From positions 496,001 to 560,000 of the forward strand of contig NZ_HF545616.1 in assembly GCF_000723465.1 (NCBI RefSeq): DNA of 64,000 nt. The letters run 5' to 3'. Both the position numbers and the translations under genes were made by a program. The DNA comes from Ruminococcus bicirculans (ex Wegman et al. 2014). GTDB taxonomy: Bacteria > Bacillota > Clostridia > Oscillospirales > Ruminococcaceae. Below, one piece after another: positions 1 to 64,000 of the stretch (position 1 is its first letter; every line of letters begins with the position of its first letter). Under the pieces are notes generated by a model that saw only the letters and a list, made by a program, of their open reading frames with translations, was not told where the DNA came from and ran no database searches.

Positions 1-1
1 A

Positions 2-208
2 AAGCCTGAGCAGCCAGTAGGCTGGACTTGCTCATGCGGAGCAGTGAACAAGGGCAAGTTCTGCGCTGAGTGCGGAAAGCCAAAGCCTGCATCAGAGCCG
101 CTTTACAAGTGTGACAAGTGCGGCTGGGAGCCTGAAGATCCGAAAAATCCTCCTAAGTTCTGCCCGGAATGTGGAGATCCATTTAACGATAACGATATTC
201 AGAAATAA
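2..208 (+). CDS. C-terminal end of SPFH-domain protein with two zinc ribbons (partial)
   Basis: The frame is open from the left edge to the TAA at 206-208 and encodes about 68 residues. It shows two zinc ribbons: [18 protein letters not shown], then [12 protein letters not shown] followed by [10 protein letters not shown] ribbon pair of this type is what I know from the tail of bacterial SPFH/virion-core-like proteins (YdjI type), which assemble at the membrane through an N-terminal SPFH domain. That domain lies outside the window, so the family call rests on the tail alone. A terminator hairpin follows directly. Other zinc-ribbon proteins could end the same way. Confidence 0.6.
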
Positions 209-225
209 TTCTTATAGTTATTTTG

Positions 226-258
226 AGCCGTCCTGCGGAATGCGGGGCGGCTATTTTT
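226..258 (+). terminator. Intrinsic terminator after the SPFH-type gene
   Basis: A GC-rich hairpin (AGCCGTCCTGC pairing with GCGGGGCGGCT) lies about 18 bases past the stop codon and is followed by CTATTTTTG. Confidence 0.7.
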
Positions 259-313
259 GTGGGGCGATGTTCGGAAATGTGTTGGTTTATATAGTTTGTT
301 TACATATGAAATA

Positions 314-342
314 TTGAAATCATCACGGATATGTGATATAAT
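314..342 (+). promoter_or_regulatory. Sigma-A promoter of fhs, extended -10
   Basis: TTGAAA at 314-319 and TATAAT at 337-342 are separated by 17 bases. TGA directly precedes the -10 box, making an extended -10. Transcription should start near 349, leaving a leader of about 65 bases. I see no riboswitch fold in it. Confidence 0.75.
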
Positions 343-413
343 ATGTAGCGTATGATATTATATATGGGTCTTTACCGATATACTAAAAATTTTTCCGAAA
401 GGACTTGATCTAA

Positions 414-2084
414 ATGCTGTCAGATATCGAAATCGCAAAGCAGGCGAAAATGCTCAAAATTGGGGAGGTCGCTGCTAAGCTCGGCATCTCAGAAGATGAA
501 TATGAGCCTTATGGTCACTACAAGGCTAAGCTTTCTGAGTCGCTTTATGCTAAAACTAAAAATGATCCAGATGGTAAGCTTATTCTTGTTACCGCTATAA
601 ACCCTACGCCTGCAGGAGAGGGCAAGACCACTATTTCCGTTGGATTGGCTGAGTCTATGAACAAGATAGGCAAGAAAGCTATGCTCGCTCTGAGAGAGCC
701 TTCACTTGGCCCTGTTTTTGGTATCAAGGGCGGTGCAGCTGGTGGTGGATACGCTCAGGTCGTTCCTATGGAAGACATCAATTTGCACTTCACAGGAGAT
801 ATGCACGCTATAACTGCGGCTAACAACCTGCTCTGCGCCCTTATCGACAACCATATGCAGCAGGGAAATGAGCTTCACATTGACCAGAGAAGGATACTTT
901 TCAAGCGCTGCCTTGACATGAATGACAGAGCGCTGAGAGATATCGTTATCGGTCTTGGCTCAAAGGTAAATGGTATTCCTAGAGAGGATTCTTTCCAGAT
1001 AACTGTCGCTTCTGAGATAATGGCTATTCTTTGCCTCGCTTCCGATCTGGCTGACCTTAAGGCTAGAATTGAGAAGATACTCGTTGCTTACACAACTGAC
1101 GGAAAGCCTGTTTATGCTAAGGATATAGGCGGTTGCGGTGCTATGACTGCTTTGCTGAAAGACGCTTTGAAGCCTAACCTTGTTCAGACGCTTGAGAACA
1201 ATCCTGCGCTTATCCATGGCGGTCCATTCGCTAATATCGCTCACGGCTGTAACTCAGTAAGAGCCACAAAGCTTGCTTTGAAGCTTGCTGACTACACTAT
1301 CACTGAGGCTGGCTTCGGCTCTGACCTTGGCGCTGAGAAATTCTTTGATATCAAGTGCAGATACGCTGGTCTTAAACCAAGTTGCGTAGTTCTGGTGGCT
1401 ACTGTAAGGGCATTGAAATACAATGGCGGTGTTCCGAAAACTGAGCTTACTAACGAAAATGTTGAGGCTCTCGAAAAGGGTATCGTAAACCTGAAAACTC
1501 ATATTGAGAATATGCACAAGTTCGGTGTGCCTGTAGTGGTGGCTATAAATAGATTCCATACTGATACTGAGGCTGAGCTGGATGTTATCGAGAAAGTTTG
1601 CGGTGAAATGGGTGTTGAGTTCTCACTGGCTGAGATATTTGCAAAAGGCTCTGAGGGCGGTATCGACCTTGCGGAAAAGGTTTGCAAGACTATCGAAACA
1701 AAGCCTTCTGAGTTCAAGCCACTTTATGACGAGAAGCTCCCTATCAAGGATAAGCTTGATATACTTGCGAAAGAGATATACCGTGCAAACGGCGTGATCT
1801 ATACAAAGCAGGCTGAAAAGGCTATAAAGGAGATCACTGACCTTGGATTCGGGGATATCCCTGTTTGCGTGGCTAAGACGCAGTATTCACTGTCTGACGA
1901 CCCGACAAAGCTTGGCAAGCCTGAGAATTATGAGATAACAGTAAGAGATGTAAGGCTTTCAGCCGGTGCAGGATTTGTGGTAGCTTATACGGGCGATATT
2001 ATGACAATGCCTGGTCTGCCTAAGAAGCCTGCGGCTTATAATATTGATTGCGATAATGAGGGCAATATCTACGGATTGTTCTAA
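414..2084 (+). CDS. fhs: Formate--tetrahydrofolate ligase
   Basis: This cytosolic enzyme joins formate to tetrahydrofolate using ATP, giving 10-formyl-THF for purine and fMet synthesis or for Wood-Ljungdahl-type C1 flow. At 556 aa it is the usual full length. The P-loop-like PAGEGKTT lies at residues 64-73, followed by the family-typical [19 protein letters not shown] stretch and the FTGDMHAI segment. The ATG has an AAAGGA ribosome site about 10 bases upstream. The gene appears monocistronic, with its own promoter, and is followed by a dispersed repeat rather than another C1 gene. Identity is secure from the conserved motifs. Confidence 0.97.
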
Positions 2085-2091
2085 GCCGTTT

Positions 2092-2286
2092 AAGTGAGGA
2101 GTGAGGAATTGGCATAGCCGACCGAACAAGTCACTTTGATAGAGTAAATACCGAGCGGAGCGATATTGCGGCGTGGCAAATGTAGGGGACGGCGCCCTCG
2201 ACGTCCCGTTTTTGGGAGCGACGAGGTTTGAATTTATACAAACCATGTAGGCGACCAAGACGAGCGAACGCTGTTCGCCCCTACAC
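2092..2286. repeat. Dispersed intergenic repeat, long copy 1
   Basis: This stretch begins with a GTGAGGAGTGAGGAATTGGCA block, continues through CCGAGCGGAGCGATATTGCGG, and ends with GTAGGGGACGGCG and GACGTCCCG segments plus a GGCGACC...TTCGCCCC inverted arm. The same blocks in the same order recur at 7776-7950, and pieces recur at 5942, 24776 and 58129. It fills most of the 303-base gap between fhs and the next gene and has no credible coding potential. Confidence 0.7.
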
Positions 2287-2387
2287 GATTTGTGCGATAA
2301 GATAATTTGTAGGTAAGCAGATAATAAGTCGGGTAAACAGGCGCGTTGAGATAGCAGAGTAAAATACATGAACCGAGGTGAGCGGCA

Positions 2388-3566
2388 GTGACAGATACAG
2401 CGGTGAAAAAGAGTGCGGAAAGTGTGAAAATGCCTGAGAACGGCAAGAAAAAACATCTCTCTTGGCAGGTCATTGCCTGCGTTTGCCTTGTGGCAGTCAG
2501 CGTGGTGCTGAACGTGATCGCCTGGAAAAGTACGGCGTTCTGCGATTGGTATACGGCTCACGTTTTTCCAATTTGGGAAAATACATATGGCAGGCTCACT
2601 TCGCTGTTGCCGTTTTCCTTCGGGGAACTGCTTATTGCGGTGGCGGTTTTTGGTATTCCGCTTTCGCTGGTGGCTATGCTGGTGCTTGTGATAGTCAGAA
2701 AAGGCAAGAGAAAGAAAACTGCGAAAATTTTCGGGCTTGTTTATATGTGGATAGTCACTTTTGTGGTGACGGTGCAGACCTTTAACTGCTTTGTTATTTA
2801 TCATTGTTCAAGCTTTGCAGAGCTTAATGGCATACCCACTGAACAGCACACCAGGACGGAGCTTGAAGCACTTGGCAACAAGCTTGTTACGGAGATAAAT
2901 GCGCTTAGCAAAGAGGTGGAGCGTGACAGCGAGGGAAAATTCGTGCTGACCGCTGACCTTGACAAGACGGCTCAGGAGGCCATGCGTGGGCTGGGCAGTG
3001 AGTTTAAGAACCTTGGTGGGTTCTATGTCACTCCGAAAGCTATAAAATGCTCGTTCTTTATGAGCCAAATGAACCTTATGGGCATCTATTTCCCGTTCTC
3101 TATGGAGGCTAACTACAATCAGGATATGTATAAGGCGAAGCTTCCTGACACCATTTGTCATGAGCTTGCTCATACGAAAGGCTACATTCAGGAGGACGAG
3201 GCGAACTTTATCGCCTTTATGGCGTGCGACAGATCGGACAATGCTGATTACCGCTATTCGGGCTATCTGGCGGCGCTTGGCGAGGTTAGAAACAAGATTT
3301 TTGACTACGCTTCTGACGATAAGAAGATAGAATTTGACAGCTCTATCTGCGATGAGGTGTGGGCTGATATGGAAGCCAACTGGGACTACTGGCGGAGCGT
3401 TGACGAGGCTAAGGACACTGTTTTCGACAGCGAGGCAGTGGGGGAGATATCTGACAAGGCAATGGAAAAATCTCTGAAGCTCAACGGCGTTGAGGACGGC
3501 AAGCAGTCCTATGGCAGAATGGTGGATCTTATGCTAAACTACTTCAAGGACAAGGGTGAGCTGTGA
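2388..3566 (+). CDS. DUF3810 family membrane protein with zincin-like HELAH motif
   Basis: A 392-aa protein with two or three N-terminal membrane helices (about residues 26-45, 65-100 and 110-130) and a large extracytoplasmic domain. The domain carries ICHELAHTKGYIQEDEANF, a HExxH motif plus a downstream Glu as in gluzincin metalloproteases. This arrangement is typical of DUF3810, which has no established substrate. The start is a GTG with GAGGTG just upstream; an in-frame ATG 14 codons in is possible. The stop overlaps the next start by one base, so it is co-transcribed with the C39-like lipoprotein. Protease function is inferred from the motif only. Confidence 0.85.
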   Translation: MTDTAVKKSAESVKMPENGKKKHLSWQVIACVCLVAVSVVLNVIAWKSTAFCDWYTAHVFPIWENTYGRLTSLLPFSFGELLIAVAVFGIPLSLVAMLVLVIVRKGKRKKTAKIFGLVYMWIVTFVVTVQTFNCFVIYHCSSFAELNGIPTEQHTRTELEALGNKLVTEINALSKEVERDSEGKFVLTADLDKTAQEAMRGLGSEFKNLGGFYVTPKAIKCSFFMSQMNLMGIYFPFSMEANYNQDMYKAKLPDTICHELAHTKGYIQEDEANFIAFMACDRSDNADYRYSGYLAALGEVRNKIFDYASDDKKIEFDSSICDEVWADMEANWDYWRSVDEAKDTVFDSEAVGEISDKAMEKSLKLNGVEDGKQSYGRMVDLMLNYFKDKGEL

Positions 3567-4363
3567 TGAAAATTCTTGCGGTCATTCTGTTTCTCGGGAT
3601 AATGCTCAGTTCATGCGGAAACAAGGCGGACAGTGAAAGGCTCAATGATTCGGCTTTTACCACTACTGCGGAAAGCTCTGCGGTGGATAGTGACAGCATG
3701 GAAGTTGACGAAAGCTCGCAGGTCGGTGATGAGAGCGGTATTCAGGGCGACAGCTCGGAGGACGATATGAGGTGGCGGCTTTTTGAGGACACTTATAAGG
3801 AAACTGACAGCGGCAGGGCTGCGGAAAATTATGCTCACAACAAGGGCATAAAGATAGAGGGCTTTGTGAAATACGGGCAGGAAAATCCCCCTGTGTGCGA
3901 TTTGATGCTTGGCGAAACCAGGTTCGCAGGGGTAGGCTGTGAGGTCATTGCGGCTTATAATTATCTCACATACGAGGGCTTTGAGCCTGACATGGCAAAG
4001 CTTGCTTATGATTTTGAAAAGAATGCTCTTATTGCGGCGGACGGTTCACTGGGGTCTAATCCTAGGAAAATAAGCGGACTTTTTAAGGCAATGGGAGTGG
4101 GATACAAGAGATTTTATAAGGCTGATGAGGCTCAGGCGGCTGTTGAAGAGGGCAAGCCTGTGATAGTTTCTTACCATATCGGGTTGAATATTTTCAGTGG
4201 TATTCACACGGTTTTCGCTGTTAAAGAAGAGGGCAGGCTGTATGTTTACAACTGCTACAACTCAGCGGCGGACAAGACAGAGGTGGAGAGCATTTATCAG
4301 CTTATGAATAAAAACAGCCTTTTTATTGTGGGCTACACGGAAGATGACGGTCAAATGAGGTGA
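3566..4363 (+). CDS. Lipoprotein with C39-like cysteine peptidase domain
   Basis: The N-terminus is a lipoprotein signal ending in the lipobox LSSC (Cys about residue 18), followed by an acidic Ser-rich linker. The C-terminal half fits a peptidase C39-like (C39_2) papain fold. GVGCEVIAAYNYL holds the likely nucleophile Cys, GIHTVFAV the His and VYNCYN the Asn/Asp partner. I chose the ATG at 3566 that overlaps the upstream TGA; an in-frame GTG lies one codon earlier. It is coupled to the DUF3810 gene, so the two may act together at the cell surface. The substrate is unknown. Confidence 0.75.
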   Translation: MKILAVILFLGIMLSSCGNKADSERLNDSAFTTTAESSAVDSDSMEVDESSQVGDESGIQGDSSEDDMRWRLFEDTYKETDSGRAAENYAHNKGIKIEGFVKYGQENPPVCDLMLGETRFAGVGCEVIAAYNYLTYEGFEPDMAKLAYDFEKNALIAADGSLGSNPRKISGLFKAMGVGYKRFYKADEAQAAVEEGKPVIVSYHIGLNIFSGIHTVFAVKEEGRLYVYNCYNSAADKTEVESIYQLMNKNSLFIVGYTEDDGQMR

Positions 4364-4367
4364 TAGG

Positions 4368-4823
4368 TTGACAAAGGTATACAAAACATCATCTGCGGCG
4401 GAAACTATCGCTTTGGGTGAGGAGATAGGCAGACGGCTGAAAGGCGGCGATCTTATCGCTTACAGCGGTGGTCTTGGTGCAGGAAAGACTACTATTACCA
4501 GGGGGATCTCCATTGGCATGGGACTTGGTGACGAGGTGACTTCGCCCACGTTCGCACTGGTGAACGAATACCGAGGGGACAGGCTCAGCCTTGTACACTT
4601 TGATATGTACCGCATAAATTCGGCGGACGATCTGGAAACTACAGGCTTTTTTGACTACATGGACGAAGACACTGTGCTTGCGGTGGAATGGTCGGAGAAT
4701 ATTGCTGAGGAGCTTCCTGAGGACGCTTTGAGGATAGATATTCAGCGCATTGACGAGGACAGCAGGGAGATAAGCATAACTGCACCTGAGGGAGATGATA
4801 GATTTGAAGATATTAGCTATTGA
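4368..4823 (+). CDS. tsaE: tRNA threonylcarbamoyladenosine biosynthesis ATPase TsaE
   Basis: TsaE is the ATPase that works with TsaB and TsaD to make t6A at position 37 of ANN-decoding tRNAs. At 151 aa it has the normal length, with Walker A GGLGAGKTT near residue 37, the family motif SPTF and the HFDMYR segment. The start is a TTG with AGGTGATAGG immediately upstream. The gene follows the C39-like lipoprotein closely and its end overlaps tsaB, the usual pairing in Firmicutes. tsaD is not in this window. Confidence 0.95.
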   Translation: MTKVYKTSSAAETIALGEEIGRRLKGGDLIAYSGGLGAGKTTITRGISIGMGLGDEVTSPTFALVNEYRGDRLSLVHFDMYRINSADDLETTGFFDYMDEDTVLAVEWSENIAEELPEDALRIDIQRIDEDSREISITAPEGDDRFEDISY

Positions 4824-5493
4824 CACAAGCGGAAAGGTCGCTTCGGTGGCGGTGACGGACGGAGAGAAGCTTCTTTGGGAGAAGTCTGTATACACAAAGC
4901 TCACTCACTCGCAGGTGATATTGCCTATGGTGAAGCAGGCTCTTGAGGAAACAGGGCTTACTTACGCTGACCTTGATTGTGCGGCTATTGCAAAGGGTCC
5001 GGGGTCTTACACGGGACTTAGAATAGGCGTGGCGGCTGTAAAGGGAATGTGCTTTGGCTGTGAGAGTTTAAAAAGCGCAGGAGTTTCCACTCTGCTTTCG
5101 CTGGCTTACAACTGCATAGGTTTTGAGGGCAGGATAATTTCTGTTATGAGGGCAAGGCCTAAGATAGTTTATGCAGGTGAGTTTCAGTGCAAAAACGGCG
5201 TTGTCACGAGGATATCCGCTGACAGAGTTTGCCCTGAGGAGGAAGTTTTTTCGGGAGAGTTTTCTGAAAAGACAATGCTTGTGGGTGACTGTGCAGCAGA
5301 GATAAAGGCGAAATATTTCGCTGACAACGAAAATGTTCAGCTTGCAAGCTATGTGAACAGGCTGCAGAGGGCTTCGTCACTGTGTCTTGCGGTGGAGGCT
5401 CAGCCTGAGATAATGGTTTCGGCGGACAGGCTGGAGGTATCATATTTGCAGGCTACAAAGGCGGAAAAGGATAAGGCACATAGGGATAAATAG
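4804..5493 (+). CDS. tsaB: tRNA threonylcarbamoyladenosine biosynthesis protein TsaB
   Basis: TsaB is the non-catalytic ASKHA-fold partner that stabilises TsaD in the t6A complex. The protein begins MKILAIDTS and carries the family signature KGPGSYTGLRIG near residue 65. I prefer the TTG at 4804, because GAGGGAG ends at 4794 and sits at normal distance; the in-frame ATG at 4795 abuts that ribosome site. This gives 229 aa and a 20-base overlap with tsaE. Members of this family are often about this length and vary at the C-terminus. Confidence 0.93.
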   Translation: MKILAIDTSGKVASVAVTDGEKLLWEKSVYTKLTHSQVILPMVKQALEETGLTYADLDCAAIAKGPGSYTGLRIGVAAVKGMCFGCESLKSAGVSTLLSLAYNCIGFEGRIISVMRARPKIVYAGEFQCKNGVVTRISADRVCPEEEVFSGEFSEKTMLVGDCAAEIKAKYFADNENVQLASYVNRLQRASSLCLAVEAQPEIMVSADRLEVSYLQATKAEKDKAHRDK

Positions 5494-5505
5494 GAGGAAA
5501 TTAAT

Positions 5506-5943
5506 ATGAAAATTGCTATTGGCTGTGACCATGCAGGTCCTGAGCTTAAGGCGGAGATATTGGCACATTTGGACGAAAAGGGTGTGGAATACACTGATTT
5601 TGGTATTCAGGCAGGAGAGAAAGTAGACTATCCTGACAAGGCAAAGGAAGTTTGCGAGAAAGTGGCTTCGGGCGAATACGAAATGGGAATACTCATATGC
5701 GGAACTGGTATTGGAATGTCAATGAGCGCAAACAAGATAAAGGGAATAAGAGCGGCTTGCTGTTCGGATTATTTCTCTGCTAAGTATACAAGAGCGCATA
5801 ATGACGCAAACGTGCTTTGCATTGGTGCGAGAGTGCTGGGTGCAGGCTTGGCTATCGAGCTGGTGGACGTTTTCCTTGAAACGGAGTTTGAGGGTGGCAG
5901 ACATCAGAGGAGAGTGGATAAGATCTCTGAGCTGGAGAAGTAG
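5506..5943 (+). CDS. rpiB: Ribose 5-phosphate isomerase B
   Basis: This 145-aa cytosolic enzyme interconverts ribose 5-phosphate and ribulose 5-phosphate in the pentose phosphate pathway. The N-terminal MKIAIGCDHAG, the ICGTGIGMSMSANK loop and the conserved NDAN/CIGAR segment are all RpiB hallmarks; LacA/LacB are related but usually multi-gene. GGAGG lies 7 bases before the ATG. It is the last gene of the tsaE-tsaB-rpiB run and is followed by a repeat fragment and a strong terminator. Confidence 0.95.
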   Translation: MKIAIGCDHAGPELKAEILAHLDEKGVEYTDFGIQAGEKVDYPDKAKEVCEKVASGEYEMGILICGTGIGMSMSANKIKGIRAACCSDYFSAKYTRAHNDANVLCIGARVLGAGLAIELVDVFLETEFEGGRHQRRVDKISELEK

Positions 5944-5988
5944 TGAGGAGTTAGGAGTGAGGAATTAAGGTATCGCCTTGTGGCGAAG
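5942..5988. repeat. Dispersed intergenic repeat, short fragment
   Basis: GTGAGGAGTTAGGAGTGAGGAATT is the opening block of the long repeat found at 2092 and 7776. A small TATCGCC/GGCGA hairpin follows. The rest of the unit is missing. Confidence 0.5.
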
Positions 5989-6017
5989 GATTTTTTTCTG
6001 ACTTTTTGCTTTATGGA

Positions 6018-6049
6018 GCAGGGCGGCTTGTTGTTGCCCTGCTTTTTTT
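6018..6049 (+). terminator. Terminator after rpiB
   Basis: GCAGGGC and GCCCTGC arms (6018-6024 and 6036-6042) are followed by seven T residues. Confidence 0.85.
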
Positions 6050-6055
6050 ATGGGT

Positions 6056-6095
6056 ACAAAAACGGCTGACAAGCTTTTCGCCTGTCAGCCGTTTC
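6056..6095 (-). terminator. Terminator after metY
   Basis: AACGGCTGAC and GTCAGCCGTT form a perfect 10-bp stem. Read on the minus strand it is followed by TTTTTG, in the right place to end metY transcription. Confidence 0.85.
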
Positions 6096-6145
6096 TATAT
6101 TGAGGTTTGTATTTTTAGGTAAAAACCGTAATGGCAAGGTTTTTA

Positions 6146-7444
6146 TTAGATAGCGTCGAATGCTTCGCTGAGATCGTAGATGATATCGTCGATATGCTCT
6201 GTGCCGATAGAAAGTCTGATAGTATTTGGCTTGATACCCTGATCTGCAAGCTCTGCTTCGTTAAGCTCTGCGTGTGTTGTTGATGCTGGGTGGATAACCA
6301 GTGACTTAACGTCTGCTACGTTTGCAAGGAGTGAGAAGAGTTTCAGGTGGTCGATGAAGTTCTGAGCTGTCTTTGCGTCGCCTTTTATCTCGAATGTGAA
6401 GATAGAACCGCCGCCGTTAGGGAAATACTTCTTGTAAAGTGCCTGCTGGCTTGGATCGTCTGATACTGAAGGGTGATTTACCTTTTCTACCTTTGGGTGC
6501 TTGTTAAGGAAGTCAACTACCTTAAGTGCGTTCTCAACATGACGCTCAACTCTCAGAGACAGTGTTTCAAGACCCTGCAGGAAGATGAATGCGTGGATAG
6601 GTGAAAGTGTTGCACCTGTATCACGGAGAAGGATCGCACGGATACGAGTTACAAATGCTGCGCCAGGGGCTGCGTCTGCAAAGCTTACACCGTGGTAGCT
6701 TGGGTTTGGTTCTGTGAGCTGTGGGAACTTGCCTGACTTCTTCCAGTCAAACTTGCCGCTTTCAACGATAACTCCGCCGATTGTTGTGCCGTGACCGCCG
6801 ATAAACTTTGTTGCAGAATGGATAACGATATCTGCGCCGTACTCGATAGGTCTTACGAGATATGGAGTAGCGAATGTGCTGTCAACGAGAAGTGGGATAT
6901 TGTGTGCGTGTGCGATATTTGCGATAGCTTCGATATCAACTACGTCTGAGTTAGGGTTGCCAAGAGTTTCGATATAGAGAGCCTTTGTGTTATCCTTGAT
7001 AGCCTTTTCAAAGTTAGCTGGGTCAAGCGGATCGACAAACGTTGTTGTTATGCCGTAATCAACAAGAGTGTGTGCAAGCAGGTTATATGTGCCGCCATAG
7101 ATGTTCTTTGCAGCTACGATATGATCGCCTGCAAGGGCTACGTTCTCAATAGCGTATGTTACTGCAGCTGCGCCTGATGCAACTGCAAGAGCTGCTGTGC
7201 CGCCCTCGAGAGCCGCGATACGTCTTTCAAAAACGTCCTCAGTTGGGTTTGTAAGTCTGCCATAGATGTTGCCTGCGTCCTTAAGAGCAAATCTGTCAGC
7301 GGCATGCTGTGAGTTATGGAAAACGTATGATGATGTCTGATAAATAGGAACGGCTCTTGCGTCTGTTACTGCGTCTGCTGTTTCCTGACCAACGTGGAGC
7401 TGGAGTGTTTCAAATTTAAGATTTCTTTCGTTTATTGCGCTCAT
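6146..7444 (-). CDS. metY: O-acetylhomoserine aminocarboxypropyltransferase / cysteine synthase
   Basis: A PLP enzyme that makes homocysteine from O-acetylhomoserine and sulfide, or cysteine from O-acetylserine. At 432 aa it has the normal length for the O-acetylhomoserine sulfhydrylase branch of the Cys/Met metabolism PLP family. The PLP lysine sits in [13 protein letters not shown]. The [14 protein letters not shown] and [10 protein letters not shown] motifs near the N-terminus separate it from the cystathionine lyases. AAAGAGGT precedes the ATG. A long 5' leader carries a 24-codon ORF ending in nine Cys/Met codons, so control by sulfur amino acid supply is likely. Confidence 0.95.
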
Positions 7445-7520
7445 TTTAAATTACCTCTTTCATTAAATTGATGTTTTTTAAATCCGATAAAAATTTTTGT
7501 TACTGAACTTTATGCTGATT

Positions 7521-7595
7521 TTAACAGCAACACATACAGCACATACACATTCGTGAATCGTACGCTGTTTTCAGTTTCAGTATTTTTACACTCAT
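7521..7595 (-). CDS. Cys/Met-rich leader peptide upstream of metY
   Basis: This minus-strand ORF of 24 codons begins MSVKILKLKTAYDSR and ends MCMCCMCCC before TAA, so the last nine codons all encode sulfur amino acids (six Cys, three Met). GAGGCG lies about 7 bases before the ATG. It sits between the metY promoter and the metY start, 76 bases upstream of metY. The layout is that of an attenuator leader peptide: ribosomes starved of cysteinyl- or methionyl-tRNA would pause at the end of the ORF. Two TGCTG segments in its last codons can compete for a downstream CAGCA. I see no canonical terminator after it, so control may be translational or Rho-dependent. Confidence 0.8.
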   Translation of the reverse strand: MSVKILKLKTAYDSRMCMCCMCCC

Positions 7596-7658
7596 TTTCA
7601 ACGCCTCATTTCAAATTCATATTAATCCTAGTCGTTTAGTATGTTTTAGCGTATTTAT

Positions 7659-7687
7659 ACTATACCACACCCATAGAGGAATGTCAA
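7659..7687 (-). promoter_or_regulatory. Promoter of the leader peptide-metY transcript
   Basis: On the minus strand TTGACA (7687-7682) and TATAGT (7664-7659) are separated by 17 bases. The predicted start near 7652 leaves a leader of about 207 bases that includes the Cys/Met ORF. Confidence 0.8.
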
Positions 7688-7775
7688 TAGGTTTAAGGTG
7701 ATTTTTCGCATTTTTGTGAAAACTGATATTAATTCTATCAATTTAGTAGGATTTAAGGGCAAAATGCACAAGGGG

Positions 7776-7950
7776 AAGTGAGGAATGAGGAAGTGGGGAA
7801 GTGAGGAATGAGGAGTGAGGTATGAGGAATTGGCAAAGCTGAACAGAGTTGTGCTCAAGTATGAAGTAAAAGACAGCACCGAGCGTAGCGATTTTGCGGT
7901 GGTAGGAAGTTGCCCGAAATATTGTAGGGGATGACGCCCTCGGTGTACAG
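7776..7950. repeat. Dispersed intergenic repeat, long copy 2
   Basis: It repeats the block order of the copy at 2092: several iterations of GTGAGGAATGAGG, then GAATTGGCAAAGC, CACCGAGCGTAGCGATTTTGCGG, and finally TGTAGGGGATGACGCCCTCGG. It lies between metY and bioY, which are transcribed divergently. Confidence 0.7.
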
Positions 7951-8052
7951 TTCGGAATGGCAATGCCGTGTTTTCACTGTTTGTTATTAAATTTGTATAA
8001 AAGTATCGTTTACCGATGCCTTATAATTGTATACCGAAATAAATATTTTTGG

Positions 8053-8081
8053 TTGACAATGGACTTGGTATGTGATACAAT
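8053..8081 (+). promoter_or_regulatory. Promoter of bioY, extended -10
   Basis: TTGACA at 8053-8058, a 17-base spacer ending in TGA, and TACAAT at 8076-8081. The -35 region TTGACAAT also forms an inverted repeat with ATTGTCAA at 8086-8093. Confidence 0.75.
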
Positions 8082-8086
8082 ATTAA

Positions 8087-8119
8087 TTGTCAAATAAAAA
8101 GTAAAGGATAGGTTTACAA
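8087..8119 (+). promoter_or_regulatory. Probable BirA (biotin repressor) operator
   Basis: TTGTCAAAT, 15 bases, then GGTTTACAA. The right half matches the classical BirA half-site exactly, the left half matches TTGTAAACC at six of nine positions, and the 15-base spacing is in the canonical range. It covers the initial transcribed region and the first base of the bioY ATG. Control of a biotin transporter by BirA is the expected biology. Confidence 0.75.
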
Positions 8120-8694
8120 TGAATAACAATGCTAAAAACAAAACAAAACAAATAGTCGGTATCGGAGTTATGACGGCTATAATCGCTGTGCTTTCGCAGA
8201 TAACTATTCCGCTTCCTACTCACGTTCCTGTTACGCTCCAGACTTTCGCTGTGGCTCTCGCAGGATATTTTCTTGGCTGGAAGGGCGGAGCTGTGTCTGC
8301 TCTGGTCTATGGTCTGTTGGGCGCTATCGGTGTGCCTGTATTCGCAGGCTGGTCAGGCGGTTTCTCCGTTATCGTAGGGTATACAGGCGGATTCATTTAC
8401 GGATTTATCGTTATGGCTCTTCTTTGCGGTCTTGGCGCAAAGTTCTGCTCTAACAAGATAAGCGGTAAGGTCATCGCTATCGTGCTTGGTATCGCAGGTC
8501 TTGCTTGCGACCACCTGCTCGGTGCTATCCAGTACGCTATCGTTGCTAATATCTCTATTGGCAAGTCTATACTTCTTGTTTCTGTTCCTTATCTTGTAAA
8601 GGACGTTATCTCTGTTGTTGCTGCTTACCTTATCAGCATCGAGCTTGTAAGCAGACTTGCAAAGACAGGTTGCTATGCTTACAAGAGAGCCTGA
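8119..8694 (+). CDS. bioY: BioY biotin transporter substrate-binding subunit
   Basis: BioY is the S-component of ECF biotin transporters. This 191-aa protein is nearly all membrane helices (about six). It has the family pattern of a PVTLQTFAV loop after helix 1, YFLGWKGGAVSALVYGLLG, and the GGFIYGF segment. No ECF ATPase or T-component is adjacent, so it would share a common energy-coupling module or act alone. The ATG follows a weak AAAGGATAGG site that overlaps the BirA-type operator, so repressor binding would block expression when biotin is plentiful. The DUF1284 gene overlaps its 3' end. Confidence 0.95.
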   Translation: MNNNAKNKTKQIVGIGVMTAIIAVLSQITIPLPTHVPVTLQTFAVALAGYFLGWKGGAVSALVYGLLGAIGVPVFAGWSGGFSVIVGYTGGFIYGFIVMALLCGLGAKFCSNKISGKVIAIVLGIAGLACDHLLGAIQYAIVANISIGKSILLVSVPYLVKDVISVVAAYLISIELVSRLAKTGCYAYKRA

Positions 8695-9106
8695 GCTTAG
8701 ATTTCATCATCTGCTGTGCCTGCCGCTTTTTCAGGGAAAAGGCTACAGTGACGGTTTTTCGGTGAATATGCAGTCTGTGAAAGACAGATTGGAGAGCGAG
8801 GACACTGCGGTGCGGTTTGTGTGCAGCGGAGATATGATATGTCAGCACTGCCCAAACAGGACGGAGGACGGTTGTTTGCTTGACGGCTGTGGCGGAACGG
8901 TGGCACAGAAAGACAGCGAGGTTTGCAGACTTTCTGAGATAGAATGTCACTCAGTGGAGAATTATCGCAGTGCGCTGACAAGACTGAGAAGCAAAATGGA
9001 TAAAAAGGCATTTGATATACTATGCTCGGAATGTCGCTGGGCAAAGCTTGGTTTGTGCAGCTTTGAAAAGTGGCGTGAGGGCGTTGATGGATTGCTTTCT
9101 TCGTGA
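8675..9106 (+). CDS. DUF1284 cysteine-rich protein
   Basis: A protein of 143 aa beginning MLTREPELRFHHLLCLPLF. HHLLCL followed by FQGKGYS is the DUF1284 signature. Further on, CSGDMICQHCPN, GCLLDGCGG and CSECRW supply many Cys residues, suggesting an iron-sulfur or zinc site; the function is unknown. I chose the ATG at 8675, which overlaps the last 20 bases of bioY; a TTG six codons earlier is also open. Overlap implies co-transcription and translational coupling with bioY, so it would share biotin control. Confidence 0.85.
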   Translation: MLTREPELRFHHLLCLPLFQGKGYSDGFSVNMQSVKDRLESEDTAVRFVCSGDMICQHCPNRTEDGCLLDGCGGTVAQKDSEVCRLSEIECHSVENYRSALTRLRSKMDKKAFDILCSECRWAKLGLCSFEKWREGVDGLLSS

Positions 9107-9138
9107 CAGGTCACGTCTGTCATTTTTTTACATAAAAG

Positions 9139-9180
9139 TACAGCTCCCGAGTGTCTTCTCGGGAGCTGTACATTTTTTTT
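9139..9180 (+). terminator. Terminator of the bioY operon
   Basis: TACAGCTCCCGAG and CTCGGGAGCTGTA form a perfect 13-bp stem with a 6-base loop, followed by eight T residues. A weaker GACAG/CTGTC hairpin with a T run lies just upstream at 9104-9128. The gene on the other strand ends at 9183, so this may serve both sides. Confidence 0.9.
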
Positions 9181-9182
9181 GC

Positions 9183-9611
9183 TTATTCTTCACTTGCCTG
9201 ATATGCGGATAGGAATTTCTCGTAGATATCGGGATAATGTTTTTTTAGTCTTACAGGCTTAAGGTCGGAGGTGGTGAAGCAGTGGGAGGTGTGGGCAAGG
9301 CAGGCTGTTTTCTGAGTGGTAAGGTCAAAGACTTCATAGTCAAGCTCGTAGGCACAGCCGTTGAACTTTGACAGCTTACAGCGCACTTCAAACTCATCTC
9401 CGAAACGGACGGGATATTTATAGTGTGTTTCCACGGAGAGCACTGGGGAAACTATCCCTCTTGCCTCTATTTCGTGGAAAGGGCAGCCAAGCTGCTCCAT
9501 AAGGTCAACACGGGCTTCCTCAAGCCAACGGACGTAATTTGAATGGTGGATTATATCCATGCGGTCTGTTTCATAATAAAAGGCTTTTCTTTTGTAGGGG
9601 GTAAGTGTCAT
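9183..9611 (-). CDS. Acyl-CoA thioesterase, hotdog (4HBT/YbgC) family
   Basis: At 142 aa this is a single hotdog domain. The N-terminal YETDRMDIIHHSNYVRWLEEARVD matches the 4-hydroxybenzoyl-CoA thioesterase/YbgC active-site region, in which the Asp of the tDrMDiiHHsNY segment is catalytic. It should hydrolyse an acyl-CoA or acyl-ACP thioester in the cytosol; the specificity cannot be read. About 95 bases with a small GC-rich inverted repeat separate it from the DHHW gene upstream, so it may be part of the same minus-strand transcription run. Confidence 0.88.
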   Translation of the reverse strand: MTLTPYKRKAFYYETDRMDIIHHSNYVRWLEEARVDLMEQLGCPFHEIEARGIVSPVLSVETHYKYPVRFGDEFEVRCKLSKFNGCAYELDYEVFDLTTQKTACLAHTSHCFTTSDLKPVRLKKHYPDIYEKFLSAYQASEE

Positions 9612-9706
9612 TTTATGTCCTTCTTTCTGTGGGTTTGACGTTGACGTTATATATGGGTGTGATAAAAATAGCGGGCGACCAATGGCCGCCCCTGCTTGCT
9701 TATGAG

Positions 9707-10840
9707 TTATTCAAGCCAGATGAAGTTGTTATCGGTGTTCACAAAGTCCATATTATAAAGGAAAATGACCTTTGTTATGCCGTTGTCTTTTACATATTCA
9801 CTGACGGTCTTATCCATGATGTGGTAATAACGCATATCTATCATTGTGATGTGCTTATACTTGTCGGCAAAGTATGGCATAACTGTGTTTGCGTAGCTGT
9901 CCTTTATAATAAGGACGTGTTCGTCGCTTTCACCGTTTGTTTCTATTTCCGTGAGGGCGAAGTTTCCACCCATGAATGTGGAGTATTTATCCTTTTTGGT
10001 CTTGAATGAATCGTCAAAAAGGGTGTCTGTTTGTTTGTTTTCTTCAACATAATTTACCTTTACGCTGTTGTCAGGGTTTGTGTAGAAGTGCATTTCGTCA
10101 GCAGCGGAGAAGTCTGTTGGGGCTTTTGAATAAAGAGTGCCATGAAAGTCCTTTACAGTTTCTATATTGTAGGATACCTGTGGGATATCTTCATTCATGG
10201 CTGTCATAAGTGTGTCAAATCCCACTTTTGCGCCCTCGGCTGTCCAGTGGTGGTCGGTCTTATAGAAAACCTGAGTGGACTTTGCAGCATCTTTGAGCTG
10301 GTCATATGGGAAGCAGAGGTTTATCCTGTCGCTGAGGATAGAGCTTATATACTTTTCGCTTTCAAGCTGATCGTCGGTCTGTGTGACCGCAGGGAGCTTG
10401 TCTGACATAACGGAAACTGCATTCGGCACAAGAAGAAAGCTTACGTCGACGGATTTATCAAGGCTGTCAGCAAAATCGTTAAGACAGCTTATATTTTTCT
10501 CGATAAGAGGTCTGTTTTCCTGATAGTCTTGGAGATAATAGCCGTCCTTGCCGAAATATACACCGTTCTGATAGTTTTTCAGAAGCGTGCGGTCGGTGAC
10601 TGTTTTAAGACTCACAAGCTGGTCTTTCATGAATATCTGATCGGACATATAGCTTTCGATATCCGATGTGAATTCGCCTTTTTCAAGCTTTTTCCATGAA
10701 AATTCAGGGGCTTGCTGGAGATAGCGGTTCTCATTTTCGGAGAATTCACGATCCTCGGAAATAAAGCTTGCCACTGCAAAGCCGAATATGAACAGCAGAA
10801 AGCACACTATCATAATATAGTTTTTAAGTTGTTTTTTCAT
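9707..10840 (-). CDS. DHHW family protein (AlgJ/AlgX-like, envelope acylation)
   Basis: The 377-aa protein has one N-terminal membrane helix (about residues 8-26) and an extracytoplasmic SGNH-like domain. The name-giving motif is present as KTDHHWTAEGA near residue 195, and VLIIKDSYANTVMPYFADKY resembles the GDS-type catalytic block. Proteins of this group work with MBOAT acyltransferases to move acetyl or other acyl groups onto exported polysaccharides. The gene starts 15 bases after the MBOAT gene and is the last of a four-gene operon. The acceptor glycan is unknown. Confidence 0.88.
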   Translation of the reverse strand: MKKQLKNYIMIVCFLLFIFGFAVASFISEDREFSENENRYLQQAPEFSWKKLEKGEFTSDIESYMSDQIFMKDQLVSLKTVTDRTLLKNYQNGVYFGKDGYYLQDYQENRPLIEKNISCLNDFADSLDKSVDVSFLLVPNAVSVMSDKLPAVTQTDDQLESEKYISSILSDRINLCFPYDQLKDAAKSTQVFYKTDHHWTAEGAKVGFDTLMTAMNEDIPQVSYNIETVKDFHGTLYSKAPTDFSAADEMHFYTNPDNSVKVNYVEENKQTDTLFDDSFKTKKDKYSTFMGGNFALTEIETNGESDEHVLIIKDSYANTVMPYFADKYKHITMIDMRYYHIMDKTVSEYVKDNGITKVIFLYNMDFVNTDNNFIWLE

Positions 10841-10855
10841 ATCTGCCGTCCTCCT

Positions 10856-12271
10856 TTAAAATCTGAAATACAGGAACGGATTGAATGAATTACCTGCAAG
10901 GTAGGCGGTGGAAACTGCCAAAAGTGTTAATGCCCACAGCGGTTGGAGTATACAGCCGCATATCTCAGGACACTTGGTTTGAAGTTTCAGGCAAAGCTTT
11001 TTTGGAAGCTGTGTTGAAGCTATCACAAGTATCACTATTGTTACTGCATACTGTGCGAGCCAGAACACTGTTTGGTGATTTATGAGAGGAAGTCCCCCTG
11101 CGCCGAACATATTCTTGAAGTTCTGTGTAAGCTTGCCGAAATCTTCATAGGAGAATATTCCCCAACCTATGACTATAAAGAGAAGTGCGTAGATATGCTG
11201 GAAAAATGCAGGTATCTTTTTCAGGGCTTTGCCCAAGAAAAGCTTTTCACATAGGAGTATCACACCGAAGTACACGCCCCAGAGCATGAAGTTCCAGTTT
11301 GCACCGTGCCAAAAGCCTGTGAGAAACCATACTATCATGATGTTAAGGCACTGTCTTGCTTTGCCCTTGCGGTTACCGCCAAGTGGGATATAGACATAAT
11401 CTCTGAACCAGCTTGAAAGTGACATATGCCAGCGTCTCCAGAAATCTGTGATAGAGGTGGAGATGTAAGGGTAGTTGAAGTTCTCGAGAAAGTCGAAGCC
11501 GAACATTTTGCCAAGACCTATCGCCATATCGGAATAGCCTGAGAAGTCAAAGTATATTTGGAATGTATAGGCTATTATGCCTAGCCAGCTTGCGGCAACG
11601 CTCAGTTCGGATTGTGCTGAGTTTGAGATAGTGTCGAAAAGCTCGCCGATAGTATTTGCGAGAATGACTTTTTTGCCAAGACCTATGGAAAATCTCCACA
11701 CGCCCTGTGCAAAATGCTCTATGCTCTCGTTACGCTTTTTGAGCTGTTCCGCAACGTCGATGTATCTTACGATAGGACCTGCGATAAGCTGTGGGAAAAG
11801 GGCAACATAGGTGGCAAGGTCAAGGAAGTTCTTCTGACTTCTTACTTCGCCCTTATAAACGTCGATAACGTAGGAAAGGGTCTGGAAGCTGTAGAATGAG
11901 ATACCGATAGGGAGGGCAAGACCCAAGGTCTTTATCTGCGTGCCGAAAATGCTGTTTGCCGCACCGATGAAAAAGTCGGTATATTTAAAAAACAGAAGAA
12001 GCCCGATGTTCCACACCACCGCTCCTATCATTGCGATGAGCGGAGTGTATTTTTTTGCGTTTTTACGCTGTTTGTCTGCCAATAGTCCTGTTATATACGC
12101 AACGATAGTGGAAGCTATCATGAGGACGATATAAACAGGTTCGCCCCATGCGTAAAACACAAGGCTGAAGATAAACAGCACCAAATTGCGTGTTATGCGT
12201 GGGACGATATAATACGTTATCAGTACAATAGGCAGGAATGCGAACAGAAATGTTGTACTTGAAAAAAGCAT
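10856..12271 (-). CDS. MBOAT family membrane O-acyltransferase
   Basis: At 471 aa with about ten to twelve membrane helices, this is an AlgI/DltB-like MBOAT protein. Markers are LPIGISFYSFQTLSYVIDVYKG, DFSGYSDMAIGLGKMFGF, and ITDFWRRWHMSLSSWFRDYVYIPLGG; the catalytic His lies in FLTGFWHGANWNF. Such enzymes take an acyl group from a cytosolic donor and pass it across the membrane to an extracellular acceptor. The start is 13 bases downstream of the DUF4358 gene on the same strand. With the DHHW protein it forms the catalytic core of the operon. Confidence 0.95.
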   Translation of the reverse strand: MLFSSTTFLFAFLPIVLITYYIVPRITRNLVLFIFSLVFYAWGEPVYIVLMIASTIVAYITGLLADKQRKNAKKYTPLIAMIGAVVWNIGLLLFFKYTDFFIGAANSIFGTQIKTLGLALPIGISFYSFQTLSYVIDVYKGEVRSQKNFLDLATYVALFPQLIAGPIVRYIDVAEQLKKRNESIEHFAQGVWRFSIGLGKKVILANTIGELFDTISNSAQSELSVAASWLGIIAYTFQIYFDFSGYSDMAIGLGKMFGFDFLENFNYPYISTSITDFWRRWHMSLSSWFRDYVYIPLGGNRKGKARQCLNIMIVWFLTGFWHGANWNFMLWGVYFGVILLCEKLFLGKALKKIPAFFQHIYALLFIVIGWGIFSYEDFGKLTQNFKNMFGAGGLPLINHQTVFWLAQYAVTIVILVIASTQLPKKLCLKLQTKCPEICGCILQPLWALTLLAVSTAYLAGNSFNPFLYFRF

Positions 12272-12284
12272 ATATTTATTACTC

Positions 12285-12800
12285 CTAGCCTATTATCTCT
12301 TTTGCTTTATCGTTATCGTTTGAAAGACAGAGGTAAACATAATTGCCGTTGGTTACAAGAACAGGGTCGCCTAGCTTTGTCATTTCCTCCGGAACATAGT
12401 TTTCAAAAACCTTTTTCTGGCTTTCGACTCTTGCTGTAAGTGTATCTGCGATAGCCTTTGCACTGTCTGCGTCCTTGGCTTCAAAGCAGTCTATCTCCTC
12501 GGCTGTTCCTCCTGATGAGCTTACATAGACCTTAGCCTTTGTATAGCTGTCTGCTGATATGCCGATTATCTTTTCTATCTTTGCTTCGTCAAGCTCTGCG
12601 AGCTCGTCCTTGAACTCTATGCCGTTCTTGAGCTTGTCCGCAACGGCTGTTACGTCAACGCTTTCGTTTGTCTGAGCGGCTGCCGCTGAATTTGCGGAGT
12701 TTGCTGTGCTGCTGTCAGAGTCTGAACCGCAGCCTGTAAGTGCTGCTGTGCCAATGCACATAACTGCCATAAGAGTGCAGAGTATCTTCTTTGTTTTCAT
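12285..12800 (-). CDS. DUF4358 lipoprotein
   Basis: The start at 12800 (MKTKKILCTLM) gives a 171-aa lipoprotein with lipobox LTGC at about residues 20-23. The body, with DVTAVADKLKNGIEF and ADSAKAIADTLTARVESQKKVFENY, matches DUF4358. In clostridia DUF4358 genes commonly sit beside MBOAT/DHHW pairs, as here. AAAGGAAAG lies upstream of the ATG. It lies between the SGNH hydrolase and the MBOAT gene. It probably assists surface acylation, but no activity is established. Confidence 0.88.
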   Translation of the reverse strand: MKTKKILCTLMAVMCIGTAALTGCGSDSDSSTANSANSAAAAQTNESVDVTAVADKLKNGIEFKDELAELDEAKIEKIIGISADSYTKAKVYVSSSGGTAEEIDCFEAKDADSAKAIADTLTARVESQKKVFENYVPEEMTKLGDPVLVTNGNYVYLCLSNDNDKAKEIIG

Positions 12801-12817
12801 AATTCTTCTTTCCTTTC

Positions 12818-13681
12818 TTATGTGTTGTCGATTATATAGTTGAGCCACTTGTCGCAGTATTCGCTCATAAGGTGTATTCCGTCTGAGGAGGCTTCCTCCG
12901 GAAGAGTGCCGTCTGCGCCTGCTACAGCGGAGGTACAGTCAAGATAATTTATACCTGTCTGCTGTGCCACTTCTGAGATAGCCTGATTGAATGTGGCTAC
13001 ATTTGTGTTATTTATGGCGTCGCCCTGCAAGCTTCTTGAAGCTGTTACAGGGAGGATAGATTCAGCATAGATAACAGCGTCAGGCTGTATCTCCTGAATT
13101 TTTGTGATAAGCTGTGTATAATAATCCTTGAAGGTGTCGATATAAGGCCAGCCAAGCTCGTTAGTGCCGAGGTTTATATACACTCTGCCATATTGTCTTT
13201 CTCCAAGAGCGTCGATAACAGTTCCTGCATTGCCGTTTGAAAGGGTGATGTTCTGGTCTGTCATAACGGTGTCGATGTGCATTCCCACAGAGCAAAGGAA
13301 CGTTGCTTTTGGTTTATCGCAGTTGTTTTGCAGACCAACTGTTCGTGAGTCGCCTATGAAAACTGCGTCGGAAAGGTCGTCGGCGTCATCATGGGTAACT
13401 GAGCTGTCAGTAAGGCTTTCATCTATGCCACTCTCATCGACCATGCTTTCTGCCTGAGAAGAGCTGTCCGCATTGCTCTCGGAGCTTTCGTTCTCTGCCA
13501 CAGAGCTTGAAGCTGACATCTTCTTTGCTTCCACAGCCCTGCTGTTGCCGCTTCCTGCATGGAAACCCCATATTGCCGCAAATGCTATGCACACAAGACA
13601 ACTCAATGACACTATGCTTTGCTGTGCTGTGGCTCTTTTTTTTCTTATATTTTTCAAATTGCTACCGTGTTGGCTCTCCAT
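12818..13681 (-). CDS. Membrane-anchored SGNH/GDSL hydrolase
   Basis: The start at 13681 (MESQHGSNLKN) is set by GAGGTAG 6 bases upstream and gives 287 aa. One N-terminal membrane helix (about 22-40) is followed by a Ser-rich linker and an SGNH domain. Block I is AVFIGDSRTVGL, block III YINLGTNELGW and block V DGIHLMSEY, so the Ser, Gly, Asn and Asp-His residues are all present. It is probably an esterase or acyl hydrolase acting on the same surface polymer that the MBOAT/DHHW pair modifies. It is the first gene of this minus-strand operon. Confidence 0.88.
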   Translation of the reverse strand: MESQHGSNLKNIRKKRATAQQSIVSLSCLVCIAFAAIWGFHAGSGNSRAVEAKKMSASSSVAENESSESNADSSSQAESMVDESGIDESLTDSSVTHDDADDLSDAVFIGDSRTVGLQNNCDKPKATFLCSVGMHIDTVMTDQNITLSNGNAGTVIDALGERQYGRVYINLGTNELGWPYIDTFKDYYTQLITKIQEIQPDAVIYAESILPVTASRSLQGDAINNTNVATFNQAISEVAQQTGINYLDCTSAVAGADGTLPEEASSDGIHLMSEYCDKWLNYIIDNT

Positions 13682-13819
13682 TATACTACCTCTTATATTA
13701 TCTCTCCTGACCTGCAAAAATGCAGATCCGTTTCAAAGATTATCATAACACATTTTACAGCCTTTTTCAAGTGCTTTTTAGTCGAATTAAGGATTTTCTT
13801 CACTTTTTACAAACAGACG

Positions 13820-13853
13820 CAAAAAAGTCGGGAGAATTTGTTCTGCCCGACTT
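13820..13853 (-). terminator. Terminator after the nucleotidyltransferase gene
   Basis: AAGTCGGG and CCCGACTT arms at 13825-13832 and 13846-13853. Read on the minus strand the hairpin is followed by a run of six T residues. Confidence 0.85.
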
Positions 13854-13894
13854 ATTGTTGACAAATTATTCTGTATTATTTGTTTGAAAAAGTT

Positions 13895-14803
13895 TTATTT
13901 CCAAAGCTTTTCAGGATAAACGCCAGCCTCTATAAGCTTTGCGATATCGGCTTTAACGGTTGGCTTATCTTCTTTATATGTAACGCCGAACCACTTATCG
14001 TGAGTTTCCAGAAGCTTGCAGTCTGCAATACCTGTTTTTATCATTATATCGATACCCGCAGGGAGGAGAAACTCCGCTGTCAGGCTGTCTTTATTTTCTT
14101 TCATAAAGTCTGTGAACATACCATTGAGCTTATCTATAAAGCCGTCAGGGCAAGCCCACATATTCATTGACACATAGCAGTTCTCGTCAAGCTCGGCTGT
14201 TTCTTCCTTGCCGGAATAGACCTTGCCGTCATTTTCACGGCGGATATTGTAGGTTTCAACAACGTCTGTGAGCATAGAGTCTTTAACTTCACAGACACCT
14301 CTGTTCACTGCACCGAAGTCGCTTAGAGTGTTTTTCAGTATGAAGCCTGCCATGCCGAGATGAAGCTTTTTGCGATCTGAGTTTTCATTGCAGAGAAAAT
14401 CGTGGAGCTTCACAAAAGCTTCCTTACCGTAAAAATCATCAGCGTTTATTACTGCGAAAGGCTCATTTATAACGCCCTTGCAACAGCAGACTGCGTGACC
14501 GTGACCCCACGGCTTAACACGTCCCTCAGGTACGGAATAGCCCTCCGGAAGACAGTCAAGCTCCTGATAAACGTAATCTATCTTGACGTATTTTGAGATA
14601 CGGTCGCCTATCATTTTATCAAAGGCATCACGGATATCCTTTCTTATAATGAATACGACCTTGTCAAAGCCTGCCTCAACGGCGTCATAGATAGAATAAT
14701 CCATTATTATCTCGCCGTTTGGTCCGAAAGGTTCAAGCTGTTTTATGCCGCCTTTGAAGCGACTTCCAAGACCTGCGGCAAGTATGCAAAGGGTACAACT
14801 CAT
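13895..14803 (-). CDS. Sugar-phosphate nucleotidyltransferase-like protein
   Basis: At 302 aa it has a GT-A nucleotidyltransferase fold. The N-terminal LAAGLGSRFKGGIKQLEPFGPNG is the NTP-binding G-loop variant of the family, and VINADDFYG supplies the metal-binding Asp. It should activate a sugar phosphate with an NTP in the cytosol. Related clostridial proteins are annotated only as nucleotidyltransferases, and substrate and nucleotide cannot be deduced. It stands alone with its own terminator. ACAAGGAG precedes the ATG. The 250-base gap to the next gene holds only that gene's promoter. Confidence 0.85.
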   Translation of the reverse strand: MSCTLCILAAGLGSRFKGGIKQLEPFGPNGEIIMDYSIYDAVEAGFDKVVFIIRKDIRDAFDKMIGDRISKYVKIDYVYQELDCLPEGYSVPEGRVKPWGHGHAVCCCKGVINEPFAVINADDFYGKEAFVKLHDFLCNENSDRKKLHLGMAGFILKNTLSDFGAVNRGVCEVKDSMLTDVVETYNIRRENDGKVYSGKEETAELDENCYVSMNMWACPDGFIDKLNGMFTDFMKENKDSLTAEFLLPAGIDIMIKTGIADCKLLETHDKWFGVTYKEDKPTVKADIAKLIEAGVYPEKLWK

Positions 14804-14973
14804 AATTTTTTATCTCCTTGTTCTTTGTTCTTTGATTTCTCAGTTTAATTTTATTCTATTTCTTAAAATTATATTAACATTATGCCATACTTTAAAGTAA
14901 ATGTCAAGAGATTTTGACATTTTTATTCAGTTTTTTGCGATGCTTTTCTGCGTATTTTACATCTTTCTTACAC

Positions 14974-15002
14974 TTGACAGGGTGATACTAATGTGATATA
15001 CT
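14974..15002 (+). promoter_or_regulatory. Promoter of the SDR gene, extended -10
   Basis: TTGACA (14974-14979), a 17-base spacer ending in TGA, and TATACT (14997-15002). Confidence 0.75.
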
Positions 15003-15053
15003 GATATGACAAAAATCAAATAATATCCCTGAAAAGGGTGGAGGATGATATAA

Positions 15054-15818
15054 ATGGCTAAGACGGCTTTGGTAACAGGCGCAAGCTCGGGAATTGGCAG
15101 AGAGATAGCGAGAGATCTATCTGCAAGGGGCTTTCGTGTTATAATCAGCGCAAGACGTGAGGAAAGGCTCAGAGAGCTTGCGAAGGAGCTTGGTGACAAT
15201 ACAAGGGTGATAGTTTGCGATGTTTCCGACAGGGAAGAATGTCTGCGGCTTTATGAGGAAACAAAGAACGAGAAGATATCAGTGCTTGTGAACTGCGCAG
15301 GTTTCGGTGCAGTGGGCAGCTTTGACGAGCTTCCTCTGGACACTGAGCTTAAAATGATAGACACCAACGTTACAGCGGTGCATATGCTCACAAAGCTGTT
15401 TTTGAAAGACTTTGTTGCCGCTGACAGGGGTTATATAATGAATATAGCTTCCTCGGCAGGGCTTATGTACGGCGGCCCTATGATGGCAACATACTATGCT
15501 TCAAAGACTTATGTTGTGAGCCTTACCAGCGCAATATATGAGGAGTTGAGGGCGAGAAACAGCAGGGTACACGTTTGTGCGGTATGCCCGGGTCCTGTGG
15601 ATACGGAGTTCAATGACGTTGCAAACTGCAAGTTCGGCGTAAGCTCCATAACACCACAGTTTTGTGCAAAAAAGGCTCTTGTGGGAATGTTCGGCAGAAA
15701 ACTCATCATTATCCCTGAGAAGTCTATAAAGGCACTTTATGCAGGGGCTAAATTTGCTCCTAGAGGTATGGTGCTGAAAGTGACTGGAAAGGTGCAGAAG
15801 AAAAAGCTTGATAAATGA
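15054..15818 (+). CDS. Short-chain dehydrogenase/reductase
   Basis: A classical SDR of 254 aa. The cofactor motif TGASSGIG begins at residue 8, and SARREER after strand 2 suggests NADP(H). NCAG, the catalytic Ser in ASSAG and YYASK complete the active site. It belongs to the DltE/YqjQ-like group of SDRs with a basic C-terminus, and the substrate is unknown. It has its own promoter and a GGTGGAGGATGAT ribosome site. No functional partner is adjacent. Confidence 0.93.
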   Translation: MAKTALVTGASSGIGREIARDLSARGFRVIISARREERLRELAKELGDNTRVIVCDVSDREECLRLYEETKNEKISVLVNCAGFGAVGSFDELPLDTELKMIDTNVTAVHMLTKLFLKDFVAADRGYIMNIASSAGLMYGGPMMATYYASKTYVVSLTSAIYEELRARNSRVHVCAVCPGPVDTEFNDVANCKFGVSSITPQFCAKKALVGMFGRKLIIIPEKSIKALYAGAKFAPRGMVLKVTGKVQKKKLDK

Positions 15819-16013
15819 CGGTTTAGTATTTTTACATAAGATAAAAAAGTTTTGCAAAGTGCGGAAATTGGGCTATACTTCTAAAAATCAATAGTACAAA
15901 TTGTTGTGATTGCATAAGAAAACGTTATCATATTTGTTAAATCAGCCGATTGAAATTTTTCGGAAAATAAAGTACAATATACTTAAAGTTATTTAAGAAA
16001 GGAAGTTTTAGAA

Positions 16014-16949
16014 ATGAAACTTACAAAGATTTTCGCAGGCATGGCTGCAGCAGCTATAGCTACAACAGCTATGGCAGTAACAGCTTTCGCTGCTGATTCA
16101 ACAGCTTACAACTATCTGTTCATCGCTACAGATATCCCATGTGAGTACAACGATAACGATGAGGCTCTTGTAAATGGTCAGGTCGTTACTTGTAAGGATC
16201 TTAAGGTAAAGATCGGTTCACAGGAGTTTAACGTAAGTGCTGCTCCTGGCAAGTCTGATTCAGACAAGCTCTGCTTCCAGATCATCAACAAGTGGAACAG
16301 CAAGTTCACATCAGAGATCACTGACTACACTGTAGCAGGCGCTGGTGAGTACATCACTATTGACTTCACAATTGAAGGTCTTGGTGACACAACAGGCAAT
16401 GCTGGTGTATCTTTCCAAGCTGACGGCACTTGGGATTTCAGAAATCCAGATGACAAAGAAAAGGATAAGGTTGCACAGCCAGCTTACTTCCCTAACAAGT
16501 GCGTAGGTATCGCAGGTGGCGCAGGTGGATTCGACACAAACGTTGACTGCCAGGATACTGCTATCAACGGCGACGGCTCTTACACAATTTCTATCGCTCA
16601 GTCAGGTACTGTAAACGCTGAGGCTCAGAAGTTCGATGACGGCTCAACAAACGAGGGCTGGATATGGGCTGCTAACGCTGTTCCTGTTGCTCCTGCTACT
16701 TCTGGCACAGATTCAAACAGCAAAAAGGATGATTCCAAGACAGATTCTAAGTCTGACAGCAAGACTGATTCAAAGGCTAACAGCACAGCCGCAACAACTT
16801 CTTCAAAGACTGGTACAACAGGCACAACAACTGCTACATCTTCAAATGCAGCTTCTGACAAAACAGCAGCTACAGGCGCAACAGCAGGCATCGCTCTTGC
16901 AGGTATCGCTCTCGCAGGTGCAGCTATCGTAGTTTCTAAGAGAAAGTAA
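16014..16949 (+). CDS. Secreted protein with Ser/Thr-rich tail and C-terminal wall/membrane anchor
   Basis: This 311-aa protein has a signal peptide (about residues 1-26, cleaved near AFA-AD). A beta-rich globular domain (about 27-220) follows, then a low-complexity S/T/K/D linker (about 228-285), a hydrophobic helix and a basic SKRK tail. The last part resembles a sortase signal, with an AATGA segment where LPXTG would be, but no perfect motif. The globular domain could be cohesin- or CBM-like; I do not recognise it. AGGAAG precedes the ATG, and a terminator follows. It is probably highly expressed, given its uniform preferred codons. Confidence 0.75.
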   Translation: MKLTKIFAGMAAAAIATTAMAVTAFAADSTAYNYLFIATDIPCEYNDNDEALVNGQVVTCKDLKVKIGSQEFNVSAAPGKSDSDKLCFQIINKWNSKFTSEITDYTVAGAGEYITIDFTIEGLGDTTGNAGVSFQADGTWDFRNPDDKEKDKVAQPAYFPNKCVGIAGGAGGFDTNVDCQDTAINGDGSYTISIAQSGTVNAEAQKFDDGSTNEGWIWAANAVPVAPATSGTDSNSKKDDSKTDSKSDSKTDSKANSTAATTSSKTGTTGTTTATSSNAASDKTAATGATAGIALAGIALAGAAIVVSKRK

Positions 16950-16994
16950 TCTTAACTGAGGACTTGTTTCTTAGAGTACGTAATTAAAATAACT

Positions 16995-17025
16995 AAAGGG
17001 ACTTCCACTGTGAAGTCCCTTTTTG
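16995..17025 (+). terminator. Terminator after the secreted wall protein
   Basis: AAAGGGACTTC and GAAGTCCCTTT form an 11-bp stem with a 6-base loop and a T run. Confidence 0.9.
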
Positions 17026-17064
17026 TGTGTGGTATAAAAAATAAAAAAATATCGGCGAATAGTC

Positions 17065-17093
17065 TAGACAAATGGTAATTAATATAGTATAAT
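17065..17093 (+). promoter_or_regulatory. Promoter of the rsmD-coaD operon
   Basis: TAGACA (17065-17070), a 17-base spacer and a perfect TATAAT (17088-17093). Confidence 0.75.
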
Positions 17094-17125
17094 GATTGTA
17101 TACTTTTATTTTGGAGTTATTTTTT

Positions 17126-17680
17126 ATGAGAGTTATTACAGGTTCATGCAGGGGAAAAAAGCTTAAAACTTTGGAGTCGTTGGATACAAGACCAACTACA
17201 GATATGGTAAAAGAGGCTGTTTTTTCCATTATTCAGTTTGATGTACCAGCAAGCTCGGTACTTGACCTTTTTGCAGGCAGCGGTCAAATGGGTATAGAGG
17301 CTCTCAGCCGTGGGGCTAGTCACTGCGTTTTCGTGGACAGCAATCCTGAGGCTGTGGCTATCGTCAAGGATAATGTGGATTCATGCGGTTTCAATAAGGA
17401 ATCCCGTGTGCTTTGCATGGATAGTCTGGAATATCTTAAAGTTGCCAAAGCCGGGCTTGATATAGTTTTTATCGACCCGCCTTACAGAATGGGCATAGTT
17501 GAAAAGGCCTTGGAGCTTGTGGAGAGCAAGCTCAATGATGGTGCTATCATTGTGTGCGAGCATGAAAAGGAGCTTGAGCTTGGAGAAAGCTACGGCAGAC
17601 TTAAGCTTCATAAGAGATATAAATACGGTAAGACCGCTTTGACGGTCTATAAGATACCAATGAAAGAAGTGGACTATTGA
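17126..17680 (+). CDS. rsmD: 16S rRNA (guanine(966)-N2)-methyltransferase
   Basis: RsmD methylates G966 of 16S rRNA using S-adenosylmethionine. The start at the ATG of MRVITGSCRGKKL gives 184 aa, the normal length. The SAM motif is LDLFAGSGQMGIEALSRG and the catalytic N-MTase motif is DPPY in VFIDPPYRMG. TTGGAG lies upstream of the ATG. The stop overlaps the coaD start by one base, matching the conserved rsmD-coaD order of Firmicutes. Confidence 0.95.
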   Translation: MRVITGSCRGKKLKTLESLDTRPTTDMVKEAVFSIIQFDVPASSVLDLFAGSGQMGIEALSRGASHCVFVDSNPEAVAIVKDNVDSCGFNKESRVLCMDSLEYLKVAKAGLDIVFIDPPYRMGIVEKALELVESKLNDGAIIVCEHEKELELGESYGRLKLHKRYKYGKTALTVYKIPMKEVDY

Positions 17681-18183
17681 TGCGTATCGCTGTTTGCCCG
17701 GGAAGCTTTGACCCTGTTACGCTGGGTCATCTGGATATAATCGACAGAGCTTCAAAGCTTTTCGATAAGGTGATAGTACTGGTGTCCTTTAATGCTAATA
17801 AATCGAGGGCTGCTTTTACGCCGACTGAGAGAATGGAAATGATAATCGAGGTCACAAAGCATCTTGATAATGTGGTGGTGGATTGTTATAACGGTCTGCT
17901 GGCGGATTATCTGCAAAAGACGGGCGCTAATGCTATCGTAAAGGGACTTAGGGCTGTGTCTGACTTTGAGTATGAGTTCCAGATGGCTCTTGCAAATAAA
18001 AAGCTTTACAATGACGCTGAAACGGTGTTTCTCACCACTACGGGAGAGAATATGTTCCTTTCGTCAAGCGTTGTAAAGGAGATCGCAAGCTTCGGCGGAG
18101 ATATCACAGGCTTTGTGCCGAAACAGATACAGAGCAAGATCACTGACAGGCTCTATAAGCCTGCCAATAATATAGATCAGTAA
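17680..18183 (+). CDS. coaD: Phosphopantetheine adenylyltransferase
   Basis: CoaD transfers AMP from ATP to 4'-phosphopantetheine, the fourth step of coenzyme A synthesis. The protein is 167 aa, starting MRIAVCPGSFDPVTLGHLD with the T/HxGH-type nucleotide site; ENMFLSSSVVKE carries the C-terminal SSS/TxVKE signature. The ATG overlaps the rsmD stop. A TTG one codon earlier is open but unlikely. Confidence 0.96.
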   Translation: MRIAVCPGSFDPVTLGHLDIIDRASKLFDKVIVLVSFNANKSRAAFTPTERMEMIIEVTKHLDNVVVDCYNGLLADYLQKTGANAIVKGLRAVSDFEYEFQMALANKKLYNDAETVFLTTTGENMFLSSSVVKEIASFGGDITGFVPKQIQSKITDRLYKPANNIDQ

Positions 18184-18199
18184 TGAAAGGGTGTTTAAA

Positions 18200-18691
18200 A
18201 TGACGGTAGAGGAAATACTTGAACTTATGGACGAACTGCTTGACAAGTCTTCAAGCGTACCGTTTTCACAGAAAAAAATGATCGATGTTGAGCAGATGCG
18301 TGAATACATCGACAGCATAAGACTTAACCTTCCGGGTGAGATAAAGCGTGCAAAGGATATGACAAGAGATAAGAAAAATATCCTTACTGAGGCCAACAAG
18401 GAAGCTGAAGAGATCGTAAAGAAGGCTAAGGACGAGGCTAAGAAGCTTGTGGCTCAGGAGGAGATCATCAAGCAGGCGGCTGACTATGCAAAGCAGATAG
18501 CCGCAGAGGCTAACAAGCAGGCGGCTGATATCGTTGAGCAGGCTAAGGCTAAGGACAAGGCTATCCGTGAGGCACTTTCTGAAAATCTGAACAAGTCGCT
18601 TTCTGAGGCGGCTGAGGTGCTTACAAAGAGCCTTAAGGACGTAAACACTACTAGGGACGCAGTTTCCAAGATAGGTGCGGCAGAGAAATAA
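18200..18691 (+). CDS. Coiled-coil protein resembling ATP synthase stalk subunits
   Basis: A 163-aa, almost entirely helical and charged protein. From about residue 55 to 140 it is a coiled coil rich in Ala, Lys and Glu, such as EANKEAEEIVKKAKDEAKK. Homologues next to coaD are often labelled F0 subunit B-like or V-ATPase subunit H-like, but no ATPase genes are near and there is no membrane helix. It looks more like a DivIVA-type scaffold. I chose the ATG at 18200 because AAAGGG lies 9 bases upstream; a GTG at 18191 is also possible. A terminator follows, so it ends the rsmD-coaD operon. Confidence 0.7.
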   Translation: MTVEEILELMDELLDKSSSVPFSQKKMIDVEQMREYIDSIRLNLPGEIKRAKDMTRDKKNILTEANKEAEEIVKKAKDEAKKLVAQEEIIKQAADYAKQIAAEANKQAADIVEQAKAKDKAIREALSENLNKSLSEAAEVLTKSLKDVNTTRDAVSKIGAAEK

Positions 18692-18704
18692 TATTGTTTG
18701 ATGT

Positions 18705-18738
18705 AAGCAGATGGGCTTTGCGGCTTGTCTGCTTTTTT
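18705..18738 (+). terminator. Terminator of the rsmD operon
   Basis: AAGCAGA and TCTGCTT arms enclose a 16-base loop region and are followed by a T run. Confidence 0.75.
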
Positions 18739-18798
18739 CATAACTAAAATTGTCCATATGAAATTCAGGCAGAATGTGAAAAATTGTGACAATATCTA

Positions 18799-18827
18799 TT
18801 GACAAAGAAGCATATGTTGCCTATAAT
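18799..18827 (+). promoter_or_regulatory. Promoter of the CNNM transporter gene
   Basis: Perfect TTGACA (18799-18804), a 17-base spacer and perfect TATAAT (18822-18827). Confidence 0.85.
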
Positions 18828-18888
18828 AAATAGTATATGATAAAAAGGCGAGCTTTTTCGCCTATGTGAAAGGGACGGTATTTTTTTT

Positions 18889-20247
18889 ATGGACGATGTC
18901 GGGCGACTGTGGACGGGAATAGGTGTTTGTGCGGCGGTAATATTGCTTATGGCTTTTCTTGCCTTGTGCGAAAATGCGGCTGTGGAGTTCAATGACGCAA
19001 AGCTAAAGAAAATGGCTGAGGAGGACAAAGACCCGAAGGCAATAAGGCTTGCGGCTTTGCTTGGCAGAACAGGCAGGGTAGTTGCGACAAACCTCATCGC
19101 ACGTTCTATTATGATAATCGCAGTTTCGGTGGTGGGAGCGATCTACTTTTATGCACCGATTTCAAATAAGCTTCACAAGCTTTTTGATGTATATACTCAG
19201 GCTTCGTATTATATTATCGGCATATGTTCATTTGTTATAATAAGCTGTCTGCTTGCCCTTGTTATATGCACTTTTGGCGTAGGCATACCAAAAAAACTTT
19301 GCATTTCAGGCAAGGTGGGCGAGAGATTTATTCTAAATAGCTGTGTGGCTTACAAGGCGCTTTTGGCGGTGTTCAGCCCATTGGCGATAGTGAGCGGAGC
19401 GGTATCCGCAGGGATATTAAGGCTGTTTGGTGTTAAGTCAACAAACAAGGCGGACGCTGTCACTGAGGAAGAGATCCTCATGATGGTGGACGCTGTAAAC
19501 GAAACGGGCGGTATCGAGGAAAGTCAAGCGGAAATGATAAGCAACATTTTTGATTTTGACGATATCGAAGTTCGTGAAGTTATGACACACCGCACAGAAA
19601 TGGTTGCCATAGAAGAAAATTCCACGCTTTCGGAGGCTGTGAAGCTTGTTATAGGCGAGGGCTTTTCGAGAATACCTGTTTACTGCGACAATGCCGACAA
19701 CATAAGTGGTGTTATATTCGCAAAGGACTTGCTCAGGCTGGTGTTTGAAGAGGATAAGAAAGAACGTCCTGTAAAGGAGTTCATGAGAGATATAACCTTT
19801 GTGCCTGAAAGCAACAAGTGTGGTGAGCTTTTCAAAGAGTTCACTGAAGATAAGACACAGATAGCAGTTGTGGTGGACGATTACGGCGGAACAGCCGGTA
19901 TCATTACTATGGAGGATCTGCTTGAAACTATCGTGGGTAGTATTCAGGACGAATATGATGACGAAACGGAGGAGATACAGAAGGTATCTTCTGATTGCTA
20001 TGATATGGTAGGCACAGCGGCGTTTGACGACGTTATGGAGGCTCTTGGCAAGGAGTATCACGGCGAGGTGGATTATGACACTATAGGCGGATTCGTTATG
20101 GACCTGCTGGGCCATGTGCCTGAGGATAACGAAAAGGTGACAGTGCATTGGGAAAACGTTGAGTTTAAGGTGCTGTCGATACATGAAAAGAAAATAGAAC
20201 GGCTCAGGGCTGTGATAAAAAGAGATAATGAAGAGATCACGGACTAA
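18889..20247 (+). CDS. CNNM/CorC-type membrane transporter (DUF21 + CBS pair + CorC_HlyC)
   Basis: A 452-aa inner-membrane protein with an N-terminal DUF21 domain of about four helices (residues 10-190). A CBS pair follows (about 220-345, with MTHRTEMVAIEE and the second repeat around FMRDITFVPES), then a C-terminal CorC_HlyC domain with YDTIGGFVMDLLGHVPE. The family is linked to Mg2+ or other divalent cation efflux, with CBS domains sensing ATP. GGTGGAC-type spacing upstream is weak but the ATG follows AAAGGGACGG. The next gene begins 48 bases downstream. Confidence 0.93.
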   Translation: MDDVGRLWTGIGVCAAVILLMAFLALCENAAVEFNDAKLKKMAEEDKDPKAIRLAALLGRTGRVVATNLIARSIMIIAVSVVGAIYFYAPISNKLHKLFDVYTQASYYIIGICSFVIISCLLALVICTFGVGIPKKLCISGKVGERFILNSCVAYKALLAVFSPLAIVSGAVSAGILRLFGVKSTNKADAVTEEEILMMVDAVNETGGIEESQAEMISNIFDFDDIEVREVMTHRTEMVAIEENSTLSEAVKLVIGEGFSRIPVYCDNADNISGVIFAKDLLRLVFEEDKKERPVKEFMRDITFVPESNKCGELFKEFTEDKTQIAVVVDDYGGTAGIITMEDLLETIVGSIQDEYDDETEEIQKVSSDCYDMVGTAAFDDVMEALGKEYHGEVDYDTIGGFVMDLLGHVPEDNEKVTVHWENVEFKVLSIHEKKIERLRAVIKRDNEEITD

Positions 20248-20295
20248 GGGCTGAAAGATACAGACAGAATTTTGTGTAAAAATCGAGGACAAAAA

Positions 20296-21549
20296 TTGAA
20301 AAAAAAGAAAATGGTCGCCGCACTCACAGCGGCAGTGCTTATCTGCACATCGGGGTGCAGTTTAGGCGGAACGGGAGAGAAAAATAAAAACCGTTCAAAA
20401 AATACTTTTGTGAACACTCATGCGTATGTTGAAGCCAGTTCGGAAAGACATACTGAAACAGGGCTTGACAGCAGAAATGAGAGCTTTACGGCACTTGAGA
20501 TACCTGACACGGCAGAGTATATCGCCGATTTTCTTTGTACTGACGAAAAACGTGTGTTTTCACAGCTTTACAAAGGGCTGAGCGAATTTGAAAGCTCTGT
20601 GGAGCTGGCTGAGGGAGTTATAAGCAAGGACGATATCGGTGCGTTTATCTCCATGCTTACTTCGGCTTGTCCTTATATCGACTATATGGGTTCACAGTAT
20701 ACTATCTGCATTGACGGAGATGGATATGTGACATCTGTGGAGGTCACATATGACAAGACCGCTGAGGAAGCGCAGGCTGAGAAAGAAAAGCTGGATAAAA
20801 AGGTCGGGGAGATACTTGCAGGCATTGAGCAGGGCTGGTCGGATTATGACAAGGTGCTGTATTTCCATGACAGCATAATTCTTGAGTGTAACTATGACGA
20901 TACAGCAAAAAATTGCTATTCTGCATATGGCTGTCTTGTAGAGGGCAAGGCTGTGTGCGAGGGGTATGCAAAGGCAATGCAGATACTTTGCACTAAGGCA
21001 GGTATAAAGTGCATACCTGTGGCAGGCAAAGCCTATGACGGCGGAGCTGTTCAGCCACATTTGTGGAACAAGGTCATGATAGACGGTGAATGGACGAACG
21101 TTGACCTCACTTGGGACGATCCTGTGACAGATGCAGGGGAGGACTATATCCGCTATGACTATTTTGGCATCACTGACGCCGAGTGTGCAAAAGACCATAC
21201 AGCGGACGATAACAAGTTTTTGAACTATCCTGAGGCATTTTCCTCGGGGGCAAATTATTACAGAAGAAACGGTCTGTATGCTCAAAGCGGTGATGATGTC
21301 GTTCGGATAATGTGCCGTTCTGTGGCGGAAGCAATGGCTGACAGTGGATATGCAAGGCTAAAATGTGCTGACAGTGAAACGTATGACAAGGCTGTGGATA
21401 CTCTCTTTGATGAGAATAGCGGTGCTATCTTTGACGTGCTGAGGCGTGCGTACAGTCAGGCTGGGGGAGATTGGTCTACCTCGAAATATGCGGTCATAAA
21501 AAATGACGAACTGTGTACTGTCACAATAATACTTTACAAAAATGAATAA
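20296..21549 (+). CDS. Lipoprotein with transglutaminase-like domain
   Basis: The TTG at 20296 is preceded by GAGG at normal spacing and gives 417 aa with a lipoprotein signal (MKKKKMVAALTAAV, lipobox TSGC). The core is a transglutaminase/protease-like fold: EGKAVCEGYAKAMQ holds the nucleophile Cys, QPHLWNKVMIDGEW the His and NVDLTWDDP the Asp. Secreted members act on cell-surface proteins as proteases or cross-linkers. The N-terminal third is Ser/Thr-rich linker. An ATG five codons later and an upstream TTG are less likely starts. It is followed by a new promoter. Confidence 0.88.
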   Translation: MKKKKMVAALTAAVLICTSGCSLGGTGEKNKNRSKNTFVNTHAYVEASSERHTETGLDSRNESFTALEIPDTAEYIADFLCTDEKRVFSQLYKGLSEFESSVELAEGVISKDDIGAFISMLTSACPYIDYMGSQYTICIDGDGYVTSVEVTYDKTAEEAQAEKEKLDKKVGEILAGIEQGWSDYDKVLYFHDSIILECNYDDTAKNCYSAYGCLVEGKAVCEGYAKAMQILCTKAGIKCIPVAGKAYDGGAVQPHLWNKVMIDGEWTNVDLTWDDPVTDAGEDYIRYDYFGITDAECAKDHTADDNKFLNYPEAFSSGANYYRRNGLYAQSGDDVVRIMCRSVAEAMADSGYARLKCADSETYDKAVDTLFDENSGAIFDVLRRAYSQAGGDWSTSKYAVIKNDELCTVTIILYKNE

Positions 21550-21582
21550 TTTTCTCAAAAGCAAAAAATATGCTCAAATGTG

Positions 21583-21611
21583 TTGAAATTTGCGGCACTT
21601 TGTGATATAAT
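21583..21611 (+). promoter_or_regulatory. Promoter of the S26-like membrane protein gene
   Basis: TTGAAA (21583-21588), a 17-base spacer ending in TGA, and TATAAT (21606-21611). It is nearly identical in layout to the fhs promoter. Confidence 0.75.
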
Positions 21612-21676
21612 AAATGTATTAGTGCGATAAAATATGATATTTTGGATATATCTTGGAAAGGAATGTTATTTTTAGT

Positions 21677-22699
21677 ATGAGCAGTGCTACTAAGCAGAAA
21701 TCATCAGCAGGCAAGAACGTGCTGATATTCTTTATTGTTTTTATTATTCTGGAAATGCTTATAGTTGTGGGAGTGGGACGTGTTTTCAAAAACAAGAACG
21801 TTACACCGAGCATTGCAGGCTACAGCCTGTACATAATGAATGGTGACGGCATGGGTGACAGAGTTCCTGACGGCGCACTTGTTATCACATCGAACATGAC
21901 CCCTAGCACAGACAAGATAGGCGAGGCAGTTGTGTGCGAGAACGTGCCTGATATTGGAACAAGCGTGTTCTGGCTTTATGACATCACTTCAACTGACGAT
22001 AACAACGGCGTTGTTTACACTGTTTATCAGGAAAAAGACCCTGCAAAGCTTTATGAGATAAGCTCAAAGAACGTTGTGGGCGTAGCTTCTACATATTATA
22101 TGACAGCAGGCAAGGTGCTTACGTTCATGTCCTCAACATTCGGCATGATAGTGTGCGCTGTTGTTCCTATATTCCTGCTCGTTGTTATCGAGCTTATAAT
22201 TGCTATCGCTACTCATTCTTCAGATGATGAGGAAGAGGACGATGACGAGCAAGAACCTGCAGAGAGCGTTACTCTTGACGATTTCCTGTTCGGCGGCGAG
22301 AACGAGGGCGAGCAGATCGCAAAACATCGCAAGCACGTTGACGACGAGATAGCTTCTCACCACAAGGCTGAGCCTGAGGGTGAAGAGAAGGCTGAAACGG
22401 AGGAAGTTATCGAGGAAGTAGAAGAGGTCGAGGAAACTATATTTGAAAGACCTGCGGAAAAGGAAGAGCGTGCTGAGATAGACCGTTCTTACTACGAGAG
22501 AGCTTCACAGCTTCTTGACGAGGCGGCTTCAACTGAGGGTACTGTAGCCCCTGAGCCTGAGAAAAAGCCTGTGCCAAAGGCAAAACCTGCGGCAAAGCCT
22601 GCACAGCAGACAAAGACAGCGTCAGCTTCCTTGGAGGAACTTATGAAGCTTATGGAGCAGGAGCAGGAAAAGCTCAAAAAACAGCTTGATAAAAAATAA
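21677..22699 (+). CDS. Membrane protein with degenerate signal peptidase-like domain
   Basis: The ATG at 21677 gives 340 aa. There is one membrane helix near residues 13-35, an extracytoplasmic domain (about 36-150), a second helix (about 150-175), then a very acidic cytoplasmic tail with a final Lys-rich helix. The outer domain resembles an S26 (SipW-like) fold: MNGDGMGDRVPDGALVI sits where a signal peptidase would have GDSMxPTIxxGDLVI. The catalytic Ser appears to be Gly, so it may be an inactive relative. The ribosome site AAAGGAATG is unusually far (about 14 bases) from the ATG. Confidence 0.6.
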   Translation: MSSATKQKSSAGKNVLIFFIVFIILEMLIVVGVGRVFKNKNVTPSIAGYSLYIMNGDGMGDRVPDGALVITSNMTPSTDKIGEAVVCENVPDIGTSVFWLYDITSTDDNNGVVYTVYQEKDPAKLYEISSKNVVGVASTYYMTAGKVLTFMSSTFGMIVCAVVPIFLLVVIELIIAIATHSSDDEEEDDDEQEPAESVTLDDFLFGGENEGEQIAKHRKHVDDEIASHHKAEPEGEEKAETEEVIEEVEEVEETIFERPAEKEERAEIDRSYYERASQLLDEAASTEGTVAPEPEKKPVPKAKPAAKPAQQTKTASASLEELMKLMEQEQEKLKKQLDKK

Positions 22700-22714
22700 T
22701 TCTTGAAAAAATTT

Positions 22715-22750
22715 TATCCGTCGGGCGTGTGGCTCGGCGGATTTTTTTTG
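22715..22750 (+). terminator. Terminator after the S26-like gene
   Basis: ATCCGTCGGGC pairs with GCTCGGCGGAT and is followed by eight T residues. Confidence 0.85.
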
Positions 22751-22885
22751 AGGGGAAGCCTGATGAAAAAAGCCCATTTCAAGGCGAAAAATGCAGCTTT
22801 GATGTTGCAAATGCACATAAGTTTTTAAAAATATCGGACTAGCATTGTAAAATGATACAAAACATAAAAAATATCAAAAAAAGTG

Positions 22886-22914
22886 TTGACAAACAGGGTG
22901 GGATAGTGTATAAT
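22886..22914 (+). promoter_or_regulatory. Promoter of the tRNA cluster
   Basis: Perfect TTGACA (22886-22891), a 17-base spacer and perfect TATAAT (22909-22914), about 60 bases before the first tRNA. Confidence 0.85.
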
Positions 22915-22973
22915 AGATACTGTTGTGAGGGACACAACAAAACAAAGTCCTGGAAACAACAAACCAGCTAAAA

Positions 22974-23049
22974 GGGAGCATAGCTCAGCTGGGAGAGCAT
23001 CTGCCTTACAAGCAGAGGGTCACAGGTTCGAGCCCTGTTGTTCCCACCA
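22974..23049 (+). tRNA. tRNA-Val (TAC)
   Basis: Full cloverleaf: acceptor GGGAGCA pairing with TGTTCCC, anticodon loop CTTACAA (anticodon TAC), T-loop GGTTCGAGCC and encoded CCA. First gene of the cluster. Confidence 0.95.
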
Positions 23050-23150
23050 ATTATTTCGTGACAGGTAAAGAGATTTGCCTGTCAACGATAATAATTATTC
23101 TTCATTCTCGGAGAGCTGAACTCGAAAAGTTTGAAGTTATTTTTTTCAAT

Positions 23151-23227
23151 GGCCGGGTAGTTCAGCTGGTTAGAACGCTAGCCTGTCACGCTAGAGGTCG
23201 TGGGTTCGAGCCCCATTCCGGTCGCCA
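23151..23227 (+). tRNA. tRNA-Asp (GTC)
   Basis: Starts GGCCGGGTAGTTCAGCTGG. The anticodon stem CTAGC encloses the loop CTGTCAC (anticodon GTC). The T-loop is GGGTTCGAGCCCC, with an encoded CCA. Confidence 0.95.
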
Positions 23228-23234
23228 TTGTTTT

Positions 23235-23310
<76 letters not shown>

Positions 23311-23314
23311 AATG

Positions 23315-23389
23315 CGGATTTAGCTCATCTGGTAGAGCGCCACCTTGCCAAGGTGGAGGTAGCGAGTTCGAGCCTCGTAATCCGCTCCA
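23315..23389 (+). tRNA. tRNA-Gly (GCC)
   Basis: Starts GCGGATTTAGCTCATCTGG. The anticodon loop is TTGCCAA (anticodon GCC), the T-loop GAGTTCGAGCCTC is normal, and CCA is encoded. It is a conventional tRNA-Gly, useful for comparison with the aberrant one that follows. Confidence 0.95.
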
Positions 23390-23393
23390 AAAA

Positions 23394-23426
23394 AAGTCCT
23401 TACGATAAGTAAGGACTTCATATTTT
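23394..23426 (+). terminator. Terminator between the tRNA-Gly genes
   Basis: AAGTCCTTA and TAAGGACTT form a 9-bp stem followed by CATATTTTTT. The T run ends directly at the first base of the next tRNA. Confidence 0.8.
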
Positions 23427-23428
23427 TT

Positions 23429-23503
23429 GCGGGTTTATTTCAATTACCAGAATACTTTTCTTCCTGAAAGGAGATGGAGGTGCGATTCCTCTGACCCGCT
23501 CCA
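23429..23503 (+). tRNA. Aberrant tRNA-Gly (TCC), possibly non-proteogenic
   Basis: It folds as a full cloverleaf. Acceptor GCGGGTT pairs with GACCCGC, anticodon stem CTTTT with AAAGG around the loop CTTCCTG (anticodon TCC, U33 kept), T-stem GGAGG with CCTCT, and CCA is encoded. However, the D-loop AATTACCA lacks the invariant G18-G19, and the T-loop reads TGCGATT instead of TTCGATT. Both partners of the normal D-loop/T-loop contact are therefore changed, while all stems are intact. The same pair of changes (no GG, GUGC in the T-arm) is known from staphylococcal tRNA-Gly used for cell-wall synthesis. It follows a terminator with no gap, so it depends on read-through or processing. Confidence 0.8.
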
Positions 23504-23506
23504 GAA

Positions 23507-23537
23507 ACGCCTTGCTTTTTAGCAGGGCGATTTTTTA
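23507..23537 (+). terminator. Terminator after the aberrant tRNA-Gly
   Basis: CGCCTTGC and GCAGGGCG arms around a TTTTTA loop, followed by six T residues. Its presence supports real transcription of the aberrant tRNA. Confidence 0.85.
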
Positions 23538-23634
23538 TGCTGTTTTGTGGGTGTGGATAGGGCAGTGATAAGATGAAAAAGATGCGAAAAAGTGCGTAGA
23601 TAGGCGGCTTGACTGACAGTCCAGCCCGATTTTA

Positions 23635-23663
23635 TTGACATTTTCAAAGCCGTGGGCTATAAT
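23635..23663 (+). promoter_or_regulatory. Promoter of the XRE membrane regulator gene
   Basis: Perfect TTGACA (23635-23640), a 17-base spacer and perfect TATAAT (23658-23663). Confidence 0.85.
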
Positions 23664-23710
23664 GTTGACCATAGAGAGTGCACTCCGAACAAATTGAAAG
23701 GTGATATGCT

Positions 23711-24724
23711 ATGGAAGATAAAATTACTCTTGGAAAATTCATTCAATCAAAAAGAAAAGAACTGGGGCTTTCTCAAAAAGACCTTGCTAAGGAGCTTTAT
23801 GTTACTGAGTCGGCAGTGAGCAAGTGGGAGAGAGGGGTATCATATCCTGATATAACGATGATATCGGGACTTTGCAGGGTGCTGGGCATTTCTGAGCACG
23901 AGCTTTGCACGGCGAGCGAGGACAATCAGCAGAGAGAGGCTGAGTTTATGGCGCGAAGTTATAAAAGCTTTGTTCGGGGGTACACTATCATAACTGGGAT
24001 AGGCTATCTTGCGGCGATAATACCGAGCTTTATTTATAATGTGGCTCATGGCGGTATAGGTTGGTTCATGGTGCTTATCACGTCGCTGATGCTGACGTTT
24101 TCTTTCATCAATGTGCCTGTGCTTGTGAGGGAGAATAGGGCACTGTGGACGCTTGGGACTTCAACAGTTTCGCTTATGCTTCTTTACGTCGCAGGGTGCG
24201 TTTATTCACACGGGGATTGGTTTGTTATGGCGGTGCTTGGAACGCTCCTTGGGGAGGCTATCGTATTTTTGCCTTTTGTGCTGAGAAGTGAACAGCTTGA
24301 AAAGTATGTGAGAAACAGCAAGGGGCTTGTGTGCATGGCGGCGGATTCGGTACTGACTTTTGCCTGCGTTATTTATGGTACGCTGAAATACGGTGACGTG
24401 GTAGACCTTCGTGAAGGCATGGCCGCTACGGTGGCTTGTGTGGCATTGGTGTGGGCTGTGTTCCTTATTATAAGGTATCTAAAGGTGAACGGCTTTTTCA
24501 AGTGTGCACTTTGCTTTGCGGCATCTGTGGTATGGGTAGCGGCAATGACTGTGCTGAGCAATGCATGGAACGGCATGAAACTGTCTGAGATAGTTTCGGT
24601 GAAAGGTGCTGACAACAGCCGCTATGATGTTATAGTCTGCCTTTGTCTGGCAGGAGTTGCGGCGGTGCTTGCTATTGCAGGGGTTGTGTATAAGTTTGTG
24701 AGGAAAAAACCGCAGGATAGGTAA
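23711..24724 (+). CDS. XRE-family HTH regulator with multi-pass membrane domain
   Basis: This 337-aa protein starts with a clear XRE helix-turn-helix (about residues 7-65: LGLSQKDLAKELYVTESAVSKW). About eight hydrophobic helices follow (residues 80-330). Fusions of a cytoplasmic HTH with a polytopic membrane domain are common in clostridia and suggest a DNA-binding sensor held at the membrane; the signal is unknown. GAAAGGTGAT precedes the ATG. No partner gene is adjacent and the gene has its own perfect promoter. A repeat fragment and a terminator follow. Confidence 0.88.
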   Translation: MEDKITLGKFIQSKRKELGLSQKDLAKELYVTESAVSKWERGVSYPDITMISGLCRVLGISEHELCTASEDNQQREAEFMARSYKSFVRGYTIITGIGYLAAIIPSFIYNVAHGGIGWFMVLITSLMLTFSFINVPVLVRENRALWTLGTSTVSLMLLYVAGCVYSHGDWFVMAVLGTLLGEAIVFLPFVLRSEQLEKYVRNSKGLVCMAADSVLTFACVIYGTLKYGDVVDLREGMAATVACVALVWAVFLIIRYLKVNGFFKCALCFAASVVWVAAMTVLSNAWNGMKLSEIVSVKGADNSRYDVIVCLCLAGVAAVLAIAGVVYKFVRKKPQDR

Positions 24725-24775
24725 GGCTGAGAGGACAAAAGAAAGATACAAAACGGATAGGGACAATTTGGACTT

Positions 24776-24806
24776 TGTGGGACGTCGAGGACGCCGTCCC
24801 CTACAT
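24776..24806. repeat. Dispersed intergenic repeat, GGGACGTC fragment (inverted)
   Basis: GTGGGACGTCGAGGACGCCGTCCCCTAC is the reverse-oriented core of the repeat seen at 2092, 7776 and 58129. Confidence 0.6.
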
Positions 24807-24826
24807 AAATGTGATTAGAAATAGGG

Positions 24827-24866
24827 AATACCGCACTTGGGTGAAAGCTTGGGTGCGGTATTTTTA
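24827..24866 (+). terminator. Terminator after the XRE regulator
   Basis: AATACCGCAC and GTGCGGTATT arms followed by TTTATTTT. Confidence 0.85.
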
Positions 24867-24994
24867 TTTTGCTGTGAATATTTTACCCGTATATGTCAAA
24901 AATAATGCCAGAGGACTTATGCCGCCGATAGCATAAGACTGCCGTGGGCGCAACAGTGGCTGCGGAAATCATATCGGAGAAAGGTTTTGTGTGT

Positions 24995-25663
24995 ATGAAA
25001 AAATTCAGTATCAGAAATTCACACGCAGGCAAGGCTCTGGGAGCGAAGGGTGTTTACATTACACTTGCGGCGTGTCTGCTGGCTCTTGGCGGTGCGGGTA
25101 TAGCTGCATATAACAAGGCTATGGAGGATATCACCGACAATCTGACTATTTCGAGCGTTGACAGCACTGCGCCAAAGCAGGCTGATAACAAGAAAACGGA
25201 CGTTAAAAAGGACGAAAGCTCCAAGCCGGATGTGGACATTCAGACGCAGCCAAATGTCATGCCTGTGAACGGTGAGATATTAGAGCCGTTTTCTAATGGC
25301 GAGCTTGTGAAGTCGGAAACTCTCGGCTACTGGAAAACCCATGACGGCGTTGATATCAAAGCTGACCTTGGCGAGCCTGTCAAGGCGATGAACAAGGGCA
25401 CTGTCACAAAGATATGGGACGACCCTCTGTGGGGCAACTGCATGACTATCGATCATGGAAACGGCATTGTAGGGCATTGCTACAATCTGTCAAAGGAAAT
25501 GTCCGTCAAGGAGGGCGACGAGGTGAATGCAGGGGAGGTCATAGGTGCTGTGGGCGACACTGCTCAGGCGGAAGCGGCAGAGCTTTCTCATCTGCACTTT
25601 GGCTTGAAAAAGAACGGTCAGTGGATAGACCCTATCGAGTTTATTGACCCTGCGGACAAATAA
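24995..25663 (+). CDS. M23 family metallopeptidase, SpoIIQ-like
   Basis: The start at 24995 (MKKFSIRNSHAG) gives 222 aa: one N-terminal membrane helix (about 23-43), a charged linker and a C-terminal LytM/M23 domain. The zinc ligands look intact: H and D in THDGVDIKA and the HxH in LSHLHFGL. The length and layout resemble SpoIIQ, the forespore protein of the engulfment zipper, in the clostridial form that keeps the zinc site. It could equally be a general peptidoglycan endopeptidase, and no sporulation gene is adjacent. GGAGAAAGG lies upstream of the start. Confidence 0.8.
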   Translation: MKKFSIRNSHAGKALGAKGVYITLAACLLALGGAGIAAYNKAMEDITDNLTISSVDSTAPKQADNKKTDVKKDESSKPDVDIQTQPNVMPVNGEILEPFSNGELVKSETLGYWKTHDGVDIKADLGEPVKAMNKGTVTKIWDDPLWGNCMTIDHGNGIVGHCYNLSKEMSVKEGDEVNAGEVIGAVGDTAQAEAAELSHLHFGLKKNGQWIDPIEFIDPADK

Positions 25664-25720
25664 GCTTTCTTCATTTTGGCGCTTTGTAATACAAAGTGCT
25701 GATGTTATAATCCCCCATAT

Positions 25721-25767
25721 AACGCCGCATCTGAAAATTTTCGGGTGCGGCGATACATATTTTTATT
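25721..25767 (+). terminator. Terminator after the M23 peptidase gene
   Basis: CGCCGCA and TGCGGCG arms extended by GAAAATTTTC, followed by TATTTTTATT. Confidence 0.75.
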
Positions 25768-25827
25768 GCTGTGGGACATGGCTATCGGGACGCTGTCCTC
25801 TGCATTTTGTTATTGTTGCGTATCGTC

Positions 25828-25856
25828 TTGCAAAAATGGGTATGCTGTGGTATAAT
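25828..25856 (+). promoter_or_regulatory. Promoter of the rRNA methyltransferase gene
   Basis: TTGCAA (25828-25833), a 17-base spacer and TATAAT (25851-25856). Confidence 0.7.
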
Positions 25857-25898
25857 TATATCTGACAAATCGACAAATCTTGATTGTGAGGTATAATA

Positions 25899-27125
25899 AT
25901 GAAAAGCAAAAGAATCTATCCTGCGTTCACTATATCGAAAAAAGGGGAAATGTCCCTGAAAAACGGTCACCCATGGGTGTATTGTGACGAACTGAGAAAC
26001 GAGCCTGAGGGCTTGAAAAACGGTGAGCTTTGCGATGTTTTCTCTGAAAAAGGCTCTTATCTTGGAACTGGTTTTCTCAGCCTTAACAGCAAGATAAGGA
26101 TAAGGATCTTATCTGACAACGCAAATGAAAATTTCTCGGAAAACTTTTTCCGCAGACGTATCCGCTATGCCATAGATTACAGAAAAACTGTTATGGGGGA
26201 CGATTTTTCGGTTTGCAGGCTTATTTTTGGTGAGGCTGACGGCATGCCGGGGCTTACTATCGACAAGTATGGAGATATACTTGTTTCGCAGGTGCTTTCC
26301 TACGGCATGGATATGATAAAGGATATGATATTCAGGCTTCTTGTTGAAGAGCTTGCCAAAGACGGAGTTGCGGTTTCGGGCATAATGGAGCGTAACGATG
26401 TCGCTATCAGAAAGCTGGAGGGCTTGGAACAATACAAGGGCTGGTATAAGGCTGAATTTCTCCCTGAGCCACCGTCAAATATCACTGAGATAACGGAGAA
26501 TGGCATACGCTATGAGGTCGATGTTGAGAACGGTCAGAAAACTGGATTTTTCCTTGACCAGAAATATAACCGCCTTGCGGTGTCGAAGATAGCAAAGGGC
26601 AAGAAGGTCCTTGACTGCTTTACCCACACAGGTTCGTTCGCACTCAATGCGGCAATGGGTGGTGCAAGGCACGTTACGGCGGTGGACGTTTCACAGTTCG
26701 CTGTTGATACGGCCAGGGAGAATGCTGAGAGAAACGGTCTGACTGACAGAATGGATTTTCTTTGCGCAGACGTTTTCGACCTGCTCCCGAAGCTTCTTGA
26801 GGAAAAGGCTGATTATGACATGATAATCCTCGACCCACCTGCTTTCACAAAGAGCAGAAAGACAGTTGGAAGCGCTGAAAGGGGATATAAGGAGATAAAC
26901 TACAGGGCAATGAGACTTCTGCCAAGGGGCGGATATCTTGCCACCTGCTCATGTTCGCATTTTATGGAGAACAGGCTGTTTGTGAAAATGGTAATGAGTG
27001 CTGCAAAGGACGCAGGTGTTCAGCTCAAGCTTATTGAAGCAAGACAGCAAGCTCCTGACCACCCGATACTTCTCAATGTGCCTGAAACGGATTATCTGAA
27101 ATTTTATCTTTTTCAGGTGGTATAG
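25899..27125 (+). CDS. Class I SAM-dependent rRNA methyltransferase, RlmI-like
   Basis: At 408 aa this protein has an N-terminal PUA domain (about residues 1-75, beginning KSKRIYPAFTISKKGE and HPWVY). A linker domain and a Rossmann methyltransferase domain follow, with VLDCFTHTGSFALNAA as SAM motif I and IILDPPAFTKS as motif IV; the TCSCS segment holds the catalytic Cys region. This is the layout of RlmI, which makes m5C1962 in 23S rRNA. Exact site specificity in this lineage is not proven. GTGAGG precedes the ATG. The three small-RNA genes start directly after its stop. Confidence 0.9.
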   Translation: MKSKRIYPAFTISKKGEMSLKNGHPWVYCDELRNEPEGLKNGELCDVFSEKGSYLGTGFLSLNSKIRIRILSDNANENFSENFFRRRIRYAIDYRKTVMGDDFSVCRLIFGEADGMPGLTIDKYGDILVSQVLSYGMDMIKDMIFRLLVEELAKDGVAVSGIMERNDVAIRKLEGLEQYKGWYKAEFLPEPPSNITEITENGIRYEVDVENGQKTGFFLDQKYNRLAVSKIAKGKKVLDCFTHTGSFALNAAMGGARHVTAVDVSQFAVDTARENAERNGLTDRMDFLCADVFDLLPKLLEEKADYDMIILDPPAFTKSRKTVGSAERGYKEINYRAMRLLPRGGYLATCSCSHFMENRLFVKMVMSAAKDAGVQLKLIEARQQAPDHPILLNVPETDYLKFYLFQVV

Positions 27126-27162
27126 GGTTGACAAATGCTTGCGGATATGCTATAATATAGTT

Positions 27163-27298
27163 GTTTAATAAACTAGATATATTTCAGCGAGTCTGCTGAG
27201 TTCGGACATAAGTAGCTTATTTTTCCGCAGTAATGCGGCTGCTTCCAGCCGACAGAATAGACATTTTAGCCCTGCTTTTTTCAGCAGGGCTTTTTATT
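27163..27298 (+). ncRNA. Tandem structured small RNA, copy A
   Basis: The promoter is TTGACA (27128-27133), 17 bases, TATAAT (27151-27156). The transcript of about 136 bases ends at a hairpin of AGCCCTGC with GCAGGGCT plus a T run. The core shared with copies B and C is GTCT, then TCGGACATAAGT, a variable middle, GCTTCCAGCCGA and AGAC. Possible stems are GTCT/AGAC, TCGG/CCGA, AAGTAGC (27210-27216) with GCTGCTT (27238-27244), and CCGC/GCGG at the tip. No ORF is credible. I do not recognise the family. Confidence 0.8.
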
Positions 27299-27346
27299 TT
27301 ACATTTTGCTGTTGACAAATGCAGGCAGATGTGCTACAATAAAAGT

Positions 27347-27478
27347 GTCGAAAGACCGCATATATCACAGTTTGTCTGCTGTGTTCGGACATAAGTCACA
27401 GGTATTTTGGGTATCTTGGCTTCCAGCCGACGAAATAGACTTTTCAGCCCTGTTGATTTCAGCAGGGCTTTTTATTTT
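27347..27478 (+). ncRNA. Tandem structured small RNA, copy B
   Basis: The promoter is TTGACA (27312-27317), 17 bases, TACAAT (27335-27340). It shares TCTGCTG, TTCGGACATAAGT and GGCTTCCAGCCGAC with copy A at the same internal spacing. The variable middle differs in sequence but can still pair: AAGTC with GGCTT, then AGGTA with TATCT. The terminator is AGCCCTG/CAGCAGGGCT plus a T run. Length is about 130 bases. Confidence 0.8.
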
Positions 27479-27525
27479 GCATTTTTGCTATTGACAAATG
27501 CTTGCGGATATGGTATGATATAGGT

Positions 27526-27702
27526 GGCTTAGAAATAAGCGTGGCGCACCCCGTTCGACGCATTATAAATGTACGGCATATCGTAAATTGCCGTTTGTCT
27601 GCGGTATCGGACATAAGTAGGTATTTTCTGCAGAGGTAGCAGCTGCTTCCACCGACAAAATAGACATTTCAGCCCTGTTGTTTTTCAGCAGGGCTTTTTT
27701 AT
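27526..27702 (+). ncRNA. Tandem structured small RNA, copy C
   Basis: The promoter is TTGACA (27491-27496), 17 bases, TATGAT (27514-27519); its spacer is almost identical to that of copy A. The 5' part carries an extra stretch of about 45 bases. The core keeps GTCT, TCGGACATAAGT, GCTTCCACCGA and AGAC, with AAGTAG pairing to CTGCTT. The terminator AGCCCTG/CAGCAGGGCT ends in six T residues. Length is about 175 bases. The ppdK promoter follows. Confidence 0.78.
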
Positions 27703-27809
27703 GTGTTGATATTTAAAAACTGTCATATTGCACATAAAAAGCGAGCAAATATTGTATAAGATTTTATGTATAAAAGTGAGAAAAACCTATGGTAATTTGG
27801 CTTTAAATC

Positions 27810-27818
27810 TGTTATAAT
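27810..27818 (+). promoter_or_regulatory. Probable ppdK promoter (extended -10)
   Basis: TGTTATAAT is a good extended -10 box, but no convincing -35 lies 17 bases upstream. The leader to the ATG is about 70 bases. Confidence 0.55.
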
Positions 27819-27896
27819 ATATATGTAACCGTGGGCGACGGGATAATTGTGTCCGCACGCTTCGGAATTCAAAAAATTTTTGGAGGTAAAAAACCA

Positions 27897-30524
27897 ATGG
27901 CAAAGAAGTATTGTTATCTTTTCTCTGAGGGTAATGCCAACATGAGAGAGCTTCTCGGCGGTAAGGGTGCTAACCTTGCTGAGATGACAAATATCGGTCT
28001 CCCTGTTCCTCAGGGCTTTACGATCACAACGGAAGCTTGTACTCAGTATTATGAGGACAACCGTGAGATCAATCCTGAGATCATGGCAGAGATCAACGAG
28101 TACATTGTAAAGATGGAAGAGATCACAGGCAAGAAGTTCGGTGACAAGGAGAACCCACTCCTCGTTTCTGTACGTTCAGGTGCTAGAGCATCAATGCCTG
28201 GTATGATGGATACAATCCTTAACCTCGGTCTTAACGAAGAAGTTGTTGAGACTATCGCTGCTCAGTCTAATAACCCAAGATGGGCTTGGGACTGCTACAG
28301 AAGATTCATTCAGATGTATTCTGACGTAGTTATGGAAGTTGGTAAGAAGTATTTTGAAGAGCTTATCGACGAGATGAAGGCTAAGAAGGGCGTTAAGCAG
28401 GACGTTGAGCTGAACGCTGAGGATCTTAAGGAGCTTGCTAACCAGTTCAAGGCTGAGTACAAGTCTAAGATCGGTTCTGACTTCCCAACTGATCCTAAGG
28501 AGCAGCTCATGGGCGCTATCAAGGCTGTATTCCGTTCATGGGATAACCCAAGAGCTAACGTATACAGAAGAGATAACGATATCCCTTATTCATGGGGTAC
28601 AGCAGTAAACGTTCAGTCCATGGCATTCGGTAACATGGGTGACGACTGCGGTACAGGTGTTGCATTCACAAGAGACCCAGCTACAGGTGCTAAGGGTCTG
28701 TTCGGTGAGTTCCTTACAAACGCACAGGGCGAGGACGTTGTTGCTGGTGTTCGTACACCAATGCACATCTCTGAAATGGAGCAGAAGTTCCCAGAGGCAT
28801 TCGCTGAGTTCAACAAGGTTTGCAAGACACTTGAAGATCACTACAGAGATATGCAGGATATGGAGTTCACTGTTGAGCACGGTAAGCTTTATATGCTTCA
28901 GACAAGAAATGGTAAGAGAACTGCACAGGCTGCTCTTAAGATCGCTTGTGACCTCGTTGATGAGGGCATGAGAACTGAGGAAGAGGCTGTTGCAATGATC
29001 GACCCAAGAAACCTCGATACACTTCTTCACCCACAGTTCGATGTAAAGGCACTCAAGGCTGCTACTCCTATGGGCAAGGGTCTTGGCGCTTCTCCAGGAG
29101 CTGCTTGTGGTAAGATCGTATTCACAGCTGATGATGCTGAGGCTTGGAACGAGAGAGGCGAGAAGGTCGTTCTCGTAAGACTTGAGACATCACCTGAGGA
29201 CATCACAGGTATGAAGGCTTCACAGGGTATCCTTACAGTTAGAGGCGGTATGACATCACACGCTGCCGTTGTTGCTCGTGGTATGGGTACATGCTGCGTA
29301 TCTGGCTGCTCAGATATCGTTATGGACGAGGCTAACAAGAAGTTCACACTCGCAGGCAAGGAGTTCCACGAGGGTGACTATATTTCAATCGACGGTTCAA
29401 CAGGTAACATCTATGATGGTATCATTCCAACTGTTGACGCTACAATCGCTGGCGAGTTCGGCAGGATCATGGGCTGGGCTGACAAGTTCAGAACAATGAA
29501 GGTTAGAACAAACGCAGATACTCCTGCTGACGCTAAGAAGGCAAGAGAGCTGGGTGCTGAGGGTATCGGTCTTTGCCGTACAGAGCATATGTTCTTTGAT
29601 CCTGAGAGGATCGCTGCATTCAGAGAGATGATCTGCTCAGACACAGTTGAAGAGAGAGAAGCTGCTCTTGCTAAGATCGAGCCAATGCAGCAGGCTGACT
29701 TCGAGGCTCTTTATGAGGCACTTGAGGGTAACCCTGTTACTATCAGATTCCTTGACCCACCACTTCACGAGTTCGTACCAACAGAAGAGGCTGATATCGA
29801 GGCTCTTGCTAAGGCACAGAACAAGCCTGTTGAGACTATCAAGGCTATCATCGCTTCACTCCACGAGTTCAACCCAATGATGGGTCACCGTGGCTGCCGT
29901 CTTGCAGTAACATATCCTGAGATCGCTAAGATGCAGACAAAGGCTGTTATCAAGGCTGCAATCAACGTTAAGAAGAATCACCCAGACTGGACAGTTAAGC
30001 CTGAGATCATGATCCCACTGGTAAATGATATCAAGGAGCTTAAGTATGTTAAGAAGTTCGTTGTTGAGACTGCTGACGCTGAGATCAAGGCTGCTGGTTC
30101 TGACCTTGAGTACGAGGTTGGTACAATGATCGAGATCCCAAGAGCTGCTCTTACAGCTGACGAGATCGCTAAGGAAGCTGACTTCTTCTGCTTCGGTACA
30201 AACGACCTTACACAGATGACATTCGGTTTCTCAAGAGATGACGCTGGTAAGTTCCTCAATGCTTACTATGATGCAAAGATCTACGAGAACGATCCATTTG
30301 CTAAGCTCGACCAGAACGGTGTAGGCAAGCTTATGGAAATGGCTCTTGAACTTGGTAAGCCAGTTAATCCAAAGCTCCACTGCGGTATCTGCGGTGAGCA
30401 CGGCGGCGACCCAACATCTGTTGAGTTCTGCAACAAGATCGGTCTTGACTATGTATCTTGCTCACCATTCAGAGTTCCAATTGCTAGACTTGCTGCTGCT
30501 CAGGCTGCTATTGCACAGAAATAA
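27897..30524 (+). CDS. ppdK: Pyruvate, phosphate dikinase
   Basis: PPDK interconverts pyruvate + ATP + Pi with PEP + AMP + PPi and serves PPi-linked glycolysis in anaerobes. I chose the ATG at 27897 because TGGAGG lies 10 bases upstream; this gives 875 aa, the normal length. The nucleotide-binding half comes first, the phospho-histidine H455 sits in GGMTSHAAVVARGMG, and the C-terminal PEP domain has CGICGEHGGDP. The gene ends AIAQK then TAA. At 42610-42638 the same 29 bases recur, followed by AGAAGTAA, suggesting that the original ending was AIAQKK and that the last codons were replaced when the island inserted. Confidence 0.97.
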   Translation: MAKKYCYLFSEGNANMRELLGGKGANLAEMTNIGLPVPQGFTITTEACTQYYEDNREINPEIMAEINEYIVKMEEITGKKFGDKENPLLVSVRSGARASMPGMMDTILNLGLNEEVVETIAAQSNNPRWAWDCYRRFIQMYSDVVMEVGKKYFEELIDEMKAKKGVKQDVELNAEDLKELANQFKAEYKSKIGSDFPTDPKEQLMGAIKAVFRSWDNPRANVYRRDNDIPYSWGTAVNVQSMAFGNMGDDCGTGVAFTRDPATGAKGLFGEFLTNAQGEDVVAGVRTPMHISEMEQKFPEAFAEFNKVCKTLEDHYRDMQDMEFTVEHGKLYMLQTRNGKRTAQAALKIACDLVDEGMRTEEEAVAMIDPRNLDTLLHPQFDVKALKAATPMGKGLGASPGAACGKIVFTADDAEAWNERGEKVVLVRLETSPEDITGMKASQGILTVRGGMTSHAAVVARGMGTCCVSGCSDIVMDEANKKFTLAGKEFHEGDYISIDGSTGNIYDGIIPTVDATIAGEFGRIMGWADKFRTMKVRTNADTPADAKKARELGAEGIGLCRTEHMFFDPERIAAFREMICSDTVEEREAALAKIEPMQQADFEALYEALEGNPVTIRFLDPPLHEFVPTEEADIEALAKAQNKPVETIKAIIASLHEFNPMMGHRGCRLAVTYPEIAKMQTKAVIKAAINVKKNHPDWTVKPEIMIPLVNDIKELKYVKKFVVETADAEIKAAGSDLEYEVGTMIEIPRAALTADEIAKEADFFCFGTNDLTQMTFGFSRDDAGKFLNAYYDAKIYENDPFAKLDQNGVGKLMEMALELGKPVNPKLHCGICGEHGGDPTSVEFCNKIGLDYVSCSPFRVPIARLAAAQAAIAQK
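30492..30520 (+). repeat. Left attachment repeat (attL) in the ppdK 3' end
   Basis: A 29-base stretch from GCTGCTGCTCAGG to GCACAGAA recurs perfectly at 42610-42638 in the same orientation. The bases on either side differ, marking it as the boundary of the island. Confidence 0.8.
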
Positions 30525-30864
30525 GCGAAATTTACAACTGCCCTTATATGAGTACACCTTTGGCTTTGAGGAAGCTCAGCACTACCGAAAAGCACAGGGA
30601 TCATATCTCAGACGAAACCAATGGGAAGATTTGACCATTAAGGTTTGGGTGAATGTATAAATATGCTGATAAAACCTCCGTAGTTTAACTGCGGAGGTTT
30701 TGTGTTATAGTGTGTGAAGGTCAGGCAAAGATAGTCAAGTGAAGTCTTTTTATATTAAAGATGATCTGCTTGTGTTATGCCATTAACGCAGAAAAATAAA
30801 AATGAACCGAATAGGAGCTATTACAAAGCTGTTGTATGTCATCATAACCATACAACAGCTTTTA
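30525..30864. other. Island left end, no intact gene
   Basis: A short open stretch ending at the TAA near 30660 (residues such as FGFEEAQHYRKAQGSYLRR) looks like the tail of a lost gene that I cannot identify. A terminator (30671-30704) and an AAAGCTGTTGTATG/CATACAACAGCTTT hairpin (30825-30863), probably the terminator of the kinase remnant, fill the rest. Confidence 0.5.
30671..30704 (+). terminator. Terminator near the island left end
   Basis: AAACCTCCG and CGGAGGTTT arms followed by TGTG. It may now end ppdK read-through. Confidence 0.65.
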
Positions 30865-31049
30865 TCATTTGATCGGAAACTCCAATTTCAGAATAAACTC
30901 TGGGAACTGTTTTGGAATTTTCATTTCACCACCAAGATTTTCGACAGTCCTGCGAATGTTGTATAACCCAAAGCCGTGATTATTTTTGTTAAGCTTAGAA
31001 GTCTCTGTGGAATTTTTGTTATCCAAAGTTGGATTTGATATTTTAATCC
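30865..31049 (-). pseudogene. AgrC-like GHKL histidine kinase, C-terminal remnant
   Basis: The minus-strand frame ends at 30865 and keeps only the end of a HATPase_c domain: KISNPTLDNKN, then HGFGLYNIRRTVENLGGEM, the G2-box and following helix typical of GHKL sensor kinases of quorum-sensing (AgrC-type) systems. The frame is cut at 31049 by the left end of an IS3-family element, so the sensor and dimerisation domains are missing. No response regulator or peptide gene remains nearby. It is a dead remnant showing that the island once carried a peptide-sensing system. Confidence 0.7.
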
Positions 31050-32270
31050 TGTATAATAAAACTTGACACATACAAAACAATCAAAGTATAATAAAAACAA
31101 AGGAGTGTGTCATCAATGGGAACAGGAAAACAATATGATGAAGAGTTTAAAAAGCAGGCAATAAAGCTCGCAAGCTTCAGGCAGCGAACAAACGGATAAA
31201 AGAACTTGAAAAGAAAAACCGAGAGCTTGAAGAGCTTAATGAATTTCTGGAGGAAGCATCTGCTTTTTTTCACCGCGAACCGTCGGAAGTCAGGAAAGAA
31301 GAACGGTTAAAGTTCATTTCCAAAAAGACTGATGACTGTAGGATCACAGGAAGTATCAGTTTTTACTGCAAGGCTTTGGAGGTTACAAGACAAGCATTTT
31401 ATGATCATCTCAGCCATAAAAACGCCCCCTGGAAGTATCAGGCACTTGCAGATGAAATGATGAAGATCCACGAAGAAGACCAATATAATGACTGCTACGG
31501 CAGGGAGCGTATGTATCTTGCATTGCAGCAGAGAAAGGCTGCCGGGAAAACTGACATTGACATTCCCTGTGAAGCTACTGTACGCAAGGTCATGGCGCAG
31601 ATAGGATTGATACACAAGCCTCGCAGAAAGCCAAACGGGATAACCAAAGCTGATCGGCTTGCTCAAAAATCGGATGATCTTCTCAGACGTGATTTTTACG
31701 CAGACAGGCCTTTGAAAAAAGCTGTGACCGACATGAGCGAGGTGAAGGCAAAGGATGGAAAGCTCTATGTTTCAGCGATATTTGACTGCTTTGATCTGAT
31801 GCCGCTGGGGATAGCTATTGAAGATAATATGAGAGCTTCGCTCTGCTGCCATACTCTTGAAAACGCAAACAAATCATATCCTGATATAAAAGGCTGTATC
31901 ATACATTCGGACAGGGGCAGTCAGTATACAAGCGAAGAGTACCGAGCTGCTGTAAAGAAATATGGGATCATTCAAAGCATGAACAGCACTGGCGGAAGAT
32001 GTCATGATAATGCACGCTGTGAAAGTATGTGGGCAAGAATGAAAGAAGAGCTGTTCTACAGCCACGAAGACAAGCCGGAGAACTACACTATGAAAGATTT
32101 GAAGACTATGATCTGGAGATATTATATGAGTTACTGGGCCAACAGAAGAATCTGCACCGCCAACGGCGGGCTGCCTCCGGCAGACCGAAGAAAGCTCTAC
32201 TATGATCATATCTTTCTCACTGTATAATTCTTGTTCGAATAAAATGTGTCAAGTGATATTGACAAAACCA
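31050..32270 (+). mobile_element. IS3-family insertion sequence (IS150-like), longer copy
   Basis: The ends were set by comparison with the second copy at 35412-36234. The left end is TGTATAATAAAACTTGACACAT and the right end, read inward, TGGTTTTGTCAATATCACTTG; both are TG...CA type with CTTGACACAT/ATGTGTCAAG inverted repeats. Length is 1221 bases. No target duplication is visible. orfA (from 31116) has an internal deletion that stops it after about 27 codons, and the same deletion is present in the other copy. Confidence 0.85.
31376..32227 (+). CDS. IS3-family transposase OrfB (DDE integrase core)
   Basis: This 283-aa open frame carries an rve-type DDE integrase domain: D in TDMSEVKAKDG, D in HSDRGSQYTS and E in NARCESMWARMKEE. 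The same frame is open upstream to about 31173 and encodes the OrfA leucine-zipper stretch (ELEKKNRELEELNEFLEEA), so the deletion in orfA fuses that zipper to OrfB but removes the HTH. The catalytic core looks intact, but without OrfA binding the element may not move by itself. ATG at 31376 is only the first methionine, not a proven start. Confidence 0.8.
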   Translation: MEVTRQAFYDHLSHKNAPWKYQALADEMMKIHEEDQYNDCYGRERMYLALQQRKAAGKTDIDIPCEATVRKVMAQIGLIHKPRRKPNGITKADRLAQKSDDLLRRDFYADRPLKKAVTDMSEVKAKDGKLYVSAIFDCFDLMPLGIAIEDNMRASLCCHTLENANKSYPDIKGCIIHSDRGSQYTSEEYRAAVKKYGIIQSMNSTGGRCHDNARCESMWARMKEELFYSHEDKPENYTMKDLKTMIWRYYMSYWANRRICTANGGLPPADRRKLYYDHIFLTV

Positions 32271-32271
32271 G

Positions 32272-32625
32272 ATAGAACTTGTCAGACAATTTCAACGCAG
32301 TAAACCGTATCATGACAAGTACAAGACCCTTTCAGCATGGAAACAAAAAGATTATGCAAAGAAAAACGCTCCTGTACTGGAGAAGTACAAGAGCGTTGGA
32401 AGTCAGTTAAAATTATTGTATCCGGACGGCAGATTTTCGTCAGAAATGGTGCTTGACCGTCAAAGGCAGGCGTTGTATGAGGAACGTGAAAAACTCTATG
32501 AAGAATATCGCTACCTCAAAAAAGAGTATGCTGATTTGGACAAGGCAAGTCAAACGATTGGCGATTATCTTGAAAGTTTGCGTAATGAGCCTGAATGTAA
32601 AATGAAAAAGGGAGAGTTAGAATAA
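32272..32625 (+). pseudogene. Relaxase/mobilisation protein, C-terminal remnant
   Basis: The frame is open from the IS right end to the TAA at 32623-32625, about 117 residues. It includes HDKYKTLSAWKQKDYAKKNAP and, further on, ALYEEREKLYEEYRYLKKEY. This helical tail resembles the end of relaxases of clostridial mobilisable elements; the nuclease domain is missing, removed by the IS. Identification is by resemblance only. A relaxase here fits the view of the island as a former conjugative or mobilisable element. Confidence 0.55.
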
Positions 32626-32641
32626 CGATACAAACTGGAAT

Positions 32642-32918
32642 TTATTTGTTTTTTATAATTCTATTTCTTATTCTCCCAACAACCATCCATATACTATATG
32701 GTGTTAGCAATATAAGGGCAAATTGAGATATAAAACCTATAGTATGAATCATTGGAAGGTATATTAACGTTAAAGGGAGTATTGAAAATAGAACAGTTAA
32801 AATGGTATGGAACTTGTGCTTATTAAAATAAAAGGCCCTGCGCAAAAATTGACATTATTATTCCAGTTAAAAACATAATTCCAAAAATAACAATGATTAT
32901 AAATATTACTTTTCCCAT
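32642..32918 (-). pseudogene. Small membrane protein, apparently frameshifted
   Basis: On the minus strand an ATG at 32918 opens MGKVIFIIIVIFGIMFLTG and stops after 31 codons. A second overlapping frame continues with two more hydrophobic stretches (for example TVLFSILPLTLIYLP) and ends at 32642 in a basic tail. Joined by one frameshift near 32845 they would make a small three-helix membrane protein of about 90 aa. AGGA lies upstream of the ATG. I do not recognise it, and it could also be chance hydrophobic frames in AT-rich DNA. Confidence 0.35.
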
Positions 32919-32947
32919 TTTTTATTCAGTTCCTAACAAATTTCTGT

Positions 32948-33856
32948 TTAACGATTTCTTTTTCCTGTATTTTCTGTCCCACGGATTTCCTCATGATAGA
33001 AATAATCCACGATCACCGGATGCCCCTGCGGGACTCTGCCATAAGGCATTTCATTATCCACAAAGGGACAATCATACTTCTTAGCCATTTCCTCAGCTTT
33101 TACTTCAAGTGCTTCAAAGTAGCTGCGGTTATGCTTGTTATAGATCTCATCGTAAAGCGGTACAAGATCAGGATGTTTTCCGGCGATATAATCCATAATC
33201 GTCTTCTTGAAACCGCCTCGAAGATTGAGATTTTCGAGCCAGAACAGATCGCACTGATCCTTTACCCGCTCAAAGATCGCTTCAAAGTCCGTGATACCGG
33301 GAAATACCGGGGATACGAAACAGACTGTACGGATACCTGCATCATATACCTGCTTCATAGCAGCGATGCGCCGCTCAATGCTCGAAGCAGAGTCCATATC
33401 GTTCTTGAAATTTTCATCCAGTGTGTTGATCGACCATGAAACGGTTACTCGTCCAAGGTCCTTCAGCAGATCAATATCCCGTACCACAAGATCAGACTTT
33501 GTGCAGATCAAAATATCTGCGTCACTGCCGATCAGCTGCTCCAGAAGTTTTCTGGTATTCCTGAATTGCTCCTCCTGTGGATTGTAGCCATCTGTCACAG
33601 AACCGATAACCACACGCTGTCCGGCATATTTCTTCGGATTTTTAATTTCCGGCCAATGCTTCACATCAAGGAAAGTGCCCCATTCCTCCGTGTGTCCGGT
33701 AAAGCGCTTCATAAAAGAAGCATAGCAATACTTGCAGGCATGTGTACAGCCTACATAAGGATTGACCGAGTAACCGCCTACCGGCAGACTGGACTTGGTC
33801 ATGATGTTCTTTGTTTCCACCTCACGAATGAGGATTCCATCGATTACTTCTGCCAT
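32948..33856 (-). CDS. SplB-like radical SAM protein, partner of a mobile radical SAM pair
   Basis: A 302-aa radical SAM enzyme with the [4Fe-4S] motif CTHACKYC (CxxxCxxC) near residue 37 in VGCTHACKYCYASFMKR, related to spore photoproduct lyase-like (SplB/PA0069-type) proteins. The following GSVTDGYNPQE and CTKSDLVVRDIDLL segments are typical of that group. It overlaps the DUF5131 gene by 13 bases and ends a MarR-DUF5131-rSAM operon. Pairs of such radical SAM proteins are recurrent cargo of Firmicute mobile elements. The reaction is not known; nucleic-acid or ribosome modification or repair is a guess. Confidence 0.85.
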   Translation of the reverse strand: MAEVIDGILIREVETKNIMTKSSLPVGGYSVNPYVGCTHACKYCYASFMKRFTGHTEEWGTFLDVKHWPEIKNPKKYAGQRVVIGSVTDGYNPQEEQFRNTRKLLEQLIGSDADILICTKSDLVVRDIDLLKDLGRVTVSWSINTLDENFKNDMDSASSIERRIAAMKQVYDAGIRTVCFVSPVFPGITDFEAIFERVKDQCDLFWLENLNLRGGFKKTIMDYIAGKHPDLVPLYDEIYNKHNRSYFEALEVKAEEMAKKYDCPFVDNEMPYGRVPQGHPVIVDYFYHEEIRGTENTGKRNR

Positions 33857-34545
33857 GATCTCTGCACCTCCAACACTTTGTTGAATTCCTCCGGCATTTC
33901 CTGAATCATATTTTCATTCCCTATGATAGGGACAAGGTCTTCCTTCATAAACACCGGAATGCCGAGTGCGTGTGCCTGATCCGTCAGAGACCATGCCCAT
34001 TCCGGCTCCGTATGAATCTTCCTGCTCTGAGCTCCAGTCATGGTGCCGACAACGATCCAATTGATTCCGGAAAGGTCAACTGTGCCGGGATCGTCGAATA
34101 ACGGCTCAAAGGTAACATGGTAATGTTTTGCTCTGACGTTTTTCCGAAGGGCGTCGATACGCCAAAGTTCGGCTTTCCTCGTCACCGTAACGCCAAACCA
34201 TGCGTTTTCCAGATCGGTATCAAAATCCAGCAGATCAGGTCGTTTGGTCAGAAACAGAAACTGATGCTGTGGATTTTCACGGATCTTTGCAAATACCTCG
34301 TCTCTCCATTCCGGCTTCCATCCGGAGAGATCGCTCATGCCGGTAAGAAGAAAGTTTTGCGGACGTTTCTTTTCCATCCTCTTGAGCTTGCCCGGAAAGA
34401 ACTCAGGATCAGCGAAGTCATCAATCATATGCCAGCGTTTCACGTTGTTGCGGGCATAGCAATATGCACACCCCACTGTGCAGCCAATGACGATATTCAT
34501 GTTCTGAATCTGATCTTTGATACAAATACTCATGACTTCTGCCAC
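33844..34545 (-). CDS. DUF5131-like radical SAM protein of the mobile pair
   Basis: This 233-aa protein has CTVGCAYC (CxxxCxxC) near residue 22 and resembles DUF5131/phage Gp37-Gp68-type proteins. GMSDLSGWKPEWRDEVF, FLFLTKRPD and WFGVTV are characteristic of that family. It is shorter than typical radical SAM enzymes, suggesting a partial barrel. The start overlaps the end of marR by 16 bases, and its end overlaps the SplB-like gene, so all three are translationally coupled. The function is unknown and it should be read together with its partner. Confidence 0.85.
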   Translation of the reverse strand: MAEVMSICIKDQIQNMNIVIGCTVGCAYCYARNNVKRWHMIDDFADPEFFPGKLKRMEKKRPQNFLLTGMSDLSGWKPEWRDEVFAKIRENPQHQFLFLTKRPDLLDFDTDLENAWFGVTVTRKAELWRIDALRKNVRAKHYHVTFEPLFDDPGTVDLSGINWIVVGTMTGAQSRKIHTEPEWAWSLTDQAHALGIPVFMKEDLVPIIGNENMIQEMPEEFNKVLEVQRSWQK

Positions 34546-34967
34546 TCCTCAAGATTCTTTCTGATGCGGTCGAGGCATTCCTCAAACCGAGTTATTTCTT
34601 CCTCTGAAAAACCTTTGTAGTAAACACTGCCCATCTCATCAGATACAGAATCGTACTCGCCCTTTAAGGCATGTGCTTTCTCAGTCAGAAACAGAAGTGT
34701 TTTCCTTTTGTCCGTTTCAGACTGAACACGGCTTATCAGCCCTTGATTTTCCATTCTTTCCAGCATCGTAGTAAGAGATGTTATCGCTAATCCGCATTTA
34801 GTCGAGAGTGACCTGATAGAGATACCATCCTCCTGCCACAGCACATAAAGAATGCGCCCCTGGGCTCCATTAAACGCATCAATATTCTTTTCACTGAGAA
34901 TCTTCTCGAAAATCCGGTCGCCAAGTTGTTTTATTTTGGTGACAAGAAATCCTCCATTCATTTCCAT
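34530..34967 (-). CDS. MarR family transcriptional regulator
   Basis: The 145-aa protein has the MarR winged helix: SIRSLSTKCGLAITSLTTMLERMENQGLI is helix-turn-helix plus recognition helix, and RVQSETDKRKTLLFLT is the wing. AGGAG lies 7 bases before the ATG. It is the first gene of the operon with the two radical SAM genes. A perfect 10-bp palindrome overlaps the operon promoter, so autorepression with release by a small ligand is likely. The inducer is unknown. Confidence 0.9.
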   Translation of the reverse strand: MEMNGGFLVTKIKQLGDRIFEKILSEKNIDAFNGAQGRILYVLWQEDGISIRSLSTKCGLAITSLTTMLERMENQGLISRVQSETDKRKTLLFLTEKAHALKGEYDSVSDEMGSVYYKGFSEEEITRFEECLDRIRKNLEEWQKS

Positions 34968-34977
34968 GCAAAAGCTC

Positions 34978-35025
34978 CTATATAGTAGTTTATTAGATTA
35001 TACTATATAGAAGCTTTGTTGTCAA
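34978..35025 (-). promoter_or_regulatory. MarR operon promoter with palindromic operator
   Basis: On the minus strand TTGACA (35025-35020), 17 bases, TATAAT (35002-34997). CTATATAGTA (34978-34987) and TACTATATAG (35001-35010) are perfect inverted arms; one abuts the -10 box inside the spacer and the other lies at the transcription start. A dimeric repressor bound here would block RNA polymerase. Confidence 0.8.
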
Positions 35026-35064
35026 GAGCTTTTTCAAAAAATATTCTGTACAAATTTCGATTTG

Positions 35065-35277
35065 TCAATCTGTTTCACTTTCCGCTTCCGGCTTATAGTT
35101 CTTTTCAATATATTCCTCTACAGCCTTGATAAACATCTGGTTCATGCTCATGCCCATTTCAGAAGCAATAGCTTTCAGTTTTTCACGCTGTCCCTTTGGA
35201 ACACGAATCTTGATGTCATCAAGGTGTGTTTTCACATACTTTGCCGTAATCGCTTTTCGTTTTTCATTATAGTACAT
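35065..35277 (-). CDS. Ribbon-helix-helix (Arc-type) DNA-binding protein
   Basis: The start at 35277 (MYYNEKRKAITAKYV), preceded by AAAGGATTG, gives 70 aa. DDIKIRVPKGQREKLKAIA followed by MGMSMNQMFIKAVEEYIEKN is a ribbon-helix-helix fold. Such small proteins are common on integrative elements as plasmid-type regulators or antitoxins. No toxin gene is adjacent; the IS beside it may have removed one. Longer starts upstream are open but have no better ribosome site. Confidence 0.78.
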   Translation of the reverse strand: MYYNEKRKAITAKYVKTHLDDIKIRVPKGQREKLKAIASEMGMSMNQMFIKAVEEYIEKNYKPEAESETD

Positions 35278-35315
35278 AGAAATCAATCCTTTCATATTGT
35301 ACCCAATATTAAAAC

Positions 35316-35411
35316 ATGAAAGGAGTTTTTCAAAATGATTCAAAAAAATAATTCCCATTGCAGCAAGTATTACGTTGATAGGCTCAGCAAGTCTGACAGC
35401 CTATGCCGATA
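35316..35411 (+). pseudogene. Signal-peptide remnant of a secreted protein, cut by IS
   Basis: ATG AAA GGA opens a frame that stops in a run of seven A residues. A single-base shift there gives KIIPIAASITLIGSASLTAYAD, a convincing signal-peptide hydrophobic core and cleavage region running straight into the IS right end at 35412. The VWA-type protein on the far side of the IS has lost its N-terminus and is in the same orientation, so this may be its original beginning. Confidence 0.45.
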
Positions 35412-36234
35412 TGGTTTTGTCAATATCACTTGACACATTTTATACGAACAAGAATTATGCAGCGAGAAAGATATGATCATAGTAGAGCTTTCTTCGGGCT
35501 GCCTCCAGCAGCCCACCGTTGGCGGTGCAGATTCTTCTGTTGGCCCAGCAATTCATATAATATCTCCAGATCATAGTCTTCAACTCTTTCATAGTGTAGT
35601 TCTCCGGCTTGTCTTCGCGGCTGTAGAACAACTCTCCTTTCATTCTTGCCCACATACTTTCACAGCGTGCATTATCATGACATCTTCCGCCGGCACTGTT
35701 CATGCTTTGAATGATCCCATATTTCTTTACAGCAGCATCCCGGCATCCTTTCTCTGCTGCAATGCAAGATACATACGCTCTCTGCCATAGCAGTCATTAT
35801 ATTGGTCTTCTTCGTGGATCTTCATCATTTCATCTGCAAGCACCTGATACTTCCAGGGGGCGTTTTTATGGCTGAGATGATCGTAAAATGCTTGTCTTGT
35901 AACCTCCAAAGCCTTGCAGTAAAAACTGATCCTTCCTGTGATCCTACCGTCATCAGTCTTTTTGAAAATGAACTTAAACCGTTCTTCTTTCCTGACTTCC
36001 GACGGTTCGCAGCGAAAAAAGCAGATGTTTCCTCCAGAAATTCATTCAGTTCTTCAAGCTCTCGGTTTTTCTTTTCAAGTTCTTTTATCCGTTTGTTCGC
36101 TGCCTGAAGCTTGCGAGCTTTATTGCCTGCTTTTTAAACTCTTCATCATATTGTTTTCCTGTTTCCATTGATGACACACTCCTTTGTTTTTAGTATTCTT
36201 TGATTGTTTTGTATGTGTCAAGTTTTATTATACA
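35412..36234 (-). mobile_element. IS3-family insertion sequence, internally deleted inverted copy
   Basis: It has the same ends and near-identical sequence as the element at 31050-32270 but in the opposite orientation, 823 bases long. It shares the orfA deletion. In addition about 400 bases of orfB are missing between the LQQRK region and the AVKKYGII region, removing the first two catalytic Asp residues. It cannot encode an active transposase. The two copies bracket 3.1 kb holding the relaxase tail, the radical SAM cassette and the RHH gene. Confidence 0.85.
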
Positions 36235-38161
36235 GGATTACAATATTCAAAAAACAACAACTGTTGAAAGCATTATGAATAAAGACATTCTTTGTTCTGA
36301 TGTTGTGGGTTTGATCGGTGAGCCTTTTGAGATCGAAACAACTTCAAAGTTCGATAAGGCTACGCTTACATATGTGATCGATAAGTCTAAGCTTGGTGAT
36401 ACTGAGTTTGACAACCTACTGTTTTTATGGTATGATGAAGAAAATGACAATTTTGTTGAGCTGGATACCACACTTGACGGGGAAAATTCAACTGTAAGTG
36501 TGGAGACTACACACTTCAGTAAGTATATGATCGTTGACGGAAAAGAATGGTATAGAGCATGGCAAGATATTTACACTAAAATAAACGAATCAAAAGGCCA
36601 GCATATTCCAAATGCAACTGTATTAATATCAAAAAGTTCAAATATATATAATGTTAATAACGCAAATCGAAATGAACTTATAGTTAGTAATATTGTAGAC
36701 TCAATGTCGGATTCAGATATTATGAGCTTTTTGACCTACCAGAATGCTGGTGGAATGAACACCGATTTTACGAGTGTCAAAAGTGCGTTGAAATGGGATC
36801 CGATTTATTACAGCAGAACTGCTAATGCTAGTTATGGAATTGGTTTAGCAGCAGTTATACTCAATGATGAGGCTATGGGGTATAACTCTAAAATTATTTT
36901 TATTACTGACAGCAGTGTATCAGTTGACAGTAGATTTCTTAAGCTTGCAATTAATAACAAGATACCTATTTACTTTTTCTGTATTGGTGATTTTAATACA
37001 GCTGCATTGATAGGTTATGCACAGCTGACAGGCGGCAAGGTATACTCTGCTAAGACCGCTGCTGAAATAAATCAAAGCTGCAATGAAATAGGTCCTAAGA
37101 CCTTTGTTGGAGAAACAGACACTGATGGTGACGGTTTTACAGATATTGAAGAAATGAGTGGCCTTATTGTAAGCTCAAATTGCAAAATTGTTAATACCGA
37201 TTATATGAAAGCTGACACGGATGATGACGGCCTTGATGACAATGAAGAAGTCGATGTTGAGCTTACCAAAGTTGAAATTCCGGGCAAACAAGGAAATCCA
37301 TCTATAGTTAAGTATTATCATCATATGTGGTCGGATCCGACAGAAAAATATTGTTGGGGAAGCGATAGCGATGCATCTAAGCACACATTACGATTATATG
37401 AAGACGGAGAATATAAATGCAGTAGATGCATTTTTCATAAAAAGTCACCGAGTTTACAGGACAAAGAAATCCTATCAGATGAAGACTATTTGACGGTAGA
37501 GTCGCTGCTAAAGACTATAAATTACTATGAAAGCAAACGAAATGCACCAGTTAATTCCTGGAACAGAACACATTCCGAAATGAAATTTATAGCTAAAATA
37601 GATGAAATTAGGAGAAAAGAGCCTTATCGAAACAAATATGATTTAATGGATAATTGTGGTTACTGCTATTCGGAAATTTTGAATTCACAACAGTATAAAG
37701 AATTGATGTCGCAATCACCAAGCATTTGTGAAGTGGTGTATAATACAGTTGACGATGATGATTTAAAAGGAAGAAAGTTTTGGGAACAAAAAGGATTACC
37801 TCAGATAATATTAGAAGAAATAACCACCAGCGTGTATGATGATCTTTCAACCATTACAACACTATTCAATCTAGGAGTATGTAATAATTCAAACGAAGTA
37901 CAGCAGGAAGTTGCATTAGGTATAACAAAAGAACTTTTAACTTTTGCAATTGGAGAAATTACAGGAAGTGAAAAAATTAGATTTATTACTTCTGTATTAT
38001 TTGAAAGCGTAAAAGAGTATAGTAGTAATAATACAAAAGTTGAACTTGGAGATGTATTTATTCATGTTACTATTACATCTTCAACTTCAAATATGTGTTA
38101 TGAAAAAATGATTTTTTGGTATAAAGGAGATCAATTAATTAATATGCGCTATGCATATTAA
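36235..38161 (+). CDS. VWA-like secreted protein with calcium-binding repeats, 5' truncated by IS
   Basis: The native frame enters from the IS left end (DYNIQKTTTVESI) and runs about 640 residues. The N-terminal part is beta-rich. The middle resembles a von Willebrand A fold, with SKIIFITDSSVSVD and IPIYFFCIGDFNTAAL. Then come thrombospondin-type-3-like calcium repeats (DTDGDGFTDIEE and DTDDDGLDDNEE), and a C-terminal domain that I do not recognise, beginning near a CSRC pair. The signal peptide is missing, so it is probably not exported now. The gene is AT-rich compared with the core genome. It heads a run of small zinc-ribbon genes, a layout like effector plus immunity genes, but this is inference. 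Confidence 0.6.
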
Positions 38162-38180
38162 CTAATGTGGGGGTGTTGAT

Positions 38181-38771
38181 ATGTTTGCACCAAGATGTCC
38201 ATGGTGTGGAGAAATAATTCCAATAAACTTTAAAAGAAGAGAACTTCGTTTTATGACGGATTTTTGTTCAAAGTGCGGACACGAGATCAAACTAAAAAAA
38301 GACAGCAGGCAATTCTGGTTAAATGCCTTATGCAATGCATCTTTGGTCGCACTGCCAGCTATTAAATATGAAAATACAGTTTCTTCACATATAGGTATCC
38401 GTACTATAAGAAGTTTCGACCACCCATATGTTAAAGTCAGCAAGCATTATGTTCCCGAAAAAAGAGCAAAATATAAAATAGTATGGGATCAGAAGAATGT
38501 CAAACACCCTAATTTTTGGATCATAGAAGATACTGTCATAATACTGTGTTTTGTAGATAAAAATGATATCGCAATTTCGCCGATGATAGCCGCAGCTTTA
38601 TACACTATCGAAAAGGTCGATAAATGCACCTCGAAAGGGATACTTTCTTTTGTAAAGTATGGACTGCTTGACAAGGACTATGCTGCGGGGACAAATTTTC
38701 TTGTATACTGTGAAAATAAAGTTGTCGGCAGAGGTGTTCTTGAAGATGATATACATTATCCGTCATTTTGA
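38181..38771 (+). CDS. Zinc-ribbon protein of unknown function
   Basis: At 196 aa it opens with CPWCGEIIP and CSKCGHEIK, two CxxC knuckles that should bind one zinc. A soluble alpha/beta domain of unknown type follows (about residues 50-196, with VWDQKNVKHPNFWIIEDTV). GGGGGTG lies before the ATG, and the gene starts 19 bases after the VWA-type gene, so it is co-transcribed. Its position directly behind a large secreted protein suggests an immunity or accessory role, but nothing in the sequence proves it. Confidence 0.6.
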   Translation: MFAPRCPWCGEIIPINFKRRELRFMTDFCSKCGHEIKLKKDSRQFWLNALCNASLVALPAIKYENTVSSHIGIRTIRSFDHPYVKVSKHYVPEKRAKYKIVWDQKNVKHPNFWIIEDTVIILCFVDKNDIAISPMIAAALYTIEKVDKCTSKGILSFVKYGLLDKDYAAGTNFLVYCENKVVGRGVLEDDIHYPSF

Positions 38772-38817
38772 AATCACAGTAAATATATAACATAAATAGT
38801 GCATAGGAGAAATGAAT

Positions 38818-39051
38818 ATGAGAGTATACTGTCGATGTGGAAATATGCTTACAAATCAGCTTGACCCTAACGATACGGAATATTATGTTTATTCAGACAG
38901 AGAATGGTGTGAGATACAGAAAAACGAATACATACACGTTTTGGACATTCCCTATCCTCGCTATAATGTTTGGCATTGCGAAAAATGTGGCAGAATAACT
39001 TTGTTTGATGATTCTTACAATTTAGTAAAAGTATATAAGCCGGAAGAATAG
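38818..39051 (+). CDS. Small zinc-ribbon protein, immunity-like
   Basis: A 77-aa protein starting MRVYCRCGNML, with a second knuckle WHCEKCGRITLFDD. The two CxC/CxxC pairs flank a short domain (YVYSDREWCEI). The ATG at 38818 has AGGAG at better spacing than the ATG two codons earlier. A truncated near-copy of its 5' end recurs at 39834, so the locus has duplicated this gene, as is common in immunity gene arrays. I recall similar small proteins near polymorphic toxins in gut clostridia, but that is weak evidence. Confidence 0.55.
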   Translation: MRVYCRCGNMLTNQLDPNDTEYYVYSDREWCEIQKNEYIHVLDIPYPRYNVWHCEKCGRITLFDDSYNLVKVYKPEE

Positions 39052-39094
39052 TCGTTTAAGATCATAACACAAACTTTGCCCTCGGAGAACAACA

Positions 39095-39805
39095 TTGAAA
39101 CAGCTTTTAAATTTCGAGATACAAATTTACGATATCATAAAAACGTCCTGCACAAACAGCACGAACACACCCTCGTCTGCCTGCGATGACCTTTACAAGA
39201 CCAGGTTTATTTTTGCTGACGGCGAGACGATATTTTCCCCTGCACATTTTTGTCAAAAACTTAAAAGCCGTGGTTTGCAGGGCGTTTCGATAGCCCGAAA
39301 CGGCGATCAACTTGCCTTGCCCGAAAGCGCATTTGAGTTTGATAAGATTTGCTTTCTTGAAACAAAATTCAAAAGCAAACAGAGCATTTGGACGATCAAA
39401 AGAGTTTGGCAAGACACCCATTGGTATGTAACATACCGTGAGATAAGCGGAGTGAAAAAAGCGCTTTTTTACAAAGTCTGCCCAAGCAGTCCCGATATCA
39501 AACAATGTATATCCGATCTGAAAAATGCGATACAAAAAGCACAAAAGCTTTGCGATACTATCGGCTATCACGGCTTTGAAGAAGATTTCCAAGAAGCCCA
39601 CCGTCTTTTGAATGATACCGACCGCCTTGACAATGTGCTGAACGGCGCTTTGTCCGCCTGCGTTTTCGCAGGAATGGGAAGCTGGAACGACGAAGTTGCG
39701 GCGATATGCGAGGATAAAAATATCCCCCAGCACCAATACACCGAGGTCACAAACGCCCTGTTTTCGGCAATTTTGAATGTTATATGCGGAATTTGCAGTT
39801 CCTAA
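39095..39805 (+). CDS. Hypothetical protein
   Basis: 236 aa, predicted soluble and mixed alpha/beta. The start is a TTG with CGGAG upstream. I recognise no family. Its codon use (many AAA, CCC and GCC codons) and higher GC differ from the AT-rich genes on both sides, suggesting separate acquisition. Helical segments near residues 130-175 and 180-236 are Ala/Cys-rich. It lies between an intact zinc-ribbon gene and a truncated duplicate of that gene, so it was probably inserted or duplicated together with it. Confidence 0.5.
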   Translation: MKQLLNFEIQIYDIIKTSCTNSTNTPSSACDDLYKTRFIFADGETIFSPAHFCQKLKSRGLQGVSIARNGDQLALPESAFEFDKICFLETKFKSKQSIWTIKRVWQDTHWYVTYREISGVKKALFYKVCPSSPDIKQCISDLKNAIQKAQKLCDTIGYHGFEEDFQEAHRLLNDTDRLDNVLNGALSACVFAGMGSWNDEVAAICEDKNIPQHQYTEVTNALFSAILNVICGICSS

Positions 39806-39833
39806 AAATATATAATTTATAGGAGAACTAAAT

Positions 39834-40071
39834 ATGAGATTTGTATGTCGATGTGGGAATATGCTCACAAAATGACGTTTTGATTATGGCATATAATTTT
39901 GGAATAATGGATTTACAAATTCATACCTTTTCAGGGGTAATGAATACTAACGGAAGAATAGATTTGTTTAATGAAAAATGCAATATGAATAGTTCAACTG
40001 ATATAGGTAGTGTTAATGAGATCACTAACACATCAGATGAATTATTTAGAGTAGGATATATACTAAAGTGA
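39834..40071 (+). pseudogene. Truncated duplicate of the zinc-ribbon gene plus fragment
   Basis: GGAG and the ATG at 39834 open MRFVCRCGNMLTK, matching the start of the gene at 38818 (MRVYCRCGNMLTN), then stop. After a junction, an unrelated open frame from 39886 (MAYNFGIMDLQIHTFSG) runs to 40071 and looks like the tail of another small protein. The duplicated start supports recombination between immunity-like genes. Confidence 0.5.
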
Positions 40072-40086
40072 TTACGGGTGGTTTTG

Positions 40087-41259
40087 ATGAAAATAAAACT
40101 CAAATATATTATGATTTCAATTTTGGTAGTCATAATAATATTGGTTGTTATTGTTTACAGATGCTATTTTTATTATCCCGATATACAAATTAAGGTATCC
40201 GGTTTGTATAATGAACACTCAAAGGTCGTATGTTTAAACAATAATTATTATAAAATTCAAGATGGAAATATATATAATTTAGATAATCAAAAAAAGCATA
40301 TATCAGACAAGCGATAAATATGCATTTGTAAAATCATTCGGCGATTTACTCTGGGTAATTGATAACAGTACCAAAGACAATCTTAAAGTTATAAATTCAT
40401 CAGGCAAAGTAGTAAAAAGTTATTCAATACCTGATTATACAAAGGATTTTTTTATCAATGACAATGTACTTTTCCTTGTGTCATCTGACGGAATTAAAAT
40501 ATATCAATTATATAACGGAGGTCATACAGAACAAATTTCGGTAGACTATTTTTTGTATTTGAATCAGAAAATTCGTATTTTAAGCTGTATAAATATAGCT
40601 GTGAATATGGGGAGTGTTTATATTTTGATATGGATTCAGATAACTATAATGATTCCTATTTTGCTGTCGATTCAAATAGGCAAAATATGATCAGTTCTAA
40701 TGGAAGAGTCAATTTATTGCTTTATCAACAGGATCGAATAATTTACACCGAATCGTCATTCCGATTTAGAACATTGTATGAATATTCATTTGTCAATTGT
40801 CAAGAACATTGCTATAATAATCTTGATATTCGTGATTATGCTCAAGGATTTTTTGAAAATATGCCCTATGTATCCAATGACAAATATATCATATCTGTTG
40901 CTCAACGAACTACATCACGTTCAATCACAAGAGACGGAGGACCTACGGCAACTTCCTGCGAAATGTCAAAGCATGAAAACGATTGTTTATACATTATAAA
41001 TACCGACGACTGCACAAAATCCTTTCGGCACTGCACACGGACTTTTGAGCGGATACTATATGTAGATGATGAAAAGGCGATTACCTATTATAACGGAGAG
41101 TATTTAATATATTCGTTTGATAAATGGGAGATCACAGCCGAGCAGCCTGCAGATGAAATAAAAAGCAGCGGTTCATACACATTTGAATCCTGCGGAGATT
41201 ATATCTTTGTTTTTGATGATAATTATGATAAACTATTGAATACTATCAGCATAATGTAA
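40087..41259 (+). pseudogene. Membrane-anchored protein split by two frameshifts
   Basis: ATG at 40087 gives MKIKLKYIMISILVVIIIL, a signal anchor, and the frame stops near 40317. The coding pattern continues in another frame (SDKYAFVKSFGDLLWVIDNS) to about 40545. It then shifts again at a TTTTTT run into the frame that ends at 41259 (FESENSYFKLYKYSCEYGE ... NTISIM). Joined, these make one protein of about 390 aa with a beta-propeller-like repetitive outer domain. Both shifts are at or near homopolymer runs (AAAAAA and TTTTTT), so sequencing error is possible. The family is not recognised. Confidence 0.6.
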
Positions 41260-41271
41260 GTTATTTTAATT

Positions 41272-41312
41272 GACCGTTGTACAGACTAAAAATCTGTGCA
41301 ACGGCCTTTTCT
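41272..41312 (+). terminator. Terminator after the frameshifted gene
   Basis: GACCGTTGTACAGA pairs with TCTGTGCAACGGCC and is followed by TTTTC. The 140 bases up to the next ORF contain only short frames that I cannot support. Confidence 0.8.
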
Positions 41313-41452
41313 CAAATATGTAATTGAAAAAATGCAAATAGTATCTTATTTGATGATTGCATTACGGCTAAAAATTGCATACTCGTTGCAAAGTCTACAC
41401 GCTATGTGCGTAAACGAAGTACGGAAGATCAATGGAATTATCGATTGCGAGG

Positions 41453-41593
41453 ATGCTGTGCAGTATCAAAGAGATTAAATCAGAGGTGCCAAGAAAACGG
41501 TATGTGATTTTTATTGATACTGCTACAAGTAAAGAGAAAAATTTGGTTGCAGTTGGTGATTACATTGCGGCTGAAAAAATAGTAAAATTGTAG
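41453..41593 (+). CDS. Small protein, element-associated
   Basis: 46 codons: MLCSIKEIKSEVPRKRYVI, then FIDTATSKEKNLVAVGDYIAA. GCGAGG directly precedes the ATG. The stop is followed at 16 bases by the SHOCT-like small ORF and then the recombinase, so these form a typical integration-end operon. The family is not recognised. Confidence 0.45.
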   Translation: MLCSIKEIKSEVPRKRYVIFIDTATSKEKNLVAVGDYIAAEKIVKL

Positions 41594-41608
41594 TACGGAG
41601 GTAACTTA

Positions 41609-41740
41609 TTGAAGATCGAATTTGAGTATGAGGTAAGGCTGATGATCGAAATTCTCTTTGAAAAGGACTTGATAAATCAGCCTACATACCTTAACATCAT
41701 CAGAAATTATAGTAATCAAAAGCAGAAGAAAAGTGCATGA
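41609..41740 (+). CDS. SHOCT-like small protein upstream of the recombinase
   Basis: 43 aa from a TTG with ACGGAGG upstream. EYEVRLMIEILFEKDLINQPTY resembles the short SHOCT helix-turn motif found in small proteins encoded just before large serine recombinases of clostridial elements. It lies 22 bases before the recombinase start. It may be a directionality or accessory factor. Confidence 0.5.
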   Translation: MKIEFEYEVRLMIEILFEKDLINQPTYLNIIRNYSNQKQKKSA

Positions 41741-41762
41741 CTTTGAAAGGACAGGTGACTGA

Positions 41763-42606
41763 ATGTACACAACATTAAAGCAGGAAAGGAACAGACAGCG
41801 AACGGTTGTGTTTTACGGACGAGTATCAACGGAGCACGAGGCTCAGATCTCCGCTCTGGATAATCAGCTTCAATGGTATGACAATCAAGCAAAACAGCAT
41901 AATAACTGGAACGTTATCGACAAATACATTGACGAAGGAATTACGGGAACGCAGACTAAGAAAATACCATCGTTCCTGCAAATGATCGAGGACGCACGGC
42001 AAGGAAAATTCGATCTTATAGTTACAAGAGAGGTATGTCGATTCGCACGAAATACGGTTGACACGCTGACGTTTACTCGTGAGCTAAAGAACTTGGGTAT
42101 TGAGGTTTACTTTGTTGAGGACGACATCTGGACAATGGACGGTGACGGAGAACTCAGACTTACGCTTATGGCTACTCTTGCACAGGACGAGAGCAGAAAA
42201 ATTTCTGAGCGAGTTCATGCGGGACAATATATCAGCCGCGAGAACGGTGTGCTATACGGGAACGGAAATATTCTTGGGTACGACCGAGTCGGCTCAACCT
42301 ATGTGATCAATCCGTAGCAGGCGGAAACGGTGATGATAATATATGATTACTTTCTGCTGACAACGGTCACATCAACGATGAAATTATTAGCAAATTGGTA
42401 TCGAGAATTACGCCGGTTGACAATACAAATTTTGAATGGATAATCAATCTCGGCGAGGAGAAAAGTGAAAAAATACGTTGTACGCTCACAGGCAGAAAAA
42501 ACTCTGCTGAGTTTACGATTGGTGACGGCGAAAGCTGTCACTTTACATACTGGTTGATAAATTTACTTGGTTTAAACGGTGAAATTGTCATAAAATCTCG
42601 TGCAGG
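41763..42606 (+). pseudogene. Large serine recombinase, broken
   Basis: The N-terminal 184 codons are a serine recombinase catalytic domain: [14 protein letters not shown] with the nucleophile Ser, and [20 protein letters not shown]. It stops at a TAG (42315-42317) where relatives have a Gln or Glu codon. Coding sense continues (QAETVMIIYDYF) for a few residues. After a junction, a different frame from about 42366 holds the C-terminal end (NDEIISKLVSRITPVD, NTNFEWIINL). Most of the zinc-ribbon/coiled-coil region is deleted. It sits directly beside the right attachment repeat, as expected for the integrase of the island, which is now inactive. Confidence 0.8.
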
Positions 42607-42609
42607 TGA

Positions 42610-42638
42610 GCTGCTGCTCAGGCTGCTATTGCACAGAA
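42610..42638 (+). repeat. Right attachment repeat (attR) with the original ppdK 3' end
   Basis: A perfect 29-base copy of 30492-30520, followed by GAAGTAA. In the ppdK frame this reads AQAAIAQKK-stop, a natural PPDK ending, and a terminator follows 50 bases on. This side therefore carries the ancestral end of ppdK. Confidence 0.8.
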
Positions 42639-42687
42639 GAAGTAATTCTTGCAAAGTTTAGGATATCTGAATAGATAACATAAATTT

Positions 42688-42718
42688 CACCCCGTGTCTT
42701 ATGATACGGGGTGTTTTT
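42688..42718 (+). terminator. Displaced native ppdK terminator
   Basis: CACCCCGT and ACGGGGTG arms with a T run. No intact plus-strand gene now precedes it, which fits its being the old ppdK terminator moved 12 kb away by the insertion. Confidence 0.75.
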
Positions 42719-42737
42719 GTGTGCGAATAAAAAATAA

Positions 42738-42774
42738 TAGAGGTCTGACGTTTGAGCCAGACCTCTATTTTGCT
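42738..42774 (-). terminator. Terminator after the GH26 mannanase
   Basis: TAGAGGTCTG and CAGACCTCTA form a 10-bp stem. On the minus strand TTATTTTTTATT follows. Confidence 0.85.
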
Positions 42775-42793
42775 ATGGATAATCACTTTTTCT

Positions 42794-45523
42794 TTATTTT
42801 TTTGTAGTCACGCTCTTTGAAACCGACCATGCACCGTAATATTTTGTGCCGTTCACTGTCGTGTAGGAACGGACACGAACGTAATATTTCTCGTTGCCGC
42901 TAAGTTTGGAGATTGTGGTCTTGTCGGTCTTGTTGTTTGTTATGGTGACTTTCTTTGCGTTTGTAAACTTGGAGTTAGTTGCATACTGTATCTCATAGCC
43001 CGTTGCAGAGCCTTTCTGCGCCCAATCCACGAAAAATGCTTTGGATTTAGACGTAAGCTTCTGTATCTCCTGCTTGGCAGGGTTTATGGTAAAGGTCTTC
43101 TTGATAATGCCACCATATTTGCCTTTGCCTGTTATCTTGACAATTGCCTTGCCGATTTTTTTGTTGTTTGAGTAGGAAGTTGTGTAATCAGTTCCGTTTT
43201 TCAGGGCAGTGCCGTTGTATTTCACAGTAATGTTCTGCGTTATAGCCTTGCCTGTGTATGCCTTGGTGGAAATGCCAGAAACGGAAGCTTTTGTGATATC
43301 ATATTTTGCGGTCTTTATGCTTTTTATGTCAGACCATGGACCATAATAGGTCTTGCTTCCAACGTTTGTGTAGGAACGCACACGAACGTAGTAGGTCTTA
43401 TCGGCTGTCAGACCACTTATTGTCAGGTTATCTGGCTTGTTGGCAGTGAGGTGTTTGGAAGCCGCACCGCTCATGTTTGCACTGGTGGAATACTGAATGT
43501 CATAGCCCGTTGCAGAGCCTTTCTGCGCCCAATCCACAAAGAAGCCTTTGTATCTTGTTTCAAGCTTTTGTATGGTCTGCTTGGCAGGGATAATGTCAAA
43601 GCCTGCGGAATAACTGCCGTAGTAGTTGCCCATGCCTGAGATAGCGATGTTAGCGTGACCGATTTTAACATTGTTCGTGACCATCACACGATAGTCGATG
43701 TTTTGACGGAGAACTTTGCTTCCGTCCTTAACAGTGACTGTCGGAATAATTGCACTGCCTGTGTACTGTGCAGTGCTTGCATAGGAATAGCCTGATGTTG
43801 GAAGCTTTTTTGTGGTGACCTTTACAGTGCACACGGCAGACCTTCCGTTAGGCAGGGAGGCTGTTATCTTTGCTGTGCCTTTGCCCGTGGCGGTCACAAC
43901 ACCGTCTTTTACTGTGGCAACGGCTGTGTTGGAGCTTTTCCATGTTACTGTCTGAGGGGTGCCTGAGGTCACGCTGGCTTTTAGGGTAATGCTGTCGCCG
44001 TATGTGACTTCTTTTGACGTGGAGTCAAGAGTTATCTGTGTATTGTCACTGCTGATAGGATAGCTTTTCAGGTCGGGCAGACTTGAAAGTGTCACAGCAT
44101 AGTCGCTGTTATAGACCTTTTGCCACATACTTTTCTCGGTATATTTCTCAGAGCTTGATATGCAAAACTCACCGCTCCATGTGCCGAAATATGACCATGC
44201 GGTGTTTGCATCAAAGGCTTTGTCAAGGTCGAAAAGACAGCCGTTTTCTGTAAGGGCAACTATTTTTCCGTTTGGTGAATAGTCTGTGGCTTCAAGATAT
44301 TTTGAGCTTTGGGCTGAATAATCTCTTGTGCCTGGGTAGATATCCTCTCCGATTATGTCAACATATTCGTCGCCAGGATACCAATTTGCCGCCTGACCAT
44401 TCCATACCCATATGATATTGTCAAGCTTGTATTCATTCGTGAGCTTGTCATATATTGCCTGCCAAAGCTTTTTGTAGGCTTCCGAGCCGTCTGCACCCCA
44501 CCAGAACCAACCGCCGCTTGCCTCGTGGAGCGGTCTGAACAGTACCGGAACGTCTGCGTCAGAAAGACGTTTGAGCTGTTTGGCGATCTCGTCAACGTCG
44601 CTCATAAGAGTGTTGTAGCCCTTAGGGTCTGAGCCGTTCATTATTTTGGTAAGCGAGAACTTTGAGCGGTCAACGTTTTTGGTGTAAAAACCACCCCACC
44701 AACGTGGATTTCCGCCGTCTGTACCTGAGAGAAGATATTTGTCAGGGACGTTCCAATGCCAGCAGAATGTTACTATTCCTCCTGCCCGTGAAAACTCGAT
44801 AGCCTTTTCGACAGCGTCGGAGGTGTCACCGTTCTGGACACGGCATGGAGTATAGCGCATAAAGTCAAGACCCAACATAGCAGGGGTCTGACCTGTGGCG
44901 GACTTTATAGCTTTGAACTCAGTGCCGTTAAGACCACCGTCACAATACTGTCCTGTTATGACCTTTTTGCCGTAAACGTCCTTCATATAGCTGTAAAGGC
45001 GCTGTGTGCTTTGTGAAGCGTATGGGTCAACGAGATTTTCAGCGGCGGTGTAGGCATTTGAAGAGCTCATTTTTTCAATGGTTATGTAGTCGAGAGTAAA
45101 ATATCCCCACGACATTGTTATTTTGACAGTGTTCTGCCCCTTTTTGAGATAAATACCATTCACTGTGGACGCTTTATAGGCAGAGCCGTTTGCACTGCTG
45201 AAAGTACCTGCATTTGAGCCGTTTACAGAAAGGTTGTTTATCTTATTCGATCCTTCTCCGCGGCTGTAAAGCTTTATTTTGTAGTATCCGCTTTCGCTGA
45301 CTGTAACAGTCTGTGACCATGTGCAGCTTGAGTCTGAAAAACTAACTGACCTAGAGCCTGATGCGGAGCTGTCTGTTTGGATATAGGCAGAACCGCCCAA
45401 AGTGCCGTTTTCGGCTTCGTATTTAAGCGTCTGCTGTGCAAAAACAGAAAGCTGAGCCGAGCCTGTGGTGAGCATTGCCACACTTAAAAATGCGGCTGCG
45501 ACCTTTTTGATATTGAACTTCAT
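42794..45523 (-). CDS. Secreted GH26 beta-mannanase with CBM and Ig/Fn3-like modules
   Basis: A modular 909-aa enzyme that should cut beta-1,4-mannan outside the cell. In order it has a signal peptide (1-30), a CBM35/6-like jelly roll (about 32-152, LKYEAENGTLGG to DYITIEKM) and a GH26 catalytic domain (about 165-485) with acid/base E334 in RPLHEASGGWFWWG and nucleophile E426 in ALTENG. A Big2-type Ig domain follows (about 497-575), then two repeats of a propeptide-like beta module plus a fibronectin-III-like module (FVDWAQKGSATGY occurs twice). There is no dockerin and no wall anchor, so it is free or held by its modules. It has its own terminator. Confidence 0.95.
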   Translation of the reverse strand: MKFNIKKVAAAFLSVAMLTTGSAQLSVFAQQTLKYEAENGTLGGSAYIQTDSSASGSRSVSFSDSSCTWSQTVTVSESGYYKIKLYSRGEGSNKINNLSVNGSNAGTFSSANGSAYKASTVNGIYLKKGQNTVKITMSWGYFTLDYITIEKMSSSNAYTAAENLVDPYASQSTQRLYSYMKDVYGKKVITGQYCDGGLNGTEFKAIKSATGQTPAMLGLDFMRYTPCRVQNGDTSDAVEKAIEFSRAGGIVTFCWHWNVPDKYLLSGTDGGNPRWWGGFYTKNVDRSKFSLTKIMNGSDPKGYNTLMSDVDEIAKQLKRLSDADVPVLFRPLHEASGGWFWWGADGSEAYKKLWQAIYDKLTNEYKLDNIIWVWNGQAANWYPGDEYVDIIGEDIYPGTRDYSAQSSKYLEATDYSPNGKIVALTENGCLFDLDKAFDANTAWSYFGTWSGEFCISSSEKYTEKSMWQKVYNSDYAVTLSSLPDLKSYPISSDNTQITLDSTSKEVTYGDSITLKASVTSGTPQTVTWKSSNTAVATVKDGVVTATGKGTAKITASLPNGRSAVCTVKVTTKKLPTSGYSYASTAQYTGSAIIPTVTVKDGSKVLRQNIDYRVMVTNNVKIGHANIAISGMGNYYGSYSAGFDIIPAKQTIQKLETRYKGFFVDWAQKGSATGYDIQYSTSANMSGAASKHLTANKPDNLTISGLTADKTYYVRVRSYTNVGSKTYYGPWSDIKSIKTAKYDITKASVSGISTKAYTGKAITQNITVKYNGTALKNGTDYTTSYSNNKKIGKAIVKITGKGKYGGIIKKTFTINPAKQEIQKLTSKSKAFFVDWAQKGSATGYEIQYATNSKFTNAKKVTITNNKTDKTTISKLSGNEKYYVRVRSYTTVNGTKYYGAWSVSKSVTTKK

Positions 45524-45661
45524 AGATGTTTTTTCCTTGTTATATTATTTACTGATAAAGCTAAGAGCTTAAAAGCATACATTTATTTTAGCATAATTTT
45601 TGTGAATTGTAAACAATATATCAAGGCTAATTATAAGATGATTTGTAAACTTTAATTTTGC

Positions 45662-46669
45662 TTATTTCATCAGCCAAATTTCGCAGACGTATTCGGAAGT
45701 GGATGAATAATCACCGTTAGGTTTTAGCTGACTACGACACATATCATATATTGCGCAGCCGAAATATTTGTAATCCAGTCTTTGTGAATAAACTGTAAGT
45801 GTGCCTTCTTCATCAGTGAAAAGCTCGTTTGAAAAATTCACTTTTTTGGCATACTCAAATACTTCATCATAGTTTTTACAGCAGTTCATTACATAGCTTA
45901 TCCTTATAAATTCACTGTCTGAGGGAAGTCCAACGTCGCTGAGGTTGCTTTTTAGCTTATCCAATGTTATTTCATAGCAAGTATCGATCTCGCCCTCACT
46001 TTGCACATGAGTCAATGTTTCAAGACTCATTGACAGCAGATCGTCAAGCTGTCCGCAGACCCTCAGTGGTGCATAGCCTCTGCCTTCACGTTTTTTATTT
46101 ATTTTGTCTGCAAATATTCTGCTTAGCTCATTTGCTCCGTCCTCAGAAAAATATGACGGCTCAGGCTCGGCTGGAGCTGTGTTATCCTTCTGCTGAACGT
46201 TATTTTCATCAGGCTGATTTTCGCCATTATTTTCTTCGGGCTGAGTTTCTTCAGGCAGGGTTGTTGTGGTGGTAGTAGTTCCAGCCGTGCCTGTGGAAGC
46301 CTGCCTAATACCGCCTGAAATTTTGTCTATCTCATCTGCCGTTGGTGCATGTGCGGTGGTGGTAGTAGGTACAGTTGTTGTGGCGGCAGTCGTTGTCTGC
46401 GGTATGGTCGTTACAGTGTCAGAAGTTGTCACAGCTTTTGCAGGCTCAGGTGTTTTAGTTTCTACGGCATTGTTTTTCTTGCTGACAACGGCAAACACTG
46501 ACGATGCGGCTATGATAGCGACTGCAACACAAACCATTGGTATGGTTCTTTTGCGTGACGTGTTTACCTTTATAAGTAATTCTTTACGCTCGTTGACGAT
46601 GGACATACAGGCAAAGCAGAAAGTAGAATCATCGTGAAGCTCGCTGCCACAGTGAGGACAAGTTCTCAT
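45662..46669 (-). CDS. Zinc-ribbon membrane protein with Thr-rich linker and CAP-like outer domain
   Basis: The 335-aa protein starts with a cytoplasmic zinc ribbon (CPHCGSELHDDSTFCFACM), then one membrane helix (about 42-62). A Thr-rich linker (about 70-140, many TTTT runs) and an acidic stretch follow, then a domain of about 160 residues resembling CAP/SCP folds (FADKINKKREGRGYAPLRVCGQLDDLLSMSL). It is a clear paralogue of the protein encoded at 59303-60307, with the same order and similar ribbon sequence. The function is unknown. It stands alone between GH26 and rnpB, transcribed away from rnpB. Confidence 0.75.
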   Translation of the reverse strand: MRTCPHCGSELHDDSTFCFACMSIVNERKELLIKVNTSRKRTIPMVCVAVAIIAASSVFAVVSKKNNAVETKTPEPAKAVTTSDTVTTIPQTTTAATTTVPTTTTAHAPTADEIDKISGGIRQASTGTAGTTTTTTTLPEETQPEENNGENQPDENNVQQKDNTAPAEPEPSYFSEDGANELSRIFADKINKKREGRGYAPLRVCGQLDDLLSMSLETLTHVQSEGEIDTCYEITLDKLKSNLSDVGLPSDSEFIRISYVMNCCKNYDEVFEYAKKVNFSNELFTDEEGTLTVYSQRLDYKYFGCAIYDMCRSQLKPNGDYSSTSEYVCEIWLMK

Positions 46670-46787
46670 TTTTTACGCTCCCTTGATTTGGTTATTTTAA
46701 TTCTATCACATTTTTTGTAAATTGTAAATATGTTTGAGACGTTTTGCATGATTTTTAAGAATGCTCACTGTCTATGCAGGCTTTTAT

Positions 46788-46816
46788 TTGACATTTCGTC
46801 ATTCATGTGATATAAT
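46788..46816 (+). promoter_or_regulatory. Promoter of rnpB, extended -10
   Basis: TTGACA (46788-46793), a 17-base spacer ending in TGA and TATAAT (46811-46816). It lies 7 bases before the RNA's 5' end. Confidence 0.85.
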
Positions 46817-46822
46817 CATACT

Positions 46823-47167
46823 GTGAGCGAGCTATGCGATAGCGTAAACGTTCTAGGTTTATGAGGAAAGTCCGAGCATCATAGAGCAGGATAGCTGATA
46901 ACGTCAGCCGAGGGTGACCTTAGAGCCAGTGCAACAGAAATATACCGCCAACTTTTGTTGGTAAGGGTGGAAAGGTGGGGTAAAAGCCCACCAGAATGGC
47001 GGAGACGTCATTGCTATGTAAACCTTATCCGATGCAACACCAATGGTAGCTTGCAAGTCAATGGCTGCTCGTCAGACTTGGGGCTATAGGTGGCTAGAGC
47101 TGTGCGGCAACGTACAGTCCAGATAGATTATCGCACTCGACAAAACTCGGCTTATCGGTTCGGTCAC
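46823..47167 (+). ncRNA. rnpB: RNase P RNA
   Basis: The catalytic RNA of ribonuclease P, which matures tRNA 5' ends. The conserved core is clear: GAGGAAAGTCCGAGC (CR-I), GGGTGACCTTAGAGCCAGTGCAACAGAAA, GGTAAGGGTGGAAAGGTGGGGTAAAAGCC, and near the 3' end AGTCCAGATAGATTATCGC (CR-V). The outer helix pairs GTGAGCGAG-type sequence with the CGGTTCGGTCAC end. Length is about 345 bases. Fine assignment of type A or B was not attempted. Confidence 0.95.
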
Positions 47168-47172
47168 ATTTG

Positions 47173-47220
47173 CTCCGTCAGTTAAACTTTTTTTAAGCTT
47201 AACTACGGGGCTTGTTTTTT
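47173..47220 (+). terminator. Terminator of rnpB
   Basis: CTCCGTCAGTTAA pairs with TTAACTACGGGG around an A/T-rich loop and is followed by CTTGTTTTTT. Confidence 0.8.
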
Positions 47221-47280
47221 AATAATATATAAATTTGGTAATTTGTTTTGTGCATTATAAATAAATTTCTATAATTCCCC

Positions 47281-47309
47281 TTGTGATTTTACGGAAAATA
47301 TGTTATAAT
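47281..47309 (+). promoter_or_regulatory. Promoter of the GGDEF-EAL gene, extended -10
   Basis: TTGTGA (47281-47286), 17 bases ending in TGT, and TATAAT (47304-47309). Confidence 0.7.
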
Positions 47310-47350
47310 GACGCTAGACGTATTTATATAAGCAGAGGAGGGCTGTTTGT

Positions 47351-49513
47351 ATGGAAATACCAGCTAAGACCTATAACGAAAAGTTCGAGAGCTTTTTGAA
47401 AATACTTGAAAGCGATGACAGATTTGATAATGTGTGCAAGAATTTTCTCGAAAGTATTTGCTCTGCACTTTATGTCAATGCGGCTACGGTAACAGTTTCA
47501 GGCTATGAAAACTCAGAACCTTTGAGTTATGAATTGATCGCTGATACACATAAATATACTGTATTTGCTTTTGATAAAGAATTTAATAGAAATAGATACA
47601 ATGCAATGAAAAAAGCACTTATGCAAACTGGTATCCACGTTGCGGATAAGGCTCATCCGAATGGAGATGCGGAGGAAATATCCCTGCGTGGTGTGGTGTA
47701 TCCTTGTTCACTCACTTGTGCTGTCAAGGATACCAATAAGTATGTTGCATATTTCAATCTTTTGTCCTCTGATCCTGAGAGAGTATGGTCCCCTGAGGAG
47801 ATACAGCTAGCCTCACGTCTGACATACATACTTTCTGGTATGCTCCATACTAGGAGAGCGGCTGAACATGCTGAAAGCACTACTCGCACGCTTACTGATG
47901 TTATGGATAATATGAATTCCTATGTGCTTGCAGTGGCACAGGACAGTGGTGAGATAGTTTTTGCCAGCAAGAGCTTTGAACAGTATTTTGGAAAACTGGT
48001 CGGCAAAAAGGAAAGTGACGTTTTCAGCAAGACTTGGTGTGAACTTCCTGCTCATAAGGAAGGAATGCTTTTTGGAGGAGATTATTATTCCGAGATCATG
48101 AACAAATGGTTCAATGTGTCGGAAAAACTCATAAAATGGCATGACGGCAGAACTATCAGACTTTGTACACTTAATGATATCTCAGAAAAGATAAATTATG
48201 AGAGGGTCATCGAAAAGCAGGTCTTTTACGATAATCTCACAGGTCTTCCTAACAGATTAAGTCTTGATAAGAGTATACAGGGCATTATTGAAAGCGATGA
48301 GAACAGCACTGTTATGCTCATTGACCTTGATAATTTCAAAAACATAAATGACAGCTATGGCCACAATAATGGTGACCGACTTCTTAAAGAGATAGGTAAA
48401 TTCTTTGAGGATTTTGCCCAGAAGAATAAAAAGCTGAGCGTTTTTAGATTTGGCAGCGATGAGTTCGTTGTGCTTCTGAGAGATCAGGATCAGACCGAGA
48501 TCGACGAGATATGCAAGATCATACATGATAAGTTCAACACAGAGTGGCAGATTGCTAACAGCACTTGCTATTGCACTTGTTCAATGGGCGTTGCGAAGTT
48601 CCCGAAGCTTGACGATACTGTAAACACAGTTCTTAAAAGGATCGACCTTGCCATTTCATATGCGAAAAAGCAGGGCAAGAATTGTACTATAAATTATAAC
48701 GAAACTATCGGCAGGATACTTTCAAGGCAGATCGAACTTGAAAGGCTCATGCACAAGGATATCACAAATGGCTTTGCACATTTCACGGCGTATTATCAGC
48801 CTATATTCAGCAGCTCCGAAAAGAAGCTTGTGGGCTGTGAAGCGCTTATGAGGTGGAATCCACCTGAGTTCGGTCAGGTTTCCCCTGCCGAATTTATCCC
48901 TATGGCGGAAAGGCTTGGCTATATCAATCTCTTGGGCGAGAACATAATAAGGATCGCAGGCAGACAGTGCAAAAAGTGGGCTGACGCAGGGCTTGATTTG
49001 AGAATGAACATCAATCTGTCTGTAGGTCAGATAATTGAGCCTGATTTCCTTGACAAGATAGACACACTTTTTGACGAAACAGGCGCACCCCCTGATAAGA
49101 TATGTTTTGAGGTCACAGAAAGTCTTGCTATCCATGATATGGAAAAAATGAAGGAGCTTTTGAAGCATATAACAGACAAGGGCGTGAAGATAGCACTGGA
49201 CGATTTCGGAACGGGATATTCTTCGCTTAACTGCATAAAGGAAATGCCGCTGAATACCATTAAAATAGACAAGTCGTTTATTGATGATATCGCAAAAAAT
49301 CCTGACACTGCGGTGTTTGTTAAAATGATAGTTAATCTTTCTCACGACCTGCATATAGCAGTTTGCGCAGAGGGCGTTGAGGAACAGGTGCAGTTCGATA
49401 TCCTGAGAGACCTGGAAACTGACGTTATACAAGGCTATTATTTCGGCAGACCTATGCCGTCAGACAAGTTTGAGGAGAAGTTCCTTAGCGAGAAACTCCA
49501 GTCAGTAAAATAA
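47351..49513 (+). CDS. GGDEF-EAL cyclic di-GMP turnover protein
   Basis: At 720 aa, with no membrane helix. An N-terminal GAF-like sensor (about 20-165) and a PAS-like domain (about 180-280) precede a GGDEF domain (about 285-450) and an EAL domain (about 460-712). The cyclase signature reads GSDEF (368-372) instead of GGDEF, so cyclase activity is uncertain. The EAL domain keeps E497-A-L, the N in NINLSVGQ and DDFGTGYSSL, so phosphodiesterase activity is likely. GAGGAGGG precedes the ATG. It lies upstream of the GH5 gene but is separated from it by a hairpin. Confidence 0.93.
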   Translation: MEIPAKTYNEKFESFLKILESDDRFDNVCKNFLESICSALYVNAATVTVSGYENSEPLSYELIADTHKYTVFAFDKEFNRNRYNAMKKALMQTGIHVADKAHPNGDAEEISLRGVVYPCSLTCAVKDTNKYVAYFNLLSSDPERVWSPEEIQLASRLTYILSGMLHTRRAAEHAESTTRTLTDVMDNMNSYVLAVAQDSGEIVFASKSFEQYFGKLVGKKESDVFSKTWCELPAHKEGMLFGGDYYSEIMNKWFNVSEKLIKWHDGRTIRLCTLNDISEKINYERVIEKQVFYDNLTGLPNRLSLDKSIQGIIESDENSTVMLIDLDNFKNINDSYGHNNGDRLLKEIGKFFEDFAQKNKKLSVFRFGSDEFVVLLRDQDQTEIDEICKIIHDKFNTEWQIANSTCYCTCSMGVAKFPKLDDTVNTVLKRIDLAISYAKKQGKNCTINYNETIGRILSRQIELERLMHKDITNGFAHFTAYYQPIFSSSEKKLVGCEALMRWNPPEFGQVSPAEFIPMAERLGYINLLGENIIRIAGRQCKKWADAGLDLRMNINLSVGQIIEPDFLDKIDTLFDETGAPPDKICFEVTESLAIHDMEKMKELLKHITDKGVKIALDDFGTGYSSLNCIKEMPLNTIKIDKSFIDDIAKNPDTAVFVKMIVNLSHDLHIAVCAEGVEEQVQFDILRDLETDVIQGYYFGRPMPSDKFEEKFLSEKLQSVK

Positions 49514-49534
49514 GTCGCCAAAAAAAGAAAGTTC

Positions 49535-49566
49535 GACCGTCGGGCGTAATACTCGGCGGTCTTATA
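49535..49566 (+). terminator. Possible terminator after the GGDEF-EAL gene
   Basis: GACCGTCGGGC pairs imperfectly with ACTCGGCGGTC and is followed by TTATAAAT, so the T run is weak and some read-through into the GH5 gene is possible. Confidence 0.5.
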
Positions 49567-49600
49567 AATATGTAAAAATCAAAAATAAAGGGGAAAGCTT

Positions 49601-51550
49601 ATGAGTGATGAGAAAAAAGACGTAAACAGCCAGCAGGAGAATGTGGGCAAAAAGGGCATAAACAAAAAGCTTATTATCGCTTTTGCAGGCATGGGCGCTG
49701 TTATAGTGGGGCTTGTTATTGCATTGATATTGGTGGCAACATCAGGCAAAAAAGACGTGGACAGCTCGGCTTCAAAGGCGGAGAGCAGTTCTGCGGTGGC
49801 TTCAGAAACCGATGACACCAGTGAGGAGGACTCTGTGGCTGATGAAAGCGAGGACGAGCCTGATGCTGATGAGGAGGAAAGCAAAGACGATAAAAAGGAA
49901 AAGGGCTTTATCATTTCCTATTCAGGGGACAACAGTTGGCAGGACGGCGACAAGGTCATGACGGGCATGGAGATAGGCATTGAGAACAACTCCGATGAAG
50001 CCCTCAAGGAGTGGACGCTGGAGCTTGAAATAGACCAGCTCAAAAGCTGTGACGGCTGGAACGGCAACTTTAAGGTCAAGGGCAACAAACTCACGGTCAC
50101 GAATGTTGATTACAATGGCGAGATCGCAAAGGGCGGTTCGACCTCTATTGGCTGTAATATTGGAACTGGAACAAAGCTCAATGTTAAGTCTGCAAAGCTA
50201 AACGGTGTGGAGTGTACTGTTAAAAAGGGCAAGGTATCACAGAATAATAACAATAACAACAATAATCAGAATAATGACAAAAAGGTCACGGAAAAGGACG
50301 TTAAAAAGCTTCTAAAGCGTACCTCAAAGGCTAAACAGGGTGATGATTGGCTTCACACAGACGGAAGCAAGATACTTGACAAGGACGGCAAAGAGGTTTG
50401 GCTCACGGGCGTGAACTGGTTTGGCTACAACACAGGCACTAACACATTTGACGGACTTTGGAACAGCGAGCTTGTGACATCGGTGGAGGCTATTGCAGAC
50501 CACGGTTTCAATCTTATAAGAGTGCCTATGTCAGCGGAGCTTATCAACCAGTGGTCGGAGGGCGAATATCCAAAGGCGAACTACAATAACGCATACAATG
50601 AAGAGCTGAACTCGATGAACAGCCTTGAGATATTTGATTATTTTCTCAAGCTTGCGGAGGAAAACGGTCTTAAAGTAATGCCTGATATCCATTCAGCGGA
50701 AACCAATGCCAGCGGTCATACTGTAAATCTGTGGTATACTGACAAGGTCACTGTAAAGAACTATTACCATGCTTTGGAGTGGCTTGCCGACAGATATAAG
50801 GACAATGACACTATCGTTGCATTTGACCTGAAAAACGAGCCTCACGGCAAGCCTAACGAGGGTGACGCTGCGGCAATATGGAATGATTCAAAGGACGCAA
50901 ACAACTGGAAGTATGTGGCTGAAACGGCAGCGAGCAAGGTGCTTGCGAAAAATCCTAATGTGCTTATAATGGTCGAGGGTATCGAAATATACCCTAAGAA
51001 CATCAAGAAAAATGGGGATTATTCCTCCACCAACAGTGATGATTACTATTTCAACTGGTGGGGCGGAAATCTCAGGGGCGTAAAGGACTATCCTATCGAC
51101 CTTGGCAAATATCAGGATAAGCTTGTTTACTCGCCGCACGACTATGGTCCGACGGTTTATCAGCAGCCTTGGTTCGAGGGGGACTACACATACAAGAGCC
51201 TTATGAAAGATTGCTGGAAAGACAACTGGTTCTACATTCAGGAGCAGGATATCGCACCGCTTCTTATAGGCGAGTGGGGTGGCTTTATGACAGAGCCTAA
51301 CCTAACTTGGATGACCTACATGAGAAAGCTAATAAAGGACAATCATGTAAATCACACTTTCTGGTGCTTCAATGCAAACTCAGGTGACACGGGCGGACTT
51401 GTAAAGGACGATTTTGTTACATGGGACGAGGAAAAGTATGATTTTGTCAAGGAAGTTCTTTGGCAGGAGGGAGGCAAGTTCGTTGGACTTGACCACGCTA
51501 TACCGCTTGGAGATAATGGTATAACTTTGAAAAAGGCAAAGGGTCTTTGA
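49601..51550 (+). CDS. Membrane-anchored GH5 endoglucanase with carbohydrate-binding domain
   Basis: A 649-aa cellulase held on the cell by an uncleaved signal anchor (cytoplasmic residues 1-22, helix about 23-47). After an acidic Ser/Asp/Glu linker (50-100) comes a beta-sandwich CBM2-like domain (about 101-212, [20 protein letters not shown]) and an Asn-rich linker (214-225). The GH5 domain (about 250-640) has acid/base E413 in LKNEPHG and nucleophile E558 in LLIGEWGGF. It should cut beta-1,4-glucan at the surface. There is no dockerin. GGGGAAAG precedes the ATG, and a strong terminator follows. Confidence 0.94.
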
Positions 51551-51566
51551 TATCACATATAAAAAT

Positions 51567-51602
51567 AGCGGACGAAGTTTTCGGGCTTCGTCCGCTTTTG
51601 TA
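51567..51602 (+). terminator. Terminator of the GH5 gene
   Basis: AGCGGACGAAG and CTTCGTCCGCT form an 11-bp stem followed by TTTTGTATT. It may also end degV from the other side. Confidence 0.85.
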
Positions 51603-51610
51603 TTGTATTT

Positions 51611-52480
51611 TTATCGCTGGTCGCCCATAAAGAACAGAGCGAGAGTTCCAGGCCCTGAGTGTGAGCCTATAACAGCACCTGTGTAGCAGATATGCACAGT
51701 GGTCTTCTTGCCAAGCTTTTTTCGCATAAGGTCGGCTGCATATTCAGCGTCTGAAAGGCAGTCGCCATGGCAGACGGCTACTGTGGAATTATCCCAATTT
51801 CCCATGCGTTCGCACATCATATCCACAAGCTTTTCAATGGATTGCTTTCTGCCTCGTATCTTTCCAACTGGGATAAGATGTCCCTCGTTGTCAACGTGGA
51901 GAAGCGGTTTAATGCCAAGAATAGAGCCTGCTATGGCGGCGGTCTTTGATACTCTGCCACCTCGGTGGAGATATTTCAGGTCATCAACTGTGAAAACATG
52001 GCATAGGTGAAGCCTGTTGTCAGTGATCCACTGGGCAAGCTCGTCAATGGAAAGACCCTGCTTTTTCTTTTCGTCAGCCTTTATGAGCAAAAGACCTTCG
52101 CCTGTTGAAGCACAGAGGGAGTCTATGCAGATTATCTTGCCTTCTGGGTATTTTTCCATTACGCTATCTCTTGCAATGCAGGAAGTGTTGAAGCTGCCGC
52201 TAAGACCTGACGAAAATCCAAGATAAAGCACGTCATAGCCTGCGGCAAGTTCCTTTTCAAAAGCCTGTTCATAGTCGGAGATACCTATTTGCGATGTTTT
52301 CGTTACTGCTCCGTTTCGCATTTGGGAATAAAATTCAGGCAGCGTCATGTCATTCTTGCTCTTTACAACACCGTTTACTTCAAAAGATAATTCCAGAAGC
52401 GTCACGTCCATATTTTTTAATATATCCTCCGACAGATCGCAGGTGGAGTCGGAATATAGCTTGTATTTTCTGTCAGACAT
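51611..52480 (-). CDS. DegV family fatty-acid-binding protein
   Basis: DegV (FakB-type) proteins bind a fatty acid and present it to the FakA kinase for phosphorylation, feeding phospholipid synthesis. The 289-aa protein begins YKLYSDSTCDLSEDI and carries TSQIGISDYEQAF, LYLGFSSGLSGSFNTS and the RGGRVSKTAA segment, all typical. GGAGG lies before the ATG. No fakA homologue is in the window. It is a single gene read toward the GH5 terminator. Confidence 0.93.
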   Translation of the reverse strand: MSDRKYKLYSDSTCDLSEDILKNMDVTLLELSFEVNGVVKSKNDMTLPEFYSQMRNGAVTKTSQIGISDYEQAFEKELAAGYDVLYLGFSSGLSGSFNTSCIARDSVMEKYPEGKIICIDSLCASTGEGLLLIKADEKKKQGLSIDELAQWITDNRLHLCHVFTVDDLKYLHRGGRVSKTAAIAGSILGIKPLLHVDNEGHLIPVGKIRGRKQSIEKLVDMMCERMGNWDNSTVAVCHGDCLSDAEYAADLMRKKLGKKTTVHICYTGAVIGSHSGPGTLALFFMGDQR

Positions 52481-52580
52481 TTTTATCCTCCTTTTGCCGT
52501 TTGGACAACAATATATAAAAATATTATAACATATGGGCGGGCTTTTGTAAAATATCCCTCAACTATACTTTGTAAAATTT

Positions 52581-54935
52581 CTATGAACACAGTTGCCTGC
52601 GGTGCTGTGCGACAGTTAAGGTGTTTTCAGATACGCAAACAGAAAAGTCACGGCAGGCGGAGGAGATAAGCATATCGCTTATGCGATTTTCTATGAGGGC
52701 GGTAATTATGTGGCGTATCTCTCGTGCAGAGCCGCTTTTTGAAAGTGCCTGCTTTGCGATAAAAGGGTATACCTCTGGCTGACAGACGAGTGTACAGCCA
52801 AGTTCGGAGAGCCTTTTTTCAAGAGCGGATATTTCAAGGCGTGTAATGTTTTCCATATCGGAAAGGGTAAGGTCGTTAAAAACTATCACCTCATCTATCC
52901 TGCCTAAAAGCTCGGGAGACATAAAGCTTTTAAGCTCTGAGAGCATGGCTTTTTTCTTGGCTTCGCCATTTGACTTGCTGTTTGAAAAGCCCACGGCCTT
53001 GGTTTCGGCAAGCTTTTTCACGCCGATATTCGAGGTCATTATTATAAGGACATTGGAGAAAGAAACTGTCCTGCCAGCGGAGTCGGTAAGACAGCCGTCC
53101 TCTAGTATCTGTAAAAGCAGATTGTAGATGTCAGGATGAGCCTTTTCTATTTCGTCAAGAAGAAGCACACAGTAGGGCTTGCGGCGAATTTGTTCGGTGA
53201 GCCTGCCACCCTCGTCAAAGCCTACATATCCAGGGGGCGAGCCTATGAGCTTTGAAACGCTGTGGCGTTCCATGTATTCTGACATATCAAGCTTTACAAT
53301 GGCGTTATCTCTGCCAAAAAGCGTTTTGGCAAGATCTTTTGCAAGCTGGCTCTTGCCCACTCCCGTTGACCCTAAGAAAATAAAGCTTCCCATGGGGCGG
53401 TCGCTGCCCTTTAGTCCTGCACGACAGCGGCGGACGGCAGAGCAGAGCGACTTTATAGCCGTCTGCTGTCCCACAATGCTTTCGCTTAGCTTATCTTCAA
53501 GCCCTGTGAGCCTTGCGGCTTCGTCCTGTCCGATATCAGCGCAGTTTATACCTGTGAGCGATGAAATAACGCTGTCAATGTGCCTTTTTTCAAGTGGTAT
53601 GCGCTTTGGGCGGCACTCTGTTATGGCGGTGAGATATTCGTCACGGGTGAGCTTGCCTTTCACATAATCGTTGAAAGCGTCTGATATTTTCTCGCCAGAA
53701 TTATTTTCACTTTGCTCTATGACCGCACAGGCACAGGCTTCGTCAAGGATATCAATTGCTTTGTCAGGAAAAAATCTGTCGGTGACATATCTTGCGGCAA
53801 GCTTAACTGCATATGGTATAAGGTCAGGGGAGATGTCAACGCTGTGGTGCTGTTCATATTTGTTTATAAGACCGCTGAGGATACGGCAGGTCTGGCTTTG
53901 ATCAGGCTCATCTATCTTCACTTTCTGAAAGCGTCGCTCCATAGCTGAGTCTTTTTCAATATTTTTGCGGTATTCCTCAAAAGTCGTTGCGCCTATGAGC
54001 TGTAGACCGCCCCTTGCAAGCTGTGGTTTCAGGATATTTGCAGCGTCTATTGCACCCTCTGCCGCTCCTGCACCCATTATGTTGTGAAGCTCATCAATGA
54101 AAAGTATCACATTTCCAGCCTTTGCGGCTTCGTCCATACAGCTTTTCAATCGCTCCTCGAAGTCCCCACGATATTTTGCTCCTGCAAGGAGGGCAGTTAT
54201 ATCAAGGGAGAAGATCCGCTTTGAGGACAACGCAGACGGCACTTCTCCAAGCATGATCTTTCTCGCAAGCCCCTCCACAACAGCGGTCTTTCCCACACCT
54301 GCCTCACCTACAAGGCAGGGATTGTTCTTTGTGCGGCGGCAGAGTATCTCCATGATACGTTCTGTTTCAGCTTCTCTGCCTATGCAGGGGTCGAATTTTT
54401 CGCACTCGCTTTTGCGTGTAAGCTCTCTGCCGTAGCGTTCAAGGGTCTTTAGCTTGGGATAATTTCTGTCTGAAAAAATATTAGGCTCGTTGCCTGACAA
54501 TGAGCAATCGTTGTACATCTTGTTGCAGTTCACCCCTAACTGCTGCAATATCTCAAAGGCACAGCAATCGCTGCGGCGGAGTATCATAGCAAGAATGTAT
54601 TCCGTTCCTGCAATACCGCCACCCATGCTCTCGCACAGCCTTTTTGCGCCTTTTAAAACAGCGGCAGCGTTAGGAGTGATGTCATTTTTCGTAAGACGGC
54701 ATGGCGTGCCTCTGCCTATGATGTATTCTATCTGCTCCTCTATCCTTTGAGCCGTGACCTCGTGGCGCAGAAGCACTGCACAGGCTGTGGAGTCCTCCTC
54801 ATAGGCGGCAGAGAGCAGGATATGCTCAGTGCCGATATAAGTATGCCCCCAGCTTCCTGCCAGAGTGACGGCATTTTTCACAAGCTCTCTTGCCCTTGGT
54901 GTAAAGCTGTCGCTATCAAAAAACTGTTCGTTCAT
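52581..54935 (-). CDS. ClpC-type AAA+ protease ATPase subunit
   Basis: A Clp/Hsp100 unfoldase of 784 aa that should feed proteins to ClpP. It has an N-domain repeat (about 10-140), AAA-1 with Walker [14 protein letters not shown] and Walker [10 protein letters not shown], a short middle region, and AAA-2 with Walker [13 protein letters not shown], Walker [13 protein letters not shown] and sensor TSNIG. The C-terminal domain follows. The middle region is shorter than in ClpB, favouring ClpC. It is more divergent than a housekeeping ClpC (Cys-rich N-domain, RLCESMGGG), so it may be a second paralogue. The ATG at 54935 has AAGGGG upstream; a GTG three codons earlier is open. Confidence 0.88.
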
Positions 54936-55166
54936 AAAATTCACCCCTTAAAATGTTTAAGACAAAGCTTTGTCTTAGCTACATTCTTGACAGTTTTGCG
55001 TCTTGTTATTCTCGCATTTTTATCGCTTTTATATTCTTATGCACAGGACAAATTCTCCTTGCAGATTTTTTTGTAACACATTTTTCTCTGCGTCATAAAC
55101 TGTAATATAAAGCAACGGAGCAAAGCTTCAGCTTTATAAATCTTAATAAAAAAGGAGATTTCATTT

Positions 55167-55322
55167 ATGAACGGTTGTGGATTTGGCGGTTGTTGGTGGA
55201 TCATTATCCTTATTCTCATATTCTGCTGTGGCTGCGGCGGTTGCGGAAATGGCTGTGGCGGTTGTGGAAACGGCTGCGGTGGTTGTGGCTGCGACAATGG
55301 TTGCGGCGGCTGCGGATGCTGA
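55167..55322 (+). CDS. 51-aa Cys/Gly-rich membrane peptide
   Basis: An ATG at 55167 with AAAGGAGAT 7 bases upstream encodes MNGCGFGGCWW, a short hydrophobic helix (IIILILIF), then about 32 residues made almost only of Gly, Cys and Asn (GCGNGCGGCGNGCGGCGC type). Fourteen of 51 residues are Cys. It has its own terminator, and the genes on both sides are on the other strand, so it is a separate transcription unit. Layout recalls small YjcZ-like sporulation peptides and Cys-rich coat proteins, but I cannot assign it. Metal binding, a spore-coat role or a modified peptide are all possible. Confidence 0.75.
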   Translation: MNGCGFGGCWWIIILILIFCCGCGGCGNGCGGCGNGCGGCGCDNGCGGCGC

Positions 55323-55341
55323 TCTGACGGCAAATAAAAGA

Positions 55342-55375
55342 CGGCGGAGCATTACGCTTCGCCGCTTTTTTTTAT
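55342..55375 (+). terminator. Terminator after the Cys/Gly-rich peptide
   Basis: CGGCGGAGC and GCTTCGCCG arms with a 5-base loop, followed by CTTTTTTTTT. It overlaps the last bases of the convergent polyphosphate gene. Confidence 0.85.
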
Positions 55376-56883
55376 TTATCTTCTTTTTCCAAACGCTTTT
55401 CAAGGCGTTTCACAATAGTTTTCAGTGCTTTTATGCGGGCGTATTTTTTATCGTTGCCCTCAAGTATCGTCCATGGTGCTATATCTGTGGAGGTAAGTGT
55501 TATCATGCGGTCAACATATTTCTCATAGGTGTCCCACTTTTCACGGTTGCGCCAATCCTCATCGGTTATCTTCCAACGCTTTTCAGGCGTGTTCTCACGC
55601 TCGTTAAAACGGCGGAGCTGTTCGTCTTTATCTACATTCACCCAGAATTTTATTATCTCTGCGCCCCAATCATGAAGCTGGCTTTCAAACTCGTTTATCT
55701 CACGATAAGCCATGTTCACACGTTCTTCGGGGGTGAGCTTTTCGATAGGCTCGACCATTACTCTGCCATACCATGTGCGGTCAAAGATAGTAAAGTGACC
55801 ATTCTTTTCAAGACGTGTCCAGAAACGCCATAGATAGTGCCTTGCAAGCTCTGACGGTTCGGGTGCAGCGATAGGGTGAACTTCATAGCCCCTTGGATCA
55901 AGGGCAGCCGCAATGCGCTTGATATTTCCGCCTTTTCCTGCTGCATCCCAGCCTTCATAGCATATTATAACAGGTATCTTCTTCTGATAGCAGAGATTTT
56001 GCAGCTTGAAAAGCTTGTCCTGATATTTTTTCAGCTTTTTCTCATATTCCGCTTCGTCAAGGGACTTGTTCATATCCACTTCTGCAAGAGCAGGCATTTC
56101 AATAGTTTTATATTCAGGATAATTGTATCCGCAGGTGTCGAACTGTGGTTCGGGAATATAATGTTCGCCTTTCTCCTTGGCGGAAACTGCAGTGCTTACT
56201 GCCTTTGAGACCGCTGTCAGCACTTCAAGCTCAGCAGAGGCACGTTCATTTGCCCCAACGCAAGTCCACGGAGCAAATGCCGTGTTTGTGTTTTCAAGCA
56301 TTTTGTCATATCTGCGGAAAAACTTATCGTATTTTTCCATGTTCTTTATATCGTGGCTTTCCACACGCCAGCTTGTAACAGAGGAGTTCTCCAGCTTTTC
56401 GATACGCTTTTTCTGCTCGTCTTCGGTAATGTGCAGGAAAATTTTCACGATAACATATCCGTCATCTGTAAGCTGCCTTTCAAAGGTGCAGATATCTTCA
56501 AGACGTGTGTCCCTTGTTTCCTTGTCTATCTCACCGTACATAAAGGCGTTCACAGTGTCACGATACCAGCTTCGATCAAGGATAAGAAACTCACCTTTTT
56601 TCGGCAGCGTCTGCCAATAACGCCACAGCCATGGCATACGCTTTTCTTGCTCATTCGGTGCACGATAGGAAACCACCTTGTAAAAACGTGGGTCAAGAGA
56701 GCGTATGAGCTTTGCTATCATCGAGCCTTTTCCTGCGGCAGACCAGCCGTCAAATGTGATTATAACAGGCACTCCTGCGGTCTTTATTTTGTTTTCAAGC
56801 AGGGTGAGCTGTTCTCTCAGCCCTTTTAGCTGTTCGGATATCTCTGATTTTTCTGTGTTTTTCTGTATGATCTTTTCAAGCAT
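55372..56883 (-). CDS. pap: Polyphosphate:AMP phosphotransferase (two PPK2 domains)
   Basis: The protein has two PPK2 domains in tandem, the form that phosphorylates AMP to ADP with polyphosphate. Each has a P-loop (GWSAAGKGSM near residue 43 and GWDAAGKGGN near residue 305). Each also has the lid/DR motif (LDRSWYRDTV, FDRTWYGRV). The start at 56883 (MLEKIIQKN) follows AGAGGAGAG and gives 503 aa, the usual length; upstream codons are open but unlikely to be translated. It would let the cell recover ADP from AMP made by PPDK and other reactions. Confidence 0.93.
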   Translation of the reverse strand: MLEKIIQKNTEKSEISEQLKGLREQLTLLENKIKTAGVPVIITFDGWSAAGKGSMIAKLIRSLDPRFYKVVSYRAPNEQEKRMPWLWRYWQTLPKKGEFLILDRSWYRDTVNAFMYGEIDKETRDTRLEDICTFERQLTDDGYVIVKIFLHITEDEQKKRIEKLENSSVTSWRVESHDIKNMEKYDKFFRRYDKMLENTNTAFAPWTCVGANERASAELEVLTAVSKAVSTAVSAKEKGEHYIPEPQFDTCGYNYPEYKTIEMPALAEVDMNKSLDEAEYEKKLKKYQDKLFKLQNLCYQKKIPVIICYEGWDAAGKGGNIKRIAAALDPRGYEVHPIAAPEPSELARHYLWRFWTRLEKNGHFTIFDRTWYGRVMVEPIEKLTPEERVNMAYREINEFESQLHDWGAEIIKFWVNVDKDEQLRRFNERENTPEKRWKITDEDWRNREKWDTYEKYVDRMITLTSTDIAPWTILEGNDKKYARIKALKTIVKRLEKRLEKEDK

Positions 56884-57080
56884 TGCTATCTCTCCTCTTT
56901 TCACTAAATTGTTATTATCACAACCTAATTTATTTGATTTATGTATATTATACACATTTTATCTTTATTTGTATATAGACATTTTTCATGAAAATGCTAT
57001 CTCTTTTTTGTTAATACGGAGTTAATATTATTGGTTTATACTAATATGATATAAAATATCTCGCAAAGGACGGCAGTGAT

Positions 57081-58115
57081 ATGTCAAAAAAAGACGAAAA
57101 GGACATTAATATATCAAAGCTCGACAAAAGTCTGGAGGGTCAGGGTCTGTTGGAGGACGCTGATGACGCAGAGTATGAGCGCACGCTGGCTCAGCAAAGG
57201 CGTGAGGCTGAGGAGCGTGAAAGGCAGGTTTTAGAGCAGGCGGAAGCTGAAAGACGTGAGCGTGAACGTCAGGAAGAAAAGGAACGTGAACGCAGGCTTG
57301 CTCAGGAGCGTATCGAGCTTATGAAGCTCAAAAGCGGAGTTATTGATGAAAGCGAGTCTTCCATAAAGGAAGAGCATGACCAGATAAGAGAGCTTCATGG
57401 CTTTGAAAAGGTGCAGAATTTCTTTTATCACAACAAGGTGTGGATAATCTTTACAATATTTATCATAGCGGTGGCGGCATTTATTTTTATTGACGCTGCA
57501 AGGCGTGAAAAGGCAGACTTGACAGTGCTTATGATCGCAAACAATGGCTTGGAAACACGTCAGGAGGAACTGGAGGAGTTCTTTGAAAAATACACGGACG
57601 ATCTTGACGGCAATGGTTATGTCCATGTTGAGGTCATTATGATTCCGCTAAATTCTCACAGCGACGATTATCAGCAACAGAACGTGAACAGCACTAAGTT
57701 CTTGGCACAGCTTCAGGGGGGCGAGTCTATACTTGTTATAACAGACTCAAACACTGACGAGGAGTTCAAGTCAATAATGACTCCTGAGTTGCCAAAGGAA
57801 TTTCCGAACAACAAGTATGTTGATGATATGGGCATGAGCTGGAACATGGAGATCATGGCAAAGGAGCTTAACTTCGAGAATATGCCGAATGATATCCATC
57901 TTTCAATGAGAGTGCCAGTTAAGACTTTGGGCGACTCTAAGGAAACTATGCAGGAGAATTATGATAAGGCGTTCAAAGTTTTCAAACGCATAGTTGACGA
58001 TATGACTGAGAAAGCCGTAGAGGCAGGAGATAAGGGTCTTACAACTGAGCCTGTCCACTATGATGACAGCAGTTTGGAAAGCTCCGATAGCACAGAAAGC
58101 TCAGAAAATAAGTAA
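57081..58115 (+). CDS. Coiled-coil membrane protein of unknown function
   Basis: This 344-aa protein has a long charged cytoplasmic coiled coil (about residues 35-85, rich in Arg/Glu: RREAEERERQVLEQAEAE), one membrane helix (about 118-138) and an extracytoplasmic domain of about 190 residues with a Ser/Glu tail. I do not recognise the outer domain. GGACGGCAGTGAT upstream of the ATG is a modest ribosome site. It is a single gene, read away from the polyphosphate enzyme. The mixed layout suggests a membrane-tethered scaffold or sensor. Confidence 0.6.
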   Translation: MSKKDEKDINISKLDKSLEGQGLLEDADDAEYERTLAQQRREAEERERQVLEQAEAERRERERQEEKERERRLAQERIELMKLKSGVIDESESSIKEEHDQIRELHGFEKVQNFFYHNKVWIIFTIFIIAVAAFIFIDAARREKADLTVLMIANNGLETRQEELEEFFEKYTDDLDGNGYVHVEVIMIPLNSHSDDYQQQNVNSTKFLAQLQGGESILVITDSNTDEEFKSIMTPELPKEFPNNKYVDDMGMSWNMEIMAKELNFENMPNDIHLSMRVPVKTLGDSKETMQENYDKAFKVFKRIVDDMTEKAVEAGDKGLTTEPVHYDDSSLESSDSTESSENK

Positions 58116-58128
58116 CGGATATTTGGCT

Positions 58129-58156
58129 GTAGGGGACTGCGTTTTCGACGTCCCGT
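58129..58156. repeat. Dispersed intergenic repeat, GTAGGGGAC fragment
   Basis: GTAGGGGACTGCGTTTTCGACGTCCCGT repeats the core of the copies at 2092 and (inverted) 24776. Confidence 0.6.
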
Positions 58157-58173
58157 ATGACAAAGTAAAGAAT

Positions 58174-58210
58174 AGCGGACAACCACTTTCCTGTGGCTGT
58201 CCGCTTTGTG
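58174..58210 (+). terminator. Bidirectional terminator between convergent genes
   Basis: AGCGGACAACCAC pairs with GTGGCTGTCCGCT, with one mismatch, and is followed by TTGTGTTTG. Confidence 0.75.
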
Positions 58211-58216
58211 TTTGTA

Positions 58217-59209
58217 TCAGTATTGATAATCATAATTTGTGTTGTCCTGATAATAGCCGTCTGTGTAGCCGTCCGCCTGACTTGATTGTGTGTCGGAAGT
58301 GTTCAGGCTTGAACAGTTCTGATCTTCGGCATATTTGTAATCAGAGGTGACACCAAGATATTCTTCAAGGCAAAGACCGCTCTTTGTTACCGCCTGGGCT
58401 TTTTCCTTACCGAGATAGCGGATATGCCACGGCTCATACACATATCCTGTTTTATCCTCTTTTCCCTCAGGGTAACGGATAATAAAGCCGTACTCTGCAC
58501 AGTGTTCAGCCAGCCAGTTTGCTTCGGGAGTGCCTGCAAAGCTGTCCTCGGTGGTGTTAACATCAAAGGTCAGACCCGTTTGATGTTCTGAATGTCCCGG
58601 ACGGGAAGATACCTCGTCTGCGGCTTCTGTGCCACGCTCTGCGGCATAGGAGTTATAAAGAGATTCCTGATCCTGATATGAACGATAGCTTGAATTTACA
58701 AAGAGTGTTATGCCGTCCTGAGCCGCGGCAGCTGCCATTTCGTCAAAGGCGTTCTGTGCAATTGTGCTTACGCCCGGAGCGTAATCAGAGGGCAGGGAGT
58801 AGGTCTTGTTTACGATAAGAATGCCGTCAACAAAGGTCATGCCGTTTGACTGCTCTATCTTATGCTTTGTTTCTTCTGCTTTGCTGTTGTCGGAGGTTTT
58901 CTTTTTGGTGGTAGTCTTTGCTTCAGCCTGCTTTGTGCTTTCGGTCTGTGATGATGAATAAGCAGCAGGCTTGTTGTCTGACCTTCCACCACAGGCTTTC
59001 ACTATCACAAAAATTATCACCAAAAGAATTGCTATGGCAATGATACGGTTTTTCATAACACGCCTGTGTTCTCTTGCGCGCCTTTCGGCACGGCGTTTTT
59101 CCATTTCAATGCGCATTCTTTCGTATTCTTCATCACGATAAGCGCTGTATTCGTCAGGCTGGCCATTAGTGTCTTGGGATAAATTCTCGTTATTAGTCTG
59201 ATTATTCAT
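58217..59209 (-). CDS. M15 D-alanyl-D-alanine carboxypeptidase, VanY type
   Basis: A 330-aa membrane-anchored enzyme that should remove the terminal D-Ala from peptidoglycan stems. After a cytoplasmic basic segment there is one helix (about 50-66) and a linker. The VanY domain (about 125-290) has the zinc-site motif SRPGHSEHQTGLTFDV and the second half EPWHIRY. NSSYRSYQDQ is also conserved. The C-terminal tail is Tyr/Asp/Gln-rich. GAGGAT lies before the ATG. VanY-type proteins are common housekeeping trimming enzymes; no van resistance genes are near. Confidence 0.93.
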   Translation of the reverse strand: MNNQTNNENLSQDTNGQPDEYSAYRDEEYERMRIEMEKRRAERRAREHRRVMKNRIIAIAILLVIIFVIVKACGGRSDNKPAAYSSSQTESTKQAEAKTTTKKKTSDNSKAEETKHKIEQSNGMTFVDGILIVNKTYSLPSDYAPGVSTIAQNAFDEMAAAAAQDGITLFVNSSYRSYQDQESLYNSYAAERGTEAADEVSSRPGHSEHQTGLTFDVNTTEDSFAGTPEANWLAEHCAEYGFIIRYPEGKEDKTGYVYEPWHIRYLGKEKAQAVTKSGLCLEEYLGVTSDYKYAEDQNCSSLNTSDTQSSQADGYTDGYYQDNTNYDYQY

Positions 59210-59302
59210 AAATATCCTCTTTTTTGTAATTCGCTTTTTACGTTTTGTGTTGCCTTTATTATATCACAATCGCATAAAATATTCAAGTCGGATATTGTCG
59301 GC

Positions 59303-60307
59303 TTATTTCATAACATAAACATAGCATTGATATAGCGGCATAGATTCGTATTCATCATTATCTGGGTCATTCCACATATGGTCTTTTCTTTCCTGAACTA
59401 TATCATCATGGAAAAAGCAAACACCAAGATATGTGTAATCTTCCAAGCCGTTGATCAGATTGTCACCGTAAGAGAGACCAAAGCTTGCATTATTTTTTAA
59501 CCAAGTAAAAAGCTCTGTGTATGCCTCGTCATAGTCTGAAACACAGCTGTTGTTTGCTGTGAATTGTCGTATTTTGCTGTTGTTAGGCAGACCGACCTCA
59601 GAGAGATGTTCGTATACGTTGCCAATGCCTTGACAGTAGTCGTCCATTTGATACAGGCTCTTTTGCAGACATTCATCAAGCTGTCCGCTTGCACGGAGTG
59701 GTTTCAGACCATATTTCTCACGGAGAGGATTTACATAATCGAGCAGGTCAAGGGTCATCTGACTTGCACCATCAGGGGAGTAATATTCAGGCTCGACAGA
59801 CTCGTCCAGCTGAGTATCTTCTGTGTTTTCCTGCGGTATATCCTGCTGTATCTCCGGCTCTGTCACAGGCTCAGTCACTTTTTCTGTAGTGGTAGTGGTG
59901 GTGACTGCGGCGGCTTTTGACTCTGCTAATGCCGCCCCTTCTACAATATCTGACGCAAGGGCAGCCTTGTCAGGCTCACGCTTTTTTGTGGTAGTAGTCA
60001 TGACAGTGGTGACGGGAGGCAGAGTAGTTGTCACAGGTGTATTTGTGGTGACAGTGGCAGTAGATCGAGGTGTGCTTTTTTTCACAGCCGTGGTCTTATC
60101 ACTATTGTTATTATAAGTATACACCCCGAAAACAGTTGCGGATACTAATGCCACAGCGATTATTGGTGTGGTTATTTTTGCTTTTAAAGAAACTTTTTTG
60201 GGGGTAGCGAGAACTATTTCTTGCCTCTTGTTTATTTCGCTCATGCAGCCAAAGCAGAAAATGGAATCGTCATGAAGGATTCTTCCGCAATTAGGACATT
60301 TTTTCAT
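59303..60307 (-). CDS. Zinc-ribbon membrane protein with Thr-rich linker and CAP-like domain
   Basis: The 334-aa paralogue of the protein encoded at 45662. The zinc ribbon CPNCGRILHDDSIFCFGC comes first, then one helix (about 45-64), a Thr-rich linker with many TTTT runs (about 75-150), and an outer domain with LDYVNPLREKYGLKPLRASGQLDECL, like the start of a CAP/SCP domain. Its first 17 bases overlap the end of the kinase gene, so it is translated from the same mRNA. A kinase partner suggests that its cytoplasmic part could be a substrate, but that is inference. Confidence 0.78.
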   Translation of the reverse strand: MKKCPNCGRILHDDSIFCFGCMSEINKRQEIVLATPKKVSLKAKITTPIIAVALVSATVFGVYTYNNNSDKTTAVKKSTPRSTATVTTNTPVTTTLPPVTTVMTTTTKKREPDKAALASDIVEGAALAESKAAAVTTTTTTEKVTEPVTEPEIQQDIPQENTEDTQLDESVEPEYYSPDGASQMTLDLLDYVNPLREKYGLKPLRASGQLDECLQKSLYQMDDYCQGIGNVYEHLSEVGLPNNSKIRQFTANNSCVSDYDEAYTELFTWLKNNASFGLSYGDNLINGLEDYTYLGVCFFHDDIVQERKDHMWNDPDNDEYESMPLYQCYVYVMK

Positions 60308-61052
60308 ATTTTAATTTTCTCCTGATCTTATTAAGCACATTGTACAGCTCTTCCGCAGTGCTATATCTGTCGTCTGGATTGATAGAAAGGCATTTCTTTA
60401 TGACTTTCAGAATTTTCTTGTTTTCGCACATTTTGACCGACGGGTGTTCACCTGTCAAAAGAACGTTCAGAAGCACTGCCAGAGAATAGAGATCCGTTCT
60501 TGCGTCAGATTGCTGCATACCGAATTGTTCAGGTGCGGCAAAGCCTACAGTTCCCAAAGTCTGGGTGTCAGAGCGTTGATTAGATTTATAAATTTTAGAA
60601 ATATCAAAATCTATAATCTTGACATTATTGTCGTCACATATTATAATATTATCAGGCTTTATATCACGGTGAACGATGCCGCTGTTGTGAAGAGCATACA
60701 ATCCCTGGCATATGGAGCAGGTAATGTTCAGGGCATCGTGTTCTGCTAGTGTTTCGCCGTTTGCATAATCCGTAAGAGTCATGCCGTCGCAGAATTCTTC
60801 ATAGATAGTATACGCTTCAGTGCTTTCGGAGATCTCGTAGATACGGCAAAGATATGGATTATTTATCAATGCGAGCCTTTGATATACAGAAACGTCAGCA
60901 GGCTTATAGATAATGTGCCGCACCATTTTTACACCTGTGTCACTCTCTAAAATGACTTTTTCGTGCTTGCTGTTTTTAAATAAATAGTTTTTGCAGTCGA
61001 ACATTTTGTCGATCTGTTCTGTTTCAAAATCATATAAGCTTTTTTGTGACAT
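60291..61052 (-). CDS. Small Ser/Thr protein kinase
   Basis: The start at 61052 (MSQKSLYDFE), with GGAGATGAG upstream, gives 253 aa: a bare Hanks-type kinase domain with no membrane helix or PASTA repeats. The catalytic loop HRDIKPDN is intact and APEQFG fits the APE motif. The metal-binding motif is DFD (KIIDFDISK) rather than DFG, and the usual VAxK lysine seems to be Arg in KMVRHI, so activity may be altered. It is divergent from the HTH gene at 61114 and coupled to the CAP-like gene downstream. Confidence 0.85.
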   Translation of the reverse strand: MSQKSLYDFETEQIDKMFDCKNYLFKNSKHEKVILESDTGVKMVRHIIYKPADVSVYQRLALINNPYLCRIYEISESTEAYTIYEEFCDGMTLTDYANGETLAEHDALNITCSICQGLYALHNSGIVHRDIKPDNIIICDDNNVKIIDFDISKIYKSNQRSDTQTLGTVGFAAPEQFGMQQSDARTDLYSLAVLLNVLLTGEHPSVKMCENKKILKVIKKCLSINPDDRYSTAEELYNVLNKIRRKLKYEKMS

Positions 61053-61113
61053 ATTTCTCATCTCCAATGTAAAAATGTAAAAAAATAAATTATTATAGGA
61101 AGGAACTGGTGAC

Positions 61114-61533
61114 ATGAAAAAAACAACACAGCTTATGGAGGAGCTAAATGGAAGCGATGATATCAACAGTTTTCTAAGCAACAATAAGGATTCTCTTGAC
61201 AGACAGGATTTTGCACGTTATCTTTGTGAGCTTGTGAAAAAGAAAAAGATGACAAAGATAGAGGTCATAAGAATATCCCAGCTAAATCAAATATATGGAT
61301 ATCAGATATTTGCAGGAGCAAGACTTCCAAGCAAGGATAAGATAATCGCTATCGCACTTGCAATGAAGCTTGATATTGATACCGTTCAGCGACTTCTGAC
61401 CCTTGCGGGTGAAGCTCAGCTTTATCCTAAAAACACCCGTGATTGCATACTCATTGACGCAATAAATAAAGGCTATGATGTGGCAAAGCTCAACAAAGTG
61501 CTTTTTGAAAATGGTTCACAGTGCCTTAAATAA
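61114..61533 (+). CDS. HTH (XRE-like) protein divergent from the kinase
   Basis: 139 aa, soluble. The middle (about residues 32-100: FARYLCELVKKKKMTKIEV, then ISQLNQIYGYQIFAGARLPSKD) has the spacing of an XRE helix-turn-helix, followed by a helical C-terminus (DTVQRLLTLAGEAQLYP). GGAAGGAACTGG precedes the ATG. Only 61 bases separate it from the kinase start, so the two promoters overlap. I know this HTH/kinase pairing as recurrent in clostridia, which suggests one signalling unit. It ends at a strong terminator. Confidence 0.75.
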   Translation: MKKTTQLMEELNGSDDINSFLSNNKDSLDRQDFARYLCELVKKKKMTKIEVIRISQLNQIYGYQIFAGARLPSKDKIIAIALAMKLDIDTVQRLLTLAGEAQLYPKNTRDCILIDAINKGYDVAKLNKVLFENGSQCLK

Positions 61534-61546
61534 CGATCGTTTCATA

Positions 61547-61580
61547 AATCAGCTCCGGCTCTTCGGGGCTGATTTTTTTT
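61547..61580 (+). terminator. Terminator after the HTH gene
   Basis: AATCAGCTCCG pairs with CGGGGCTGATT and is followed by eight T residues. Confidence 0.9.
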
Positions 61581-61644
61581 ATTATCGTAACATATATTAT
61601 ATCACATTTTGACAAGGTTTTCAAGAGTTGTCAGGAAATAAAAA

Positions 61645-61676
61645 CACACGCCGCAGAAAATTTCCGCGGCGTGTTT
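61645..61676 (-). terminator. Terminator after the large zinc-ribbon protein
   Basis: ACACGCCGC and GCGGCGTGT arms. Read on the minus strand TGTTTTTATTT follows. Confidence 0.85.
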
Positions 61677-61691
61677 CTTACTATTTTACTC

Positions 61692-63731
61692 TTATGGAAC
61701 GAGAGTTGTAGTTGTTGCCTTATCCTTTGCAGATGTAGTTGTTTCTGCTACAGAAGAATCGGTCTTTGCTGTTGTTGTGGTAGTAGTTGTTGCTTCGCTT
61801 GCTGCAGCCGATGAAGAATCGTCAGTTGCAGGCTTTGAAGCCGCACCAGCCTTAGTTGTTGTGTAACCCTCGGCTTCAATTACCTTCTTCTTGAAATCTG
61901 CTTCTTTGTTGTAGTAAGATGTTGAGAAGTAAGGCTCTTCAGTAAATGTTTCACCTGTTGCAACGATATTTGAGCAGTAGATCGAAGCATAGAATGAAAC
62001 TGCCTTTTTCTCCTTATCTGTCTTTACAGTTATCTTGTAAAGATTGTAGAGTGCATTTGTGTTCTCCCAAGAATCATAATTCTTCTTGTTTGTGAATGCA
62101 ACATAAGTGTCAACGTAATCAAAAGACTCGATAGATGTTACCTTGCCGTCAAAGTCAGCAGGATATGGAGCGTAATGACCCTTTATATCCTTTCTCATAT
62201 CTTCGATCTTGTCATCGAGATATGACTGATAGCTGTCCATAGCAGCCTTGCCGTTGTCAGCTGTTACATATGCAGGGAATGTTTCGTCAACTGTTATTTC
62301 CTTAACATAAACAGTGTCGCCCCAATCGTTTGTTTCAGTTTTGCCGGAAAGTGTGATACCATTTCTTGCAAGTGAGGAATAAGGGCTGCAAGTTACCTTG
62401 AATGTGCCTCCGATGCCAATATAATCATCGCATGATACTGAGTAAGAAACATTGTCCTTAAGAGCAGCAGGGATAGACTCGCTCTTTACTGAGTAAGGCT
62501 TAACAAATGGAACACCGCCTGAGCATTCAAATTCAAGTCCCTCGAACGGGTCGATCTCCTGAGTTTTTTCAAGACCCTCAACAGTGAAATCCTTTGTTAC
62601 CTTGCCGTCCTTAACGTCGGCTGTCTTGTATGTATAATACTTGTCGTCATATTCAAACCAAGTCATGTCACCGCTTTCTTCTGCGCCATAAACGTCTATG
62701 TTAGCTGTAACAGTGTACTTGTCGCCGTTTTTCAGATCTGACTTGTAGTCATAATCATAGTAGATAAATGGATATGCTGAGTCATATGAAACATCAGCAG
62801 AGCCGTTGCCGTCAAAGCCTGAGAACTTGACCTCAACGCCCTTGAAGAAGTCGATCTCCTCACCATTTTTTAGATCCTTTACAGTTACCTCAAACTCAGT
62901 GTTCTTTAGCTTTATGTTCTTGTCCTTGAGAGAATCCTCGTTGTACTTTACTGTGCATTTTACCTTGTCACCATTTTTAAGATTCTTGTTTGCTTTCTTA
63001 TCAAAAGTGATCTTCAGCTTATACTCGCCATCGCTATTTGTTTTGAGAAGGGCATTTCTCATCTTCTTAGCTTCTGTAAAATCATCAGCTTTGTTAAATG
63101 CTTTTGTAAGAGTTTTCTTGTCAAGTGCAAAATACTTGCTTACCTTTGATGACTTGTCAGATGAGCTTGCATAGTCGGAAAGATCATCAAGGTCGTCAAG
63201 GTCAAGATCTGTCTCGTCAGCAAGGTCGCCGAGAGCGCTTGTAGCGTCTGCCATTGAATAGTAGCTCTTGTCATAGCAGTTAAGCTCTGCCTCAACATAG
63301 CCACAGCCGTCAATGCCCTTAAATTCAAACTTGAAAAGATCCTTTGCGTCGATCACCTGATATTTAAGAATGTTGCACAGAATGATGATCGCAACGATAA
63401 CAACGATAAGAGCTGCAGCGGCGATAAGTGTTATCTTCTTGTGACCCTTTACCCATTCGCCAAGCTTAGCAAAAGGATTTGGCTTTGCAGCCGCAGGAGC
63501 TGCTGCCTGAGCGTAGTTGTTTGCTGGTTGTGCATACTGCTGGTCATACTGAGGAGCCTGCTGCTGTACAGGCTGAGTCTGCTGAACGGGTGCCTGAGCA
63601 GGTGCTGCCTGCTGTGTGGAAATGCCTGCTTCGGCTTCCATTTCGGCGACAGACGCACCGCAGCCGCCACAGAATTTTTCTTCTGGACCTATTGGCGCTC
63701 CGCACTTAGCACAAAACTTGATAGTGTTCAT
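61692..63731 (-). CDS. Large zinc-ribbon membrane protein with repeated outer domains
   Basis: A 679-aa protein with a cytoplasmic zinc ribbon (FCAKCGAPIGPEEKFCGGCG), a Gln/Ala/Pro-rich linker (about 40-85) and one helix (about 99-121). Several related beta domains follow outside the cell; openings such as KFEFKGIDGCGYVEAEL, EVKFSGFDGNGSADVSY and EFECSGGVPFVKPYSV mark at least three repeats. A C-terminal stretch rich in Thr/Ser/Ala (about 640-679) ends at the stop without a sorting signal. The plan resembles TcaA-like proteins of Firmicutes. GGAGG lies before the ATG. The function is unknown. Confidence 0.78.
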   Translation of the reverse strand: MNTIKFCAKCGAPIGPEEKFCGGCGASVAEMEAEAGISTQQAAPAQAPVQQTQPVQQQAPQYDQQYAQPANNYAQAAAPAAAKPNPFAKLGEWVKGHKKITLIAAAALIVVIVAIIILCNILKYQVIDAKDLFKFEFKGIDGCGYVEAELNCYDKSYYSMADATSALGDLADETDLDLDDLDDLSDYASSSDKSSKVSKYFALDKKTLTKAFNKADDFTEAKKMRNALLKTNSDGEYKLKITFDKKANKNLKNGDKVKCTVKYNEDSLKDKNIKLKNTEFEVTVKDLKNGEEIDFFKGVEVKFSGFDGNGSADVSYDSAYPFIYYDYDYKSDLKNGDKYTVTANIDVYGAEESGDMTWFEYDDKYYTYKTADVKDGKVTKDFTVEGLEKTQEIDPFEGLEFECSGGVPFVKPYSVKSESIPAALKDNVSYSVSCDDYIGIGGTFKVTCSPYSSLARNGITLSGKTETNDWGDTVYVKEITVDETFPAYVTADNGKAAMDSYQSYLDDKIEDMRKDIKGHYAPYPADFDGKVTSIESFDYVDTYVAFTNKKNYDSWENTNALYNLYKITVKTDKEKKAVSFYASIYCSNIVATGETFTEEPYFSTSYYNKEADFKKKVIEAEGYTTTKAGAASKPATDDSSSAAASEATTTTTTTAKTDSSVAETTTSAKDKATTTTLVP

Positions 63732-64000
63732 TTCATACCTCCATTGATACTTCTTTTCTAAACAGGATAAAATTTTTTATCCTATTCATACATTCTAAGT
63801 ATAATATTAGCAGAAAGAAAAGTCAAGAAAAACTCGTTGAAACCGCCTTGTTCTGTATGATTTTTGTAGATTTGTACAATAACGCAAGAAAAAATCATAC
63901 ACTTTGATAACGTTTTAGACACAATTTTTCTACATTAAAAAACCGAATATAAATGAGGATACTGAGTGTGGTATATCTTCTCTGTCCATGAGCGTATGCT
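63732..64000. other. Right-edge intergenic region
   Basis: AT-rich, and presumably holds the promoter of the zinc-ribbon gene. I see no supported gene, RNA or repeat here. Confidence 0.5.

Follow-up and report, generated by a model that had tools for sequence, protein, structure and literature searches.

A tandem array of probable sibling small RNA genes with a putative pseudoknot fold in Ruminococcus bicirculans

Three similar units of DNA stand head to tail ahead of ppdK in Ruminococcus bicirculans, and the question is what they encode. We analysed a window of 64,000 nucleotides (C1:496001-560000, all positions below being counted from its first letter unless another locus is named) from a genome that totals 2,968,500 bases over two contigs, C1 with 2,240,877 bases and the other with ~0.73 Mb. 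Among ruminococci, R. bicirculans is described as the only one with two chromosomes (PMC5359413). The units lie within 27128-27702 and are 184, 179 and 212 nt long. A preliminary description had read them as a multicopy family of trans-acting small RNAs. Our analysis suggests that the locus is very probably a tandem array of sibling sRNA genes: three related genes are found in one genome, each has its own promoter and terminator by prediction, and the genes are predicted to be non-coding.

The units carry their own transcription signals as judged by promoter and terminator predictions (Table 1), which agrees with the preliminary description of three tandem units so equipped. The 17-nt spacer described there is found in all three promoters together with a TG ahead of the -10 box, and the three promoters are the best among 9 promoter sites in 1.9 kb, where shuffled sequences would give 3.1. 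The start of the unit 1 RNA was placed 7 nt past the -10 box. The GC content of the array is 0.41 versus 0.43 for the window. The leader of unit 3 has ~43 alignment columns beyond units 1 and 2, at 27541-27588.

The promoters of the array appear to belong to a type used more widely in the genus. Their spacers are alike within the array, as had been pointed out (13 of 17 letters shared by units 1 and 2, 16 of 17 by units 1 and 3), but the likeness is not specific to it, since promoters in sister species (L009, L016, L030 and L033) match the unit 1 spacer at 12-14 of 17 letters, these loci having been found by a search with unit 1 and so pre-selected for likeness to its promoter. The recurring type, TTGACAAAT..TGCTATAAT with similar spacers, is seen across several species of the genus: directly ahead of tRNA-Pro clusters at L016 (1501-1529) and L030 (minus strand), ~190 nt 5' of an intact tRNA-Leu gene at L009:202-230, and at L033:1501-1529, where the retrieved locus has no tRNA. 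The spacer similarity looks like the mark of a genus promoter type that also serves stable RNAs, and its position before tRNA genes suggests that the array units are strongly expressed. At L009, positions 261-298 resemble by eye the 5' half of a tRNA-Leu, and the intact tRNA-Leu gene follows at 423-509, an arrangement suggestive of an interrupted or partly duplicated tRNA gene.

Table 1. Features predicted in and around the array
Feature	Position	Strand	Basis
SAM-dependent methyltransferase with PUA domain (upstream neighbour)	25899-27125	+	domain scan
Unit 1 promoter, TTGACA-17-TATAAT, extended -10 TG	27128-27156	+	12/12 hexamer matches, predicted sigma-70
Unit 1 RNA, ~133 nt	27163-27295	+	from predicted start through terminator T-run
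Unit 1 P1 hairpin, 6 pairs (27183-27188/27195-27200), loop GAGUCU	27183-27200	+	alignment and folding
Unit 1 GUCU in P1 loop	27191-27194	+	sequence
Unit 1 P2/P3 with distal hairpin	27202-27252	+	folding, alignment
Unit 1 P2, UCGG/CCGA	27202-27205/27249-27252	+	folding, alignment
Unit 1 P3, AAGUAG/CUGCUU; internal loop ACAU/CCAG between P2 and P3	27210-27215/27239-27244	+	
Unit 1 AGAC, proposed pseudoknot partner of GUCU	27259-27262	+	complementarity in sequence
Unit 1 intrinsic terminator (stem 27268-27291)	27268-27295	+	predicted
Unit 2 promoter	27312-27340	+	11/12 hexamer matches, predicted sigma-70
Unit 2 RNA, ~127 nt	27347-27473	+	promoter/terminator prediction
Unit 2 P1; GUCU; AGAC	27366-27383; 27374-27377; 27437-27440	+	folding
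Unit 2 terminator (stem 27446-27469)	27446-27473	+	predicted
Unit 3 promoter	27491-27519	+	11/12 hexamer matches, predicted sigma-70
Unit 3 RNA, ~175 nt, longer 5' leader	27526-27700	+	promoter/terminator prediction
Unit 3 P1; GUCU; AGAC	27589-27606; 27597-27600; 27662-27665	+	folding
Unit 3 terminator (stem 27671-27695)	27671-27700	+	predicted
Extended -10-like element TGTTATAAT upstream of ppdK	27810-27818	+	sequence
Pyruvate phosphate dikinase, ppdK (downstream neighbour)	27897-30524	+	domain scan

The copies are related in sequence and do not seem to encode a peptide. Pairwise identity of the units is 82-91% over aligned positions, with 17, 68 and 75 gap columns. In the three-way alignment the columns average 75% identity, and by blastn units 1 and 2 are 73% identical. 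A two-copy model recovered the held-out copy in both trials, which covered copies 2 and 3 and kept copy 1 in the model throughout: copy 3 scores 57.3 bits (E 2.9e-14) with the model of copies 1 and 2, and copy 2 scores 62 bits (E 3.7e-14) with that of copies 1 and 3. Invariance extends furthest in the terminator, over 17 columns (27279-27295), a length matched by none of 20,000 column permutations; in the core the longest such run has 12 columns (27202-27213). There are 10 plus-strand frames with a start codon and at least 8 codons, 7 of them open through the transcript end; none of the 10 is common to the three copies and none was seen by eye to follow a Shine-Dalgarno sequence. A coding RNA or a toxic peptide was rejected on these grounds, and the earlier statement that the units hold no ORFs stands in the sense that none of the frames is plausible.

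Do the units belong to a known RNA family? Two checks had been proposed at the outset, an Rfam search and a covariance-model scan of related genomes. The scan of the array with Rfam 15 found no family at its gathering cut-off. At E up to 10, the region 27050-27760 gave 25 sub-threshold matches, 24 of which overlap a terminator, and the best (E 0.004) reached 23.5 bits where the family cut-off is 49.5. At the same threshold the unit 1 core alone gave one match and the unit 2 core none; the unit 3 core was scanned within the whole array and within 27050-27760. 6S RNA (RF00013) did not match the array, and its sole match in this genome at E up to 1 is C1:780190-780402, a candidate 6S RNA with 36.3 bits against a cut-off of 46.4, possibly a divergent one. 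A ToxI-like RNA of a type III toxin-antitoxin system was rejected, the immediate neighbours being a methyltransferase and PPDK and not an endoRNase toxin. Among the papers listed from open PMC text, which cannot be searched by sequence, no title or abstract describes this RNA. We take the units to be a new RNA family, reaching the cut-off of no Rfam family, within a known kind, the sibling sRNAs.

The fold of the units is supported in part by what their substitutions leave intact. Folding z-scores are -4.09, -3.69 and -2.59 for units 1, 2 and 3. Unit 3 has the weakest fold; its full-length best fold departs from the consensus, and in its core the consensus fold lies 1.0 kcal/mol above the best one. 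Most of the covariation sits in hairpin P1, which the preliminary description had missed in drawing the fold. Four of its six pairs vary among the copies, three with both sides changed, and all six stay standard; when the changed cells are substituted at random, the P1 pairing survives at a frequency of 0.0036. P2 (UCGG/CCGA), the ACAU strand of the internal loop and the first four P3 pairs are invariant in all copies, and the second loop strand reads CCAG in the first two copies and CCA in copy 3. Only copy 2 departs at the two P3 pairs that follow, each of them altered on both sides (A-U to C-G and G-C to A-U), copies 1 and 3 having six identical pairs at the P3 base. The covariation that had been claimed for the variable middle holds in that pairing is kept, but at the P3 base it comes from this one copy. 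Distal P3 differs in sequence between the copies and folds in each of them. In both arms of P2, loop and P3, 12 of 12 columns are invariant, and these blocks alternate with a changing leader and distal P3 (4 of 21 columns invariant). Taking P1 and P3 together, all 12 pairs are standard in the three copies, which random substitutions at the changed cells achieve at a frequency of 0.0007. A more cautious control by letter shuffling equals the observed covariation in 32 of 500 cases, with a floor that is limited by having three sequences. P1 and part of P3 are supported by compensatory change among these three, and the view of the units as a multicopy, structured and unrecognised small RNA gains from pairing kept through changes as well as from the Rfam result.

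Our data suggest that GUCU in the P1 loop and AGAC before the terminator close an H-type pseudoknot around the P2/P3 hairpin. We infer it from complementarity, invariance and a geometry of the H type, with a first loop of 2 nt, zero nucleotides between the stems, an A-rich linker, a hairpin inserted in the third loop, and AGAC ~5 nt ahead of the terminator stem. GUCU and AGAC are each invariant across the three copies, and since neither strand ever varies the pairing draws no support from covariation. If the two segments paired as a nested outer stem instead, the fold would be 2.1, 2.5 and 3.8 kcal/mol worse than the best one in the three units, and the pseudoknot with the P1 loop fits better. 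The earlier idea that CATAAGT and CTTCC serve as unpaired binding sites is not well borne out by the predicted ensemble: copies 1 and 2 have AAGU and GCUU mostly base-paired, with only ACAU and CCA open, whereas copy 3 does leave AUAA open. At the predicted starts of all units a 5'-terminal hairpin reaches a joint value attained by 1.3% of letter shuffles; we do not claim it, the one in unit 1 being unstable alone.

The array looks lineage-restricted within the genomes searched. The proposed covariance-model scan was made with a model of the family, R1, over overlapping sets of 29 genomes of the genus, 396 of the family, 394 of the order, 391 of the class and 398 of the phylum. In every set it returned the three own copies and otherwise only weak, chance-like matches; searches above 40 genomes used stricter filters, under which weak homologues could be lost. 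The model matched 13 of the 29 genus genomes at E<=1 (12 weakly, with 16 weak rows and a best of 20.9 bits), 7 of the 396 family genomes at E<=0.05 (6 weakly, best 24.5 bits), 2 of the 394 order genomes at E<=0.01 (1 weakly, 24.2 bits), 2 of the 398 phylum genomes at E<=0.01 (1 weakly, 26.1 bits) and 1 of the 391 class genomes at E<=0.001, namely the host itself. The best score outside the array, 26.1 bits, is far under the 57-62 bits that the held-out copies reach. R1 alignments were inspected for 10 of the 16 weak-match loci submitted (9 of the 16 from the genus, all 6 from the family, and L057), plus L089 and L090. No whole core with promoter and terminator was seen at L005, L009, L057-L059, L061, L062 or L089-L092. 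By eye, L059 looks like an FMN riboswitch, and a number of the other loci seem to lie in coding sequence.

Searches by sequence gave a similar picture. The exact core pattern has 3 sites in the own genome, and among 61 relatives it occurs in 2 genomes, the host and G022, whose locus L005 has the pattern only, with no CCGA after it. The contigs of 84,980 species gave one match, L057 in a Chitinophagales MAG (15.1 bits with R1). Three patterns gave 0, 1 and 1 matches in viral contigs, and L091 and L092 fall short of E 5 with R1. With unit 1 as query, blastn found nothing in phages and two Vibrio records among plasmids (E 0.3, query bases 97-130 at the terminator end); all 29 genus genomes matched at E<=1, outside the own genome with short pieces only, the best non-self match (E 1.2e-5) being the promoter of L009.

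The neighbouring genes suggest that the array is an element of its own. A ppdK match is present in 25 of the 29 genus genomes, the host included, and R1 had no match at E<=1 in the 24 other loci, each taken with ~1.5 kb upstream. The nearest relative by PPDK, G003 (96% over 200 aa), has no array at its ppdK locus, and its best R1 score anywhere is 16.5 bits. Its similarity to the window starts at 27722, directly past the third terminator. Since the G003 locus lacks the array and similarity resumes there, we consider the array an independent element rather than a ppdK leader. The upstream methyltransferase, which we take to be RlmI-like, lies in G003 beside ppdK in the opposite orientation (L065) relative to the window. 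Downstream of ppdK, at 31376-32227, is a transposase-like ORF with an integrase core (rve, PF00665), which we read as IS3-type.

Such a narrow distribution would also be expected of a decaying or neutral repeat, that is, a duplicated promoter-terminator cassette whose RNA has no selected function, as the array was found in one genome only among those searched and is missing from the closest relative. We regard this as quite improbable, because the substitutions spare P2, the internal loop and AGAC and keep the P1 and P3 pairing, and the promoters and terminators of all three units are predicted to be intact.

It is improbable, too, that the units are stand-alone aptamers in which a metabolite controls termination or trans activity. 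The pseudoknot would close just ahead of the terminator, a layout shared with small H-type riboswitches, but we see no directly controlled gene. A cis-acting riboswitch leader was rejected on the same layout, a terminator after each core and, after units 1 and 2, the next promoter. For ppdK itself, the promoter-like element TGTTATAAT lies inside DNA conserved in relatives whose ppdK loci gave no array match. There is no riboswitch family among the Rfam matches listed up to E 10, and no antiterminator was seen by inspection.

How might the RNAs act? The best explanation as a whole, which we would put just short of an even chance, is a duplicated sRNA array with a pseudoknot fold and trans action on mRNAs. 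One promoter-RNA-terminator unit would have been duplicated in the host lineage into three paralogous small non-coding RNA genes. Each RNA would fold into P1, an inner P2 and P3 with the fixed ACAU/CCA(G) internal loop, and an A-rich linker, and AGAC would close the pseudoknot by base pairing to the P1 loop, with the terminator directly after. The well-expressed siblings could act in trans when the structure opens and the C-rich GCUUCCA strand pairs with ribosome-binding sites of the GGAG type, possibly with Hfq. The trans action already proposed in the preliminary description is feasible because Hfq is encoded in the genome (C2:63190-63378, E 3.1e-29). No target was found for the 12-mer UCGGACAUAAGU. 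Outside the array the genome contains no perfect complement of it; complements with one mismatch number 7, versus 34 for a reversed-pattern control, and by eye none of the 7 is clearly placed at a start region. When segments were paired with the predicted start regions of 39 window genes, GCUUCCAGCCGA shows a weak preference, 13 of 200 shuffles pairing as low; the anti-SD sequence, used as control query on the same regions, is equalled by 1 of 200, and four other segments have no preference (83, 157, 61 and 56 of 200). CUUCCA is complementary, with one G-U pair, to UGGAGG ahead of ppdK. In the predicted ensemble the GCUUCCA strand is partly buried in P2/P3 and would have to open for target pairing. 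We regard base pairing as the mechanism as possible but somewhat doubtful.

Most of the conserved residues lie in structure, which would be expected rather of a protein- or ligand-binding RNA. Protein binding by the array, which we rate as rather unlikely, would mean that the pseudoknot and the fixed internal loop bind an RNA-binding protein that three strong copies titrate, by Csr-, 6S- or FopS-like logic. The invariant columns cluster in P2, the internal loop, the P3 base and AGAC while distal P3 and the leader drift, and the promoter type suggests high dosage. No partner was found among the five neighbouring proteins scanned; the PUA-domain methyltransferase may bind RNA, but G003 has the gene without the array. 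Each core has one GGA, unlike CsrB-type RNAs, and a 6S-like role is countered by the separate 6S-like candidate elsewhere in the genome. FopS sRNAs, for their part, are reported to interact with the RbpB protein (PMC11697453). On prior grounds the antisense reading is the likeliest, if weak, with protein binding close behind. It is unlikely that the RNAs form a new stand-alone pseudoknotted class of one gut Ruminococcus lineage, amplified in tandem and working in trans by protein or ligand binding and not as antisense RNAs.

Regulatory RNAs of gut ruminococci appear to be little studied, as far as open PMC text goes, where we found nothing. The locus provides three naturally occurring versions of a single uncatalogued RNA whose starts and ends are predicted, and the array would exemplify a structured RNA family that arises and duplicates within a narrow lineage.

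The array may be compared with several known systems. preQ1-II is an H-type pseudoknot riboswitch with a hairpin in loop 3, and it shares with the proposed fold the general pseudoknot layout and the inserted hairpin. It differs in that it is not among the Rfam matches up to E 10 and that the array has no directly controlled downstream gene. Tandem sibling sRNAs are already known as a kind (PMC4211561, PMC4132741). LhrC1-5 of Listeria monocytogenes are, like the array, multicopy sRNAs of a Gram-positive bacterium with a promoter for each copy; they are 111-114 nt long and bind Hfq, which is not required for lapB regulation, and their CU-rich sites block lapB translation (PMC4132741). The LhrC copies, in contrast, are described as differing hardly at all from one another and as conserved in every Listeria species (PMC4132741). 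Their CUCCC motif is absent from the array, with 0 CTCCC on the plus strand of 27128-27702, and Rfam shows no relation. The csRNAs of streptococci, OmrA/OmrB and AbcR1/2 are siblings that stand in tandem in some or all hosts, OmrA/B having conserved ends with divergence between them (PMC4211561). These families are described from several species (PMC4211561), whereas the array was found in one genome only, and what its copies conserve is chiefly structure. FopS of Bacteroides thetaiotaomicron has 14 members (9 intergenic, 4 antisense and 1 from a 3' UTR), is conserved within the Bacteroidaceae, and belongs to another phylum (PMC11697453). The two have in common that they are paralogous sRNAs of gut commensals, in the case of FopS associated with an RNA-binding protein (PMC11697453).
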